Source of the DNA: Bacilli bacterium
GTDB lineage: Bacteria; Bacillota_I; Bacilli_A; RF39; UBA660
Direction of reading: 5' to 3'
DNA length: 54,975 nt
Assembly: GCA_028691955.1 (NCBI GenBank)
Contig: JAQUYH010000004.1
Span: 1-54,975, forward strand
Part shown: piece after piece, positions 1 through 54,975 of the stretch
How positions within the stretch are numbered: the stretch's first letter is position 1
How the letters are laid out: every line of letters begins with the position of its first letter
The notes under the pieces: model-generated
The model's input: the letters and a program-made list of their open reading frames with translations, nothing else
The model's database searches: none
Told to the model about the DNA's origin: nothing
Program-made: the position numbers and the translations under genes

Positions 1-115
1 TGATGAATATATAAAAGCTGAAACATTAGCTTTAAATATTATTAAAAAAGAAGATTTACAAGAAGAAACAGATATTAACGGACATATTGCTCACTTCGAT
101 GTAGTAAAAAAATAA
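1..115 (+). CDS. ileS: C-terminal end of a synthetase, probably isoleucyl-tRNA synthetase (partial)
   Basis: The frame opening at base 2 encodes the last 37 residues of a protein and stops at TAA 113-115. The peptide contains YIKAETLALNII and ends DINGHIAHFDVVKK. An ETLA motif followed by a short beta-rich tail ending in VxK matches what I know of the extreme C-terminus of eukaryote-type bacterial IleRS. The rest lies outside the window, so the name rests on a short tail and could be wrong. A terminator hairpin begins inside the stop codon. Confidence 0.4.
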   Translation, partial: DEYIKAETLALNIIKKEDLQEETDINGHIAHFDVVKK

Positions 116-142
116 CTATTAGAAAAAACTAATAGTTTTTTT
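114..142 (+). terminator. Intrinsic terminator after the partial synthetase gene
   Basis: A perfect 9-bp stem (AACTATTAG at 114-122, CTAATAGTT at 129-137) with an A-rich loop runs into a T tract at 136-142. Nearly the same stem recurs at 2041-2068. Confidence 0.85.
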
Positions 143-158
143 AATGATTATCTATAAA

Positions 159-187
159 TTGCATTTATTAAATATAAAAGATATAAT
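159..187 (+). promoter_or_regulatory. Sigma-A-type promoter of the ferritin-like gene
   Basis: TTGCAT at 159-164 and TATAAT at 182-187 are separated by 17 bp. They lie between the upstream terminator and the Shine-Dalgarno sequence of the gene starting at 212. Confidence 0.7.
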
Positions 188-211
188 GAAATTAGAAGGG
201 TGGGATTATTT

Positions 212-511
212 ATGGCAGAATTTGGTAATTCTTTTTCATTGCTAGCAAAAGAAAAAAAGTTGACAGATAGTGAATTAGTCAGAGCTATTAGATTTATGAT
301 AGCAGCAGAATATGAAGCAGTTCAGTTATATATGCAACTTGCAGAGTCTACTACAAATAAGTTAGCGGTTGATGTGTTAAAAGAAATAGCCAATGAAGAA
401 CGTGTTCATGCAGGAGAGTTTTTAAAATTATTATATGAATTAGAACCAGAAGAAAAAAAACTTTATGCACAAGGAGCAAAAGAAGTAGAAGAAATAATTG
501 AAGAACTATAA
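212..511 (+). CDS. Small ferritin-like protein of the encapsulated-ferritin type
   Basis: This is a 99-residue all-helical protein with two iron-ligand-like helices: EYEAVQLYMQLAE at about residues 34-46 and EIANEERVHAGEF at about 61-73. That Glu...ExxH pattern in a half-length, two-helix chain is typical of encapsulated ferritin/Flp-type proteins, which dimerise to complete a ferroxidase site, usually inside encapsulin shells. The tail LYELEPEEKKLYAQGAKEVEEII also fits that family. ATG 212 is preferred over GTG 200 because AGAAGGGTGGG lies just upstream of it. No encapsulin gene is visible in the window. Iron storage or peroxide protection is inferred from the family. It is probably transcribed with the lipoprotein gene that starts 17 bp downstream. 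Confidence 0.75.
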   Translation: MAEFGNSFSLLAKEKKLTDSELVRAIRFMIAAEYEAVQLYMQLAESTTNKLAVDVLKEIANEERVHAGEFLKLLYELEPEEKKLYAQGAKEVEEIIEEL

Positions 512-528
512 TTAAATAAGGAGAATAA

Positions 529-1560
529 ATGAAAAAGATTTTAATATTTTTCACGCTTATATTAATTACAGGATGTGGACAAGGCGAAGAGGCAACAAAC
601 GTAGATAATATTATAGAAGATTTAACATCATCACAAGTTTCAATAGGCGTTAATTTAGATGATTTAGGAAATATTATTAATGGCCAATATTACTTTGATT
701 CAGGAGATAGTATTTATTATTCATCATTTGATGAAGATGGAAGTGCTCATATATACATGAGCAATAATAATCAAACAAGTATTATATTTAATGGTTTTGG
801 GTGGTCATTTTCAATGAAAGATGGATATATATATTTTTCAGGAAACGAAGGTTCTACTATAGATGGAACATATAATTTGTTTAAGATGAAAGCAGATGGA
901 AGTTCATACGAAAAAATAAATGATGGATTTTGCTTTAATATGAATTTCTACAATGATTGGTTATATTATGTTAAAAGAAATTCATCCCTTACGTACTCGC
1001 TATATAGATCAGATTTAGATGGTAACAATGAAGAACAAGTAATAAGTACAGGAAGCTATATGGGAATTGTTTATGATGACGTTTTATATTATTTGGGAGA
1101 TAACTCTATTTATAAAGCAAATCCAGATGGTACAAATGCTGAACTTATATTAACTTCAGTAACGCAGTTTATAATAGGTGAAGGAACGATAATTTATATC
1201 GATGGCAGTAATAATATTAAAATAAGTGATATAAATGGAGAGAATATAAAAACGATAAGATATAGCGGTGGAGATACAATTGCTAGAATAAATTCTTATA
1301 AAAGTAATGTTTTCTATGTTATAGCAGACTCTTCAACTAGCTCAGATGGTTACTCACATGCTTACACTTTATACAGCATTGATTTTAATGGAAAAAACCA
1401 AAAAGAGATTTATGAAGGAATTTCTTATGGCTACTATATTAATATAGTAAATGACAAAGTTTACGCTTTAGACTATAGTCAAGGAACATCAGGAAGTTTT
1501 GAAGCCATTACAAGTGTAATGAATTTAGATGGAACAGAATTAGAACTATTACCTAGATAA
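529..1560 (+). CDS. Secreted lipoprotein with beta-propeller-like DUF5050-type repeats
   Basis: The 343-residue product begins with a lipoprotein signal (MKKILIFFTLILITGC) in which the lipidated Cys is residue 16. The mature part consists of repeated beta-rich units of the form 'YY.....IYK...DGSN...I' (for example IYYSSFDEDG, LYRSDLDGNN, IYKANPDGTN, LYSIDFNGKN). These resemble the DUF5050/LRP-like beta-propeller repeats common in Gram-positive surface lipoproteins. No catalytic residues stand out. AGGAG lies 7 nt before the ATG. It sits 17 bp after the ferritin-like gene and is likely cotranscribed with it. The molecular role is unknown; ligand binding at the cell surface is only a guess. Confidence 0.75.
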   Translation: MKKILIFFTLILITGCGQGEEATNVDNIIEDLTSSQVSIGVNLDDLGNIINGQYYFDSGDSIYYSSFDEDGSAHIYMSNNNQTSIIFNGFGWSFSMKDGYIYFSGNEGSTIDGTYNLFKMKADGSSYEKINDGFCFNMNFYNDWLYYVKRNSSLTYSLYRSDLDGNNEEQVISTGSYMGIVYDDVLYYLGDNSIYKANPDGTNAELILTSVTQFIIGEGTIIYIDGSNNIKISDINGENIKTIRYSGGDTIARINSYKSNVFYVIADSSTSSDGYSHAYTLYSIDFNGKNQKEIYEGISYGYYINIVNDKVYALDYSQGTSGSFEAITSVMNLDGTELELLPR

Positions 1561-1582
1561 AATATATTATATGGAGGAAAAT

Positions 1583-2050
1583 ATGAATTGTGAATTAGCT
1601 CTTTTATTATCAAAGAAAAGTGGATTTCTAAAAAGAGAAAGTAGTATTGTAACATTTTTTAAAGATGAAGTATTAGTAACGGTTATTACAAAATCAAAAC
1701 AGAAAGAATTATTTAAGCAAAAAAAAGAAGATATTAAAAATTCTGGTGGTGGATTTATAAAACAAACATTTGCTATGACTAATGTATTACCTGAATATAT
1801 GGCAAAAATAAAATTAATGAATAAAGAAGATATCAAAAAAGAAAATACAACATCAATTTTAAAAAGCAAAATAGAAAAAATAAAATTCACTCCAGCAAGT
1901 AGAAGTGTGGACTATGATAATGGAGGTTCTTCTCAAACACAAGGGAAATTAATTTTATATGTTAATAAAGAAAAAATTAAATTTACTCATCCATATGAAG
2001 ACAACACTAAAGAGATAAGAACTTATATTAATAATTATTTAAACTATTAG
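1583..2050 (+). CDS. Hypothetical basic protein, 155 aa
   Basis: I do not recognise this protein. It is lysine-rich, has no signal peptide or membrane segment, and alternates short beta segments with a charged middle (about residues 60-115), ending in YINNYLNY. The beta-strand pattern followed by a final helix would suit a PH-like fold, but that is weak inference. ATG 1583 is preferred over ATG 1571 because GGAGG (1574-1578) lies at the right distance upstream of 1583. The stop codon lies inside the stem of a terminator. It probably belongs to the same transcription unit as the two genes before it. Confidence 0.6.
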   Translation: MNCELALLLSKKSGFLKRESSIVTFFKDEVLVTVITKSKQKELFKQKKEDIKNSGGGFIKQTFAMTNVLPEYMAKIKLMNKEDIKKENTTSILKSKIEKIKFTPASRSVDYDNGGSSQTQGKLILYVNKEKIKFTHPYEDNTKEIRTYINNYLNY

Positions 2051-2068
2051 AAAAACTAATAGTTTTTT
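2041..2068 (+). terminator. Intrinsic terminator overlapping a stop codon
   Basis: A 10-bp stem (AAACTATTAG 2041-2050, CTAATAGTTT 2055-2064) with an AAAA loop is followed by T's. The TAG stop of the preceding gene is the last three bases of the left arm. Confidence 0.85.
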
Positions 2069-2095
2069 TATGATATAATTGTTTTGGAGGTAATT

Positions 2096-2500
2096 ATGAA
2101 AAAAGAGAAGTCTTGTGGAACTATCGTTATAAAAGATAGCCAAATATTAATTATCAAAAGCAAAAGTGGTTTATATGGGTTTCCCAAAGGACATATTGAA
2201 AAAGGAGAAACAGAAAAAGAAACAGCAATAAGAGAAACCAAAGAAGAAACTAATATCGATGTTAAAATAATAGGAAATTACCGCTTCAGCTTATCATATA
2301 CGGTAAACGGGAATATAAATAAAGAAGTAATTTATTTTATTGCAAAACCAATTAATAATATAGAAGTAAAAGCTCAAGAAAGTGAAGTGGAATTAGTTGA
2401 TTGGATTGATATCAATAAGGTTAACTCATTATTGGAATTCGACAATATAAAAGAAGTATGGAGACAAGTTTATAATATTTTAGAAAATAGAGGTGTGTAA
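2096..2500 (+). CDS. Nudix hydrolase, diadenosine-tetraphosphatase-like
   Basis: The 134-residue protein is a single Nudix domain. The Nudix box reads GHIEKGETEKETAIRETKEETNI (as GX5EX7REUXEEXGU with small deviations), and the preceding GLYGFPKGHIE is typical of the asymmetric Ap4A hydrolase/MutT group. The last third has the usual VELVDWIDI segment. It would cleave a nucleoside diphosphate linked to another moiety; the exact substrate cannot be read from sequence. GGAGG at 2086-2090 selects ATG 2096 over the in-frame TTG 2084. A TATAAT at about 2074-2079 just after the terminator may be its -10 box. mscL begins at the next base after its stop. Confidence 0.85.
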   Translation: MKKEKSCGTIVIKDSQILIIKSKSGLYGFPKGHIEKGETEKETAIRETKEETNIDVKIIGNYRFSLSYTVNGNINKEVIYFIAKPINNIEVKAQESEVELVDWIDINKVNSLLEFDNIKEVWRQVYNILENRGV

Positions 2501-2902
2501 ATGAATAAATCTAAAAATATAATAAATAAAGAAGTAAATGAATTCAAAGCCTTTATTACAAGAGGAAATGTAATAGATTTAACTGTTGGTGTTATTATAG
2601 GTGGCGCTTTTGGCAAAATAGTAACATCGCTAGTTAATGATATATTAATGCCTTTAATAGGAATAATATTAGGCGGCCTAGATTTTACTAGTTTGTCAAT
2701 TACAATAAAAGACGCTAATATTATGTATGGATCATTTATTCAACAGATTATAGATTTTCTAATTATATCTTTATGTATTTTTGTCTTTATTAAGATTATT
2801 AATAGATTTAAAAGAAAAGAAATAGTTAAAGAAGAAAAAAAAGAATTACCAGAAGAAGTAAAATTATTAACTGAGATTAGAGACCTATTAAAAAAGAATT
2901 AG
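2501..2902 (+). CDS. mscL: Large-conductance mechanosensitive channel MscL
   Basis: The 133-residue protein has the MscL layout: a short N-terminal amphipathic helix, then FITRGNVIDLTVGVIIGGAF entering TM1, the conserved NDILMPLIG at the end of TM1, a short periplasmic-type loop, TM2 (about residues 86-104) and a charged C-terminal helix ending LLTEIRDLLKKN. MscL opens under membrane tension during osmotic downshock. The start directly abuts the Nudix stop codon, so the two are translationally linked. Confidence 0.96.
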   Translation: MNKSKNIINKEVNEFKAFITRGNVIDLTVGVIIGGAFGKIVTSLVNDILMPLIGIILGGLDFTSLSITIKDANIMYGSFIQQIIDFLIISLCIFVFIKIINRFKRKEIVKEEKKELPEEVKLLTEIRDLLKKN

Positions 2903-2978
2903 CTATTATATATATAACTATTTTTAATTTAATAAAGGTATGTTATAATATAATTAAATAAAAGTAGGGATTGATGAT

Positions 2979-4955
2979 ATGAAAAAAGGATTTACTTTAA
3001 TAGAACTTTTAGCAGTAATTGTAATATTAGCAATAATAGCGGTTATTGCAACTCCAATAATATTAAACGTAATAGAGGATACTAAAGCAAAAGCCTATGA
3101 TATAGAATCATCTAATATAGAAAAAGCAGCCGAATATTATTTAACAGATAAACTTAGAATAGAAAATATTCCAGAGTATACAGAATATTACATAAAAGTA
3201 AGTGATTTAAGTAGCTATTTAAACCCTATAACAGATGATATAAAAGATAATTATGTTGTAGTTAAAAAAAGTGGTAATAGTATAAGTTATTATTATACTG
3301 GAAGAGATAATAATCCATATACTTATTCAGATAATAAAACATTAAAAGAAATTATAGAAGATAATATAGGTTCTAATATAGCAAACAATGTTGTAGTAAA
3401 TGGAACTACTGTTAATAAAGTAATAGGAACAAAAGCCGAAAAGAAGACTATTAAAAACTGGGTATACTATTCAGGACAGTTATGGCAAGTATTAGAAACA
3501 ACAGATAATTATGTAAAACTAATTGCAACAAACTCTGTAACAAGTATAGCTTATGGTGAGACTTCTGAATGGAGTACATCATGGTTAAGAAAATGGTTAA
3601 ACGAAATAGACAGTGAATCAAGTGAAGATGGGGTATACTATCATAATTTAAGTAGAGTAGATTTATTATTAGATGGACGTTTTTGTCTAGATGAGCCAAC
3701 AAATGTAGTTGAAGAAGCATTTACTATAAGTACTGAAACAAGAGACAAAGTTACATCATTTACGCCAATTAGTACTTGTTCAAGCGTTTCTTCTGATAAA
3801 ATAGGTTTAATGACCTTTGAAGACTATGTATATGCCTTAAATGGAACAGATGGTATAACAGGAGCTTTAGGAGGATCATTCATTGATGAAGATGAGATAG
3901 AATGGACAATGACTAAATATACAGTGGGTGGAGTAACCAATAAAACATGGCACACTTATTATTTAGAACCATCACATATTGAACATAACTGGAGGGGCAC
4001 AACTGATTACGGAAAAGGGGTAAGACCGGTAATCTATTTGTCAAATGACTTATTAGTAGAAGATAATAATGCTGAAAATTATGGAGAAATTTCAAATCCA
4101 TATAAACTAGTAGGAGAACAAACTTCAAAAGATAATGATTTATTAAATACTGTGACAATAGGAAGTTATGTATATATAAGTGAAGAAAACAACCCTAACA
4201 CAACAACAATGGAAACAGTAACAGACAATATTAGTTATACTTATGATAAGACTAAAGTAAGATATAGAGTAATAGGAATAAATGCTGATGGAAGTATAAA
4301 GCTGCAAAGAGCAGACATACTAAGAAATTTATCAACATCTATAGCTATAAACTCAAATACATATATACCGTTTTATTACTATAACAATGGAGAAAACTCA
4401 ACAAGTTGTATGTACGTATCATCAACAAATACATATTATACAGGAGGATGCGTAAATAACAATTATTTTAAGCCTACTGATGGAAGTGGGGCCTATGCGT
4501 ATACTGAAAGTGAAAATATAGGATATTTCTTAAATAATACAATTAATGGATACTATACATGGCTCTCTGATGATGTAAAAGCAAACTTAGTAAATTATAA
4601 TTGGAATTTAAATGTAAGCTCCAGTGGAACAGATTATACCAAAAGTCTCTTTAATATTGACACAAGTGGAATATATCCATCTAGAATAAGTGATGGGATA
4701 GTTTCAGCTTATGTAGGATTACCTTCATGGGGAGACATGTTTGCAGCAAATGATATAAATATAACTTATTGGTTAATAAATCGGTGGTTAGATTCATCAT
4801 CTCTGGTATCAAAAATTAGTAACTATGGATATGCTAATAGTAATTATGCGCCTTACGTATTTTATGGTGCCCGTCCAGTTATAATTCTTACATCTGACAC
4901 TCACATAACAACCGGGGAAGGAACATCAAATAATCCATATATATTAAGTTTTTGA
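2979..4955 (+). CDS. Large pilin-like surface protein with two tandem C-terminal modules
   Basis: The 658-residue product starts with a prepilin-type leader, MKKG|FTLIELLAVIVILAII, with Gly at -1, Phe at +1 and Glu at +5, so a prepilin peptidase should process it. After the N-terminal helix come two related modules. The first (about 160-375) runs from WVYYSGQLWQVLE to GVRPVIYL...NPY, and the second (about 385-658) from GSYVYISEENNP to GARPVIIL...GEGTSNNPYIL. The gene at 27039 is a close paralogue over its whole length. No pilus assembly genes lie nearby. It ends in TGA, which shows that TGA is a stop here. It likely acts as a surface structure or adhesin; the function of the modules is unknown to me. 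Confidence 0.8.
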   Translation: MKKGFTLIELLAVIVILAIIAVIATPIILNVIEDTKAKAYDIESSNIEKAAEYYLTDKLRIENIPEYTEYYIKVSDLSSYLNPITDDIKDNYVVVKKSGNSISYYYTGRDNNPYTYSDNKTLKEIIEDNIGSNIANNVVVNGTTVNKVIGTKAEKKTIKNWVYYSGQLWQVLETTDNYVKLIATNSVTSIAYGETSEWSTSWLRKWLNEIDSESSEDGVYYHNLSRVDLLLDGRFCLDEPTNVVEEAFTISTETRDKVTSFTPISTCSSVSSDKIGLMTFEDYVYALNGTDGITGALGGSFIDEDEIEWTMTKYTVGGVTNKTWHTYYLEPSHIEHNWRGTTDYGKGVRPVIYLSNDLLVEDNNAENYGEISNPYKLVGEQTSKDNDLLNTVTIGSYVYISEENNPNTTTMETVTDNISYTYDKTKVRYRVIGINADGSIKLQRADILRNLSTSIAINSNTYIPFYYYNNGENSTSCMYVSSTNTYYTGGCVNNNYFKPTDGSGAYAYTESENIGYFLNNTINGYYTWLSDDVKANLVNYNWNLNVSSSGTDYTKSLFNIDTSGIYPSRISDGIVSAYVGLPSWGDMFAANDINITYWLINRWLDSSSLVSKISNYGYANSNYAPYVFYGARPVIILTSDTHITTGEGTSNNPYILSF

Positions 4956-4965
4956 ATTACATTAA

Positions 4966-4995
4966 AAAAGAATTGATTTAATTATCAATTCTTTT
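4966..4995. terminator. Bidirectional terminator between convergent genes
   Basis: A perfect 12-bp stem (AAAAGAATTGAT 4966-4977, ATCAATTCTTTT 4984-4995) with a 6-nt loop has a T tract on one side and an A tract on the other. It can serve both the pilin-like gene on + and the lipoprotein gene on -. Confidence 0.8.
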
Positions 4996-5662
4996 ATTCA
5001 TTATTAATTAAAATTGTATAAATAGAGTTTCCTCTATATTTACCATCTAAAAAGTCTTCTTCATCATCATAAGTAAAAGCAGATAATGTAATAGGTGAAA
5101 CAACTTCTTCAATGTGTTCACCAGCGAATAATTTTATACTAGTAAATAGTGTATCATCAGTTACTTCACCAGAATTAACATGACTATACCATGAGCCTCT
5201 TGCTTGATTAGCATCATCATATAAATATAAATATAAATATGGGCAAAAATCTTCCATCTCATCAGGAGATAAAACAACCTCACCTCTATAAGAACCATCT
5301 GTTAAATAAAAACCAATATAATAGCCAATTTTATAGTCCTCGATATCAGAGTAATTAGCATAATACTTTTGCCAAATGTCTTGATAATAATAACCGCCAA
5401 TATAAGGATCGTTAGTATAAGCAACAGTAAAGACATTAATATCTGTCATTGTATGCCAAGCGCTTGTAAATCGAGTTAACAAATTCATGTCTCCATTTTG
5501 ATATATTCCAACGGTAATAGGATTATCATCAACATAAATAGGTTTTTCAATAACAGGCTCTTCTTCTATTATTTCTTCGGCTTTATTAACACATTCACTA
5601 TTATTTATAAAACTACAACCAGATATTAAAAGTAAAATCATAAAAACATATATTTTCTTCAT
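4994..5662 (-). CDS. Lipoprotein, possibly a truncated glycosidase-like or SH3-like secreted protein
   Basis: The real start is taken as 5662, giving a 222-residue product that begins MKKIYVFMILLLISGC with a lipobox Cys at residue 16. The longer reading frame back to 5767 overlaps murE and has no suitable ribosome site. After an acidic linker (EEIIEEEPVIEKP) comes a roughly 170-residue domain containing WHTMTDINVFTVAY, WQKYYANYSDIEDYKIGYYIGFYL and FCPYLYLYLYDD. I do not recognise the family with confidence. It is a cell-surface protein divergent from murE. Confidence 0.7.
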   Translation of the reverse strand: MKKIYVFMILLLISGCSFINNSECVNKAEEIIEEEPVIEKPIYVDDNPITVGIYQNGDMNLLTRFTSAWHTMTDINVFTVAYTNDPYIGGYYYQDIWQKYYANYSDIEDYKIGYYIGFYLTDGSYRGEVVLSPDEMEDFCPYLYLYLYDDANQARGSWYSHVNSGEVTDDTLFTSIKLFAGEHIEEVVSPITLSAFTYDDEEDFLDGKYRGNSIYTILINNE

Positions 5663-5690
5663 TAAACTCACCAAAAATATTATATAATAT

Positions 5691-5718
5691 TTGAAAACAA
5701 AAAGAAATATAGTATAAT
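5691..5718 (+). promoter_or_regulatory. Promoter of murE
   Basis: TTGAAA (5691-5696) and TATAAT (5713-5718) are 16 bp apart, 17 bp upstream of the murE ATG with its AAAGGTG ribosome site. The same AT-rich interval must also carry the minus-strand promoter of the lipoprotein gene. Confidence 0.7.
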
Positions 5719-5734
5719 TAAAAAAGGTGATAAT

Positions 5735-7108
5735 ATGATACAAGTAGATTCTAGAAGAATAAAACAAGGTGATACTTTTGTTGCTTTAAGAGGCATATCA
5801 AGTGATGGACATAGTTATATAGAAACAGCCATAAAAAATGGGGCCATAAAAGTAATAGCTGAAGAAGGAAGCTATAGTGTTGAAACATTAATTGTTAAAG
5901 ACACTAGAGAGTATTTAACAGCTTACTTAAAAGAAACATATAAAGATATGTTAAATGATATGACAATAATAGGTGTTACTGGGACAAATGGAAAAACAAC
6001 AACAGCTTATTTAATATACCAAGCTTTAAACTTATTAGGAAGAAAATGCTCATACATTGGAACAAATGGATACTTTATAGGTGGTGAAAAAATAGAACTA
6101 CCTAGTTTACCTAATACAACACCAGACATATTAGAACAATACCAAATGTATGAAGAAAGCTACAATAAAGGATACAAATACGTTGTCCTAGAAGCTAGCA
6201 GTCAAGCTATAAGCTATGGAAGAATAGAAGGTATAAAATTTGACTATGCTATTTTTACTAATTTATCAGAAGAGCATTTAAATTATCATAAAACTATGGA
6301 AAACTATTACTTAGCTAAAAGAAAACTATTCGAGCAATTAACAGGAACAGCTATTATTAATTTTGATGATGATTATAAAGACAAATTTACTTTAGAAAAA
6401 AATAGTAATTTCTTTTATGGTTTTAATGGAGGAGATATAAAAGTAGAAGATTTTATAACGCAAAAAGAAAACACTACTTTTACATACACTTATTTAAACA
6501 ACCAATATAAAGTAAATTCTAATTTGATTGGTAAATATAATATTTATAATATGTTAGCTACGATTGCATTACTAATTAATTTAAAAATCGATATAAATGA
6601 TATAAATAAAACAATATCCGAAATAGCATCACCCGAAGGTAGAATGGAAAAAATTATATATAATAACAACACTATTATTATTGATTATGCTCATACACCA
6701 GCATCTATTCAAAGCTTAATAGATACTGTTAATCTAATAAAACACAATAATACTTATGTAGTATTTGGTTGTGCGGGAGAGCGCGATAGAAGTTTAAGAA
6801 GTGTTATGGCTAATATTATTATGAAAAATGCTACTAAACTAATAATAACAAGTGATGATCCACATGAAGAAGAATTAGCTCAGATAGTAAATGATATGTT
6901 AGAAAAAAAAGTAACCAATAATTATGAAATTTGCTTAGATAGAAGTCTAGCTATTAAAAAAGGTATCAGCTTATTAAATCAAAATGATTTGTTATTAATA
7001 TTAGGAAAAGGCCATGAAAAACACATGATAATTGGTAAAGAGAAAATACCTTTTAGTGATAAAGAAGAAGTAAATAAATATATTGAAAAAGAAAACAATA
7101 GCAATTAA
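5735..7108 (+). CDS. murE: UDP-N-acetylmuramyl tripeptide synthetase MurE
   Basis: This 457-residue Mur ligase adds the third residue to UDP-MurNAc-L-Ala-D-Glu in the cytoplasm, using ATP. The N-terminal UDP-binding part starts with DSRRIKQGDTFVAL. The ATP loop is TGTNGKTT (residues 82-89), followed by NTTPDILE, EASSQAI and the C-terminal IDYAHTPASIQ, GCAGERD and LGKGHE motifs. The substrate loop reads DDPHEEEL instead of the DNPR typical of diaminopimelate-adding enzymes, so Lys or another amino acid is more likely, but this is not certain from the motif alone. It is slightly short for the family (about 480-500). Transcribed alone, and convergent with rnhC with a single base between the coding ends. 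Confidence 0.93.
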   Translation: MIQVDSRRIKQGDTFVALRGISSDGHSYIETAIKNGAIKVIAEEGSYSVETLIVKDTREYLTAYLKETYKDMLNDMTIIGVTGTNGKTTTAYLIYQALNLLGRKCSYIGTNGYFIGGEKIELPSLPNTTPDILEQYQMYEESYNKGYKYVVLEASSQAISYGRIEGIKFDYAIFTNLSEEHLNYHKTMENYYLAKRKLFEQLTGTAIINFDDDYKDKFTLEKNSNFFYGFNGGDIKVEDFITQKENTTFTYTYLNNQYKVNSNLIGKYNIYNMLATIALLINLKIDINDINKTISEIASPEGRMEKIIYNNNTIIIDYAHTPASIQSLIDTVNLIKHNNTYVVFGCAGERDRSLRSVMANIIMKNATKLIITSDDPHEEELAQIVNDMLEKKVTNNYEICLDRSLAIKKGISLLNQNDLLLILGKGHEKHMIIGKEKIPFSDKEEVNKYIEKENNSN

Positions 7109-7119
7109 ACTATTGTTTT
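7092..7119. terminator. Bidirectional terminator spanning both convergent stop codons
   Basis: A 10-bp stem (AAAACAATAG 7092-7101, CTATTGTTTT 7110-7119) with an 8-nt loop overlaps the last codons of murE on + and rnhC on -. Confidence 0.8.
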
Positions 7120-8063
7120 TCTATTATATTTCTAATTTTTTCAGTATTTTTAAAACTTAATTTAGCGATCTCTTTTAATTTATCAAAACCATATTTTTTA
7201 ACTATATTAGCTCCGACCTCATCAACTAAAGTTCCAGCTCCCTTAGGAATAATTATCCCTAAACTATTACCCAACTTTTCAAACTCCTTAATAAAAATAT
7301 ATCTACTAATAATAGAAGCACAAGCCACACTTAAAGACTTATCTTCACCTTTAGTTAAAAAAGTAATACCACGAACAACATCATTACTTCCTTTTAAATA
7401 ATTGTAGTAAACAAAAGGTTTAGCAAATTCATCAACTATTATATAGTCATATGGTAAATTCTTTTTAACCAAATTTCCTAAAACATTATTGTGTAAAACC
7501 GCTTTTAACTTATTCATATTATTTTCTGCAGAATATCTTTCATTATATTCTTTATTAGAAAGTATACTACTACTATAAGTAATTCTTTCAATAACTTTAG
7601 GAACAATCTCTTTTATTTTATCATCCGTTAATTTTTTGGAATCTTTAACACCTAATTTTTCTAAAAAAGCAATATCTTCTTTTTTAACATAAGCACTAGT
7701 TACAACAATGGGTCCAAAATAATCACCAGTTCCCACTTCATCACTTCCGATACTAGTAGCATTATATATTTTAGGATCTACTTTAACTTCTTTTTTATCC
7801 TTTTTATCTTTATTTTCACTATTAGTCATTTCTAGCTTTTTATTTGGATTTAAATGTCTTTCCGTTTCTTTCCACATATTAGCATCTATATCCGCACTAA
7901 CGCCTTGAAAAACAGCTTTACCTGATTCATATAAAGTAACTACTGTATCTTCTTCATCAGCCTGAAAAACAGCATAAGCTGGCGTTTTAATTCTTTTTTT
8001 ATCTTCAAAATGTTCAATCATTTTTTCTTTAGTATTATCGCTTACTTTTAAAGTTATCGTCAT
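7110..8063 (-). CDS. rnhC: Ribonuclease HIII
   Basis: The 317-residue protein has the HIII layout: an N-terminal TBP-like domain (about 1-85, containing AVFQGVSADIDANMW), a lysine-rich linker, then a type 2 RNase H domain with GSDEVGTGDYFGP carrying the first catalytic acidic residues, VKDSKKLTDDKI, and IVDEFAKP. The enzyme removes RNA from RNA-DNA hybrids. This paralogue is characteristic of Gram-positive bacteria. AGGAG precedes the ATG on the minus strand. Confidence 0.93.
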   Translation of the reverse strand: MTITLKVSDNTKEKMIEHFEDKKRIKTPAYAVFQADEEDTVVTLYESGKAVFQGVSADIDANMWKETERHLNPNKKLEMTNSENKDKKDKKEVKVDPKIYNATSIGSDEVGTGDYFGPIVVTSAYVKKEDIAFLEKLGVKDSKKLTDDKIKEIVPKVIERITYSSSILSNKEYNERYSAENNMNKLKAVLHNNVLGNLVKKNLPYDYIIVDEFAKPFVYYNYLKGSNDVVRGITFLTKGEDKSLSVACASIISRYIFIKEFEKLGNSLGIIIPKGAGTLVDEVGANIVKKYGFDKLKEIAKLSFKNTEKIRNIIEKQ

Positions 8064-8149
8064 TTTTTCAACTCCTAAAAATATTTTAACATATTTTAAT
8101 ATTTATTGTAATATGATATAATCTAATTATAGATAAAAGAGGTGATTTA

Positions 8150-8866
8150 ATGAATATAATAGACGTTGGTATTATTTTACTATTAGGATTAGGGGCTGTT
8201 TTAGGATTTAAAAGAGGGTTTACAAGGCAAGTAGCCCAGGGGCTTGGTTTTATTGCTGTTATTATAATAGCTTTCATTTTAAAAAATCCATTGTCAGAAC
8301 TAATGTATCAAAACCTACCATTCTTTGATTTTGGTGGCATACTAAAAGGCGTTACTATTGTTAATATATTACTATATGAAGTAATAGCTTTTCTAATAGT
8401 TTTAGCTTTAGCTTCAATATTATTAAAACTAGTTATTTTTGCAACATCTGTTTTTGAAAAAATACTAAATATGACTATCATTTTAGGAATACCTTCAAAA
8501 ATACTTGGAGCAGTAGCTGGTGTATTAGAATACTATGTAATAGTTTTCATGATTTTATTTGTGATAAGTTTGCCAATGTTTAATTACGATTTTATCAATG
8601 GATCAAAATATAAAGACACTATATTAAATAATACGCCAATATTAACTAATATTTCACAAGATACAATTAATGTATATAATGAATTTAGTGATTTAAAAGA
8701 TAAATATCAAGACAGCACTAGTTCAACAGAATTTAACAAAGAAGCTATAGAATTATTCTTGAAATATAAAGTAATTAGTGTTGAATCAGTTGAAAAATTA
8801 GCTGAAAAAGGAAAATTAAATATTGATAATATGGATAGTATTTTAGAACAATATAGGGAGGAATAA
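8150..8866 (+). CDS. CvpA-family membrane protein
   Basis: The 238-residue protein begins MNIIDVGIILLLGLGAVLGFKRGF, a hallmark of the CvpA family, and has four predicted transmembrane segments (about 5-20, 28-45, 65-95, 110-145) followed by a soluble tail of about 90 residues. CvpA-like proteins are linked to envelope stress and colicin export in other bacteria; the biochemical role is poorly defined. AGAGGTG lies 7 nt before the ATG. The thioredoxin gene starts one base after its stop, so the two form an operon. Confidence 0.8.
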   Translation: MNIIDVGIILLLGLGAVLGFKRGFTRQVAQGLGFIAVIIIAFILKNPLSELMYQNLPFFDFGGILKGVTIVNILLYEVIAFLIVLALASILLKLVIFATSVFEKILNMTIILGIPSKILGAVAGVLEYYVIVFMILFVISLPMFNYDFINGSKYKDTILNNTPILTNISQDTINVYNEFSDLKDKYQDSTSSTEFNKEAIELFLKYKVISVESVEKLAEKGKLNIDNMDSILEQYREE

Positions 8867-8867
8867 C

Positions 8868-9167
8868 ATGAGCATAGTACATATAAATGAAAATGAATTT
8901 AATGAAAAAATAAAATCCGATTTAATTTTAGTAGACTTTTATGCCGATTGGTGTGGACCTTGCAAAATGTTAGGTCCGGTTTTAGAACAAATAGATACAG
9001 TTGAAATAGTAAAAGTAAATGTTGATGAAAATCAGAATTTAGCTAGAAATTTAGGAATAATGAGTATTCCTACATTAATGATTTATAATAAGGGAGTTCA
9101 AAAAGCTACTAGATTAGGCTTTGCCCCAAAAGATGAACTATTAAAGTGGATTGAAGAAAATAAATAA
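8868..9167 (+). CDS. trxA: Thioredoxin
   Basis: The 99-residue thioredoxin fold carries the redox motif WCGPC (about residues 28-32) after LVDFYAD and the cis-proline segment MSIPTLMIYNKG. It reduces disulfides in cytoplasmic proteins. It follows the CvpA-like gene with AGGGAGGA as ribosome site. The rpsO promoter starts 6 bp after its stop codon. Confidence 0.95.
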   Translation: MSIVHINENEFNEKIKSDLILVDFYADWCGPCKMLGPVLEQIDTVEIVKVNVDENQNLARNLGIMSIPTLMIYNKGVQKATRLGFAPKDELLKWIEENK

Positions 9168-9172
9168 AACCC

Positions 9173-9201
9173 TTGCAATATAAAATAAAATAGTGTATAC
9201 T
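9173..9201 (+). promoter_or_regulatory. Promoter of rpsO
   Basis: TTGCAA (9173-9178) and TATACT (9196-9201) are separated by 17 bp. A leader of about 80 nt follows before rpsO. Confidence 0.75.
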
Positions 9202-9286
9202 TAACAAGTACTTATTTCTTGGTTTAAAGGGAAATCTCCTTCTTTATACTAGGATATAAGCAAATTATTTTGAAAGGAGAAAACAT
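9202..9286 (+). promoter_or_regulatory. Structured 5' leader of rpsO, possible S15 autoregulatory RNA
   Basis: Between the promoter and the rpsO ATG lies an untranslated leader in which GTTTAAAGGG (about 9223-9232) can pair with CTTCTTTATAC just downstream, then AAAGGAGA as ribosome site. S15 leaders that bind their own protein are known in several bacterial groups. I cannot assign this one to a described class; a covariation search across relatives would be needed. Confidence 0.35.
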
Positions 9287-9556
9287 ATGGCATTAACAAA
9301 AGAAGTTAAAGCAGATATTGTTAAAGAGTTTGCAAAAGACGAAAAAAACACTGGTTCAATCGAAGTTCAAATAGCTTTATTAACAAAGAAAATCAATACT
9401 TTAACAGAACATATGAAAGAACACAAACATGATTTCCATTCTAGAAGAGGTCTTGAAAAAATGGTTGGTAAAAGAAAAAGTTTACTAAAATATTTATTAG
9501 AAAAAGATGTAACTAGATATAGAAATGTAATAAAGAGTTTAGGTTTAAGAAAATAG
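9287..9556 (+). CDS. rpsO: 30S ribosomal protein S15
   Basis: The 89-residue protein matches S15 along its full length, including [43 protein letters not shown] and [16 protein letters not shown]. It binds the central domain of 16S rRNA early in small-subunit assembly. The rpsO-pnp order is conserved in many bacteria and is kept here, with a short hairpin between the two genes. Confidence 0.98.
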
Positions 9557-9558
9557 TA

Positions 9559-9585
9559 GGCACTTCTTTTTAGTGTCTTTTATTT
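9559..9585 (+). terminator. Weak terminator or processing hairpin between rpsO and pnp
   Basis: GGCACT (9559-9564) pairs with AGTGTC (9572-9577) including one G-U pair, followed by TTTTATTTT. The short stem suggests partial read-through into pnp. Confidence 0.55.
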
Positions 9586-9601
9586 TGGAAAGGAATAAAT
9601 T

Positions 9602-11734
9602 ATGAAAAAAATATTTAACTTAGATTTTAGAGGAAAACAATTATCAGTAGAAGTAGGAGAATTAGCTAAACAAGCAGATGGAGCAGTATTAGTAAGATAT
9701 GGAGATACTGTCGTCTTATCAACCGTAGTTGTAAAAAAAGAAGCTAATCTTTTATCAGACTTCTTTCCATTAATGGTTATTTACAATGAAAAATTATATT
9801 CAGTAGGAAAAATTCCAGGTGGATTTATTAAAAGAGAAGGTAGACCAACAGAAGAGGCTACTTTAGCTGCTCGTATGATTGATAGACCAATGAGACCAAT
9901 GTTTAAAGATGGATTCAAAAATGAAGTACAAATTGTTAATACTGTTTTATCAGTAGATACAGATAATTCACCAGAACTATCTGCAATGTTTGGTTCATCT
10001 TTAGCAACATCAATATCTAAAATACCTTTTGATGGCCCAATAGCAGGAGTAAAAGTAGGATGTATTAATGATGAATTTATTATTAATCCAACTCCTAGTG
10101 AATTAGAAAATTCTATTTTAGAATTAACTGTAGCTGGTAGTAAAGAAGCTATCAATATGGTTGAAGCTGGTTCTAAAGAAGTTTCAGAAGAGTTAATGCT
10201 TAAAGCATTAATGTTTGGACATGAAGCTATAAAAGAATTAGTTAAATTTCAAGAAGATATTATGGCAGAAGTAGGCCAAGAAAAAATGGCTTATGAAACT
10301 CTTGATATAACTACTGAATTTAAAGAAGAAATAAGACAAATGTCTGAAGATAAATTTAATAGCGCTATGCGTATTAAAGGTAAATTAGAAAAATATGAAG
10401 CAATTGATGCTGTTAAAGAAGAAGTAATTAATAAATATACTACTGAGTTTGAAAATAAATTAAAAGAAAAAGAATTAGTAGAATTAATAACTAAAGTAAA
10501 AGTTGTATTAGAAGAAATCGAATATGATATTTTTAGAGAAATAGTTGTTAATGAAAAATTAAGAGCTGATGGTAGAGGTATGAAAGAAATTAGACCACTA
10601 TCAACTGATATTGATTTACTTCCAAGAACTCATGGTTCAGCTTTATTTACTAGAGGTGAAACTCAAGCTTTAGCTGTAACTACTCTAGGAGCTTTAGGTG
10701 AACATCAAATATTAGATGGCTTATCTTTAGAAGCAGAAAAAAGATTCATGCTACACTATAACTTCCCAGCTTTCTCAGTAGGAGAAACAGGAAGATATGG
10801 CGCTCCAGGAAGAAGAGAAATTGGTCATGGAGCTTTAGGAGAAAGAGCTTTACTACAAGTAATGCCTTCTGAAGATATATTCCCATATACTGTAAGAGTA
10901 GTATCTGAAATATTAGAAAGTAATGGTTCATCAAGCCAAGCTTCTATATGTGCTGGTTGTATGAGTTTAATGGCGGCTGGTGTTCCTATAAAGGCACCTG
11001 TAGCAGGTATAGCAATGGGTTTAATTACTAAAGGTGATAACTATACTATTTTAACTGATATTCAAGGTATGGAAGATCATTTAGGCGATATGGACTTTAA
11101 AGTAGCAGGAACTAAAAATGGAATATGTGCTTTACAAATGGATATTAAGATAAAAGGAATAACAGAAAATATTTTAAAGGAAGCTTTAGCGCAAGCAAAA
11201 GAGGCTAGACTTGAAATATTAGATGTTATTACTAAGCAAATAGCTGAACCTCGTAAAGAAGTAAGCAAGTATGCTCCAAAAACAATGACATTTATGATTA
11301 ATCCAGCTCGTATTAAAGAAGTTATTGGTAAAGGCGGAGAGATGATTACTAAGATTATTTTAGAAGCATCTAATGTTAATGCTGTAACTGATATTAATGC
11401 AGTTAAGGTTGATTTAGAAGATGATGGTAGAGTAATTATTTATCATTCTGATAGAGATGTTATTGAAAGAACTGCTGAAATGATTAAAAATATTGTAAGA
11501 GAAGCAGAAGTTGGTAAAATTTATACAGGTAAAGTTGTTAAAGTAGAAGACTTTGGATGCTTTGTTGAATTATGGCCAGGATGTGAAGGATTGGTTCATG
11601 TATCTCATTTAGCTAATGAAAGGGTAGAACACCCAAGTGATATGGTTAAAGTGGGAGATGAAATGATTGTTAAATCATTAGGTGTAGATAAAAAAGGAAG
11701 ACTTAATTTATCTAGAAAAGAAGCTTTACAATAA
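9602..11734 (+). CDS. pnp: Polynucleotide phosphorylase
   Basis: The 710-residue enzyme degrades RNA 3' to 5' using phosphate. It has two RNase PH-like cores (about 1-220 and 315-550, the second with ALFTRGETQAL, GRREIGHGALGERAL and FPYTVRVVSEILESNGSSS), an all-helical linker, a KH domain with EVIGKGGEMITKI (about 570-585) and a C-terminal S1 domain (about 635-705, GKVVKVEDFGCFVEL). It is full length and has all expected domains. It follows rpsO with a GGAAAGGA ribosome site and ends in a strong terminator. Confidence 0.98.
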   Translation: MKKIFNLDFRGKQLSVEVGELAKQADGAVLVRYGDTVVLSTVVVKKEANLLSDFFPLMVIYNEKLYSVGKIPGGFIKREGRPTEEATLAARMIDRPMRPMFKDGFKNEVQIVNTVLSVDTDNSPELSAMFGSSLATSISKIPFDGPIAGVKVGCINDEFIINPTPSELENSILELTVAGSKEAINMVEAGSKEVSEELMLKALMFGHEAIKELVKFQEDIMAEVGQEKMAYETLDITTEFKEEIRQMSEDKFNSAMRIKGKLEKYEAIDAVKEEVINKYTTEFENKLKEKELVELITKVKVVLEEIEYDIFREIVVNEKLRADGRGMKEIRPLSTDIDLLPRTHGSALFTRGETQALAVTTLGALGEHQILDGLSLEAEKRFMLHYNFPAFSVGETGRYGAPGRREIGHGALGERALLQVMPSEDIFPYTVRVVSEILESNGSSSQASICAGCMSLMAAGVPIKAPVAGIAMGLITKGDNYTILTDIQGMEDHLGDMDFKVAGTKNGICALQMDIKIKGITENILKEALAQAKEARLEILDVITKQIAEPRKEVSKYAPKTMTFMINPARIKEVIGKGGEMITKIILEASNVNAVTDINAVKVDLEDDGRVIIYHSDRDVIERTAEMIKNIVREAEVGKIYTGKVVKVEDFGCFVELWPGCEGLVHVSHLANERVEHPSDMVKVGDEMIVKSLGVDKKGRLNLSRKEALQ

Positions 11735-11742
11735 GTATTAAG

Positions 11743-11773
11743 AACTATTTAAGTAAAATTAAATAGTTTTTTT
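11743..11773 (+). terminator. Terminator after pnp
   Basis: A 10-bp stem (AACTATTTAA 11743-11752, TTAAATAGTT 11759-11768) is followed by a T tract. It isolates the retroelement locus from upstream transcription. Confidence 0.85.
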
Positions 11774-11792
11774 ATTTTCATTAAACTAACTC

Positions 11793-11821
11793 TTGATTAA
11801 TTAGTAAATATTTATTATAAT
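11793..11821 (+). promoter_or_regulatory. Promoter of the DGR target gene, shared with another pilin-like gene
   Basis: TTGATT (11793-11798) and TATAAT (11816-11821) are 17 bp apart. The flanks TAACTCTTGATTAA and TTATAATTAACTT recur almost exactly at 26983-27011 before another pilin-like gene. Confidence 0.75.
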
Positions 11822-11862
11822 TAACTTAAAGATAAAAGTAGTAGAAATAGAAAGAAGGATAT

Positions 11863-13518
11863 ATGAAAAAAGGATTTACTTTAATTGAACTACTAGCAGT
11901 AATAGTAATATTAGCAATAATAGCAGTTATTTCAACACCAATAATAATAGGAGTTATTGATAATGCAAAGAGGTCATCTTATTTAGATAGTGCCCATGGA
12001 ATACTAGATGCAGCAAATAAGATGATTATGAGTGCTGAATTAAATGGTACTTTAGCTAATAATTATCAAATAGATTTAACTACTAGTACATTAAACTATA
12101 GTGGGAAGAAACCAACTAGTGGAACACTTCTAATAGATAGAATACAGAATGTAAGTTTCACATTAAAGTATGATACATATTGTATAGAAAAGAAGTTTGA
12201 TGAAAGTGTACCAACTATTAAAGATAAAACAGATTGTACAATAGATAGTAGTGAAGTAACATCATCATTACTTTATAAAGAAAGAATATTAAATGGAACA
12301 GATCCAATAATAAGTGGAGATTTAATACCAGTAATAATATCAAGTGATGGAAGTGTAAAGAAGTCAAGCGTAAATGATAATTACTATTCTTATAGTGATA
12401 AAAAGTGGGCTAATGCTGTAATATTATTAGATAAGGGTATTAGTTATGCAGTAGGAGATACTATACCAGAAGCTAATATAGAATCATATTTTGTATGGAT
12501 ACCAAGATATAGATATCAACTATTTAATACAAGTAATACAGCAAGTACTGGTTATTTAAGTAAAGAACAAACAATCAATATCGTGTTTGAAAATAAGAAT
12601 ACTATAGCTTCAACTGGAACTATAGATGGAGCATGGTTAACGCATCCAGCATTCACCTCATTTAATAGTAATGGAATGTGGGTAGGAAAGTATGAAACAG
12701 GTTATAAAGGAGCCACTAGTACAGCAACAGCTCAAGTAGATAGCTCAGATTCGACAAAAGTAATAGTAAAACCAAATACATATAGTTGGAGAAGTATAAC
12801 AGTAAATAATGCTTATTTAGCAAGTTATAATTATAATCGAACATTAGACTCCCATATGATGAAGAATACTGAGTGGGGAGCAGTGGCTTATTTATCATAT
12901 AGTGCATATGGGATAAATGGAAATATTAGAATAAATAATAATTCAAGTTATTTAACAGGGTATGCTAAAACAGAAGAGCCAACATGTGGTTACACAAGTC
13001 CTATGTCAACATGTAATGCTTGGGGAACAGCATCAAATTTAACTCAGCCTTATAATACAGAAACAGGCTATTTAGCTTCAACTACGGGAAACATTAGCGG
13101 AGTTTATGATATGAGCGGTGGTGCTTGGGAGTTTGTAGCTGGTTTATTATTTAATGTCGATACACCATATTATGGAAGCTCTGGAATGTCGTCTTTACCA
13201 GCAAGCAAATACTATGATAAATATACAGTTAGTAATTATTCAGGTAGGCTATTAGGAGATGCGACGGGAGAGATGGGACCATTTGGAACATGGAGTTTTG
13301 CTGGTGTTGCTTATAGCGATGGAGTAACACCAACAAGTGGAAGTAGAACAATAAGTTCTTGGAATCAAGATGATGCATATTTTATTACTTCTGGCTATCC
13401 GTGGTTCGTCCGCGGCGGCAACTACTACTACGGTTCTGGCGCTGGTGTCTTCGTCTTCGGCAGCGGCGCTGGTGGCGTTGTCAGCAGCTTCTCGTTCCGC
13501 CTCGTTCTTGCGCCTTAG
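11863..13518 (+). CDS. Diversity-generating retroelement target: pilin-like surface protein with FGE/C-type-lectin-like domain
   Basis: The 551-residue protein starts with a prepilin-type leader (MKKG|FTLIELLAVIV, Glu at +5). After a linker (about 40-200) comes a formylglycine-generating-enzyme/sulfatase-modifying-factor-like domain, a variant of the C-type lectin fold used by many DGR targets: YFVWIPRYRYQLF at about 210, WVGKYETGYKG at about 270, NTEWGAVAYLSYSAYG at about 330 and GVYDMSGGAWEFVAG at about 412. The last 42 codons (510-551) are the variable repeat and end in FSFRLVLAP, directly before the TAG stop. The final 126 bp are 63% GC, far above the rest of the gene. It has its own promoter and an AAGAAGGA ribosome site. 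It likely displays a diversified ligand-binding face at the surface; the ligand is unknown. Confidence 0.92.
   Translation: MKKGFTLIELLAVIVILAIIAVISTPIIIGVIDNAKRSSYLDSAHGILDAANKMIMSAELNGTLANNYQIDLTTSTLNYSGKKPTSGTLLIDRIQNVSFTLKYDTYCIEKKFDESVPTIKDKTDCTIDSSEVTSSLLYKERILNGTDPIISGDLIPVIISSDGSVKKSSVNDNYYSYSDKKWANAVILLDKGISYAVGDTIPEANIESYFVWIPRYRYQLFNTSNTASTGYLSKEQTINIVFENKNTIASTGTIDGAWLTHPAFTSFNSNGMWVGKYETGYKGATSTATAQVDSSDSTKVIVKPNTYSWRSITVNNAYLASYNYNRTLDSHMMKNTEWGAVAYLSYSAYGINGNIRINNNSSYLTGYAKTEEPTCGYTSPMSTCNAWGTASNLTQPYNTETGYLASTTGNISGVYDMSGGAWEFVAGLLFNVDTPYYGSSGMSSLPASKYYDKYTVSNYSGRLLGDATGEMGPFGTWSFAGVAYSDGVTPTSGSRTISSWNQDDAYFITSGYPWFVRGGNYYYGSGAGVFVFGSGAGGVVSSFSFRLVLAP
13390..13515 (+). repeat. 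DGR variable repeat (VR)
   Basis: This 126-bp segment aligns without gaps to 13731-13856 (offset 341). All 23 mismatches are at positions where the template has A: 15 are G here, 8 are T, none is C. Nine template adenines are unchanged. The invariant tail TCGTTCCGCCTCGTTCTT, followed by one variable base and CGCCT, corresponds to the GC-rich initiation-of-mutagenic-homing region. At the protein level 16 residues differ from the template-encoded sequence, mostly Asn to Tyr, Gly, Val, Ser or Phe. Confidence 0.96.
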
Positions 13519-13534
13519 ATGACTTTAGTCATCT
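13517..13534 (+). other. Hairpin/cruciform immediately after the VR
   Basis: AGATGACT (13517-13524) and AGTCATCT (13527-13534) form a perfect inverted repeat (8 bp with a TT loop, or 7 bp with a 4-nt loop). It starts one base after the VR and includes part of the TAG stop codon. The template copy has no such hairpin downstream. In the Bordetella phage DGR, a hairpin/cruciform just downstream of the VR is needed for target recognition, so the same role is inferred here. Confidence 0.75.
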
Positions 13535-13540
13535 TGCCCT

Positions 13541-13647
13541 TTGCCCTTAAGAATAACAAAATAAGAATAATTACAATAAATGAGAATACAATATGATAAG
13601 GGCAATATCTTGCCGACTTTTGCCTTTGCGATTAGCAAAAGGCGGCA
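13541..13647 (+). other. Two hairpins between VR and template repeat
   Basis: TTGCCCTTA (13541-13549) can pair with TAAGGGCAA (13597-13605). A second hairpin pairs TGCCG-A-CTTTTGC (13611-13623) with GCAAAAG-G-CGGCA (13635-13647), with one A/G mismatch and an 11-nt loop. Neither is followed by a T tract, so they are poor intrinsic terminators. They may stabilise the 3' end of the target mRNA or belong to the retroelement RNA; the sequence does not decide. Confidence 0.5.
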
Positions 13648-13730
13648 GGGTAGATTAAAAAATATGGCATTATATAATATATAGTGTAGGGATTAAATCG
13701 ATTTTGACTTTTCTCTTTTTGCTCTTTAGC

Positions 13731-13856
13731 TCAAGCAATCCGTGGTTCATCCGCGGCGGCAACTACAACAACGGTTCTAACACTGGTGTCTTCAACTTCA
13801 ACAACAACACTGGTGGCGTTAACAGCAACAACTCGTTCCGCCTCGTTCTTACGCCT
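13731..13856 (+). repeat. DGR template repeat (TR)
   Basis: This 126-bp template has 32 adenines, mostly in AAC codons when read in the target frame (encoding N-Y-N-N-G-S-N-T and F-N-F-N-N-N-T). AAC codons cannot mutate to a stop by changes at A, which is typical of DGR templates. It is about 51% GC in an AT-rich genome. The similarity to the VR ends abruptly on both sides. A short reading frame crosses it (13704-13898) but is not a gene. Confidence 0.95.
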
Positions 13857-14020
13857 AGACTACTATATAAAAACAAAAGTTTCATTGAAATATTGTAATT
13901 CAAGGATTACAATTAGGATGCTTATTGTAGAGATTTAATTCCTTTTATACGAAAGTATAAAAAACACATAAATTATTAATATATAGTTAGTAGCAAAATG
14001 GCGAAAGGTATATATTAAGG

Positions 14021-14058
14021 AAAGTAGTACAAAAATATTATGTACTACTTTTTTATTT
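14021..14058 (+). terminator. Terminator between template RNA and accessory genes
   Basis: AAAGTAGTAC (14021-14030) pairs with GTACTACTTT (14042-14051) and is followed by TTTATTTT. It would end the template RNA 38 bp before the accessory operon, or act as an attenuator of read-through into it. Confidence 0.8.
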
Positions 14059-14096
14059 TGATTTTTTTCAAAAAATAAAATGTAAGGAGTTTATTT

Positions 14097-14468
14097 ATGA
14101 GTAAAATATATGATAAATATAAAGAATTAAAAAAGAAAGATAGTAACAAACTATACTTAATAAAATGTGGTAAATTCTATATCTTTGTTGATAAAGACTG
14201 TGACTATATTAATAATTACATTGTTTTAAAGAAAGTATTGTTAACAAAAGATGTCTACAAATGTGGTTTCCCAGTTGAAAAGGTAGAAGATTATTTAAAA
14301 GTGTTTAAAAATCAAGGCATAGATATTGAAGTTGTAGCTAACTTAGATTTAGTAGAAAAAAATAAAACAGACATTAATCAATACATAAAAAATATTGATA
14401 TAGATAATTTAACACCCAAACAAGCTTTAGATATACTATATGAAATAAGGGGTATTGTAAATGAATGA
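14097..14468 (+). CDS. Stand-alone MutS domain I-like protein, DGR accessory (MSL-type)
   Basis: The 123-residue protein resembles only the mismatch-recognition domain I of MutS: YKELKKKDSNKLYLIKCGKFYIF (about 8-30) aligns with the MutS segment leading into GDFYELF, and KCGFPVEKVEDYLKVFKNQG (about 55-74) with the MutS [21 protein letters not shown] region. The Phe of the Phe-X-Glu wedge is kept (F27) but the Glu is replaced by Ile29. The tail IDNLTPKQALDILYEIRGIV resembles the last helix of MutS, although no ATPase or clamp domain exists between them. MutS-like accessory genes have been reported next to some DGRs; a role in cDNA or heteroduplex handling is inferred. AAGGAG ribosome site; overlaps the Avd gene by 8 bp. 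Confidence 0.75.
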   Translation: MSKIYDKYKELKKKDSNKLYLIKCGKFYIFVDKDCDYINNYIVLKKVLLTKDVYKCGFPVEKVEDYLKVFKNQGIDIEVVANLDLVEKNKTDINQYIKNIDIDNLTPKQALDILYEIRGIVNE

Positions 14469-14817
14469 AGTAGAAGAGCTAATAATTTATAAACAATATG
14501 TTGAATTAATATGTTATACAGAATTAGTTACTGACAAATTTCCTAAAAAAGAAAAGCTTGCTTTAGTTTCAACTATAAAATCTAATACTTATGAAGGCTT
14601 AAAAAATATAATAAAAGCTTATAAAAAATATGATAAAATTGATAAATTAAATGCACTAACTAACTTAGATATTGATATGAAAATGTTAAAGGTTATGATT
14701 AGACTATCTTATAAAAATAAATATATTTCAATTAAAAATTATACTGCTTGGAGTAAGAAAATATCTAACATTTGTAATATGCTGGGAGGCTGGATTAAGT
14801 CATGTCAAAAACAATAA
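14461..14817 (+). CDS. avd: DGR accessory variability protein (Avd-like)
   Basis: The 118-residue, helical, basic protein fits the Avd/S23 four-helix-bundle family: KFPKKEKLALVSTIKSNTYEGL in the first half, LKVMIRLSYKNKYISIKNY in the middle and ISNICNMLGGWIKS at the end. The NMLGGWIK tail is characteristic. Avd forms a pentameric barrel that binds the reverse transcriptase and template RNA and is essential for mutagenic homing. The start overlaps the MutS-like gene and the end overlaps the reverse transcriptase gene by 16 bp, so all three are cotranslated. Confidence 0.88.
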   Translation: MNEVEELIIYKQYVELICYTELVTDKFPKKEKLALVSTIKSNTYEGLKNIIKAYKKYDKIDKLNALTNLDIDMKMLKVMIRLSYKNKYISIKNYTAWSKKISNICNMLGGWIKSCQKQ

Positions 14818-15854
14818 GGAATATATTTGATTCAAAATTAACTTTTGAGAATTTAATTAAGGCTCATTACTTAACAAGTAAAAGAAAAAGGTGCAATAAG
14901 TATGTAATGGTATTTGAAATTGATTTAGAAACTAATATAATGAGTTTATATAAGGACCTTAAAAATAAAACCTACAAATTAGGTAGATATAAAGAATTTA
15001 TAGTAACAGAACCTAAAGAAAGACTAATCAAAGCCCTACCTTATAGAGATAGAATAGTTCAGAGTTGGTATATAGAAGAATTTATCAAACCATTTATAGT
15101 AAAAAGATTTGTAAACGATAGTTATGCTTGCATAGAAAATAAAGGTACACATCAGGCGGTAAATAATCTTCAAAAATATATGATAAAAATGAACAGAAAA
15201 TATAGTAATTATTATGTATTAAAATGTGATATTAGAGGATTTTTCTATAATATAGATAAAAAAGTTTTGTTAAATATTTTAAAAAAATACATAAGCGATA
15301 AAAAGCTATTAGATTTTACCTTAATACTATTAGGCGATTTGAGTGAAATAGGCATTCCTATAGGAAACTATACAAGTCAGTTTTTTGCTAATATATATTT
15401 AAATGAATTAGATCATTATATAAAAGATACTTTAAATGTAAAATATTATTTAAGATACATGGATGACTTTATTTTATTAGTTGATACAAAAGAAAAAGCT
15501 AAAGAATTATTGTTAAAAATAAATATGTTTGTAAATACTATCTTACATTTAAAGTTAAATAAAAAAACCTGCTATTATCCTAAGAGTAAAGGCGTTGATT
15601 TTTGTGGATATAAAATATTTGAAACACACAAATTACTTAGAAAAAGGTGTGTTAAAAAAATTAAAAAAGTAATTAAAACAGCTAATAATGATTATATATA
15701 TAAACAGTTAGACACAAAAAAAATAGAGTCTAAATTAAACTCTTTTAAGGCTCATTCTAAACATGCTAATAGTTATAATATAAGAGATACCATATATAAT
15801 GAAATACTCTTTAGAGAAGAGCTTTTTTCTTGTTTAAATAAATTTTTATTATAG
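14802..15854 (+). CDS. DGR reverse transcriptase
   Basis: This 350-residue reverse transcriptase has the core motifs in order: KALPYRDRIVQSWY (78-90), KCDIRGFFYNID with catalytic Asp143, IPIGNYTSQFFANIYL (185-200), RYMDDF with Asp221/Asp222, the lysine-rich KKTCYYPKSKG (254-264), and GVDFCGY (264-270). DGR enzymes are recognised by [I/V/L]GNxxSQ in place of the QGxxxSP of retrons and group II introns, and this one has IGNYTSQ. All catalytic residues are intact, so it should be active. No maturase or endonuclease domain is present. It makes adenine-mutagenised cDNA from the template RNA. The gene is convergent with uvsE, only 3 bp between the coding ends. Confidence 0.96.
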   Translation: MSKTIRNIFDSKLTFENLIKAHYLTSKRKRCNKYVMVFEIDLETNIMSLYKDLKNKTYKLGRYKEFIVTEPKERLIKALPYRDRIVQSWYIEEFIKPFIVKRFVNDSYACIENKGTHQAVNNLQKYMIKMNRKYSNYYVLKCDIRGFFYNIDKKVLLNILKKYISDKKLLDFTLILLGDLSEIGIPIGNYTSQFFANIYLNELDHYIKDTLNVKYYLRYMDDFILLVDTKEKAKELLLKINMFVNTILHLKLNKKTCYYPKSKGVDFCGYKIFETHKLLRKRCVKKIKKVIKTANNDYIYKQLDTKKIESKLNSFKAHSKHANSYNIRDTIYNEILFREELFSCLNKFLL

Positions 15855-15857
15855 TTT

Positions 15858-16784
15858 TTATTCTACTCTAAAACTACTTTCATCGATAAACTCATAATTA
15901 GTTTTTAATTTTAAATCACTTACTAACTTAAATAAAGCATCATCTTTACCTTTAGCTTCTAACATAATATCAATATCAAAATTTAGATGTTTAATACTAT
16001 TAATAAATTCTATAAATTCATCTACATCTATATATTCATTATGACTTCTAAACTCATTCTTTAATTTACTTTTAGGTGTTGAATAGTGTATTTTAGGTGT
16101 TATATCCCATGTATTAAATATGTCTTCATAACTAAAATTACTAGGATTACACCTATCATGATGGATGTCTAAAACCATTGGTATATGTAATATTTTACAT
16201 ATACTTATAACATCACTCGCATCAAACACTTTATCATCATTTTCAAGAACAATAGATTCTTTTAAATATAGAGGTAATGTATTAAAATTATTAATAAATC
16301 TTTTGATAGACTCATCTTTACCTAAAGCCCCGCTACCAACATGCAATATAATAACTTTTCTTTTAATATCCATCATATCTAGTAGATTGTAGTGATATAT
16401 TAAGTTATCAATAGAATCACTTACAACACTATCATTAATACTATTTAAAATAGTAAATTGATCAGGATGAAAGTCTACTCTTAAATTATTATCTTTAATT
16501 ATTTTAGAAAGTTCTTTATAATGTTTTTTATAATTACTAGTATAATTAAAATTAACTTTAGGGTGGGTTACTAGTGGGATTAATTTAGAACTCATTCTAT
16601 AAAAATGAATGCTATTTTTTACATTGTAAAGAAGCACTTTTTTTAAAGCACTTAAATTAGATTTAATTATTCTATCTAGTTTTTCATAATTGTTATCTTT
16701 TGAAAAATTAGTATAACTATAAGTACTAGATGTAGTTAAATCTAAATTTCTACTTATCGCAACATATCCTAATCTAATTAACAT
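15858..16784 (-). CDS. uvsE: UV damage endonuclease UvsE/UVDE
   Basis: The 308-residue TIM-barrel endonuclease shows family motifs IRLGYVAISRNL at the N-terminus, YRMSSKLIPLVTHP, VDFHPDQFTILNS, ILHVGSGALGKDES, LENDDKVF, VLDIHHDRCNP and IHYSTPK. The His/Asp/Glu residues in these motifs bind the metal cluster. The enzyme nicks 5' of UV photoproducts and some other lesions. GGTGAAG precedes the ATG on the minus strand. It is divergent from the transporter gene and convergent with the retroelement reverse transcriptase. Confidence 0.94.
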   Translation of the reverse strand: MLIRLGYVAISRNLDLTTSSTYSYTNFSKDNNYEKLDRIIKSNLSALKKVLLYNVKNSIHFYRMSSKLIPLVTHPKVNFNYTSNYKKHYKELSKIIKDNNLRVDFHPDQFTILNSINDSVVSDSIDNLIYHYNLLDMMDIKRKVIILHVGSGALGKDESIKRFINNFNTLPLYLKESIVLENDDKVFDASDVISICKILHIPMVLDIHHDRCNPSNFSYEDIFNTWDITPKIHYSTPKSKLKNEFRSHNEYIDVDEFIEFINSIKHLNFDIDIMLEAKGKDDALFKLVSDLKLKTNYEFIDESSFRVE

Positions 16785-16874
16785 AACTTCACCAATATAA
16801 TTATATCAAAATAAAACAATTTGTTTACTATTTATCTTATAAATGTTATAATTTGTATAGAAAAGGGGTACTTT

Positions 16875-18008
16875 ATGAATCAAAAAGATAACGATAAATT
16901 AGATGTAAAAAAAGTAAATGAGCTTGTAAGCTTATCAAAAAAAATATTAAATATAGCCTATATATTTATAATCATTTTAGGAATATATGCTGTAACAATA
17001 CTATTTAAAGAATGGAAAATAATAGATTTCTTTAAAAATTTACTTGCTATAATATCTCCATTGTTTATCGGCTTATTAATAGCTTGGCTTTTTGAACCTG
17101 CAGTAACTTATTTTAAGAAGAAAGGTTTAAAGAAAACTACATCAGCTGCCATCGTATATGCAATATTTATTGGAATATTAGCCCTAATTTTAGGTACATT
17201 ACTTCCAATGCTATCCAATCAAATTAATGATTTTGTTAAAACTTTACCTAATGTTTTTGATAGCATTATGAATTGGATAGATGGAATATTTGATAACTTC
17301 AAAAATATTGAAGGATTTAATGTTGATAATGTAAAATCAAATGTCTTCTCAAATATAGAAGCATATAGTAATACCTTAACTTCATCACTTCCAACAATAA
17401 TAGTAAGCATTATTTCATCACTACTTTCTTGGATTGGTGTTATACTAGTTGGCTTAATTATAGGCTTTTATATTTTAATTAGCTTTGACAATATTGATGA
17501 CGTATTTGAATTTTTACCAAAACAAGCAGAAGAAGATACTAGAAATGTAATAGATGCTGTTAATAAATCATTAAGAAAATTTGTCCAAGGAGCATTAATA
17601 GACTCTACCTTAGTATTTGTAGTTAGTTCTATAGCTCTTTGGATAGTAGGACTAAAAGCCCCTCTATTATTTGGATTATTCTGTGGCATAACAAACATTA
17701 TCCCTTATGCAGGGCCTTACATTGGTGGAGCTCCAGCTGTTATTGTGGGTTTTTCTCAAAGCCCAACAACAGGTTTTTTAACACTATTAATGATTGCTAT
17801 AATTCAGTTAATTGAAGGAAACTTCTTCCAACCAATTATAATGTCTAAAACAACCAAGCTGCACCCTGTAACAATTATGATTGGCTTACTTGTGTTTGGA
17901 TACTTTTTCGGCATTATTGGAATGGTTATATCCACGCCACTCATTGCAGCTTTTAAAGCAATATTCATGTATTTTAATAACAAATATCAGTTTATAAAAA
18001 TGAACTAG
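16875..18008 (+). CDS. AI-2E family transporter
   Basis: The 377-residue membrane protein has about eight transmembrane segments with the AI-2E layout: two helices near the N-terminus (about 30-85), another at about 95-115, a soluble stretch (about 115-180) and a C-terminal bundle containing IVGLKAPLLFGLFCGITNIIPYAGPYIGGAPAVIV and the conserved GNFFQPIIMSKTTKLHPVTIMIGLLVFGYFFGIIGMVISTPL segment. Family members export AI-2 or act as Na+/H+ antiporters; the substrate here is unknown. ATG 16875 follows AAAAGGGG; the longer frame from 16821 covers the promoter region. Confidence 0.88.
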   Translation: MNQKDNDKLDVKKVNELVSLSKKILNIAYIFIIILGIYAVTILFKEWKIIDFFKNLLAIISPLFIGLLIAWLFEPAVTYFKKKGLKKTTSAAIVYAIFIGILALILGTLLPMLSNQINDFVKTLPNVFDSIMNWIDGIFDNFKNIEGFNVDNVKSNVFSNIEAYSNTLTSSLPTIIVSIISSLLSWIGVILVGLIIGFYILISFDNIDDVFEFLPKQAEEDTRNVIDAVNKSLRKFVQGALIDSTLVFVVSSIALWIVGLKAPLLFGLFCGITNIIPYAGPYIGGAPAVIVGFSQSPTTGFLTLLMIAIIQLIEGNFFQPIIMSKTTKLHPVTIMIGLLVFGYFFGIIGMVISTPLIAAFKAIFMYFNNKYQFIKMN

Positions 18009-18019
18009 GAGATGAATTT

Positions 18020-18589
18020 ATGGATTTTATTAAAAATAATCCCACTATTTACATATTATCTGGAAAAGCATCAAATGGCAAAAACTTAGCAGCTAAAATT
18101 ATTAGTAAAATATATAATGATAAACAAACAAAATCTATTAATTTAGCTTATGCCTCTTACTTAAAAGACTATGCTAAAAATGTTTTAGATTGGGATGGAT
18201 CTGAATCTACAAAACCAAGAAGCTTTTTACAACAATTAGGAGTAGATTTAATAAAAAATAAAATAGATAATAAATTTTTAATAAATAGAATGTTACAAGA
18301 CATTAATATATATTCATACTTTTATAAAATAATAACTATATCAGATGCAAGATTTATAGATGAAATAGAGACAATCAAAAGTAAATATGATAAAGTAATA
18401 GTTATTCATATTTATGGCATTGACTCAAAATCACTAACGAAAGAAGAGAGAAAGCATATTTCAGAAACAGCTTTAGATGATTATAATAAATATGATTATG
18501 AAATAGATAATTCTAAATCAATAGAAGAATTAGAAGAAAGCTTATTTCAAATAGTGAAAGAGGTGGAGCATGACAGTAATAGCAATTGA
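18020..18589 (+). CDS. P-loop protein similar to deoxynucleoside monophosphate kinase
   Basis: The 189-residue protein has an N-terminal P-loop variant, LSGKASNGKNLAAKII, in which the usual Ser/Thr after GK is Asn. Later motifs FLQQLGVDLI and SDARFIDEIE match the phage-type deoxynucleotide monophosphate kinase family, and the C-terminus ends with an acidic helix. Phosphorylation of a (deoxy)nucleoside monophosphate is inferred from family resemblance; the altered P-loop leaves activity uncertain. AGGAGATG precedes the ATG. The end overlaps cmk by 20 bp, which also suggests a nucleotide-metabolism role. Confidence 0.65.
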   Translation: MDFIKNNPTIYILSGKASNGKNLAAKIISKIYNDKQTKSINLAYASYLKDYAKNVLDWDGSESTKPRSFLQQLGVDLIKNKIDNKFLINRMLQDINIYSYFYKIITISDARFIDEIETIKSKYDKVIVIHIYGIDSKSLTKEERKHISETALDDYNKYDYEIDNSKSIEELEESLFQIVKEVEHDSNSN

Positions 18590-19226
18590 TGGCCCAGCTG
18601 GTAGTGGTAAAGGCACACTAGCTAAAGCAATATCAGAAAAATTAGGATACTTAAATATAGATACAGGAGCTACTTATAGATGTCTTGCTCTAGCTTCTAT
18701 CAGAAATAATTTAACAATTAATGATACAAAAGAATTAGTAGATTTAGCTAAAAAAATAGATATAAAACTAACTAGAGACGGTAAAGTATTTTTAGATAAT
18801 GAAGACGTTACTAAACTAATTAGAAGTAAAGAAGTAACAGCAATAGTCTCACAAATATCAAGTGCTAAAGAAATTAGAGAAGTAATGGTTGATATCCAAA
18901 GAAAGTGCTCAATGAATGATAGTGTTGTAATAGAAGGAAGAGATATAACAACCGTAGTTTTTCCTGATGCAACATATAAATTTTATTTAGATGCTTCACT
19001 AGAAGAAAGAGCAAATAGAAGATTTCAAGAGAATAAACAAAAAAATATTGATATGACTTATGATGAAATATATGAAAACATTAAAATGCGTGATTACAAT
19101 GACATGCATAAAGAAGTAGGCTCACTAATGAGAACTGATGATCAAATATATATAGATTCAACTAACATGACTATAGAAGAAGTTATCAATATGGTTTTAA
19201 ATATAGTAAGGAATGATGACAAATGA
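18570..19226 (+). CDS. cmk: Cytidylate kinase
   Basis: The 218-residue enzyme phosphorylates CMP and dCMP. It shows the P-loop IDGPAGSGKGTLAK, LNIDTGATYR, the conserved IEGRDITTVVFPDA substrate segment, and KFYLDASLEERANRRFQE in the lid. The start lies within the preceding gene, with AAAGAGGTGG just upstream, and the end overlaps alaS by 4 bp (ATGA), so the three genes form one operon. Confidence 0.96.
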   Translation: MTVIAIDGPAGSGKGTLAKAISEKLGYLNIDTGATYRCLALASIRNNLTINDTKELVDLAKKIDIKLTRDGKVFLDNEDVTKLIRSKEVTAIVSQISSAKEIREVMVDIQRKCSMNDSVVIEGRDITTVVFPDATYKFYLDASLEERANRRFQENKQKNIDMTYDEIYENIKMRDYNDMHKEVGSLMRTDDQIYIDSTNMTIEEVINMVLNIVRNDDK

Positions 19227-20974
19227 ATTTAAAAGATTTATACATAAACTATTTTATAAGTAAAGGGCATAAACAAATACCTTCAGCTCCAGTAGTACCA
19301 GAAAATGATCCTTCGGTATTATTTAATACAGCAGGAATGCAACCTTTAATTCCATATTTAATGGGTAAACCACATCCATATGGAACAAGATTATGCGACT
19401 ATCAAAAGTGCATAAGAACTAATGACTTAGAATCTATTGGTGATAAAACACATCACACATTCTTTGAAATGCTAGGTAACTGGTCACTAGGAGATTATTT
19501 CAAAGAAGAAAGTATTGGCTTTAGTTTTGAATTTTTAACTAAAGTATTAAATATCCCAATTAACAAATTAGCTGTAACAGTATTTATGGGAGATGAAGAT
19601 ATTCCAAGAGATGACGTTTCAGCTAATGCTTGGATGAAATTAGGAATTCCAAAAGAAAGAATAGCTTTTTTAGGAAAAGAAGACAATTTCTGGATAGCAG
19701 GAGAATCAGGACCATGTGGTGGGGATACGGAGATATTCTACTTTAGAAGTAATGATGAGATTCCTGAAAAATTTGATCCAACAGATGATAGATGGGTTGA
19801 AATATGGAATAATGTCTTCATGGAATTCTTTAAAGATACTGATGGCAAAGTAACTGTTTTACCTAAAAAGAATGTTGATACAGGAATGGGCTTAGAAAGA
19901 GTAGTTGCTGTATTAGAAGGAGTAGACGATAACTACAAAGCAAGTATTTGGTCCAATATAATTAAAACAATAGAAGAAATTTCTAATAAAAAGTATTTAG
20001 GTAATGAGAAATCAATGCGTATTATTGCTGATCATATAAGAACTGCCGTATTTATAAGTGCTGACAAATCAGGAATAAAACCATCAAATACAGATCAAGG
20101 TTATATTTTAAGAAGACTAATTAGAAGAGCTATAAGACATGCTAAAAAATTAGATATTGATATATCTTCTGATTGGGAAGAACTAATTGCATTAGCAATT
20201 ATTAGCCAGTATGAAGAATACTATGAAGAAATAAAAGAAAATAAAGATATTGTTTTAGAAGTATTAAGAAATGAAAAAAACAAATTTAATAGAACTTTAG
20301 AAAAAGGTTTGAAAGAATTTGAAAAAATAATATCCAATTTAGATAATAATAAACTAAATAAAGATTTAGCTTTTAAACTATATGATACATATGGATTTCC
20401 TATAGAACTAACAGTAGAATTAGCTAGCGAAAAAGGAATTATAGTAGATACTGAGGGTTTTAAAGAGAAATTTAAAGCTCATCAAGAACTATCAAGAGCA
20501 GGATCAACTGGTAAATTTAAAGGTGGCTTAGCAACAAATGGAGATATGGAAGTAAAATACCATACAACAACGCACTTATTAAATGCTGCTTTAAAACAAG
20601 TGATTAATAAAGATGTTCATCAAAAAGGAAGTAACATCACTAGTGAAAGAATGCGTTTTGACTTTTCTTGTGATCACAAATTAAGTGAAGAAGAAATTAG
20701 AAAAGCAGAAGAATTAGTAAACATTTGGATTAAAGAAGAAATACCTGTTACAATGACAGAAATGAATAAAGAAGAAGCCATTGCTTCAGGTGCAGAATGT
20801 ATGTTTATTGAAAAATATCCAGATATTGTTTCCGTTTATACAATAGGCAATGTTTCAAAAGAATTATGTGGCGGACCGCATGTATCTAATACAAAAGAAT
20901 TAGGAACATTTAAAATTGTTAAAGAAGAAGCAAGTAGTGCAGGAGTTAGAAGAATAAAAGCCGTATTAAATTAG
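19223..20974 (+). CDS. alaS: Alanyl-tRNA synthetase, short form lacking the C-terminal domain
   Basis: The 583-residue protein contains the catalytic core (FISKGHKQIPSAPVVP, FNTAGMQPLIPYLMG, FFEMLGNWSLGDYFK, GGDTEIFYF, DTGMGLERVVAVLEG), the tRNA-recognition region with QGYILRRLIRRAIRHAK, and an editing domain with HTTTHLLNA (about 446-454) and CGGPHVSNT (about 548-556), the zinc ligands of the HxxxH/CxxxH site. It ends right after the editing domain with SSAGVRRIKAVLN. Typical bacterial AlaRS (about 870 residues) continues with a coiled coil and the C-Ala domain, which are absent. A terminator overlapping the stop shows this is the natural end and not a window artefact. Confidence 0.95.
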   Translation: MNLKDLYINYFISKGHKQIPSAPVVPENDPSVLFNTAGMQPLIPYLMGKPHPYGTRLCDYQKCIRTNDLESIGDKTHHTFFEMLGNWSLGDYFKEESIGFSFEFLTKVLNIPINKLAVTVFMGDEDIPRDDVSANAWMKLGIPKERIAFLGKEDNFWIAGESGPCGGDTEIFYFRSNDEIPEKFDPTDDRWVEIWNNVFMEFFKDTDGKVTVLPKKNVDTGMGLERVVAVLEGVDDNYKASIWSNIIKTIEEISNKKYLGNEKSMRIIADHIRTAVFISADKSGIKPSNTDQGYILRRLIRRAIRHAKKLDIDISSDWEELIALAIISQYEEYYEEIKENKDIVLEVLRNEKNKFNRTLEKGLKEFEKIISNLDNNKLNKDLAFKLYDTYGFPIELTVELASEKGIIVDTEGFKEKFKAHQELSRAGSTGKFKGGLATNGDMEVKYHTTTHLLNAALKQVINKDVHQKGSNITSERMRFDFSCDHKLSEEEIRKAEELVNIWIKEEIPVTMTEMNKEEAIASGAECMFIEKYPDIVSVYTIGNVSKELCGGPHVSNTKELGTFKIVKEEASSAGVRRIKAVLN

Positions 20975-20997
20975 AATATGAAAATATTCTTTTTTTT
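20973..20997 (+). terminator. Terminator overlapping the alaS stop codon
   Basis: AGAATAT (20973-20979) and ATATTCT (20984-20990) enclose a GAAA tetraloop and are followed by seven further T's. The left arm starts inside the TAG stop. Confidence 0.85.
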
Positions 20998-21058
20998 AAC
21001 TTTGTTTTTTCATACAATTTACACATAATAGTTTTAATATATTTAAAAGGGAGAAAAT

Positions 21059-21985
21059 ATGTTGAAATTATTTAAAAAAAAATATATATTTGGAATTACA
21101 TACGGTATATTACTAGTTGGTTTTACCGTATTTGTTTTGTGTGACACTTTTTTTATTCCAAAGATTGGTGTTGTAGTTGAAAGTAATAGTACAATAACGG
21201 ATAATACAAATGATGAAGAAACTACTAGTGATGAAATTACAGAAGAAACGGAGGAAACAGTTATAACAGATACCTCATACACCGATTCTAATATAAGCAT
21301 TAATATAAATACCATTAGAGAATATGACACTGATATTTACGTTGTAGATATTACTTTATCTAGCATTGATTATTTAAAGACCTCTTTTGCAAGTAATATT
21401 TACGGAAGAAACATAACAGCTACAACCTCTTCAATAGCTGAATCTAATAATGCTATTTTAGCCATTAATGGGGACTATTACGGGTTTAGAACAAAAGGCT
21501 TTGTTTTAAGAAATGGTGTTATTTATAGATCAACATCATATGGAAATGATAATTTAGTCATATACGATGATGGAAGTTTTGGGATTGCCAGTGAAGATAC
21601 TGATAATCTAAGCGATTTATTAAGCAATGGAGCTTTACAAGTGTTTTCATTTGGACCAGCCTTAATAAATGATGGTGAAATTGTAGTAGATGCTAATACG
21701 GAAGTAGATATGGCTAAATCCAGTAATCCTCGTACAGCAATAGGTATGATAGACCCATTACACTATGTAATAATTGTTTCAGATGGAAGAACATCATTAA
21801 GTGAAGGTTTAACCCTTTTTGAGCTAGCTGAAATATTTGATTCTCTAGGTTGTACTGTTGCTTACAATTTAGATGGAGGAGGATCATCTACACTATATTT
21901 TAATGGGAATATTATTAATAATCCGACTGATGGCAATTCATCAGGAGAAAGAAAGGTAAGTGATATTATATATGTTGGATATTAA
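21059..21985 (+). CDS. Membrane-anchored phosphodiester glycosidase (NAGPA family)
   Basis: The 308-residue protein has one N-terminal membrane segment (about 10-30), an acidic Thr/Glu-rich spacer (about 43-70) and an extracellular phosphodiester glycosidase domain. Diagnostic motifs are AINGDYYGFRTKGFVLRNG, SNPRTAIGM and AYNLDGGGSSTLYFNG followed by NNPTDGNSSGERKVSDII. The family removes GlcNAc from phosphodiester-linked glycans; in Firmicutes it is associated with envelope or exopolysaccharide metabolism. Its ATG follows GGGAGAA. The 3' end overlaps the next membrane protein gene. Confidence 0.88.
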   Translation: MLKLFKKKYIFGITYGILLVGFTVFVLCDTFFIPKIGVVVESNSTITDNTNDEETTSDEITEETEETVITDTSYTDSNISININTIREYDTDIYVVDITLSSIDYLKTSFASNIYGRNITATTSSIAESNNAILAINGDYYGFRTKGFVLRNGVIYRSTSYGNDNLVIYDDGSFGIASEDTDNLSDLLSNGALQVFSFGPALINDGEIVVDANTEVDMAKSSNPRTAIGMIDPLHYVIIVSDGRTSLSEGLTLFELAEIFDSLGCTVAYNLDGGGSSTLYFNGNIINNPTDGNSSGERKVSDIIYVGY

Positions 21986-22355
21986 AAAAAGAAATAAAAA
22001 AACTTTTATTGTTTATTTAATTACATCTGTTATATTTTACATAATAGTTCAACTTTATTACCAACACTCACATAATGTTACTTCTGTTTACATGACTTAC
22101 TTCTATTTAACACCACTATTAGGCATGACTACATTTTTAATATTAATAAAAACAAAGAAGCCAAGTAGAATATCTTATAACCTATATAATGCATCTATTT
22201 TTACATTCGCTTTAGGCTTTTTAACTAGAGGAATTATAGAAATAGCAGGGACCGAATCAGGATTAATATATATTTTTAATTTAGTAGGATTTATTTCTTT
22301 ATTATTAAGTATTGTAACAATAAAAAGTTTGACTTTTAAAAACAAAGTGCTATAA
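21972..22355 (+). CDS. Small integral membrane protein, function unknown
   Basis: The 127-residue product has four hydrophobic segments (about 10-32, 42-58, 68-86, 98-118) and basic loops. I do not recognise the family. ATG 21972 is preferred over GTG 21960 because AAAGGTAAG lies just upstream of it. It overlaps the glycosidase gene by 14 bp, implying co-translation. Its TAA stop is part of the -10 box of the downstream T-box transcript. Confidence 0.65.
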   Translation: MLDIKKRNKKTFIVYLITSVIFYIIVQLYYQHSHNVTSVYMTYFYLTPLLGMTTFLILIKTKKPSRISYNLYNASIFTFALGFLTRGIIEIAGTESGLIYIFNLVGFISLLLSIVTIKSLTFKNKVL

Positions 22356-22356
22356 T
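22329..22356 (+). promoter_or_regulatory. Strong promoter of the T-box/dut/thrS unit
   Basis: TTGACT (22329-22334) and TATAAT (22351-22356) are 16 bp apart, with TGC just before the -10 (extended -10). It lies inside the end of the upstream reading frame, whose stop codon is contained in the -10 hexamer. Confidence 0.85.
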
Positions 22357-22362
22357 TAAATA

Positions 22363-22560
22363 CGTAAAGCGAAGATATAGGACAAGATTATTAATATTTA
22401 TTTATAGAAAGTTATTGTTTGATGGAAAATAACAATAAAAATAATAATTACTACCTATTAGTTGAATTTAATAAATTTCCGGGTAAAACCGTTATCAAAA
22501 TTAAGTACAATATTGGATGGTACCGCGTTTTAACGCTCCTTTAAAAAGGAGTGTTTTTTT
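22363..22560 (+). promoter_or_regulatory. T-box leader, threonine-specific
   Basis: The leader carries AGCGAAGATA near the 5' end, a GATGG distal loop, CCGTTATC in stem III and the T-box core TGGATGGTACCGCG (22514-22527). A terminator stem AACGCTCCTT/AAGGAGTGTT (22532-22541, 22546-22555) and T run follow. ATAGG (22377-22381) can pair with CCTAT (22454-22458), which places ACT (22450-22452), followed by a conserved purine, in the specifier position; ACT is a Thr codon. Uncharged tRNA-Thr binding should favour the antiterminator and expression of dut and thrS. Confidence 0.92.
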
Positions 22561-22576
22561 ATTAGAAAGGAATAAT

Positions 22577-23056
22577 ATGAGAAAATTTGAAAAAATAACA
22601 TTTGATCAATTTAAAAAAGATATAAACGATAATTTAGATTTATATAATGAATTCAAATTGCCTAAAAGAGCAACTAAACATAGTGCTGGATATGACATAT
22701 ATAGTTTATTTGATTTTACATTAAAGCCAAATGAAATTATAAAAATACCAACCGGCATAAAAGTAGCAATGAACGAAAATGAAATGCTAATGCTAGTAGT
22801 AAGAGGAAGTCAAGGGTTTAAATATAATGTCAGATTATGTAATCAAGTAGGTATATTTGAAAGCGATTATTACAACAATGAAACCAATGAAGGACATGCA
22901 TGGGTAAGACTTCAAAACCACGGCGATAAAGATTATGTTGTTAAAAAGGGTGATGCTATATGTCAAGCCATATTTACAAACTTTTTAACAGTTGATGATG
23001 AAGAAGAAATAGATTATATAAGAAAGGGTGGATTTGGATCCACAAATGGTAATTAA
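22577..23056 (+). CDS. dut: dUTP diphosphatase (trimeric dUTPase family)
   Basis: The 159-residue protein has the five dUTPase motifs: AGYDIYS (motif 1), VVRGSQG (2), NQVGIFESDYYNNETNEGHAW (3), GDAICQAIF (4) and the C-terminal RKGGFGSTN (5), which closes over the substrate. It hydrolyses dUTP to dUMP, keeping uracil out of DNA and supplying thymidylate synthesis. ATG 22577 is preceded by AGAAAGGA; the longer frame from 22517 would overlap the T-box terminator. It is the first gene behind the threonine T-box and ends 1 bp before thrS. Confidence 0.88.
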   Translation: MRKFEKITFDQFKKDINDNLDLYNEFKLPKRATKHSAGYDIYSLFDFTLKPNEIIKIPTGIKVAMNENEMLMLVVRGSQGFKYNVRLCNQVGIFESDYYNNETNEGHAWVRLQNHGDKDYVVKKGDAICQAIFTNFLTVDDEEEIDYIRKGGFGSTNGN

Positions 23057-23057
23057 A

Positions 23058-24794
23058 ATGAATATAAAAGAAAATGAAAAATTAAACATATTAAATCATA
23101 GTTGCGCACATTTATTAGCTCACGCTATAAAGCATTTATATCCTAAAGCTTTGTTTTGGGTAGGCCCAGTAATAGAAGATGGCTTTTATTACGATATAGA
23201 TTTAGGAGCAGATGTATTAACAGAAGATGATTTAGAAAAAATAGAAAAAGAAATGAAAAAAATTTCTAAAGATAATAAGTTAATTAAAAGAAAAGAATTA
23301 TCAAAAAAAGAAGCTTTAGAATTATTTAAAGATGATCCATATAAAATAGATTTAATAAGTAGAATGGATGAAAACGAAACAGTAATATCAGCTTATGAAC
23401 AAGAAGACTTTATTGATTTATGTAGAGGACCTCACGTAAATAGTACTAAAGAATTAAAATACTTTAAATTGCTTAAAGTAAGTGGTGCTTATTGGAAAGG
23501 TGACGCTAAAAATAAAATGCTTCAAAGAATATATGGTATATGTTTTGAAACAGAAGAAGATTTAAATAAATATTTAGAATTTTTAGAAGAAGCTAAAAGA
23601 AGAGATCATAAAAAGCTAGGCAAAGAATTAGATTTATTCATGATTAGTGAATATGGTCCAGGATTTCCATTCTTTTTACCAAAAGGAATGATTATTAGAA
23701 ACATTCTAGAAAACTTTTGGTATGAAGAGCATACTAAGGAAGGATATGAATTTATTAAAACTCCTATTATGTTAAATAAAGAATTATGGGAGCTATCAGG
23801 GCATTGGTACAATTATAGAGAAAATATGTATACTAGTGAAATTGACGATAAAGTATTTGCTATTAAACCAATGAACTGTCCAGGAGGAATGTTAGTTTAT
23901 AAAAATTCACTCCACTCATATAAAGAATTACCTATGAGAGTAGGAGAGCTTGGCCTTGTGCACCGTCATGAAGCAAGTGGTGCTTTAAATGGACTATTTA
24001 GAGTTAGAACTTTTACGCAAGATGATGCTCATATCTTTATGACTGAAGATCAAATTGAAAGTGAAGTAGTTAGATTAATTAACTTTATAGATAGAATTTA
24101 TAGTGTGTTTGGGCTAACTTATAATATTGAACTTTCAACTAGGCCAGAAGAAAAATATATAGGCGATATTGCTATATGGGATAAATCAGAAAAAGCACTA
24201 GAAGAAGCTTGCCATAAATCAGGACATGATTGCAAAATTAATCCAGGAGATGGTGCTTTCTATGGACCAAAACTAGATTTTCATATAAAAGACTCTTTAG
24301 GAAGGGTATGGCAATGTGGTACAATTCAACTAGATATGAATTTACCTGAAAGATTTGATTTAACTTATGTAGATGCAGATGGCTCTAAAAAAAGACCAGT
24401 TATGCTACACAGAGTAATATATGGATCTGTTGAAAGATTTATTGGAATTTTAATTGAACACTATGCCGGGGCTTTTCCAACTTGGCTTGCTCCAGTTCAA
24501 ATCAATGTTATTCCTGTAAACAATCAATATCACTTATCTTATGCTGAAGAAATTAAAAAATTACTAATTGATAATAAATTTAGAGTAGAACTAGATGATA
24601 GAGAAGAAAAACTAAGCTATAAGATGAGAGAAAGTCAAACTAAAAAAATTCCTTATACTATTATTATAGGTGATAAGGAAAAAGAAAATAGAACTATTAG
24701 TTTTAGACATTATGGAAGTAATGATACTATAACTTTAGGCATAGATGATTTTATTCAAATGATGAAGTATACTGTTAGTAATAAAGAAAGATAA
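23058..24794 (+). CDS. thrS: Threonyl-tRNA synthetase without TGS domain
   Basis: The 578-residue enzyme starts directly with the editing domain, MNIKENEKLNILNHSCAHLL, carrying the HxxxH zinc site, and so lacks the N-terminal TGS domain (about 60 residues) of most bacterial ThrRS. The class II core follows: FPFFLPKGMIIRN, MNCPGGMLVYKNSLHSYKELP (zinc Cys), RHEASGALNGLFRVRTFTQDDAH, and motif 3 GSVERFIGILIEHYAG, then the anticodon-binding domain (about 470-578). ATG 23058 is chosen because it lies just after the dut stop; upstream in-frame GTG 23028 would overlap dut by 29 bp. No strong ribosome site is visible, so translation may be coupled to dut. Confidence 0.94.
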   Translation: MNIKENEKLNILNHSCAHLLAHAIKHLYPKALFWVGPVIEDGFYYDIDLGADVLTEDDLEKIEKEMKKISKDNKLIKRKELSKKEALELFKDDPYKIDLISRMDENETVISAYEQEDFIDLCRGPHVNSTKELKYFKLLKVSGAYWKGDAKNKMLQRIYGICFETEEDLNKYLEFLEEAKRRDHKKLGKELDLFMISEYGPGFPFFLPKGMIIRNILENFWYEEHTKEGYEFIKTPIMLNKELWELSGHWYNYRENMYTSEIDDKVFAIKPMNCPGGMLVYKNSLHSYKELPMRVGELGLVHRHEASGALNGLFRVRTFTQDDAHIFMTEDQIESEVVRLINFIDRIYSVFGLTYNIELSTRPEEKYIGDIAIWDKSEKALEEACHKSGHDCKINPGDGAFYGPKLDFHIKDSLGRVWQCGTIQLDMNLPERFDLTYVDADGSKKRPVMLHRVIYGSVERFIGILIEHYAGAFPTWLAPVQINVIPVNNQYHLSYAEEIKKLLIDNKFRVELDDREEKLSYKMRESQTKKIPYTIIIGDKEKENRTISFRHYGSNDTITLGIDDFIQMMKYTVSNKER

Positions 24795-24816
24795 TTAAAG
24801 AAAATTATCTTTTTTA
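24787..24816 (+). terminator. Terminator overlapping the thrS stop codon
   Basis: AAAGATAATT (24787-24796) pairs with AATTATCTTT (24803-24812), followed by T's. The TAA stop lies in the left arm. Confidence 0.82.
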
Positions 24817-24886
24817 TATTGATTAAAAATTTATATAATCTATGTTATAATCTTTATAAGACAGTCATGCTAAGGGAGTGAAAAAA

Positions 24887-26824
24887 TTGAGAAAAGGATT
24901 TACTTTGATAGAATTATTAGCCACAATTGTTATTCTTGCAATTATAGCAGTAATAGGAGGAACAATAATATTAGGTGTTATAGATAAAGCGAAAGAGCAA
25001 GCGTTTTTAAGAAGTGTAGAATCATCGTTAAATTCATTTGATTTTTTAAGACAATATAATGAAAACGGCATTGAAACTATAAATATAACGAGTGAAACAT
25101 TAAACTTAGAAAACAATAATTTTATAGGTGGAGATATAGTATTAGATGAGGAAGGCAATACCAAAGCATTATATGTAACAGATGGAAATTATTGTGCAAA
25201 TGGGATATTGGGAAATTTAGTTGTTACTTTAGGTAATTGTAATCAAGATTTAGCCGCACCAACAGTAACTATAGAAACAATAGAATCAATAGATAAAAGT
25301 GAACTAACAATCAGACTAAATGCATTAGATAGTGGTTTAGGACTAGATCCAAAAGCATACTCTTTTGATAATGGAACAACATGGCAAGAAAGTAATGAAT
25401 TAATCATAGATAGTAGCTATAATGGAACGGTAAAAGTAAGAGATATAGTAAATAATATAACAACAATAGATTACAATATAAGTAAGTTAACAATAGATGC
25501 AAACGGTGGCGTAATAGAAGGATTAGACGAAGTAACTATTCATTGGCTAGAAAATGACGAAACCATGAATGTAAGTAATCCAATAAAGATAGGCTATACT
25601 TTTACAGGATGGACTATAGAAGGACCCGATGGTAGCATAGATGGAACAACGTTTACTATGGGAAGTGATGAAGCAACTCTAACAGCTAATTATATAAATG
25701 CAACGTTTACTTTAACAATAAATCCAAATGGTGGTGTATGGGACACATATACCGATATTCAAACATATAGCAAAATATATGAAAGTGAGACAACAATAAA
25801 TAACCCAACCAGAACAGGTTATACATTTAATGGTTGGACAGTAAGTGGATCAGGTAGTTCGATAAGTGAAACAACATTTACAATGGGAAATGAGGATGCT
25901 AGCTTAACAGCTAATTGGGCAATCAATACATATACTTTAACAATAAATGCAAACGGTGGATCATGGAGTGGCACAACACCGCAGACTCTAAACTATCAAG
26001 CTACATCAACAATAAATAACCCAACCAGAACGAGCTATACATTTCTTGGTTGGACAGTAAGTGGGGCTGGGAGTTCAATAAGTGGGACAACATTTACAAT
26101 GGGATATGCCAATGCCACATTAACAGCAAACTGGGTAATAACTATAACAAATTTTGCATATACCGGAGGTATACAAACGTTTACTGTTCCTGCAACAGGA
26201 ACATACAAAATAGAGGTATGGGGAGCTCAAGGTGGTGGATCAGGGGCTCTCGGAGGGTACTCATACGGTTATAAAACACTAACACAAGGAACAACTCTTT
26301 ATATGGTAGTCGGTGGAACAACATCTGGTGTATCAGGCGGATACAATGGTGGAGGTTCAACACCGAGTGGAGGATATGGCGGCGGCGGAGCCACACACAT
26401 AGCGACATCCACAGGACTACTCTCATCATTATCATCAAATCACGCTGCGGTAGTAATAGTTGCCGGCGGTGGTGGAGGAATAAGTGCTTGTTGTGCTGGA
26501 GGAACAGGTGGTGGAACAACCGGAGGAAATAGTTCAGGTACATCATATTGGACAGCCAAATATGCAAGTGGTGGAACACAAACCTCAGGAGGATACAATG
26601 TAGTTTTAGGTAGCGCTTACGGTTCATTTGGCTTAGGATCTGCATCAACCGGTGCTAACGGCGGAGGCGGAGGCGGAGGCTGGTATGGCGGAGGAGGCGG
26701 CACTTGGGGAACAGAAAATTCAGGTGGCGGCGGAGGCTCCGGTTATATTGGCGGTGTTACAAGTGGCTCTATGACAAATGGAAGTAGAAGTGGTAATGGT
26801 TATGCTAGATTTACTTATCAATAA
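24887..26824 (+). CDS. Pilin-like surface protein with Listeria-Bacteroides repeats and a glycine-rich C-terminus
   Basis: The product (about 645 residues) begins with a prepilin-type leader (RKG|FTLIELLATIVIL). From about 200 come three copies of the InlB-B/Listeria-Bacteroides repeat: LTIDANGGV, LTINPNGGV and LTINANGGS lead units that each contain YTF.GWT and LTAN. From about 415 a region FAYTGGIQTFTVPATGTYKIEVWGAQGG opens a Gly-rich domain with long glycine runs, seen in secreted Gram-positive proteins. TTG 24887 has AGGGAG at a normal distance; GTG 24878 directly abuts that site and is less likely. No sortase signal at the C-terminus, so anchoring should be through the pilin-like helix. 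Confidence 0.8.
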   Translation: MRKGFTLIELLATIVILAIIAVIGGTIILGVIDKAKEQAFLRSVESSLNSFDFLRQYNENGIETINITSETLNLENNNFIGGDIVLDEEGNTKALYVTDGNYCANGILGNLVVTLGNCNQDLAAPTVTIETIESIDKSELTIRLNALDSGLGLDPKAYSFDNGTTWQESNELIIDSSYNGTVKVRDIVNNITTIDYNISKLTIDANGGVIEGLDEVTIHWLENDETMNVSNPIKIGYTFTGWTIEGPDGSIDGTTFTMGSDEATLTANYINATFTLTINPNGGVWDTYTDIQTYSKIYESETTINNPTRTGYTFNGWTVSGSGSSISETTFTMGNEDASLTANWAINTYTLTINANGGSWSGTTPQTLNYQATSTINNPTRTSYTFLGWTVSGAGSSISGTTFTMGYANATLTANWVITITNFAYTGGIQTFTVPATGTYKIEVWGAQGGGSGALGGYSYGYKTLTQGTTLYMVVGGTTSGVSGGYNGGGSTPSGGYGGGGATHIATSTGLLSSLSSNHAAVVIVAGGGGGISACCAGGTGGGTTGGNSSGTSYWTAKYASGGTQTSGGYNVVLGSAYGSFGLGSASTGANGGGGGGGWYGGGGGTWGTENSGGGGGSGYIGGVTSGSMTNGSRSGNGYARFTYQ

Positions 26825-26933
26825 CAGCCATTAAAAAAAATAATAAAAATTTTACTGAAATAAAGTTGTGAATACGATGTAATAAAAGAAAAATTTAACA
26901 TATTTGTAATAAGAAATTGAAGATAAAATAGTT

Positions 26934-26962
26934 AAAGATAATTAAAAAAATTATCTTTTTTC
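26934..26962 (+). terminator. Terminator upstream of the second pilin-like gene
   Basis: AAAGATAAT (26934-26942) pairs with ATTATCTTT (26950-26958), followed by T's. The stem resembles the thrS terminator. The 110 bp between this and the preceding stop codon show no gene. Confidence 0.75.
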
Positions 26963-26982
26963 TTTTTAAGCAAAATTAACTC

Positions 26983-27011
26983 TTGATTAACTAAAAATTA
27001 ATTGTTATAAT
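26983..27011 (+). promoter_or_regulatory. Promoter of pilin-like gene, copy of the DGR-target promoter
   Basis: TTGATT (26983-26988) and TATAAT (27006-27011) are 17 bp apart, within TTAACTCTTGATTAA and TTATAATTAACTT, which match the promoter at 11793-11821. Confidence 0.75.
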
Positions 27012-27038
27012 TAACTTGTAATTAACTAGGAGGGTACA

Positions 27039-29012
27039 ATGAAAAAGGGTTTCACTTTGATAGAACTTTTAGCAGTAATTGTAATATTGGCTATAATAGC
27101 TGTTATTGCAACTCCAATAATATTAAATGTAATAGAAGATAGTAAGGAAAAAGCTTTTGATATAGAAGCATCTAATATTGAAAAAGCAGCAGAGTATTAT
27201 TTAACTGATGATTTTAAAATAGCAGATTTAAATAATTATGAAGAATATTATATCAAAGTAAGTGATTTAGCAGGTTTTCTAAATCCTATAACTGATGATA
27301 TAAAAGATAATTATGTTGTAGTTAAAAAGAGTGGAAATAATATAAGTTATTATTATACAGGAAGAGACAATAATCCCTATACATATTCAGACAATGAAAC
27401 ATTAAAAGAAATTATAGAAAATAATATTGGTTCGCATATAGCAAACAATGTAGTAGTAAATGGAGTAACAGTAAATAAGATCATAGGAACTAAAGCAGAT
27501 AAAAAGACTATTAAAAATTGGGTATATTATTCAGGACAATTATGGCAAGTATTAGAAACAACAGATGATTATGTTAAGCTAATTACAGCTAATTCTGTAA
27601 CATCTATAGCTTATGGTGAGACTTCTGAATGGAGTACTTCTTGGGTAAGAAAATGGTTGAATGAAATAGATGATATATCAAATCAAGATGGAATATACTA
27701 TCATAATTTAAGTAGAGCAGATTTATTATTAGATGGAAGCTTCTGTTTAGATGAACCGACTAATGTAACAGAAGAGTCTTTTACAATAAACGGTGAGACA
27801 AGAAATAAGGTAACATCATTCACTAAAATAAACACATGTTCTTCTGTTTCTACAGATAAGATAGGACTAATGACCTTTGAAGACTATGTATATGCCTTAA
27901 ATGGAACCGATGGTATAACAGGAGCTTTAGGAGGATCATTTATAGATGAAGATGAAATAGAGTGGACCATGACTAAATATACTGTAGGTGGAGTAACCAA
28001 TAAAACATGGCATACTTATTATCAAGTTCCGTCAAATATAGAACATGGTTGGAATGGGACAACTGACTATGGTAAAGGAGTAAGACCAGTAATCTATCTA
28101 TCATCCAATTTATTAGTAGAAGATAATACAGACTCAGATTATGGACAAATAACCAATCCATATGTAATAGTAGGAGAACAAATAGCTGAAACAAATGATT
28201 TATTAAATACTGCAACAATAGGAAGTTATGTATATATAAGTGAAGAAAACAATCCAAACACAACAACAACAGAAACCGTAACTGACAATATAAGTTATAC
28301 CTATGATAAGACAAAAGTGAGATATAGAGTAATAGGAATAAATAGCGACGGAAGTACTAAACTACAAAGAGCAGATGTTTTAAAAAATTTATCTGCAACA
28401 ATAGCTATAAGCTTCAACACATATATACCATTTTATTATTATAATAATGGTGAAAATTCAACAAGTTGTGCATACTTAAATGGTGCATACTATACTGGTG
28501 GATGTACAAATCATAATTACTTTCAACCAACGCAAGGAAGTGGAGCATATGCTTATGTCGAAAGTGAAAATATAGGCTATTTTCTAAATAATACGACAAA
28601 TGGATACTATACATGGCTCTCTGATGAAGTGAAAGATAACTTAGTAAATTATAATTGGAATTTAAATGTAAGTTCTAACAGTTATGATTATACAAGAAGT
28701 TTATTTAACACTGACACAAGTGGAATATATCCATCCAAAATAAATGATGGAGTTGTAACCGCCTATATAGGTTTACCTTTATTGGGGGACATATTTGCCG
28801 CTAATGATATAAATACAGCTTATTGGTTAATAAATAGATGGTCAGGCTCGTCTTCCAGTATCTCATATGTGGTCTACAACGGGTATGCAGCCAGCAACTA
28901 TGCTTCTAGCTACTGGCATGCTGCTCGTCCAGTCATCAATATTTTATCAACAGTTAACATATCTAGTGGAGATGGAACATCTAATAATCCATATATATTA
29001 AATCTTAATTAA
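27039..29012 (+). CDS. Large pilin-like surface protein, paralogue of the gene at 2979
   Basis: The 657-residue protein has the same prepilin leader (MKKG|FTLIELLAVIV), the same two tandem modules and long stretches identical to the protein at 2979-4955 (for example DDIKDNYVVVKKSGN and IGLMTFEDYVYALNGTDGI). The modules end with GVRPVIYL and AARPVINIL, each followed by a G.(G)T..NPY segment. Divergence from the paralogue is greatest just before the final ARPVI. There, codons 28845-28935 are unusually rich in G or C at the third position (GGC, TCG, TCC, GTG, GTC, TAC, AAC, GGG, GCC, AGC), unlike the rest of the gene. That local change could mark recombination or a variable repeat. AGGAGG lies before the ATG. 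Confidence 0.82.
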   Translation: MKKGFTLIELLAVIVILAIIAVIATPIILNVIEDSKEKAFDIEASNIEKAAEYYLTDDFKIADLNNYEEYYIKVSDLAGFLNPITDDIKDNYVVVKKSGNNISYYYTGRDNNPYTYSDNETLKEIIENNIGSHIANNVVVNGVTVNKIIGTKADKKTIKNWVYYSGQLWQVLETTDDYVKLITANSVTSIAYGETSEWSTSWVRKWLNEIDDISNQDGIYYHNLSRADLLLDGSFCLDEPTNVTEESFTINGETRNKVTSFTKINTCSSVSTDKIGLMTFEDYVYALNGTDGITGALGGSFIDEDEIEWTMTKYTVGGVTNKTWHTYYQVPSNIEHGWNGTTDYGKGVRPVIYLSSNLLVEDNTDSDYGQITNPYVIVGEQIAETNDLLNTATIGSYVYISEENNPNTTTTETVTDNISYTYDKTKVRYRVIGINSDGSTKLQRADVLKNLSATIAISFNTYIPFYYYNNGENSTSCAYLNGAYYTGGCTNHNYFQPTQGSGAYAYVESENIGYFLNNTTNGYYTWLSDEVKDNLVNYNWNLNVSSNSYDYTRSLFNTDTSGIYPSKINDGVVTAYIGLPLLGDIFAANDINTAYWLINRWSGSSSSISYVVYNGYAASNYASSYWHAARPVINILSTVNISSGDGTSNNPYILNLN

Positions 29013-29040
29013 AAGTATTATAAAAAATAATACTTTTTTC
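29011..29040 (+). terminator. Terminator after the pilin-like gene
   Basis: AAAAGTATTAT (29011-29021) pairs with ATAATACTTTT (29027-29037), followed by T's; it overlaps the stop codon. Confidence 0.85.
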
Positions 29041-29093
29041 TTTTCTTAAAAGGATTTCAAATAAAAACACAAATAATATTATTGGGAGGAAAA

Positions 29094-31184
29094 ATGAAGA
29101 AGATTTTTACAACAATAATATTATTAACAAGCATATTTTTATTTAATATAAACAACACATATGCTTTAACCACAACTTTAGAACCAATAGAAAATGTATA
29201 TTATCAAATGACTAGTATAAACTATAGCTTAATGAGTAAAGAGGAATATACAACAGTAGGTAATAATCTAGTGTATTGTCTTGATCCAAAGAAAAAAGTC
29301 TATAGTAATTTAGAATATAATACAGTAGAAGATATTGATTTAAGTGATGAAATAAAAGATAGAATCAATTTAATAGGATATTATGGCTTTGAATATATAA
29401 ATCATAATAATTATAAATACTATTTAGCAGCTCAAGAACTAATATGGAACGTAGTAGAACCAAATATAAAAATAATGTGGTTAACAAAAACAGCAGATAG
29501 AGTATATAACAAAATAAATGTAGACTTAGAAAAAAAAGAAATCCAAGCTTTAATTGATAATCATTATAACAATTTATCATTAAATAACAGTACTTACAAA
29601 CTCAGCCTAAACGAAACTATAAAATTATATGATGATGATTTAAGCACTTATACTATCAGTGATAGTTTAAGTACTATAGTGAGTAAAAATAATGAATTAT
29701 CAATTACAAAAAAAACTTTAGAAGATGAAATAATTACGCTAACAAAGTATATTGGAAATAATCAAGAACCTGTTTATTATAAAGCAGAAGGGTACCAAAC
29801 ACTATTTTATCCGGGAGTTAATACAACTATAACAAATTACATTAATTTAACTGTCCCATTAGGTAGTATCAAATTATCACTAAAAGATCTTGATAACAAC
29901 TCTTTGATAGGTAATGGATTATCTACATTAGCAAATAGCAAATACACCCTATACGACAAAGATATGAATATCATAAAAGACATAAATTTTAATAATGAAG
30001 TTGTTTTATTAAATGATTTACAATATGGACAGTATTATTTAAAAGAAAAACAAAGTGGATATGGATATCAATTAGATACAAATATATATCCATTTGAAAT
30101 AAATAAAGACAATGACTTTATAGAATTAGATTTATTTAATAAAATAATAGAAGTCTATTTAACAATAAAAAAAACATATGATTTAGAATATAATGAAGAA
30201 AATGCAGAGTTTAAAATAACTGATAGTTTTAATAATGAATATATATTAACTACTGATATAAATGGTATAGCTAGTATTAATTTACCATATAATCACTATA
30301 TAATAGAACAAATATCAGGCAAAAAATACTATAAATTAATTGATACATTTGAAATTAATATAAATAGTTTTGATGATTTATATTATGAATTAAATACAAA
30401 CAAAATAGTTTCAAACTTAATAGTATACAACATAGACTCAAGTAATAATGAACTTATAAAAGATTTAGCTAAATTTAAACTATTTGATGTGGAAGAAGAT
30501 AAATATGTAACAATAAGTAATTTAGATGAAATATATACAAACAATGGTTTAATTAATTATGATAATATACACTTAGGTAAGTATATTTTAGAGCAAGTAG
30601 AAAGCTGTTATTATTATAAAATAAATACAGAAAAAATATATTTTGAACTAACAAGTGAAGATAAAGATATATATATTGCTAATGACTTTGATTACTACAC
30701 GTTTAGTATTAATTTATTAGACGAAAAAGATAATAAAATAGAAGAAGCTACATTTGAAATATATAGTAATCAAGACATAATATATAGTGGAGGAAAAAGG
30801 TATAGCAAAGATGAATTAATGCAAACTGTTACAAAATATACAGCTACCAATTTACCTAAAGGAAGTTATTATATTATACAAAAGACGACTAAAGATGGTT
30901 ACAAAATAGATGAAAGCATTTATACGATTAATGTGTTAAAAGATAATGAAATAACTATACATAATTACCCAATAAAAGTAGACATTCCTTTGATAGAAGA
31001 AATAAAAGTAGAAAGCGACATTATTACAGAAGAAAATAAAATAGCAGAAAACATACAAAATAGTGAAGAAAAAAAATATATAAAAATACCTGATACAGCA
31101 ATTAAAGAAGTAAAACTAAATCCAATATCAGCTTTGTTAATTATACTTATGGGATATATTATATTGAAGTATGCTAAAGCTTAA
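29094..31184 (+). CDS. Thioester/Cna-B adhesin with a sortase-like C-terminal signal
   Basis: The 696-residue protein has a signal peptide (about 1-24, cut after NNTYA), then a domain with VYCLDP (Cys62) and YYLAAQELIWNV (Gln114), which match the Cys and Gln of the thioester domain of Gram-positive adhesins that bond covalently to host molecules. From about 250 on are several SpaA/Cna-B-type beta domains with 'G.Y.L.E.....GY' ends (GQYYLKEKQSGYGY, GKYILEQVESCYYY, GSYYIIQKTTKDGY). The C-terminus has KIPDTA, a hydrophobic helix (about 676-692) and a basic KYAKA tail, which looks like a sorting signal with IPDTA in place of LPXTG. ATG 29094 follows GGGAGGA. The sortase gene overlaps its end. Confidence 0.82.
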   Translation: MKKIFTTIILLTSIFLFNINNTYALTTTLEPIENVYYQMTSINYSLMSKEEYTTVGNNLVYCLDPKKKVYSNLEYNTVEDIDLSDEIKDRINLIGYYGFEYINHNNYKYYLAAQELIWNVVEPNIKIMWLTKTADRVYNKINVDLEKKEIQALIDNHYNNLSLNNSTYKLSLNETIKLYDDDLSTYTISDSLSTIVSKNNELSITKKTLEDEIITLTKYIGNNQEPVYYKAEGYQTLFYPGVNTTITNYINLTVPLGSIKLSLKDLDNNSLIGNGLSTLANSKYTLYDKDMNIIKDINFNNEVVLLNDLQYGQYYLKEKQSGYGYQLDTNIYPFEINKDNDFIELDLFNKIIEVYLTIKKTYDLEYNEENAEFKITDSFNNEYILTTDINGIASINLPYNHYIIEQISGKKYYKLIDTFEININSFDDLYYELNTNKIVSNLIVYNIDSSNNELIKDLAKFKLFDVEEDKYVTISNLDEIYTNNGLINYDNIHLGKYILEQVESCYYYKINTEKIYFELTSEDKDIYIANDFDYYTFSINLLDEKDNKIEEATFEIYSNQDIIYSGGKRYSKDELMQTVTKYTATNLPKGSYYIIQKTTKDGYKIDESIYTINVLKDNEITIHNYPIKVDIPLIEEIKVESDIITEENKIAENIQNSEEKKYIKIPDTAIKEVKLNPISALLIILMGYIILKYAKA

Positions 31185-31674
31185 ATATTTTTTAACAATT
31201 ATCTTTATTTTAAGTATTATTTTATTATTACTAAATAAAAGTTTTATAAATAAAACAATTATTAAAAATATCTCAATATATGATGAAAACATAAATCAAG
31301 AAAATTATTTATATATTCCAGCTATTAACTTAAAAAATACCATATATGAAATAAATGATAATAAAAATAACGTAGACTATAATGTCGAATTAATTAGTAA
31401 CGATACAAATCATTTTATTTTAGCTGGACATAGTGGAATAGGAAAAACAGCATATTTTAATGATTTATGCAAACTAAATAAAGGTGATTTAATTTATTTT
31501 CTATACAATAATATCTACTATTCATATTACATAAATGAAATATATGAGATAGAAAAAAATGGATATTTCGAAATAAAAAAATATAATACAAAAGTGATAA
31601 ACTTAATAACTTGCAAAAACAATGTAAATAATATACAAGTTGTTTACGTTGGTTTCTTAAAAGAGAGTATTTAA
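31171..31674 (+). CDS. Sortase, probably dedicated to the preceding adhesin
   Basis: The 167-residue protein has an N-terminal membrane segment (about 5-21) and a sortase fold: LYIPAINLKNTIYE, FILAGHSGIGKTAYFNDL with His87, GDLIYFLYNNIYYSYYI, and INLITCKN with Cys148. The Arg expected a few residues later (the usual R[L/Y]VV element) is not present; the sequence is NNIQVVYVG. It overlaps the adhesin gene by 14 bp. Its likely substrate is the IPDTA signal of that adhesin. It is short but contains the complete core except for the Arg. Class cannot be set firmly; the layout resembles small class D/E enzymes. Confidence 0.82.
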   Translation: MLKLKYFLTIIFILSIILLLLNKSFINKTIIKNISIYDENINQENYLYIPAINLKNTIYEINDNKNNVDYNVELISNDTNHFILAGHSGIGKTAYFNDLCKLNKGDLIYFLYNNIYYSYYINEIYEIEKNGYFEIKKYNTKVINLITCKNNVNNIQVVYVGFLKESI

Positions 31675-31722
31675 TTTAAAATAAAATTATGATATAATCT
31701 TTTAAGAAAGTAGATGATATTT

Positions 31723-33378
31723 ATGAGATGCAAAAGATGTGGATCACCCCTTAGTTTTGAAGACATTTATTGCAAGGGTTGTGGGAAATCATTAATTGAT
31801 TTAAGAGCAAGTGATGAAATAGAGTTTGATGACAACGCCAAACTAAATATAGAGCCAATTAAGAAAACAGAAGAACCTCATGTGGCGCCAATAGAAGAAA
31901 AAGCACCAGAAGATATATTTGGTGAAGCCGTGTATGGTGAGAATAAGGAAGAGCAAACATTAGAGCCAGCTGCCCCTACAAATCAGGTTCCAACAATAGA
32001 ACCAGTTAATTTTACAAATTCAGTTCCAGAAATAGAGCCAATTGCTCCAGTTCAACCAGTAACGCCAGTACCACTAGAAGAACCAATAGAAAATGTAACA
32101 ATGCAAAGCAACACTCCTATAGAAGATGTAGAAATGCCAACCACACCAGTTGCAAATAATGAAACACCAAAAAAAGAAAAAGAATTAGATAAATCTTTTG
32201 TCGATAAAAAATCAAAAAAAGGATTGTTTTTTGCCATACTTGCTTTAATAGTATTAGTTTTAGGTGGAACATTTGGATACTTTTATGTAAAAACAGCTCC
32301 TAAAAAGATATTTGCTAATGCTATTAATGGATTACTAACAGATGTAAACATCAACACTGACTTTAAGACAGTACAAGCAGAATCATATTTTAAAATAAAT
32401 GTTACTAACCCAAGCGAGGATAATGCTATTTATGATTTGTTAAATAGTTTAGAAATTGACTTCAGTACTAGTATAGATACAGTTAATAATACCTTAATAG
32501 CTAACTTAACTGGTAAATACGAGAATGAGGACATTATAAATGGAACTGTTTATAATACTCAAAATGAAACTTATTTGTATTTAGATAACATTTATGATAA
32601 ATACATAAAATTAGATTTATTAAGTGATGAAGACATAGAAACAATGTATGATGATACATCAAATAGCGATGATCAAATTAAAATGCTAAATTTATTAATT
32701 GAAGAAGTTAATAATTCATTGAAAGACAAATATTTTAGTAGAAAACTAAATGGAACTAGTATAGACTCTGCTTTAAATATGAATAATGAAGAATTTAAAG
32801 AATTTATAACAACTTTATACACTAATATAAAAAATAACGATCAACTATTAGAATACTTAGCAAGTTCAATGTCAATGACTAAAGAAGAACTAATCGAAAG
32901 CATTGATTCTGATTTAGAAGATATTGATTCAATTACAATGAGTTCATTAGAGCTTGTCATTACAACAGATATATTAAGTAGCAAAATACAAAATGTTAGT
33001 TTAACAATCGATGATGACAGCATTAATATTGAAGTAGTAGATGATAACACTTATAACTTTAACATTAAAACAATAGAAGATGAAACAAATGGAAGTTTAA
33101 TAATAAAAGACAATAATGGATTTAAAGAATATACATTTTCAATAGAAGATGAAACCTATGGAACATTGTCTTGTATCTTTGGTTATAAATTAACTTATGA
33201 TGAAGAAATAACTTTACCAACATTTGGAAATTATATTGATTATATAGATATATCAGAAGATGACTATAATACAATAATGGAAAATTTATTTCAAAGTGAT
33301 GCATCAATTAATTTCTACACAGCTTTAACAGAAGCATTTCTAGCAGATGAGTCATTAGATGATACTATAGAAGAATAA
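31723..33378 (+). CDS. Zinc-ribbon membrane protein with large extracellular domain
   Basis: The 551-residue protein starts with a zinc ribbon, MRCKRCGSPLSFEDIYCKGCG (CxxC...CxxC), followed by a long Pro/Glu-rich cytoplasmic linker (about 30-160), one transmembrane helix (GLFFAILALIVLVLGGTFGYFYV, about 168-192) and an extracellular part rich in beta segments and acidic residues. This layout is common in Bacilli envelope proteins of unknown function. ATG 31723 gives the usual MRCKRCG start; ATG 31714 is possible. A TATAAT at about 31691-31696 may be its -10 box. Confidence 0.7.
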   Translation: MRCKRCGSPLSFEDIYCKGCGKSLIDLRASDEIEFDDNAKLNIEPIKKTEEPHVAPIEEKAPEDIFGEAVYGENKEEQTLEPAAPTNQVPTIEPVNFTNSVPEIEPIAPVQPVTPVPLEEPIENVTMQSNTPIEDVEMPTTPVANNETPKKEKELDKSFVDKKSKKGLFFAILALIVLVLGGTFGYFYVKTAPKKIFANAINGLLTDVNINTDFKTVQAESYFKINVTNPSEDNAIYDLLNSLEIDFSTSIDTVNNTLIANLTGKYENEDIINGTVYNTQNETYLYLDNIYDKYIKLDLLSDEDIETMYDDTSNSDDQIKMLNLLIEEVNNSLKDKYFSRKLNGTSIDSALNMNNEEFKEFITTLYTNIKNNDQLLEYLASSMSMTKEELIESIDSDLEDIDSITMSSLELVITTDILSSKIQNVSLTIDDDSINIEVVDDNTYNFNIKTIEDETNGSLIIKDNNGFKEYTFSIEDETYGTLSCIFGYKLTYDEEITLPTFGNYIDYIDISEDDYNTIMENLFQSDASINFYTALTEAFLADESLDDTIEE

Positions 33379-33398
33379 AAGCGTAATTGCTTTTTTTT
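33377..33398 (+). terminator. Short terminator
   Basis: AAAAGC (33377-33382) pairs with GCTTTT (33389-33394), followed by T's, and overlaps the stop codon. The stem is only 6 bp. Confidence 0.6.
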
Positions 33399-33432
33399 CT
33401 TTATTAGTTTATAATTTATCAAGGTGATTTGT

Positions 33433-34146
33433 ATGGAAGAAAAAGTAGCTTTAGTAACAGGTTCAGCTAAAGGGATAGGTGCTTATCTAATAAAAGAGTT
33501 AGCTAATAAAAACTATAATGTAGTTATTCACTATAATAAAAGTGAAAAAGAAGCTAAATTGCTAAAAGAAAAAATAATAAATAAGTATCATGTTAAATGT
33601 ATAACAATTAAAGCAGATCTAAGAAGAGAAAAAGATATAGTTAAAATGATAAAGAAAGTCATTAAAGAATTTAATAGATTAGACTTACTAATTAATAATG
33701 CAGCTTTATCAATAGATAATACTATAGAAGACAAAACCAAAAAAGAGTTCTTAGAAGTCTTAGAAGTTAATACTATAGCTCCTTTCCTAATTAGCAAAAT
33801 ATCTCTTCCATATGTAAAAGAAATAATAAATATATCATCACTAGATTCAGTTAATACTTTTTATGAATTAAACATAGATTATAGTGCTTCAAAAGCAGCT
33901 CTTAATTTACTCACAAAAACATTTGCTTTAACTTATCCTAAGATAAAATGTATTGCTTTTTTACTACCTTGGGTTAATACAGAAGCCATTAAAGAAATGA
34001 ATCCAGACTTTTTAGAAAAAGAATTATTAAGAATCAATCAAAGTAAACTAATTGAGCCAGAAATAATAGCTCATCAAATAATAGAAAAAAAGGACACCGC
34101 AAATAGTGGTGAATTAATAAATTTAGGTGAATTTAATGATAAGTAA
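33433..34146 (+). CDS. Short-chain dehydrogenase/reductase, FabG-like
   Basis: The 237-residue Rossmann-fold oxidoreductase has the cofactor loop TGSAKGIG, NNAAL, the catalytic IINISSLDS and DYSASKAALN (Tyr and Lys). The N-terminal VIHYNKSEKEA fits NADP(H) use. The acceptor is unknown; FabG-type ketoacyl reduction is possible, but no fatty-acid genes are nearby. ATG 33433 is preferred over GTG 33424, which overlaps the AAGGTGAT ribosome site. The end overlaps the next gene by 11 bp. Confidence 0.85.
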   Translation: MEEKVALVTGSAKGIGAYLIKELANKNYNVVIHYNKSEKEAKLLKEKIINKYHVKCITIKADLRREKDIVKMIKKVIKEFNRLDLLINNAALSIDNTIEDKTKKEFLEVLEVNTIAPFLISKISLPYVKEIINISSLDSVNTFYELNIDYSASKAALNLLTKTFALTYPKIKCIAFLLPWVNTEAIKEMNPDFLEKELLRINQSKLIEPEIIAHQIIEKKDTANSGELINLGEFNDK

Positions 34147-35371
34147 TGAAATAATAGAACTAGCTAAAAAAGCAGAAGATAGTTTAAAAGAACAATTTGA
34201 TAAAATAGAAACAATTCATAGAACAAACAGTGAAAAAGTTTTAAAAGCGTTCACTGATAATCAAGTATCAGAAGTACATTTCAACTCAACAACAGGTTAC
34301 GGATATAATGATATAGGAAGAGATATAATAGAAAAAGTATTTAGTGATATATTAGGTTCAGAGGATGCTTTAGTAAGAAATCAATTTATATCAGGATCTC
34401 ATGCCTTAACTGTATGCTTATTTGCTTTACTTAGACCAAACGATTTATTACTTAGTATAACAGGAAAACCATATGACACATTAGATGAGGTTATTGGCCT
34501 AGTAGAAAACAATAGTTCTTTAAAATCATTTGGAATAAAATATGATCAAATTGATCTAATTAATGATGACTTTGATTATAAAAAAATAGAAGAATATTTA
34601 AAAACAAACAAAGTAAAAGTAGTAGAAATTCAAAGATCAAAAGGATACTCAACTAGAAAAAGTATCAACATAGATAAGTTAAAAAAGGTGATAGATTTAA
34701 TAAAAGCAATAGACAAAAATATTATAGTTATGATAGATAATTGCTACTGTGAATTTGTAGAAACAACGTCTCCAATAGAAGTAAAAGCTGACATTATGGT
34801 TGGTTCATTAATTAAAAATTTAGGTGGTGGGATAGCTCCAAATGGCGCCTACATTGCTGGGAAAAAAGAACTAATAACTTTATGTGCAGAAAGATTAACC
34901 CTACCAGGTGAAGGCAAAGAAGTAGGACCTACTTTAGGTATAAATAAACAAATACTACAAGGCATATTTATGGCTCCTTCAGTTGTAGCGTCTTCTTTAA
35001 AAACAGTTCTTCTAGCAAGCTACATGTTAGAACAATTAGGCTATAAAGTAGAACCAAGCTATAATGAAAATAGATGTGATATAGTAGAAAGTATTTACTT
35101 TAACAATTCAGACAAACTAATTAAATTTTGTCAAGGAATACAAAGTGCTTCCCCAATAGACTCTAACGCCCTACCAGTTCCTTCACCAATGCCAGGATAT
35201 GATAGTAATGTAATAATGGCTTCAGGCTCATTCACACAAGGTTCATCAATAGAAATATCTTGTGATGGTCCATTAAAAGAACCTTACATTGCTTACTTAC
35301 AAGGTAGTTTAACGTATGAATATGGTAGAATTGCAGTATTAAAAGCAATATCAAGTTTACAAAACAAATAA
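34136..35371 (+). CDS. PLP-dependent methionine gamma-lyase family protein
   Basis: The 411-residue protein belongs to the Met_gamma_lyase/'aluminium resistance protein' family: VHFNSTTGYGYNDIGRD, FISGSHALTVCLFALLRPND, VIVMIDNCYCEFVE-type segment (here NIIVMIDNCYCEF), and GSLIKNLGGGIAPNGAYIAG with the PLP lysine (SLIKN). The family is widespread in Bacillota, usually near hfq, glnR or ribosome-maturation genes, and its true substrate is not established. ATG 34136 follows TTAGGTGA and overlaps the dehydrogenase gene. Confidence 0.86.
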   Translation: MISNEIIELAKKAEDSLKEQFDKIETIHRTNSEKVLKAFTDNQVSEVHFNSTTGYGYNDIGRDIIEKVFSDILGSEDALVRNQFISGSHALTVCLFALLRPNDLLLSITGKPYDTLDEVIGLVENNSSLKSFGIKYDQIDLINDDFDYKKIEEYLKTNKVKVVEIQRSKGYSTRKSINIDKLKKVIDLIKAIDKNIIVMIDNCYCEFVETTSPIEVKADIMVGSLIKNLGGGIAPNGAYIAGKKELITLCAERLTLPGEGKEVGPTLGINKQILQGIFMAPSVVASSLKTVLLASYMLEQLGYKVEPSYNENRCDIVESIYFNNSDKLIKFCQGIQSASPIDSNALPVPSPMPGYDSNVIMASGSFTQGSSIEISCDGPLKEPYIAYLQGSLTYEYGRIAVLKAISSLQNK

Positions 35372-35401
35372 AAAAATATATAATTATAAAGGAGGAATAT
35401 T

Positions 35402-35944
35402 ATGGATGATATTTTAACAGAAACAGAACTTAGTATGGAACAAACAATAGAATCAATGGATAAAAGATTAACAAATATTAGAGCAGGTAGAGCTAATGCT
35501 TCTATCCTAAGTAATGTAAAAGTTGCTTACTATGGAGTAGAGACACCTTTAATTCAATTAGCTACTGTATCTGTTCCAGAAGCTCGTCAATTATGCATTA
35601 AACCATTTGACAAGTCCACATTAGGAGCTATCGAAAAAGGAATATATGAAGCAAATATTGGCCTAACACCAAACAATAATGGAGATGTTATTATTTTAAA
35701 CATCCCAGCTTTAACAGAAGACTCTAGAAAAGAATTTGTAAAACAAGCTAAAACAATAGCAGAAGAAGCAAAAATAGCTTTAAGAAATATTAGACAAGAT
35801 GCTAATAACGATATCAAGAAACTAGAAGTTCCAGAAGACGATGCTAAAAGTGGACAAGAAGAAGTACAAGAGTTAATAAATAAATATAATAAAGTAGTTG
35901 AAGAAAAACTAAGCGCTAAAGAAAAAGAATTAATGACTGTATAA
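35402..35944 (+). CDS. frr: Ribosome recycling factor
   Basis: The 180-residue protein matches RRF throughout: MEQTIESMDKRLTNIRAGRANASILS, VKVAYYGVETPLIQLATVSVPEARQL, GLTPNNNGDVIILNIPALTEDSRKE and IRQDANNDIKKLE. With EF-G it splits the ribosome after termination. AAAGGAGG precedes the ATG. pyrH, its usual neighbour, is absent here. Confidence 0.97.
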   Translation: MDDILTETELSMEQTIESMDKRLTNIRAGRANASILSNVKVAYYGVETPLIQLATVSVPEARQLCIKPFDKSTLGAIEKGIYEANIGLTPNNNGDVIILNIPALTEDSRKEFVKQAKTIAEEAKIALRNIRQDANNDIKKLEVPEDDAKSGQEEVQELINKYNKVVEEKLSAKEKELMTV

Positions 35945-35950
35945 TAATGT

Positions 35951-35981
35951 AAAAAGGATATATATATTATATCTTTTTTTT
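35951..35981 (+). terminator. Terminator after frr
   Basis: AAAAAGGATATA pairs with TATATCTTTTT (with one bulged G), followed by more T's. Confidence 0.7.
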
Positions 35982-36013
35982 GTTTAATAAATTATAATGA
36001 TATTGGTGATAAT

Positions 36014-37288
36014 ATGTTAGATATACTAGAAATAATAAATAAAAAAAGAGAAAATAAAGAATTAACTAAAGAAGAAATTAAATATGCAATTAATAATTAT
36101 GTCAACAAGGAGATACCCGACTATCAAATGAGTAGTTTATTAATGGCTATATGTATAAATGGAATGTCAGATGAAGAGATATTTAATTTAACAGATATTA
36201 TGATAAATAGTGGTGAAAAATTAGATTTATCTATGATTAATCCTACAGTAGATAAGCATTCTACAGGTGGAGTTGGCGATAAAACAACCCTTATTTTAGG
36301 CCCTATAGTAGCTAGTTGTGGTATTAATGTATGCAAGATGAGTGGTAGAGGATTAGGCCATACTGGAGGAACAATTGACAAATTAGAATCAATTCCAGGA
36401 TTTAATGTTAACTTAACTAAAGAAGATTTTATAAAACAAATTAAAGAGATTAAGTTAGCTATAACTAGTCAAACAGGAAATCTAGTTCCCGCTGATAAAA
36501 AAGTATATGCTCTAAGAGATGTAACAGGAACAGTTGAATCAATCCCACTAATAGCTTCATCAATTATGAGTAAAAAAATAGCATCAGATGCTTCTAAAAT
36601 AGTTATTGATCTAAAAGTTGGAGAAGGAGCTTTAATTAAAACAAAAGAAGATGCTAAAAAGTTAGCTGAACTAATGATAAAAATAGGAAACCACAATAAT
36701 AAAGAAGTAGTATGTGTTTTAACAGATATGAATGAGCCATTAGGATTTTCTATTGGTAATGCTTTAGAAGTAAGGGAGGCATTAGACTTTTTAGATGGTA
36801 ATATGGCACCAGACTTAAAAGAAGTTATATATAAATTAGCTTCATTAATGGTTAGTCTTGGATTAAATATTAAAGAAGAGAATGCCCTAAATTTAGTAAA
36901 AGAAAAAATAGAAAACAAAGAAGCTTTAAATAAATTTAAAGAATTTATTAAATATCAAGGAGGAGACTTAGATAAACTTACAGTATCAGATAGAGTCTTT
37001 TCCATAAAAAGTCCTTATACTGGTTTTGTCAAAGAAATAGATGCTTTAAAAATAGGCGAACTAGCTAAAAATATTGGAGCAGGTAGACAGACAAAAGAAG
37101 ATATTATTGATTACTCAGTAGGCTTTGTTTTAAGTAAAAAAGTAGGGGATTATGTTTTACAAGATGAAGAATTAGTAAAAGTATACTTAAATAAAAAAGA
37201 CTTAAGCATTGCCGATATTACTAATTGCTTTAAAATAGAAAATGAATTAGGAGAGCTAAATCCTATTATATATGAGGTAATAAAATGA
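36014..37288 (+). CDS. pdp: Pyrimidine-nucleoside phosphorylase
   Basis: The 424-residue enzyme cleaves uridine, thymidine and deoxyuridine with phosphate. It has the N-terminal helical domain, VDKHSTGGVGDKTTLILGP (phosphate loop), KMSGRGLGHTGGTIDKLES, YALRDVTGTVESIPLIASSIMSKK and a C-terminal domain with ENIGAGR-like KNIGAGRQTKEDIID. The length is normal. The NERD-like gene overlaps its stop by 4 bp. Together with cdd (47867) it would allow pyrimidine salvage. Confidence 0.95.
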   Translation: MLDILEIINKKRENKELTKEEIKYAINNYVNKEIPDYQMSSLLMAICINGMSDEEIFNLTDIMINSGEKLDLSMINPTVDKHSTGGVGDKTTLILGPIVASCGINVCKMSGRGLGHTGGTIDKLESIPGFNVNLTKEDFIKQIKEIKLAITSQTGNLVPADKKVYALRDVTGTVESIPLIASSIMSKKIASDASKIVIDLKVGEGALIKTKEDAKKLAELMIKIGNHNNKEVVCVLTDMNEPLGFSIGNALEVREALDFLDGNMAPDLKEVIYKLASLMVSLGLNIKEENALNLVKEKIENKEALNKFKEFIKYQGGDLDKLTVSDRVFSIKSPYTGFVKEIDALKIGELAKNIGAGRQTKEDIIDYSVGFVLSKKVGDYVLQDEELVKVYLNKKDLSIADITNCFKIENELGELNPIIYEVIK

Positions 37289-37905
37289 GTTTTATTTCAT
37301 CAATTCTTCTCTTTTTAAAAACTTTTCTCGAAATGACTTTTAAAGCTCTTTTACCAGTTATTATTTTAATAGCTATATGGATTATTGGTAAAATCCTATA
37401 TAGATATTTTAGATATGGAATTAAAGAATTTGATTTTTTAAAAAAAAGAGAATCAACAAAAGCAATAGATTTAGTTTTAAACATGCTAGCTAATATTCCT
37501 GGTAAAAGAAAAGTTTTTAAACCAAATAATTTGAAATCAGATTTAGTTGTCCTTGATAAAACAGGAATATATCTTTTTAAGATAGTACGTTATAAAGGAT
37601 ATGTTATAGGAGAGAGAAAAGACTTAGAGCTAGAAAATAAAATAACTTTAACAAAAATAGAAAATGTTGAAAATCCTTTTATTACATTAGATAAAGATAA
37701 AGAGGATATTTTAAAAATTGATAAATCTTTAAAAGTAAATGAAGTTTTAATCGTTAATAATATTTCAACTATTAAAATTAAAGGAATACATGAAGGAGAA
37801 TACATATATTTAAAAAACTTTTATTATCACTTTAAAATACTATTTGATAAAGAAGAAGTATATAGTGAGGATAAAATAAAAGAAATAAAGAAAATAATAA
37901 TATAA
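37285..37905 (+). CDS. Membrane-anchored NERD-like protein
   Basis: The 206-residue protein has a hydrophobic N-terminus (about 5-40) and a domain in which SDLVVLDKTGIYLFKIVRYKGYVIGE resembles the nuclease-related NERD core (D..v...GifviEvKn..G.i.G). In NERD the ExK motif is thought catalytic; here the corresponding residues read FKIV, so the site seems altered. Assignment is by motif shape only. Start overlaps the pdp stop (ATGA), so it is cotranslated. Confidence 0.5.
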   Translation: MSFISSILLFLKTFLEMTFKALLPVIILIAIWIIGKILYRYFRYGIKEFDFLKKRESTKAIDLVLNMLANIPGKRKVFKPNNLKSDLVVLDKTGIYLFKIVRYKGYVIGERKDLELENKITLTKIENVENPFITLDKDKEDILKIDKSLKVNEVLIVNNISTIKIKGIHEGEYIYLKNFYYHFKILFDKEEVYSEDKIKEIKKIII

Positions 37906-37935
37906 AGCAAATTTAAACACAATTTGCTTTTTCTT
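37904..37935 (+). terminator. Terminator before smc
   Basis: AAAGCAAATT (37904-37913) pairs with AATTTGCTTT (37921-37930), followed by TTCTTTT; the left arm begins in the stop codon. Confidence 0.85.
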
Positions 37936-38008
37936 TTGATAATTGCTTTAATTGTTGAATTTTAAAGATAAATATTATATAATTAAGATACTAAAAGCAG
38001 GTGTAGAT

Positions 38009-40957
38009 ATGTACTTAAAAGAAATAAAAGCGCATGGATTTAAATCATTCGCTGATAAAATAAATATTGAACTATCAAGCGGTACTAACGCTATAGTTGG
38101 ACCTAACGGTTCAGGCAAAAGCAATATAGTAGATGCTGTGAGATGGGTATTAGGGGAACAATCAGTTAAATCCTTAAGAGGAAATGATTCAATGACTGAC
38201 GTAATCTTCTCAGGAAGTAAATCAAGAAAAGAGTCTGGATCAGCTTCAGTAACCATCATATTTGATAATACCGATAAATATTTACCACTAGACTATACAG
38301 AAGTAGCAATTAAAAGAAAAGTATATAAAGATGGTACAAATGAATATTATTTAAACAATCAAAAATGTAGACTAAAAGATATTGTAGATATATTACTAGA
38401 TAGCGGTATAGCTAAAGAATCATTCAATATAATCTCACAAGGAAAAATAGAAGAAATACTAAATAGTAAACCAAGCGATAGAAGAGTAATATTTGAAGAA
38501 GCCGCTGGTGTTTTAAAATACAAAAGAAGAAAAGAAGCCGCTTTAAAGAAAATAGAAAAAACTCAAGATAATATTACAAGAGCAGAAGACATCATAAAAG
38601 AATTAGAGAACCAAGTAGAACCTTTAAAAGAACAAAAAGATAAAGCATTAAAATATGAAAAATTAACTAAAGAATTAGAAAACATAGAAGTGTCTTTAAT
38701 AACAAATGATATAAAAAAAATAAATATAACTTATTTAGATAATAAAAGAAAGCAAGAAAAGTTAAATACAGAATTAATGGTTTTAACAACTAATAATTCA
38801 TCAAGTGAAGCTAAAATAGAAGAATATAAAAACAAAACAAATAAACTTGAACTTAGTATAGATGCTCTTCAAGAATCATTAATTAAAGCAAATAGCGATT
38901 TAGAAAAAGCAAATAGTGAAAAACAAATTATATTAGAAAGAAAAAAATATCAAGTTGATGACATAAAACTACACAACTCTTTAGTAGAATTAAAAGAGCA
39001 AGAACTTAATCTAAATAATCAAATCTCTAATATAAAAGAAATTATTGAAAATAAAAATAAAGCTATTGAACTATTAAATAGAAAACAAGAGGAATTAAAT
39101 AAAGAATTAAGAACAATTAAAAATAATAAAGATAAAGAAAATATTAGCTTATCTAATTTAATAAAAAATAATTCTAATTTAAATATTAAAATAGATAATT
39201 TACAAAATGAGATAGAAAACAATCTAGATTTACCATCGTCTGTAAGAGCTATTTTAAATAATTTTAGATTAGAAGGAATTCATAATACTTTAGGAAAAAT
39301 AATAGAAATAGAAGAAAAATATGCTCTAGCTATTTCATCAAGTCTAGGCTCCTCTACTAATAATGTTATCGTTGATAACGAAGAAAGCGCTAAGAAAGCT
39401 ATAACATTTTTAAAAGAAAAAAATAGTGGTAGAGTTACATTTTATCCATTAAGTGTTATGAAACCAAAAAATGTTGATATAGAAACAATTAACATTTTAA
39501 ATAAACAAAAAGGTTATATAAATATAGCTTCTAATTTAGTAAAATATGATAAAAAATACAACAGTGTTGTTTTGAATCAATTAGGCAATGTAATTATAGT
39601 AAATAATATTGATGATGGAAATACTATAAGTAAAGCTATCAACTATAGATATAAAGTGGTCACACTAGAAGGTGAAATATTTAACGTAGGTGGATCTATT
39701 ACTGGTGGTAAAACAGTCTATAGAAATGTCATAAATATTAAATTCGAATTAGAATCATTAATCAAAAATAGAAACGATTTAACAAGAGAAATAAAAGAAG
39801 AAGAAAATAAAATAAATGAAATAGATTATGAATTAAAGAATAAAGAAGATGAATTATATTTAAACAATAAAGAATTAATAAATGAAAAAGAATTTATTGA
39901 AAGCAGAAATAACTCATTAAATACTTTAACAACTAAATTAGATGAAATTAGTCTATCTATTAGAAGCACTGATGGTATGCTAAATAATTCATTGTCTAAA
40001 GAAGAAGAAAATATTATCAATAAATATTATGAAATAGAAAAAGAAAAAAATACGATTTCATTAAAACTAAAAGAACTTATATCAGAAAAAGAAAGCATAA
40101 AAGAAGAGCAAGAAAATTATGAGCACACAATTAAACAAGAAAATACTATTTATAATTCTAAACAAAAAGAAGCAAACAATTTGGAAATAGAGATAAATAG
40201 AGCCGAAGTAAAATTAGATATGTTACTTAACACTTTAAATGAAAACTACAATTTAACTTACGAAAAAGCTAAAGAAGATTATATTTTAGTAGATGATGAA
40301 GATGAATCAAGAAATAAAGAGTCTAACTTAAAAAGAGAAATTAAAGAACTTGGTATAGTTAATTTAGGAGCTATTGAAGAGTACGATAGAGTAAGTAAAA
40401 GATATGAATTCTTGATTAGCCAAAAAGAAGACCTGTTAAATGCTATGAACACTTTATCCAACATCATAAATGAAATGGACGAAGTAATGATAAAAGAATT
40501 CAGTAAATCATTCAAAATAATCAAAGAAAAATTTAACGAAACTTTTAGAGAACTATTTAAAGGTGGAAGTGCTGATCTAAAATTAACTGATCCTTCTAAT
40601 TTACTAGAAACCGGAGTCGAAATAATAGCTAGCCCACCAGGCAAGAAATTAACATCAATTTCACTACTATCAGGTGGAGAAAAAACATTTACAGCAATTA
40701 GCTTATTATTTGCTATATTAAAAAGCAGAAGAGTGCCTTTCTGTATACTAGATGAAGTAGAAGCAGCCCTTGATGAAGTAAACGTTTCTAGTTTTGGTGA
40801 ATATATAAATAAACTAAAAGATAAAACTCAATTTGTATTAATAACCCATAAAAAGAAAACAATGGAATATGTTGATGTTCTATACGGAATTACAATGCAA
40901 GAGTCTGGAGTAAGTAAATTAGTTAGTGTTAAGCTAGAAGATATGAGGAGGGAATAA
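38009..40957 (+). CDS. smc: Chromosome partition protein SMC (compact)
   Basis: The 982-residue ATPase has the N-terminal head (MYLKEIKAHGFKSFADK, Walker A GPNGSGKSNIVDAVRWVLGEQS), two long coiled coils, a hinge (about 410-540, with GRVTFYPLSVMK and GGSITGGKT) and the C-terminal head (LSGGEKTFTAISLLFAI at about 887, Walker B FCILDEVEAALDE). It organises the chromosome with ScpA/ScpB. It is about 200 residues shorter than typical SMC, mostly from shorter coiled coils. ATG 38009 follows AGGTG; the longer frame from 37952 is rejected. lemA overlaps by one base. Confidence 0.96.
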   Translation: MYLKEIKAHGFKSFADKINIELSSGTNAIVGPNGSGKSNIVDAVRWVLGEQSVKSLRGNDSMTDVIFSGSKSRKESGSASVTIIFDNTDKYLPLDYTEVAIKRKVYKDGTNEYYLNNQKCRLKDIVDILLDSGIAKESFNIISQGKIEEILNSKPSDRRVIFEEAAGVLKYKRRKEAALKKIEKTQDNITRAEDIIKELENQVEPLKEQKDKALKYEKLTKELENIEVSLITNDIKKINITYLDNKRKQEKLNTELMVLTTNNSSSEAKIEEYKNKTNKLELSIDALQESLIKANSDLEKANSEKQIILERKKYQVDDIKLHNSLVELKEQELNLNNQISNIKEIIENKNKAIELLNRKQEELNKELRTIKNNKDKENISLSNLIKNNSNLNIKIDNLQNEIENNLDLPSSVRAILNNFRLEGIHNTLGKIIEIEEKYALAISSSLGSSTNNVIVDNEESAKKAITFLKEKNSGRVTFYPLSVMKPKNVDIETINILNKQKGYINIASNLVKYDKKYNSVVLNQLGNVIIVNNIDDGNTISKAINYRYKVVTLEGEIFNVGGSITGGKTVYRNVINIKFELESLIKNRNDLTREIKEEENKINEIDYELKNKEDELYLNNKELINEKEFIESRNNSLNTLTTKLDEISLSIRSTDGMLNNSLSKEEENIINKYYEIEKEKNTISLKLKELISEKESIKEEQENYEHTIKQENTIYNSKQKEANNLEIEINRAEVKLDMLLNTLNENYNLTYEKAKEDYILVDDEDESRNKESNLKREIKELGIVNLGAIEEYDRVSKRYEFLISQKEDLLNAMNTLSNIINEMDEVMIKEFSKSFKIIKEKFNETFRELFKGGSADLKLTDPSNLLETGVEIIASPPGKKLTSISLLSGGEKTFTAISLLFAILKSRRVPFCILDEVEAALDEVNVSSFGEYINKLKDKTQFVLITHKKKTMEYVDVLYGITMQESGVSKLVSVKLEDMRRE

Positions 40958-41484
40958 TGGAAATATATTTAGGAATACTAATACTCATAATCGTTATAAT
41001 CATAATTATGTATAACAGATTGATAAAATTAAATTTAAGATGTCAAAACGCTTTAGCTAGTATTGATAATCAATTAAAAAGAAGAGCAGACTTAATACCA
41101 AACTTGGTAAGTGTTACTAAAGGATATGCTGAATATGAAAGTAAAACTTTAATTGAAGTAATTAATAAAAGAAATGAATCTGTAATAGATAAAGCTAATA
41201 ATGATAAAGAAATACATGATAATTTAACAAAATTATTTGCTCTATCAGAAGACTATCCTGATTTAAAGGCAAATGAAATATTTAAAAAACTACAAATAGA
41301 ATTAACAGGAACAGAAGATAAAATAGCTTATGCTAGACAATTCTACAATGATTCAGTTCAGTATTTTAATTCAGCTATTATGACTTTTCCAAATAACCTA
41401 TTAGCTAATATAATGAAATATAAAGAGAAAGAATACTTTAAAGCAACAGAAGAAGAAAAGAAAGTTGTGAAAGTTAGCTTATGA
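40957..41484 (+). CDS. lemA: LemA family protein
   Basis: The 175-residue protein has one N-terminal transmembrane helix (about 3-20) and the family segment NALASIDNQLKRRADLIPNLVSVTKGYAEYE, then a helical domain with ARQFYNDSVQYFNSAIMTFPNNLLA. LemA proteins are often encoded next to HtpX, as here; their role is unclear. GAGGAGGGA precedes the ATG, and the end overlaps htpX by 4 bp. Confidence 0.92.
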   Translation: MEIYLGILILIIVIIIIMYNRLIKLNLRCQNALASIDNQLKRRADLIPNLVSVTKGYAEYESKTLIEVINKRNESVIDKANNDKEIHDNLTKLFALSEDYPDLKANEIFKKLQIELTGTEDKIAYARQFYNDSVQYFNSAIMTFPNNLLANIMKYKEKEYFKATEEEKKVVKVSL

Positions 41485-42359
41485 TTTTAAGAGACGTTAG
41501 AAAAAATAAAAGTAAAACAGCTTTTATAGTTACTTGCTTTGTTATATTTGTAGCCATTTTTATCTATTTTGTATCCTTATGGTTATTTGAAGACACTTAC
41601 CTAGCTATTATAATAGGTGTTATGTTCTCTTTCTTTACGAGTTTTATTTCATACTATAATTCAGACAAAATAGTACTATCAATTAATAAAGCAAGACCAG
41701 CTAATAAAGAAGAAGATAGAGAAATAAATAATATTCTAGAAGGTCTTTGTTTAGCAACAGGACTTCCTAAACCCAAACTATACGTTATGGAAGATCCTTC
41801 CATGAATGCTTTTGCTACAGGAAGAAATCCAGAAAATGCCGTAATATGTGTTACAACTGGACTATTAGAAAGATTAAATAAGAATGAAATAGAAGGCGTT
41901 TTAGCTCATGAACTATCTCATGTTAAAAATTATGATATCTTACTATCGACAGTAGCAACAGTAATGGTTGGATTTGTCGTTTTATTATCTGAATTATTTA
42001 GAAGAGTATCATTTAGAAGAAAACGTGATGATGATAATGGAGGAAACATATTAGCCATTATTGGGTTAATATTTATCATACTAGCTCCCATTTTCAGCAA
42101 ACTCTTACAACTAGCTCTATCTCGCAATAGAGAATACTTAGCCGATAGTAGTGCAGTTGAGATAACAAGAAATAAAGAAGGCTTAATCAGTGCCTTAAAA
42201 AAACTTACAAATGATAATAGACCATTAAAAACAGCAAATGAAGCAACAGCATCAATGTTTATAGTAAACCCGTATAATGCTAAAAAAGTGAAAGATTCTC
42301 TTTTAAGTACACATCCAGCTACTGAAAATAGAATTAAAGCACTTGAAAATATAAAATAA
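41481..42359 (+). CDS. htpX: Membrane metalloprotease HtpX
   Basis: The 292-residue M48 protease has two N-terminal transmembrane helices (about 13-34, 40-58), the zinc motif HELSH (about 143-147) after IEGVLA, two further hydrophobic segments (about 157-173, 190-210) and the third-ligand region NREYLADSSAVEIT. It degrades or controls misfolded membrane proteins. Overlaps lemA, forming the conserved lemA-htpX pair. Confidence 0.95.
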   Translation: MILRDVRKNKSKTAFIVTCFVIFVAIFIYFVSLWLFEDTYLAIIIGVMFSFFTSFISYYNSDKIVLSINKARPANKEEDREINNILEGLCLATGLPKPKLYVMEDPSMNAFATGRNPENAVICVTTGLLERLNKNEIEGVLAHELSHVKNYDILLSTVATVMVGFVVLLSELFRRVSFRRKRDDDNGGNILAIIGLIFIILAPIFSKLLQLALSRNREYLADSSAVEITRNKEGLISALKKLTNDNRPLKTANEATASMFIVNPYNAKKVKDSLLSTHPATENRIKALENIK

Positions 42360-42368
42360 GGAGAATTT

Positions 42369-43154
42369 ATGAAAGTAAAAAATAAAAAAATTGTTGTTAC
42401 CGGAGCAGGTAGCGGAATAGGTAGAGAATTAACTTTACAACTAACAAAAAAAGGTGCTTATGTTATAGCAGTTGATATTAATGAAAATAATCTAAATGAA
42501 ACGATTAAACTAGCTAATAGTTCAAGCATAGACACTTACGTATTAGATGTATCAAATAAAATATTAATAGAAAATTTTGTTAGAGATTGTTTAAGCAAGC
42601 ATGAGTATATTGATGGCTTAATAAACAATGCTGGAATTATCCAACCCTTTACAACAGTAAATGAACTAGACGAAATAACTATTAATAGAATAATGAATGT
42701 TAACTTTTATGGACCACTTAATTTAGTTCAATTATTTCTTCCATCATTATTAAAAAGAAAAGAAGGAAGTATTGTTAATGTATCAAGCATGGGAGGATTT
42801 TTCCCTTTTCCAAAGCAAACAATATATGGAGCTTCAAAAGCAGCAATAAAATTATTTACAGAAGGTTTATATGCCGAATTAATTGATACAAATATTAGTG
42901 TAACAGTAGTATTTCCAGGAGCCATAGCTACTAATATTGCAGCAAACTCTAATGTTAGTGTTAAAACAGATGGGTCTGCTTCTACATACAAAATGACTTC
43001 AGCAAATAAAGCAGCTAGCGAGATTATAAAAGCAATAGAAAAGAAAAAATTTCAATTATATATAGGATCAGACTCTAAGATGATGAATTTTATGTATAAA
43101 ATGAGCCCTAAAAGAGCTATAAAAATGATTAGCAAAAAAATGAAAGATTTATAA
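42369..43154 (+). CDS. Short-chain dehydrogenase/reductase
   Basis: The 261-residue oxidoreductase has TGAGSGIGREL (cofactor loop), the NAD-type Asp in VIAVDINENN, NNAGII, NVSSMGGFFPF, and YGASKAAIKL (Tyr, Lys). The long C-terminal helical end (FMYKMSPKRAIKMISKKM) resembles the membrane-associated 'SDR family' enzymes that act on lipids. Substrate unknown. AAGGAGA precedes the ATG. Confidence 0.85.
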   Translation: MKVKNKKIVVTGAGSGIGRELTLQLTKKGAYVIAVDINENNLNETIKLANSSSIDTYVLDVSNKILIENFVRDCLSKHEYIDGLINNAGIIQPFTTVNELDEITINRIMNVNFYGPLNLVQLFLPSLLKRKEGSIVNVSSMGGFFPFPKQTIYGASKAAIKLFTEGLYAELIDTNISVTVVFPGAIATNIAANSNVSVKTDGSASTYKMTSANKAASEIIKAIEKKKFQLYIGSDSKMMNFMYKMSPKRAIKMISKKMKDL

Positions 43155-43161
43155 AATTTAA

Positions 43162-43190
43162 TTGACAATTAACAAACCCTCTGGTAGTAT
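43162..43190 (+). promoter_or_regulatory. Promoter of the small membrane protein
   Basis: A perfect TTGACA (43162-43167) and TAGTAT (43185-43190) are 17 bp apart, with TGG just before the -10 (extended -10). Confidence 0.75.
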
Positions 43191-43213
43191 AAGAATACGT
43201 TGGGAGAATGCCT

Positions 43214-43516
43214 ATGAAAAAGATAGTATTAAAGAAGAAAGACAATGAAATATTATTCGTTTTTTCAATTATTACATTAATGGTTTATAGTATTTATGCA
43301 TTACTTCATTTGATAACACTTTCTAACATACCATTAACACTAGTAATTGTAATAATATTATCAATAATTGTGACTATCTCTTTAGCAATATACTATGACA
43401 ATAAGTTTATACTTAATACAAAACCAGTAGTAAAAAAGAGGCGCTCCAGGCAATGCAAAAAAGACTTTGCCAAAGAAGAAAACCATAAAATATTTAAAAA
43501 ATTAGCAAAAATATAG
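43214..43516 (+). CDS. Small two-TM membrane protein
   Basis: The 100-residue protein has two transmembrane helices (about 12-32 and 40-60) and a very basic cytoplasmic tail (KKRRSRQCKKDFAKEENHKIFKKLAKI). I do not recognise the family. ATG 43214 is chosen because GGGAG lies 7 nt upstream; ATG 43208 sits too close to it. It has its own strong promoter and terminator, so it is a single-gene unit. A nucleic-acid or phospholipid interaction for the basic tail would be a guess. Confidence 0.6.
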   Translation: MKKIVLKKKDNEILFVFSIITLMVYSIYALLHLITLSNIPLTLVIVIILSIIVTISLAIYYDNKFILNTKPVVKKRRSRQCKKDFAKEENHKIFKKLAKI

Positions 43517-43535
43517 GATAATTAATATCCTTTTT
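43513..43535 (+). terminator. Terminator before hisS
   Basis: AGGATA (43513-43518) pairs with TATCCT (43524-43529), followed by TTTTC TTTT; it overlaps the preceding stop. Confidence 0.75.
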
Positions 43536-43590
43536 CTTTTGTAATTGCGGATTAAAGCAATATAATGTATAATTAAAAAAGGTGATTGAA

Positions 43591-45978
<2,388 letters not shown>

Positions 45979-45998
<20 letters not shown>

Positions 45999-46659
45999 CC
46001 TTTTCTAATAAACAAATTGGAGCTTCATTCATTGATCCTAGATATATTGCGGTATTCTTACCTGCATTCTTACCAATATACATAGCTTTATCGGCAATAT
46101 CTATATTACTTTTGTAATCCAAATAGTTATTATATTTTGTCACACCAATACTTAAAGTAAAATGTGGTAAGTTAGGCTCTTCTATAAATTTTCTTTCTAA
46201 ATTTTCTTTAAGTCTTTTCATTAACACTCTTAAAGTTTCGAAATCAATTCCATTTAGTAGTAAAACAAACTCATCACCACCAAATCTTGCACATAAATCG
46301 TTGCTTCTAAAAGTAGAGCTTAAGGTTGAACTTAATAATTTTAAAGCTTCATCACCAATAAGGTGACCGTAAAAATCATTGATACCCTTAAAATTATCAA
46401 TATCAATAAAAGCTAAATAGTGATTACTATTGTCATATACTCTTTTTAAAGCTTTATTCTTAAAAGATTCTTTTGTATACAAAGTTGTTAAATCATCTTT
46501 TGCTGTTGGTTCCATTATTGATTTATTAGTTTTAATCATTAAATTAATTAATAAAGACATTATTTTCACTAAATTTATAATTTTTTGACTTTTCTTTTTC
46601 TCTTTTACCAATTGCTCTCTTAATCTTCTATTTTCTTTTACTAGCTCTTCATTTGTCAT
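45979..46659 (-). CDS. Diguanylate cyclase (GGDEF domain) with coiled-coil N-terminus
   Basis: The 226-residue protein has a charged coiled coil (about 3-28), a weakly hydrophobic helix (about 28-45), then a GGDEF domain: DDLTTLYTKESF, FIDIDNFKGINDFYGHLIGDEAL, and RFGGDEFVLLL (GGDEF 127-131). The I-site RxxD is present five residues before GGDEF (R118-D121), so product inhibition by c-di-GMP is likely. All catalytic residues appear intact. GGTGAGG precedes the ATG on the minus strand. No EAL, HD-GYP or PilZ protein is visible in this window. Confidence 0.9.
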
Positions 46660-46799
46660 ACTACCTCACCACACTTTCCAAACAAGCCATATCAAAGAAT
46701 TATACATAATTCTTCACAAAAAAGCAATAAAAATCGTAAAAATATTGTTTACTAGTTAAAATCATAGTAAAATGTAAATATAGATAAAAGAGGAAAAAA

Positions 46800-47417
46800 A
46801 TGATAAAAGATACCATATCAGAAATATTTGTTGATGTTTGGCCAATGCTATTAATTTTTAGCGTTGTTTTAATTTCACTTCGTTTAACTTACATTTTTTT
46901 ACTAAAAAAAGAGTTTATTTTATATAAAGAATTATTAAGCTTATTCTTTATAATGTATATTTTGTTACTTTTCCATGTGGTAACCTTTCAAGATGTGGCG
47001 GCCTCATCTAATTTCACTTTATTTAAAGAAATATTTAGATATGAATTTGGAAGTAGATTATTTTTTAAAAATGTTGTGGGTAATATGGTTATGTTTATAC
47101 CTTATGGCTTTTTTTCTTCACAACTTCTTAAAATTAAAAAACCGTACATTATATTGATTCTATCATTTATAACATCTCTTACTATTGAGATAACACAAAT
47201 GTATTTAGGGAGAGTATTTGATGTTGATGATATTCTATTAAACATTTTAGGAGGAACACTAGGTTATTTACTTTATTTATTAAGCTTCAAGGTTCAAGAA
47301 AAACTACCCAAATTCTTGAAAAACGAGATATTTTATAATATACTAATGATAGTTTTAATTAGTTTAGCTGTACTTTATCTTACAAATATGATCAGCTTTG
47401 GAGGGATTTATGAATAG
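46800..47417 (+). CDS. VanZ-like membrane protein
   Basis: The 205-residue protein has about five transmembrane segments and the VanZ core: NFTLFKEIFRYEF, NVVGNMVMFIPYGFF, SLTIEITQMYLGRVFDVDDILLNILGGTLGYLLYL. Some VanZ proteins affect teicoplanin or lipoglycopeptide sensitivity, but most are of unknown function. AGAGGAAA precedes the ATG. The end overlaps ybeY by 8 bp. Confidence 0.85.
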   Translation: MIKDTISEIFVDVWPMLLIFSVVLISLRLTYIFLLKKEFILYKELLSLFFIMYILLLFHVVTFQDVAASSNFTLFKEIFRYEFGSRLFFKNVVGNMVMFIPYGFFSSQLLKIKKPYIILILSFITSLTIEITQMYLGRVFDVDDILLNILGGTLGYLLYLLSFKVQEKLPKFLKNEIFYNILMIVLISLAVLYLTNMISFGGIYE

Positions 47418-47859
47418 TATCGGTATATTTAATGAAACAGAAGAAAAAATAGAAGAGTTAAAAACGATAAAAAAATTAATACAATTTGCTTTAAAAAAAG
47501 AAAATATCAAAAGAGCAATATTAAATATCATTATAATTGATAATGAAAGTATTAAAGAAATAAATAGGCAATATAGAAATATTGATAGAGAAACAGACGT
47601 TATTAGTTTCGCTTTAGAAGATAGTAAAGAATTAATGCCTGATGGATACAGATTACTTGGAGATATTTATATTTCCATAGATAAAGCAAAAGAGCAGGCA
47701 GTAAACTATGAGCACTCATTCTTAAGAGAGCTATCATTTTTATCAATCCATGGTTTCCTGCACCTATTAGGTTATGATCACATGGTAAAAGAAGAAGAAG
47801 AAATAATGTTTAAAAAACAAGAAGACATTTTAAATGATTTTGGAATAACAAGAAAGTAG
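47410..47859 (+). CDS. ybeY: Endoribonuclease YbeY
   Basis: The 149-residue protein has the YbeY zinc motif SIHGFLHLLGYDHM (HxxxHxxxxxH) and NRQYRNIDRETDVISFAL, LGDIYISIDKA. It takes part in 16S rRNA 3' maturation and ribosome quality control. ATG 47410 is preferred over TTG 47398 because GGAGGG lies 4-5 nt before it. It starts a ybeY-cdd-era-(DUF1653)-recO cluster, an order common in Bacillota. Confidence 0.95.
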   Translation: MNSIGIFNETEEKIEELKTIKKLIQFALKKENIKRAILNIIIIDNESIKEINRQYRNIDRETDVISFALEDSKELMPDGYRLLGDIYISIDKAKEQAVNYEHSFLRELSFLSIHGFLHLLGYDHMVKEEEEIMFKKQEDILNDFGITRK

Positions 47860-47866
47860 GTATATT

Positions 47867-48247
47867 ATGTTTGAAAAATTAAAAGATTTACTAAAAAACA
47901 GTTATGCAAAATACTCGAATTATAGAGTAAGTGCAATAATAGTAACAAAAGATGGAAAAGAATTTAATGGAGTTAATATCGAAAATGCATCATATGGAGC
48001 AACTATTTGTGCTGAAAGAAGCGCTATAAGTAACGCTATTAGTAATGGGTATAAAGATTTTAAAGAATTATACGTTATGGTGGATTCTAATATAATAGCC
48101 CCACCATGTTTCATATGTAGACAAGTTATTAGTGAACTATGTGATAAAGATATGGATATTATTTGCATGAATAATGTTGGAGAACAAAAGAGATATAAAG
48201 TTAGTGAATTATGCGTATATCCTTTTAGTGAGGATAATTTAAGATGA
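47867..48247 (+). CDS. cdd: Cytidine deaminase
   Basis: The 126-residue enzyme has the zinc-binding CAERSA and PPCFICRQ motifs and NIENASYGATI substrate segment. It turns cytidine and deoxycytidine into the uridine forms, feeding pyrimidine salvage with pdp (36014). AAGTAGGT precedes the ATG. The end overlaps era by 4 bp. Confidence 0.95.
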   Translation: MFEKLKDLLKNSYAKYSNYRVSAIIVTKDGKEFNGVNIENASYGATICAERSAISNAISNGYKDFKELYVMVDSNIIAPPCFICRQVISELCDKDMDIICMNNVGEQKRYKVSELCVYPFSEDNLR

Positions 48248-49131
48248 AGAGTGGATTTGTTAGCCTAATAGGTAGACCTAATGTTGGTAAATCAACTCTT
48301 TTAAATTCAATAATAGGTAAAAAAATAGTTATAACTTCAAACAAACCACAAACAACTAGAAATATCATACAAGGAATATATACAAATGAAGAAACGCAAA
48401 TAGTTTTTGTTGATACTCCAGGAATACACAAACCTAATCATAAACTAGGAAAAATTTTAAATCAGCAAGCATACTATAGTATAAACGATGTAGATATTAT
48501 TTTATTTTTAGTAGATGCGAATGAACACCCAGGTAAAGGCGACAATTATATAATTGAAAAATTAAAAGAAGTTAATAAACCAGTTATATTAGTTTTAAAT
48601 AAAATAGATGGCATGAGTAGAGAAGACATTTTAATTAAAATAACAGAATATAAAGATTTATATGATTTTAAAGAAATAGTACCAGTTTCAGCCTTAAAAA
48701 ATAACAATGTTGATGAACTTATAAAAGTAATCACTGAATACTTGCCAGATAGTATAAAGTATTATAATGAAGGTGAAACTACCAATAAAAATATAGACTT
48801 TATTATAGCTGAGATAATTAGAGAAAAAGTATTCTCACTTACCGGGGATGAAGTCCCACACTCTTTAACTACCGTAGTAGATTCAATAGAATATGGAAGA
48901 ACATCAAATACTATTATTGCAAGTATTATTGTAGATAGAGAAGCATTAAAAAAAATAGTTATAGGCAAACAAGGAAGTAAAATAAAAGAGATTGGTATTA
49001 GAGCTAGAGCTGAAATAGAAGAATTAATGGGTAAAAAAATATATCTTGATTTAAAAGTGAAAACAATCGAAAAATGGCGTGATAGTGACAAATATTTAAC
49101 TGAATTTGGGTACAATGATTTTGAAAGATAA
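48244..49131 (+). CDS. era: GTPase Era
   Basis: The 295-residue GTPase has G1 GRPNVGKSTLLN, G2/G3 KPQTTRNIIQGI and DTPGIHKP, G4 NKID, and a C-terminal KH domain with IVIGKQGSKIKEIGIRARAEIEELMG and IYLDLKVKTIEKWRDSD. It binds the 3' end of 16S rRNA during small-subunit assembly. Start overlaps cdd (ATGA). Confidence 0.97.
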   Translation: MKSGFVSLIGRPNVGKSTLLNSIIGKKIVITSNKPQTTRNIIQGIYTNEETQIVFVDTPGIHKPNHKLGKILNQQAYYSINDVDIILFLVDANEHPGKGDNYIIEKLKEVNKPVILVLNKIDGMSREDILIKITEYKDLYDFKEIVPVSALKNNNVDELIKVITEYLPDSIKYYNEGETTNKNIDFIIAEIIREKVFSLTGDEVPHSLTTVVDSIEYGRTSNTIIASIIVDREALKKIVIGKQGSKIKEIGIRARAEIEELMGKKIYLDLKVKTIEKWRDSDKYLTEFGYNDFER

Positions 49132-49140
49132 GGGATAATT

Positions 49141-49359
49141 TTGAGAACAATTAAGATTGGAAAAAGGTATAAACATTTTAAAGGTACCATATATAAAGTT
49201 TTATGTATTGCCAAAGATTCTGAAACATTGGCTAAAAAAGTAGTTTATACACATAATGATGAAATATGGGTAAGAGATTATGATATGTTTAATTCATTAG
49301 TTGATAAAGAAAAATATCCTGATGAAAAGGCTAAATATCGCTTTACGGAGATCAAATGA
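49141..49359 (+). CDS. DUF1653 protein
   Basis: The 72-residue protein matches the DUF1653 family: IGKRYKHFKGTIYKVLCIAKDSETLAKKVVY and EIWVRDYDMFNSLVD. It starts at TTG 49141, for which AAGGGA lies 9 nt upstream. The family has an SH3-like fold of unknown role. It sits between era and recO and overlaps recO by 4 bp, so it is in the same operon. Confidence 0.8.
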   Translation: MRTIKIGKRYKHFKGTIYKVLCIAKDSETLAKKVVYTHNDEIWVRDYDMFNSLVDKEKYPDEKAKYRFTEIK

Positions 49360-50084
49360 TAGGAGTAGATGGAATTATAGTAAGTGAAATGGCTTATGGC
49401 GATACCAGCAAAATAATAAATATTTTAACTAAAGAATATGGCATAATTGGAATTATTGCTAAAGGTGCTAAACAATTAAAAAGCGAGCTCAGAAGTGCTA
49501 CTGACAAAATAACTTACGGCAAATTTAATATAATTTATAAAAAGGACAAACTATCTACTTTGGTAAGCGTTGATGTATATGATAATTTTAAACAAATCAG
49601 AAAAGATTTAATCAAGATAAGTTTTGCTAGTTTTTTAATTGATTTATCAGAGCAAGTCTATAAACAAAATCAAAACGAAAAGATTTTAGATTTACTACTA
49701 TCAGCTCTTTTTAAAATAAATGAAAATTACGATCCATTAGTTATAACCAATATAATTGAACTAAAATATTTGGACTTTTTAGGAGTTATGCCAATTATAG
49801 ATGCATGTGCTGTATGTGGATCTAATACACACATTGTAACAATAAACGCTGATAAAGGCGGATACATTTGTCAAAATTGCCATACTAGTGAGTTTATTGT
49901 TACAGATAAGACGATTAAACTAATAAGAATGTATTATTATGTAGAAATTAGTAAAATAACAAAAATGTCTGTAAGCGAAAAAACTTCAAAAGAAATAAAT
50001 TACTTCCTAGATGATTACTATAGTAGATATACAGGTTTATATTTAAAAAGTAAGACCTTTTTAAAAGAACTAAATAGATTATAA
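49356..50084 (+). CDS. recO: DNA repair protein RecO
   Basis: The 242-residue protein has an OB-fold N-terminus (DGIIVSEMAYGDTSKIINILTKEYGIIGIIAKGAK), a helical middle and a zinc site CAVCG...CQNC at about 149-176. RecO anneals ssDNA and loads RecA with RecR. It overlaps the DUF1653 gene (ATGA) and closes the era cluster. Confidence 0.93.
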   Translation: MIGVDGIIVSEMAYGDTSKIINILTKEYGIIGIIAKGAKQLKSELRSATDKITYGKFNIIYKKDKLSTLVSVDVYDNFKQIRKDLIKISFASFLIDLSEQVYKQNQNEKILDLLLSALFKINENYDPLVITNIIELKYLDFLGVMPIIDACAVCGSNTHIVTINADKGGYICQNCHTSEFIVTDKTIKLIRMYYYVEISKITKMSVSEKTSKEINYFLDDYYSRYTGLYLKSKTFLKELNRL

Positions 50085-50129
50085 ATTAGTGATATAATAT
50101 TATAAAGAATATAAGAAGAGGGATACATT

Positions 50130-52181
50130 ATGAAGTATTTTAAAAACCTAGTTTTCAATAAATTCTTTTTAATTGGATTTATATTACTAATTATAATCGT
50201 AATTATAGTTTTTAATATTCCAAAAAACAAAGATAAAGATGATTTAATAGCAACTTCAGACATATATTTTAATGATAGTGTAATAATGCTAGATTCTGAT
50301 GAAGTTTATAATGCTAGTGTTATAAATACTACAGAAAATGTAAAATATAGTATAGATGATGAAGCGGTTGCATCTGTAGATAGTAATGGAATAGTAACCG
50401 GCTTAAAAGAAGGAATAGCTACATTAACAGCAACTACAGATAGTGGCATCTCCAAATCAATAGAAATAGTAGTCAAGGGGATTGAAACTATATCAGAAGG
50501 TGTAGGTGCTGAAGTAGAAGAAGACATAGCTGTAAGTTCTATAATAATTAAAGATAGTGAAGTATCTTTAACTACTGGTGGGAGTTATCAATTAACATAT
50601 GAGGTTTTGCCAAGCAATGCAACAGATAAAAATCTAGTTTGGGAATCAACTGATTCAAGAGTAGCAACCGTTTCACTTTCTGGTTTAATTAGTGCAAGGC
50701 AGGAAGGAACGGCTGTACTAACGGCATATACTAATAATAATATTTCAGCAAGCGTTATGGTCAGTGTTAATGCAAAAGAAGTAACTGTATCAAGCATTGA
50801 GATATTTCCGTCAAATTTAGAAATGCTAGTAGGGGAATCATCAATACTTGTAATAAAGTATAATCCAAGCAACACTACAAATAAGACTACTTATTGGTCT
50901 AGTAGTGATAATTCTATTGTGGAAGTTATTGATGGCAATATTTATGCTAGAAAAGAAGGAACAGCAACTATAACTGCCACATCTTTGGGTAAATCATCGA
51001 TGTCAAATATTACAGTTAAAAAAAGTGGTAATGACACTATAACACTTTCATCAATCAAATTAAATAAAACAAATATCACACTAAACGTTGGTGATACAAC
51101 TGTTATGCAATATACTGTACTTCCAATCAATGCGAGTACCTCTGATTTAAGCTGGACTACTTCCAATGATAAAGTTTTTACGGTATCTAATGGTAAAGTA
51201 ACAGCAAAAGGTGTTGGCGTAGCAACACTAAGCGTTGTTTCTTCAAATGGGAAAGGAGCAACAGCTACAATAACAGTTTTGGAAAATACTATATTAGCTG
51301 ATACTGTATATTTAAATTATGATAGTGATATATATTTAAATGTAGGCGATACAAAACAACTAAGAGCCACTATAATACCACTAGATACTACCAATCAAAG
51401 TTTAACATGGATTAGTAGTAATTCAAGTTCAGTTACTATTTCAAGTTCCGGTTTAATAAAAGCAATAGGATATGGTAAATCGACAGTTGCGGTAATAACT
51501 TCAAATGGGAAAATAGCAAGATTAACAGTTAATGTTTTACCTGATAATCCTGATTTTAAATATGGAGAAAAATTAAATGGAACAACTTCCTTCTGCTTAG
51601 AGGGAGGCATTACATCAGATAAACAATACAATATTACTGATTTAAACAACAGTTTAAATGATTATATTAATAATGCTTATGAAATTGCTAATATTATTGG
51701 AGATCTTAACCCTAAAAGAGCAGAAGTTTTAGCAGCTGCTTATTGGTTAGGTTTTAATCCTTATTGTTTAGTAAAATATAAAGGCGGTTATTCTGTAGCT
51801 ACAACTGTTAAAGGTTGGTGGGGTGGTTGGACATCACATACAGGAATAGATTGTCATAATTTTATTAAATGGTGTATGTATCAAATATTTGGAAAAACTT
51901 ATGAAAGTGAAATATTAGGTAAAAAGAATAAGCTATTTAAATCTAGTGGGTTAACAGTAGATGAGATTGTCAATGTTGCTATTCCGGGAGATACGTTAAG
52001 GCAAGACCCAGACTACATGGGAAGCGGGCATGTTGCACTTGTATTATCTGTTGATAAAGAAGCAAGAACAGTAACAATAATTCATAGCCAAGGAACGGGA
52101 ATTAAAATACAAACTCTTACACAATTTGAACATACAAAATATACTTCTGTTACTGATTTAAGCAGTATATATGGTGATTAA
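50130..52181 (+). CDS. Cell-surface protein with five Big2 domains and a C-terminal NlpC/P60-like domain
   Basis: The 683-residue protein has an N-terminal membrane anchor (about 11-30) and five Ig-like Big2 domains (about 40-115, 130-213, 215-297, 303-385, 388-467), each with the 'G...L......P..A....W.SS......V...G.....G...I' pattern. The C-terminal domain (about 480-683) contains GIDCHNFIKWCMY with Cys575, SGHVALVLSV with His634 and IIHSQG with His652, a Cys-His-His arrangement fitting an NlpC/P60 or CHAP-like peptidoglycan amidase/peptidase. Its own AAGAAGAGGGA ribosome site follows a weak TATAAT (50094-50099). The next gene follows after 17 bp, so it is likely part of a secretion/envelope operon. 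Confidence 0.82.
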   Translation: MKYFKNLVFNKFFLIGFILLIIIVIIVFNIPKNKDKDDLIATSDIYFNDSVIMLDSDEVYNASVINTTENVKYSIDDEAVASVDSNGIVTGLKEGIATLTATTDSGISKSIEIVVKGIETISEGVGAEVEEDIAVSSIIIKDSEVSLTTGGSYQLTYEVLPSNATDKNLVWESTDSRVATVSLSGLISARQEGTAVLTAYTNNNISASVMVSVNAKEVTVSSIEIFPSNLEMLVGESSILVIKYNPSNTTNKTTYWSSSDNSIVEVIDGNIYARKEGTATITATSLGKSSMSNITVKKSGNDTITLSSIKLNKTNITLNVGDTTVMQYTVLPINASTSDLSWTTSNDKVFTVSNGKVTAKGVGVATLSVVSSNGKGATATITVLENTILADTVYLNYDSDIYLNVGDTKQLRATIIPLDTTNQSLTWISSNSSSVTISSSGLIKAIGYGKSTVAVITSNGKIARLTVNVLPDNPDFKYGEKLNGTTSFCLEGGITSDKQYNITDLNNSLNDYINNAYEIANIIGDLNPKRAEVLAAAYWLGFNPYCLVKYKGGYSVATTVKGWWGGWTSHTGIDCHNFIKWCMYQIFGKTYESEILGKKNKLFKSSGLTVDEIVNVAIPGDTLRQDPDYMGSGHVALVLSVDKEARTVTIIHSQGTGIKIQTLTQFEHTKYTSVTDLSSIYGD

Positions 52182-52198
52182 AATATTAAGGAGGTATT

Positions 52199-53737
52199 AT
52201 GGCTTATACGTATTTTAATAGTTATAAAATTTATTATGATAGTTTAATAAATTCCACAGATATTACTAGTAAGGCAGCGTCTTTAGCAGAAAAGTGTAAC
52301 TTTTATAGTTTCAAAATTAATTCAACGTATTTTAATAAAATTAGTGAAAGCAAGTGGAGTGAACTAGGAGCACCAGTTGTAAAAACTAACATAATTATTT
52401 CACTAAAATCAAGCATAGAAAAAGTTAAAGAAGCTATAGAAAACAATTTGGTTCAAGCATGCAATTTATCAATTAATAGTTTATTGCCAAAGGTAATTGA
52501 TGTAGAAAAAGAAGATCGACATCTTCAAAGACTAAGGCATAGTCTATCAAATGCTGAAAGTACTTTAAATTCATTGTATTCAGCTAGAAATAGTATAAGC
52601 TATTATAGTATAGATAAAGAAGGAAATAAAACTATCAATGATAAATACACTAAAATTACAGCGTCTATAAATAGAGAAATAGGGATAATTAATGGTATAA
52701 GGACAAATATAAATACATTAATTAAAACATTAACTACGCTTTGCTTAGAAGCAAATGGATTTATAGTACAAATTAGTTCACTTGATGGAAGCAGTATATC
52801 ACTCCCTAATTACTCTGGATTAGAAGAGAGCGATAAATATGAACTTATACCATTAGAAAACTCATCGTTTGATACAGATTTAAATATATCAGGACTCTAT
52901 AATGTTAATGATGAAAATCAAAGATTGGTATATGAAGCATTACTATCTAACGGCTATATATCACAATATAATTCAACAAATGGATTTCGTTATACAAAAG
53001 ATGGTACATTAAAAAGAACTGTAGCAACCCCAGAAATATATGCTTATGTAATTACCGATTCAAGCGGCCAAAAACAAGTTAAGATTGTAGAAACAAATGA
53101 GAATGGGAATAGTAGTGTTAATTTTGCAATATTAAAAGGATCAACAGTTTCGTTGTATACTATTTTACCATTTACTAGTGGTAGACCTTTTGCACTAGCA
53201 AGATCTGTTACAGACGTTAATGACTCATCAACAGTAAAAGGCAAAACGTTAGTTAATAGTAGTGGGATAAAGGCTTCTAATTCAAACACTTGGATATCAC
53301 TTGTTGATTTTAAAGACAACGATAATAATAAATTAGAATTTTCATCTAATGGGACTCCTACCTGGTTAAAAACAACAGTAGACTCAACTGGAACTGAGAC
53401 AACGCAAAGCATTGTTATAGACAGTAATACAAGTAAAGAGGATATAATAGCTTTTGAAGAAGCAACAACAGTGAAAGTTCCATTGTTAGAAATTCAATTA
53501 ACAGGAGTTAAGTCTGGCCAATCAAGCCAATTATCAAACACAACACAATGTAGTATGACTTATAATTTTGCCGAAAATAATAGCACTCCTGTAATAAGAG
53601 CGGCATCTGAAAAAATTTTATCAACGACAGGAGCAGGTGGACTTGGCGGCGGAGGAATAAAAATGATGTCAAACTTTAAAGTGAAAGTTGTAGATAGTAT
53701 AGAAAAAGTACCAGATGATTACGTTTTATTAGAATAA
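52199..53737 (+). CDS. Large hypothetical secreted-effector-like protein
   Basis: I do not recognise this 512-residue protein. The first about 180 residues are helical with a coiled-coil segment (KEDRHLQRLRHSLSNAESTLNSLY) and a Trp (SKWSEL), resembling the long N-terminal helical domains of LXG or WXG-type proteins exported by type VII systems. It has no signal peptide. The remaining 330 residues look beta-rich and contain a glycine run GAGGLGGGGIK just before the C-terminus VPDDYVLLE. AAGGAGG precedes the ATG. It is followed by a terminator. Context suggests a product linked with the Big2 peptidase protein upstream; export by type VII secretion is only inferred. Confidence 0.55.
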   Translation: MAYTYFNSYKIYYDSLINSTDITSKAASLAEKCNFYSFKINSTYFNKISESKWSELGAPVVKTNIIISLKSSIEKVKEAIENNLVQACNLSINSLLPKVIDVEKEDRHLQRLRHSLSNAESTLNSLYSARNSISYYSIDKEGNKTINDKYTKITASINREIGIINGIRTNINTLIKTLTTLCLEANGFIVQISSLDGSSISLPNYSGLEESDKYELIPLENSSFDTDLNISGLYNVNDENQRLVYEALLSNGYISQYNSTNGFRYTKDGTLKRTVATPEIYAYVITDSSGQKQVKIVETNENGNSSVNFAILKGSTVSLYTILPFTSGRPFALARSVTDVNDSSTVKGKTLVNSSGIKASNSNTWISLVDFKDNDNNKLEFSSNGTPTWLKTTVDSTGTETTQSIVIDSNTSKEDIIAFEEATTVKVPLLEIQLTGVKSGQSSQLSNTTQCSMTYNFAENNSTPVIRAASEKILSTTGAGGLGGGGIKMMSNFKVKVVDSIEKVPDDYVLLE

Positions 53738-53745
53738 TAAAAAAC

Positions 53746-53771
53746 AAACAGCAAATTTTTTTGTTGTTTTT
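53746..53771 (+). terminator. Terminator after the large effector-like gene
   Basis: AAACAGCAAA (53746-53755) pairs with TTTGTTGTTT (53760-53769) with one G-U pair and a TTTT loop, followed by T's. Confidence 0.78.
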
Positions 53772-53873
53772 ATATGACTTATATGATATTATACTTATAG
53801 TAGAAAAGGTATAATTATAACATTTATTTATTAAACAAATTTAGTCAAAATATATTATATTTGAGGTGATGAT

Positions 53874-54975
53874 GTGGATAATCTTTTTTTAAAGGGAACA
53901 AATTTATTTTTATCAACGACATTTTTTGATGAGGTATATAATGACAGTAGTATCAAATCTCTTTGTAATGATGTAAAAACAGCAGTTGAATCAAATCAAT
54001 TTGAAGCTTTAAGCAATTGTGGCTTGTTTGTTAACGGCTTAAATTCAATAGTTAGTTCAGCAGATGCAATTTTAGAATATAGTAATTCGTTTAAAGCATC
54101 ATTAAATAATCACAAAGAAAATATAGTAGATGAAGAAAATTATTTAGCGACACGGTTTGATAATTTAGAGGGATTAGAGGTTTTAAGTACGTCTTCTATT
54201 TCAAATGATGGAATGACTGAAGAAGAATCATTTGATGGTATAAATGAAGATAATTCACAGAGTTATACCTCAAAATATTTAAGTTATGAGCAATTTAAAC
54301 TTCAGGCACAGCAATTTGCAATTGAACAAGGACTACCACAGGCAAGTGATGAAAAAATTTTTGAAACATATCAAAACTACTTAGCAAATAATAAAATTGA
54401 TCTATCAAATGCAACGTTTAGCAATGCTACAGATACATCAGTCAGTACAGATATTGGTGATATAGCAACATCAACAATATCCGCTGCTTCAATCGCAGCA
54501 GCGACAATAGGATCAACAATAACGCCAGAGGTAACATCAACGCCATCTCCTACATCAAGTGTAAGTGAAGTAATAAAGGAGCCAACTGAAGGACCTATAG
54601 CTGAACCATTAAAGCCACCTATAACAGAAGATGAGAATAGTCAAAATACAGAATCAACTAGATCAACAATGGGTGAAACTAAAGCAGATGAAAATTTTAA
54701 TGAAAATTCAAATAAAGAAAATTATGACATAAATAAGAAAGTAAAAGAAAACAACGCACAAAATGATACGCCATCTTCACCATCCCCAACGGCAACAAAA
54801 GAAACAGTAACTTCAAGTATATCTCCAAATCCAACGCCAACACCAAGTTCAACGCCATCTCCTACATCAAGTGTAAGTGAAGTAATAAAGGAGCCAACTG
54901 AAGGACCTATAGCTGAACCATTAAAGCCACCTATAACAGAAGATGAGAATAGTCAAAATACAGAATCAACTAGAT
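53874..54975 (+). CDS. Low-complexity secreted-effector-like protein (partial, runs off the window)
   Basis: A frame from GTG 53874 stays open to the window edge (at least 367 residues). GAGGTG (53863-53868) lies 5 nt before GTG; the overlapping ATG 53872 stops within six codons. The N-terminal about 95 residues are helical (NLFLSTTFFDEVYND, SIVSSADAILEYSNSF), like the WXG-type proteins. A hydrophobic Ala-rich segment (ISAASIAAATIGSTI, about 202-216) and Pro/Ser/Thr-rich sequence follow, with a repeat of at least 127 bp. No signal peptide is evident. Function unknown. The end is cut off, so length and C-terminus cannot be judged. Confidence 0.55.
   Translation, partial: MDNLFLKGTNLFLSTTFFDEVYNDSSIKSLCNDVKTAVESNQFEALSNCGLFVNGLNSIVSSADAILEYSNSFKASLNNHKENIVDEENYLATRFDNLEGLEVLSTSSISNDGMTEEESFDGINEDNSQSYTSKYLSYEQFKLQAQQFAIEQGLPQASDEKIFETYQNYLANNKIDLSNATFSNATDTSVSTDIGDIATSTISAASIAAATIGSTITPEVTSTPSPTSSVSEVIKEPTEGPIAEPLKPPITEDENSQNTESTRSTMGETKADENFNENSNKENYDINKKVKENNAQNDTPSSPSPTATKETVTSSISPNPTPTPSSTPSPTSSVSEVIKEPTEGPIAEPLKPPITEDENSQNTESTR
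54537..54663 (+). repeat. Direct repeat, copy 1
   Basis: This 127-bp segment is identical to 54849-54975 (offset 312 bp, 104 codons, in frame). It encodes a Pro/Glu/Ser-rich stretch (TPSPTSSVSEVIKEPTEGPI onward). Confidence 0.95.
54849..54975 (+). repeat. Direct repeat, copy 2 (continues past the window)
   Basis: Identical to 54537-54663 and reaches the last base, so the true repeat may be longer. Lying one 312-bp unit downstream, it suggests a tandem array within the coding sequence. Confidence 0.95.

Follow-up and report, generated by a model that had tools for sequence, protein, structure and literature searches.

A diversity-generating retroelement (DGR) makes error-prone copies of a template RNA and in this way varies a surface protein. 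In the prototype DGR, that of the Bordetella phage BPP-1, the spacer recruits RT-Avd and primes the cDNA, an upstream motif ends the cDNA (PMC12875486), and hairpins after the VR guide retrohoming (PMC3240598). In the cyanobacterial DGRs of Trichodesmium and Nostoc punctiforme the TR-RNA is reported to be very highly expressed, with RT and Avd low (PMC12691664, PMC8867640). The high level of TR-RNA in relation to RT and Avd (PMC12691664), and the 35-fold gain in activity when the TR-RNA of BPP-1 is placed under a strong promoter of its own (PMC12875486), agree with a need for template RNA in excess.

The window, by which we mean the whole analysed stretch of 54,975 nt from a Bacilli bacterium (contig JAQUYH010000004.1), contains a complete cellular DGR in the order target gene with VR, TR, MSL, Avd and RT. 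The part from 13858 to 14058 is, we are quite convinced, the 3' scaffold and the 3' end of the template RNA of this DGR. As in the template RNA of BPP-1 (avd-TR-Sp), upstream and downstream segments flank the TR, and the RT is homologous over its full length to the chain in PDB entry 8ub7. We take this chain to be bRT, and 8ub7 and its sister entries to be the BPP-1 bRT-Avd-RNA structures. BPP-1 differs in having the order avd-TR-brt, in that its upstream helix strand lies within the avd coding sequence, and in being GC-rich, with an annotated cassette without MSL. The cyanobacterial TR-RNAs belong to another phylum and are compared here in expression, their high TR-RNA and low RT and Avd matching what the terminator model set out below would predict for the window locus.

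The DGR and its neighbourhood

The following features, all on the forward strand, make up the coding part of the locus and its repeats.

11863-13518, +, variable protein, the DGR target gene (open reading frame; N_methyl and IV_pilin_GFxxxE matches)
13385-13515, +, VR, 81% identity to the TR over 131 nt
13518-13533, +, hairpin GATGAC-TTTA-GTCATC directly after the VR (sequence, fold)
13726-13856, +, TR (repeat comparison, adenine-biased mismatches against the VR)
14097-14468, +, MSL, a MutS domain I-like accessory protein (Pfam MutS_I)
14461-14817, +, Avd (bAvd; NF033474 DivGenRetAVD, 80.1 bits at a cut-off of 80)
14802-15854, +, DGR reverse transcriptase (RVT_1; IGNYTSQ and YMDD)

The variable protein has a pilin-like N-terminus and carries the VR at the 3' end of its gene. 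In the aligned core of the TR and VR all mismatches (23/23) fall at TR adenines, as they should in a DGR. The accessory proteins of a DGR are represented by Avd, which reaches the cut-off of NF033474 DivGenRetAVD, and by the MutS_I protein, and the RT is of the DGR type, with 8ub7, a reverse transcriptase, as its best PDB match (E 2.1e-51, residues 1-327). As the initial annotation had proposed, the RNA is part of a DGR that includes Avd and RT.

MSL precedes Avd, and in most relatives with everything on the same strand the MSL gene adjoins the template RNA. The hairpin at 13518-13533 has a loop of 4 nt and adjoins the VR stop region, the place of the BPP-1 target-site hairpin or cruciform (PMC3240598); its TTTA loop departs from GRNA, the reported consensus of such loops in phage DGRs (PMC3240598). 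Between VR and TR, many relatives (L042, L064, L039, L061, L058 and others) have a long, GC-rich and near-perfect hairpin with a T run in its loop, for example acgccccgcccgcttttttttcacgggcggggcg; a GC-rich hairpin also occurs in the window, at about 13608-13651, but it is of a different type.

The fold around the TR

Two perfect 8-bp hairpins had been noted in the spacer, and both are exact: ATTGTAAT/ATTACAAT with a 6-nt loop at 13892-13913, and TTTTATAC-GAAA-GTATAAAA at 13943-13962. Of 2000 dinucleotide shuffles, 0.3% contain two or more hairpins of this kind, as do 4 of the 1371 equally long windows examined along the 55 kb. The 204-nt region has a folding z of -3.8, a stability that none of 200 shuffles equals, and for a longer stretch starting at 13655 the z is -4.5. 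When relatives are taken into account, the hairpins become part of a larger structure, with the following elements.

13667-13687, +, leader hairpin PL (present in 64% of 28 loci, 14% when shuffled; fold)
13689-13699, +, P0 5' strand GGGATTAAATC, pairs with 13932-13942 (own-versus-cross control)
13860-13869, +, P1 5' strand, pairs with 13921-13930 (7 of 10 pairs with compensatory change)
13892-13913, +, P2 hairpin with conserved UUYAMGGA loop (alignment, covariation, RNAalifold)
13921-13930, +, P1 3' strand (covariation)
13932-13942, +, P0 3' strand GATTTAATTCC, in the conserved join after P1 (own-versus-cross control)
13943-13962, +, P3 hairpin, GAAA-capped in the window (covarying stem, variable loop)
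13976-14018, +, P4 stem with conserved AGUAGYAAAAUGRYGAAA interior (alignment, covariation, RNAalifold)
14021-14058, +, intrinsic terminator ending the template RNA (sequence, fold; position conserved)

TR/VR pairs in relatives were found through their adenine-biased mismatches, and the TR 3' flanks of 20 related DGR loci were aligned by sequence. Covariation, which the initial annotation had set as a test of the stems, is present in 27 of the 32 pairs of P1-P4 as compensatory changes across the 20 loci, and none of 500 shuffles reaches the whole-structure score. P1 is the closing helix and begins 3 nt past the TR end, and in P4 positions 13976-13985 pair with 14009-14018. The paired cells amount to 84%, against 59.5% in shuffled alignments and 33-47% with slid partners, a control that is biased in favour of P1-P4 since this alignment had itself guided the choice of their columns. 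RNAalifold, to which no structure was supplied and whose support is thus independent of the choice of columns, predicts P2, P3 and P4 with 23 pairs, 20 of which have compensatory change. A covariance model from related loci, a check that had been suggested, was built and recovers loci left out of its construction, among them L065 (111 bits), L084 (110) and L056 (108). Sequence is conserved in the P2 loop, in the P4 interior and in the join that follows P1.

The GNRA cap noted on the second hairpin is a different matter: the GAAA loop is there in the window, but among the 20 loci it occurs in one only. A conserved tertiary contact through this tetraloop was considered and ruled out, as P3 loops vary freely. 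That the hairpins have arisen by chance in AT-rich sequence, the region being about 77% A+T (GC 0.23), is refuted by the covariation, with the cross-locus and shuffle controls speaking against it as well, and we regard this explanation as practically negligible. Dozens of relatives among gut bacteria share this conserved fold. Searches with R1 across the class and the phylum, run with strict filters at which weak matches are lost, gave matches only in the bacterial family of the window.

The fold also reaches back over the TR. In the window GGGAUUAAAUC at 13689-13699 pairs with GAUUUAAUUCC at 13932-13942, a helix, P0, which encloses the TR and has a predicted pairing probability of 0.98. A P0 score of at least 18 is found in 27 of 34 loci (79%), where cross-locus pairings give 1% and shuffles 2%, and the helix is kept with sequences that differ between loci (GGGCUUGGGCU/AGCUCAAGUCC, GGUCAUAGGUU/AAACUUAUGACC, GGGAUAAGGUU/AACCUUAUUCC). 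The 5' strand was selected by best complementarity, a bias that is addressed by the cross-locus control, which makes the same choice; own-versus-cross pairing was preferred to column counts because a MAFFT alignment of the whole RNA, TR included, put the P0 5' strand in the wrong place for about eight loci. Six of the 34 loci gave no P0, in some cases probably because the TR start was misplaced. PL, with weaker support than P0, stops 1 nt short of the P0 5' strand in many loci. P1, P4 and P0, none of which the initial annotation mentioned, are by this comparative evidence members of the same larger conserved fold, and the predicted template RNA spans at least 13667 to about 14058.

Complementarity and prediction thus have upstream and spacer segments pairing around the TR, as in a DGR RNA of the BPP-1 type. 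The predicted fold of BPP-1 contains a 15-bp helix around its TR (avd -71 to -57 with Sp 66-80, probability about 0.79), so on predicted fold alone BPP-1 can form a helix equivalent to P0. A TR-spacer duplex for initiation or priming was also looked for among the loci, and none is conserved (best own pairing 12.5 against 12.9 across loci).

Inverted repeats may also act as DNA, in cruciforms or as recombination sites, and the hairpin directly after the VR, of the sort that guides retrohoming in BPP-1 (PMC3240598), lends the idea some support. At pair 3 of P0, however, 18 of 28 loci have G.U, a mismatch if the helix were DNA, so RNA is the better fit. G.U pairs in P2, P3 and P4, the conserved loops and single-stranded joins, and the U-tract terminator also fit RNA, and we think a role as DNA is very improbable.

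Relation to the RT-14 family

The spacer matches a catalogued RNA family, Rfam RF02921 (RT-14).

13880-14019, +, match to RT-14 over model positions 1-144 of 144, 46.7 bits

The score is 1.4 bits under the gathering cut-off of 48.1 (E 2.6e-5, 501 bases searched); the match is full-length, with the consensus helices, and lies near an RT gene. Relatives of the same aligned RNA exceed the cut-off (e.g. L083 with 74.1 and L076 with 63.8 bits), and in L083, L076, L086 and L061 the RT-14 part begins at most 25 nt from the TR 3' end. In the window RNA and in RT-14 the helices follow one another in the same way, and both have the conserved AGUAG..GCGAA part, whereas the model as matched covers none of the TR, the P0 5' strand, the leader hairpin or the terminator. 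RT-14 matches occur in 19 of 291 genomes of the family of the window, and 20 of the 22 places have a DGR RT, an Avd or a TR/VR pair within short flanks.

From the adjacency to the TR in relatives, the covariance model, the survey of strands and the DGR neighbourhood, RT-14 appears to be the scaffold of DGR template RNAs, and a DGR template RNA with an RT-14-like 3' module is a well-supported reading of the window sequence. RT-14 was reportedly first described by Weinberg in 2017; a literature search, with that original description outside it, found no paper calling RT-14 a DGR template-RNA scaffold.

Two further arrangements were seen. Besides the DGR in the window, its genome carries a second one (L111, G000:C26:57000-66000) in the order VP-MSL-Avd-RT-TR-RNA. 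There an RT-14-like RNA lies directly downstream of RT and is followed by a hairpin with a T run, and a candidate P0 5' strand overlaps the RT stop region. In L079 (7147-7897) the template-RNA scaffold occurs twice, both times on the strand opposite RT.

Transcript boundaries and proposed mechanism

The terminator that had been placed at 14021-14058 is present, with the stem AAAGTAGTAC (14021-14030) and GTACTACTTT (14042-14051) followed by TTTATTTT, and is conserved in most relatives. A simple consensus scan, limited to loops of 3-8 nt, missed it because of its 11-nt loop. Terminator-like hairpins follow the RNA in 63% of 49 RNAs or loci, against 1.5% of control windows. In L074, L083, L076 and L031 no terminator was found, and in L074 and L083 an ATG stands almost at the P4 end, so a discrete 3' end is not universal. 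The distance from the terminator hairpin to the next start codon has a median of 29 nt in 23 same-strand loci and is 43 nt in the window, which leaves little room for a promoter. Consensus promoters upstream of the TR, or between the terminator and MSL, were looked for and not found above chance level (upstream of the TR 26 found, with 29.3 expected over the region).

The initial annotation held that the template RNA is discrete and separate from the MSL-Avd-RT mRNA. Its discrete 3' end is borne out by the conserved terminator, but a transcription unit of its own is not, with so little room for a promoter after the terminator in this arrangement. The simplest reading is rather partial termination, with read-through, or else a promoter within the RNA, as the probable source of the MSL-Avd-RT mRNA; where all lie on one strand, this is more likely than fully separate transcription. 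There are 10 loci in which the RNA is convergent, on the strand opposite RT, and is therefore made apart from the RT mRNA, and in L053/L054 it is inverted relative to the VR; taken together, these arrangements mean that the RNA can work in trans. The initial annotation thus picked out true features and the correct system, though it captured just half of the RNA and made too much of its separation from the RT mRNA.

The same arrangements bear on two other explanations. One concerns only the transcript and is compatible with a scaffold function: the RNA could be the processed or terminated 3' end of the mRNA of the pilin-like variable protein, with the terminator ending that operon. The variable protein gene, TR and scaffold are collinear, the consensus scan found no terminator between 13518 and 13726, no promoter above chance was seen upstream of the TR, and most relatives have the VR on the strand of the TR and upstream of it. 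In L053/L054, however, the inversion of TR and VR puts the RNA outside the transcript of the variable protein, and in L076 the RT gene sits between VR and TR, so we are inclined to doubt this origin while giving it considerable weight. The other explanation sees the structure as an attenuator or riboswitch-like leader of the MSL-Avd-RT operon and not as part of the template RNA. The terminator hairpin stands so close before the start codon that it probably affects expression of the operon too, but in most of the 10 opposite-strand loci the same RNA has its terminator, and in the second DGR of the genome the RT-14-like RNA comes after RT, so regulation of a downstream operon cannot be the general role. 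P0, by pairing with sequence upstream of the TR, also ties the RNA to the TR, and a leader of this kind strikes us as unlikely.

As the template RNA of a DGR, the structure would work as follows. P0 would join the sequence upstream of the TR to the spacer and so close the TR into a loop, the TR 3' end lying next to the P1/P2 domain, 3' of which come P3, P4 and the terminator. By analogy with BPP-1, the scaffold would bind RT-Avd, hold the 3' end of the TR at the RT and set up initiation there, and P0 would block extension past the 5' end of the TR. Most transcripts would stop at 14058 and give abundant template RNA; a minority would read through into MSL-Avd-RT, unless a promoter internal to the RNA serves the operon. 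With slightly more doubt than belief, we suggest that the terminator is a deliberately leaky stop, fixing the ratio of abundant template RNA to scarce RT from one promoter, and that a covarying long-range helix which closes off the TR may prove to be general among DGR RNAs, all the way from Bordetella phage to gut Bacilli.

RT-14, so far a catalogued RNA family, would gain a concrete job as the scaffold of DGR template RNAs, and the cellular DGRs of gut bacteria, distant from the prototype in Bordetella phage, would have a fold tested by covariation that includes a helix enclosing the TR. The arrangement makes it testable how template RNA may be kept plentiful while the mutagenic enzyme stays scarce.

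Follow-up and report, generated by a model that had tools for sequence, protein, structure and literature searches.

A clade of sortases found in one family of uncultured gut Bacilli carries glutamine at the site of the catalytic arginine, and is paired with adhesins whose sorting signals mostly start with valine or isoleucine instead of leucine. Its member described here is encoded in a window of 54,975 nucleotides (the whole stretch of DNA analysed), where its gene overlaps that of its adhesin (Table 1). The observation extends beyond this single protein, as it is clade-wide and larger than first claimed. The enzyme is likely to be an active, dedicated sortase in which glutamine replaces arginine in holding the substrate backbone, although catalysis, the roles of Gln156 and Lys129 and the nature of the acceptor are inferred.

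Table 1. Coordinates of the adhesin and sortase features in the window and of two adhesin-sortase fusions in the genomes of relatives
Feature	Position	Strand	Details
Adhesin gene, 696 aa	29094..31184	+	Signal peptide, thioester domain, SpaA (prealbumin-like) repeats, IPDTA signal; start ATG at 29094, stop ends at 31184; from ORF and PF08341/PF17802
Cys62 codon (putative thioester Cys)	29277..29279	+	Position from sequence; near-invariant in 35 partner adhesins
Gln114 codon (putative thioester Gln)	29433..29435	+	Position from sequence; near-invariant in 35 partner adhesins
SpaA domains	29922..30965	+	Matches 29922-30140, 30417-30677 and 30702-30965; the only SpaA matches of the genome (E <= 0.01)
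Cell-wall sorting signal	31086..31181	+	IPDTA (31086-31100), hydrophobic segment, KYAKA tail; from sequence and signal profile A6 (E 1e-8)
Sortase gene, 167 aa	31171..31674	+	N-terminal membrane helix; start ATG at 31171, stop ends at 31674; 14-nt overlap with adhesin gene; PF04203, AlphaFold model, structural match 3re9
His87 codon	31429..31431	+	59/59 clade rows; 80/80 named rows (best 80 of 264)
Lys129-Asn130-Gly131 codons	31555..31563	+	Start of the beta6/beta7 loop; Lys129 and Gly131 are clade markers
Thr147 and Cys148 codons	31609..31614	+	Each 59/59 clade rows
Gln156 codon	31636..31638	+	Catalytic-Arg site, start of beta8; from alignment, model, structural alignment and conservation
Fusion L393	617-3568	minus	Adhesin, VPNTG, membrane helices, Gln-type sortase
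Fusion L394	1031-3970		Adhesin, VPNTG, membrane helices, Gln-type sortase

The arginine site of the window sortase

The window sortase has the features that define the superfamily, namely a PF04203 match above the cut-off (48.7-49.1 bits against 26.6), a predicted beta-barrel fold, a cysteine following TLxT and a histidine of the catalytic type. This score, together with the conservation of glutamine at the site in question, excludes a chance match. What is not met is the canonical His-Cys-Arg arrangement of classes A-F: His87, Thr147 and Cys148 are present, and the start of beta8 holds no triad arginine, with Gln156 standing there instead within NNIQVVYVG. None of the NCBIfam class models reaches its cut-off (class C 39.4/160, class D 26.2/165, class E 19.6/160 bits), and only the general model TIGR01076 is passed (43.3/39.35). 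Among solved sequences, the best profile match is 4d70, the SrtD of C. perfringens (E 6e-15).

In the AlphaFold model (pLDDT 89.3), Cys148 ends strand 142-148 and residue 156 is the second of the next strand, 155-166, which is the beta7/beta8 layout. Structural alignment with VIA-align matched the protein to SrtC1 3re9 (Z 16.4, 123 residues, 2.7 Å) and to S. pyogenes SrtA 7s51 (Z 14.3). For the latter, the aligned ends (43..167 = 94..227) set residue 156 opposite residue 216, provided that the last strand is ungapped, and the sequence alignment agrees with this placement of Gln156. Residue 216 is the triad arginine of S. pyogenes SrtA, according to the part of the source available (PMC9520033). 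The initial annotation had recognized His87 and Cys148 in a small sortase, had found the expected arginine missing and had proposed a structure model as the check; all of this holds, with both residues at the positions given and Gln156 placed at the site by the model and the structural alignment. It had also stated that another arginine placed in the site would refute its reading. Since the 167-residue protein contains no arginine at all (0 Arg, 16 Lys), no relocated arginine is possible there, and the best arginine column of the clade reaches only 34 of 57 Gln rows, so that this candidate is excluded.

S. pyogenes SrtA has a single N-terminal membrane helix, like the window sortase. This class A enzyme (H142-C208-R216) also shares with it the fold, the Thr-Cys motif and the histidine, whereas it differs by Arg216 in place of Gln156, by a Leu-P-x-T-G signal where the clade has I/V-P-[DN]-T-x, and by a beta6/beta7 loop that starts with P-x-[DE] instead of K-x-G. 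Class C and D enzymes, represented by S. suis SrtC1 (3re9) and C. perfringens SrtD (4d70), provide the best structural and the best solved-sequence profile matches, but the window sortase lies far below the NCBIfam class cut-offs and lacks their triad arginine.

Distribution and origin of the glutamine

Clade counts were taken from an alignment of 153 sortase rows. Glutamine occupies the arginine site in 57 of the 59 clade rows, the two exceptions (one His, one Tyr) coming from one genome, G009, and His87, Thr147 and Cys148 are each invariant (59/59). Two other sequences with glutamine were excluded from the clade count: G015_C90, which belongs to a different class, and the split ORF G090_C17. 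Relatives in organism-named records, located via conserved stretches that exclude the arginine site, display Gln, Lys129, Gly131, Thr147, Cys148 and His87 in 80/80 cases each among the best 80 of 264 confirmed stretches, and these include Ca. Pelethosoma and Ca. Faecimonas. The window sortase is matched in 208/291 genomes of its family (E <= 0.001), and matches of profile A1 with E < 5e-18 are restricted to that family among 395 genomes of the class. As a control, arginine is found in 84/84 aligned sortases from other Bacilli families; the set had 86 distinct sortases before the removal of two in which no [TSA]C motif could be recognised. One tally search missed the window's own sortase, which was found by others, and its tallies are lower bounds. 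Outside the class Bacilli, coverage is provided only by the stretch search (best 80 of 264 kept) and by a plasmid search that returned only two matches, both Lactococcus class C; the sampling is mainly of Bacilli.

With the trait columns left out of its construction, the tree requires one Gln/Arg change when only rows with either residue are counted, and on this basis the replacement of arginine by glutamine is inferred to have arisen once, inside this one family. The enclosing clade of 61 rows (SH-aLRT 97) comprises the 57 Gln rows, the two exceptions and two Arg rows (G006_C23, G083_C37). Branch support inside the Gln clade is mostly weak.

Other sortases of the same bacteria also vary at this site. 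The family inventory comprises 109 ORFs, and omits three (G036:C21, G018:C1 and G009:C32) that have glutamine too. Lysine occupies the arginine site in 15/52 of its class-B-like sortase ORFs, for example TLSTCYNEDDKVVLHAKL in G027, and these Lys-type sequences (L269, L268, L180 and others) represent a second departure from arginine. A distant sortase-like group (TCTRFYG...VDAR; L255, L316, L318 and L319) carries Ser or Ile in the column aligned with the arginine site. It adjoins ORFs ending in G-x-G-[TS]-...-P-Y, like the window ORF at 27039-29012, but without the prepilin motif that the latter has at its start. Among the retrieved ORFs, six of the 35 sortase-bearing family genomes (G000, G001, G005, G013, G019 and G027) have no Arg-type sortase, a count affected by the uncertain alignment of the arginine site in distant sortase classes.

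As several sortase classes of the family deviate at the arginine site, a general relaxation is possible. Arginine could have disappeared through drift, the genome being reduced and AT-rich, leaving a weakened or ordinary sortase in which glutamine has no special role, and both the composition of the window sortase, which has lysines and no arginine, and the lysine of the class-B-like ORFs (15/52) would fit. Such drift is nevertheless unlikely: the site is occupied by glutamine and not by a mix of residues (57/59, and 80/80 among the best 80 of 264), 50 of the 109 aligned family sortases retain arginine, and Lys129 and Gly131 are fixed equally. The fixed glutamine thus argues against simple drift.

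Lys129 is present in 59/59 rows of the Gln clade versus 1/8 Arg-type sister rows, and it is the sole invariant basic residue of the Gln rows (57/57, against 34/57 for the best arginine column). Gly131 is found in 56/59 rows of the clade, while the eight sisters have Asp (six), Asn (one) or Glu (one). Position 129 is Glu in both basal Arg rows, which have Asp or Asn at position 131, and all 27 Arg rows that do not belong to class B carry Asp, Glu, Gln or Asn at 131. Among the 84 sortases from other families, 52 have Pro at position 129, and position 131 holds Asp or Glu in 51, is gapped in 14 and is never Gly. When the strand before it is aligned without gaps to solved sortases, residue 131 corresponds to the acid of the P-x-[DE] that starts the beta6/beta7 loop, presumably the equivalent of D165 in S. 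aureus SrtA, as inferred from the sequence of that enzyme. In the portion available of PMC13104033, the residue at the D165 position is one of five changed in the evolved SrtA pentamutant, and the beta6-beta7 loop is described as influencing specificity for P4, the first residue of the signal.

Adhesin partners and their sorting signals

The window adhesin belongs to the thioester-domain adhesins, as it combines a PF08341 match over residues 60-141 (30.4 bits, cut-off 22) with the Cys62/Gln114 pair, and it matches PF17802 (SpaA) with 100.4 bits. Its tail is IPDTAIKEVKLNPISALLIILMGYIILKYAKA. The signal is not L-P-x-T-G, since IPDTA retains Pro and Thr and has Leu and Gly substituted, and it is followed by a hydrophobic segment and a basic tail (ISALLIILMGYIIL-KYAKA) that satisfy the criterion for an LPXTG anchor. 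The thioester residues, the IPDTA signal, which is read directly in the tail, and the gene overlap, which is of 14 nt, were already part of the initial annotation and are borne out, positions included. The adhesins with TED (PF08341) and SpaA domains in Pfam share the thioester Cys/Gln, the SpaA stalk and a C-terminal sorting signal with the window protein, whose signal differs by its V/I-type beginning and whose partner sortase gene overlaps its own or, in the genomes of two relatives, is fused to it. Large secreted prepilin-like proteins are encoded just upstream of the adhesin: two, at 24878-26824 and 27039-29012, bear the prepilin N-methylation motif (PF07963), and the first additionally includes Listeria-Bacteroides repeats and a glycine-rich domain.

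Context was available for 121 distinct Gln sortases, 111 of them with an upstream ORF and 100 with a recognisable signal. A few mis-picked pentapeptides (L117, L119, L142, L159) were kept in the counts, and the Gln state of the 80 named rows was set by hand and afterwards verified. In these 100 signals, P4 is V in 82, I in seven, T in five, another residue (S, A, M, H or C) in six and Leu in none, P2 is D in 50 and N in 35, P1 is always Thr (100/100), and the fifth position is spread across 16 residues. In the partners of Arg-type family sortases (n=8), P4 is L in four, M in three and Y in one, and the fifth position shows seven different residues among the eight signals. Thus, Gln sortases pair mostly with [VI]P[DN]T followed by a variable residue and never with L-P-x-T, whereas Arg-type sortases of the family pair mostly with L/M-P-x-T. 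The distinctive part of the signal is the valine or isoleucine that replaces leucine at the first position. The fifth residue of IPDTA is excluded as the key change because that position is highly variable for Gln and Arg partners alike. Of the paired change in signal and enzyme first put forward, the accompaniment of glutamine by V/I at P4 remains, but the fifth residue is not distinctive. The basal Arg-type sortases L184 and L185 have partner tails LPQLY and LPDLY, with Leu at the cleavage-site Thr, if these are true signals.

Partner adhesins are encoded directly upstream of the Gln sortases, one partner per sortase being the rule, and the first ATG of the sortase precedes the stop of the partner in 84/100 pairs. 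The same-genus genome G001 has an identical 14-nt overlap and an IPDTG tail. Among 35 partners scanned, five of which belong to Arg-type sortases, SpaA domains are found in 35/35 and TED in 28/35, and Tyr61, Cys62 and Gln114 are near-invariant. Fusion ORFs of 984 and 980 aa (55% identical), carried by two genomes of one genus, are the best argument that enzyme and signal go together: in each, SpaA domains and VPNTG are combined with membrane helices and a Gln-bearing PF04203 domain, and TED exceeds its threshold in one only.

In its own genome, the window sortase is the only PF04203 match. A profile of 34 partner signals gave the window tail as its only convincing match (E 1e-8), the next (E 0.046) being a 357-aa ORF without terminal membrane anchor, judged not to be a signal. 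Multiple clients are excluded for this signal type, by the signal profile and a pattern search judged by eye. A proteome search for other IPDTA tails had been suggested at the outset, with many LPXTG proteins served by the enzyme as a refutation; one sortase and one such signal were found.

A pilus-type polymerase would join the SpaA-rich adhesins to one another and not to the wall. SpaA domains in 35/35 partners, a class C model as the best NCBIfam class score, though far below its cut-off (39.4 vs 160 bits), and a SrtC1 as top structural match all point that way. Such an enzyme is hard to reconcile with a single upstream partner as the rule, with the absence of a C-terminal membrane helix after Gln156 (the window protein ends 11 residues later) and with a genome devoid of a second, housekeeping sortase, and it is the least probable of the rival explanations. 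Four Mur-ligase and two penicillin-binding transpeptidase matches in the same genome make a peptidoglycan acceptor wall plausible. The family presumably forms part of the GTDB order RF39. Most RF39 are predicted to have a peptidoglycan wall, and RF39 does not appear among the orders listed without sortases in the accessible part of PMC10868615.

Proposed role of the glutamine

The favoured reading, a dedicated and active sortase, would make the two genes a self-contained surface-anchoring module. The adhesin would be exported with its IPDTA tail retained at the membrane, and the sortase from the overlapping gene would bind I-P-D-T in the usual groove. Cys148 would attack the Thr carbonyl with His87 as acid/base, the tail would be freed after Thr, and the acyl group would be handed to an amine acceptor, probably lipid II. 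The oxyanion may be stabilised by Thr147 and backbone amides, while Gln156 would do the job of the arginine of S. pyogenes SrtA by hydrogen bonding to backbone carbonyls of the substrate. Lys129, Gly131 and the P4 shift from L/M to V/I would be accommodating changes. The role of Lys129 is hypothetical and could be a contact with the P2 Asp/Asn or a substitute for the lost charge.

Within the part of PMC9520033 available, the arginine of S. pyogenes SrtA forms hydrogen bonds to the carbonyls of P4 and P3, that of P1 faces away, Thr207 and two amides constitute the oxyanion hole, and R216A is inactive, with the authors calling for further work on the arginine. An Arg-to-Ala change also inactivates an Arg-dependent sortase in the excerpt at hand of PMC13257024. 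SrtA-beta, an evolved S. aureus SrtA that is selective for LMVGG and in which Ser occupies the R197 position, is a working sortase without arginine and with a changed motif, as far as the available parts of PMC9520033 and PMC13104033 describe it; it is lab-made and has Ser, whereas the loss in the window clade is natural, to Gln, and fixed across the clade.

Since Thr and Cys are kept, arginine is lost and the signal is altered at P4, whose carbonyl is held by arginine, Gln156 is inferred to take over backbone binding. Altered substrate positioning is likelier than altered chemistry. Thus, of the dedicated type with altered chemistry or a Gln substitute first suggested, the dedicated type with Gln finds support at clade level, but altered chemistry has not been shown. 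Loss of the arginine is not a prerequisite for V/I at P4, since class C sortases are known that possess it and process IPxTG signals. Because all changes arose once, the co-occurrence of Gln156, Lys129, Gly131 and V/I at P4 amounts to one phylogenetic event, and functional coupling is unproven.

The enzyme might also be no transpeptidase, acting as a hydrolase that cleaves and releases the adhesin or as a mere holder. Arg-to-Ala sortases were inactive in two studies, in so far as their available parts report (PMC9520033, PMC13257024), and the unusually variable residue after Thr in the partner signals fits plain cleavage. However, this variability is also seen with Arg-type family sortases (eight signals, seven residues), His, Thr and Cys are invariant (59/59), and anchored proteins typically have such a signal, membrane helix and basic tail, so that either role appears very improbable. 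Beyond the dedicated sortase preferred here, a more far-reaching proposal remains tentative: a rewired natural sortase class, in which positive charge left the arginine site and Lys129 is the only invariant basic residue, in the beta6/beta7 loop and two residues before a position that was formerly acidic. Arginine would then never have been catalytic but a substrate clamp, its loss would have changed the recognised motif, L-P-x-T giving way to [VI]-P-[DN]-T, and some species would have the enzyme and its sole substrate in one self-sorting polypeptide.

In a literature search with most subscription journals outside its scope, neither natural Gln-type sortases nor fusions of an adhesin with a sortase were found to have been reported. 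The accessible text of PMC13257024 presents the arginine as an indispensable residue that all sortases share, while the passages available from PMC9520033 and PMC13104033 state that further work on its precise function is needed and name substrate binding as a possibility. The clade is a warning that sortases should not be annotated by their arginine. If the inferred activity is real, its enzymes may also provide a scaffold for ligases that are specific for V/I-P-[DN]-T and tolerant at the fifth position. Because the clade does without the arginine over many genera, and has co-fixed changes as well as matched substrates and close sisters of the Arg type, it makes the role of the arginine directly testable, and constitutes a natural test of what this residue does in sortases.
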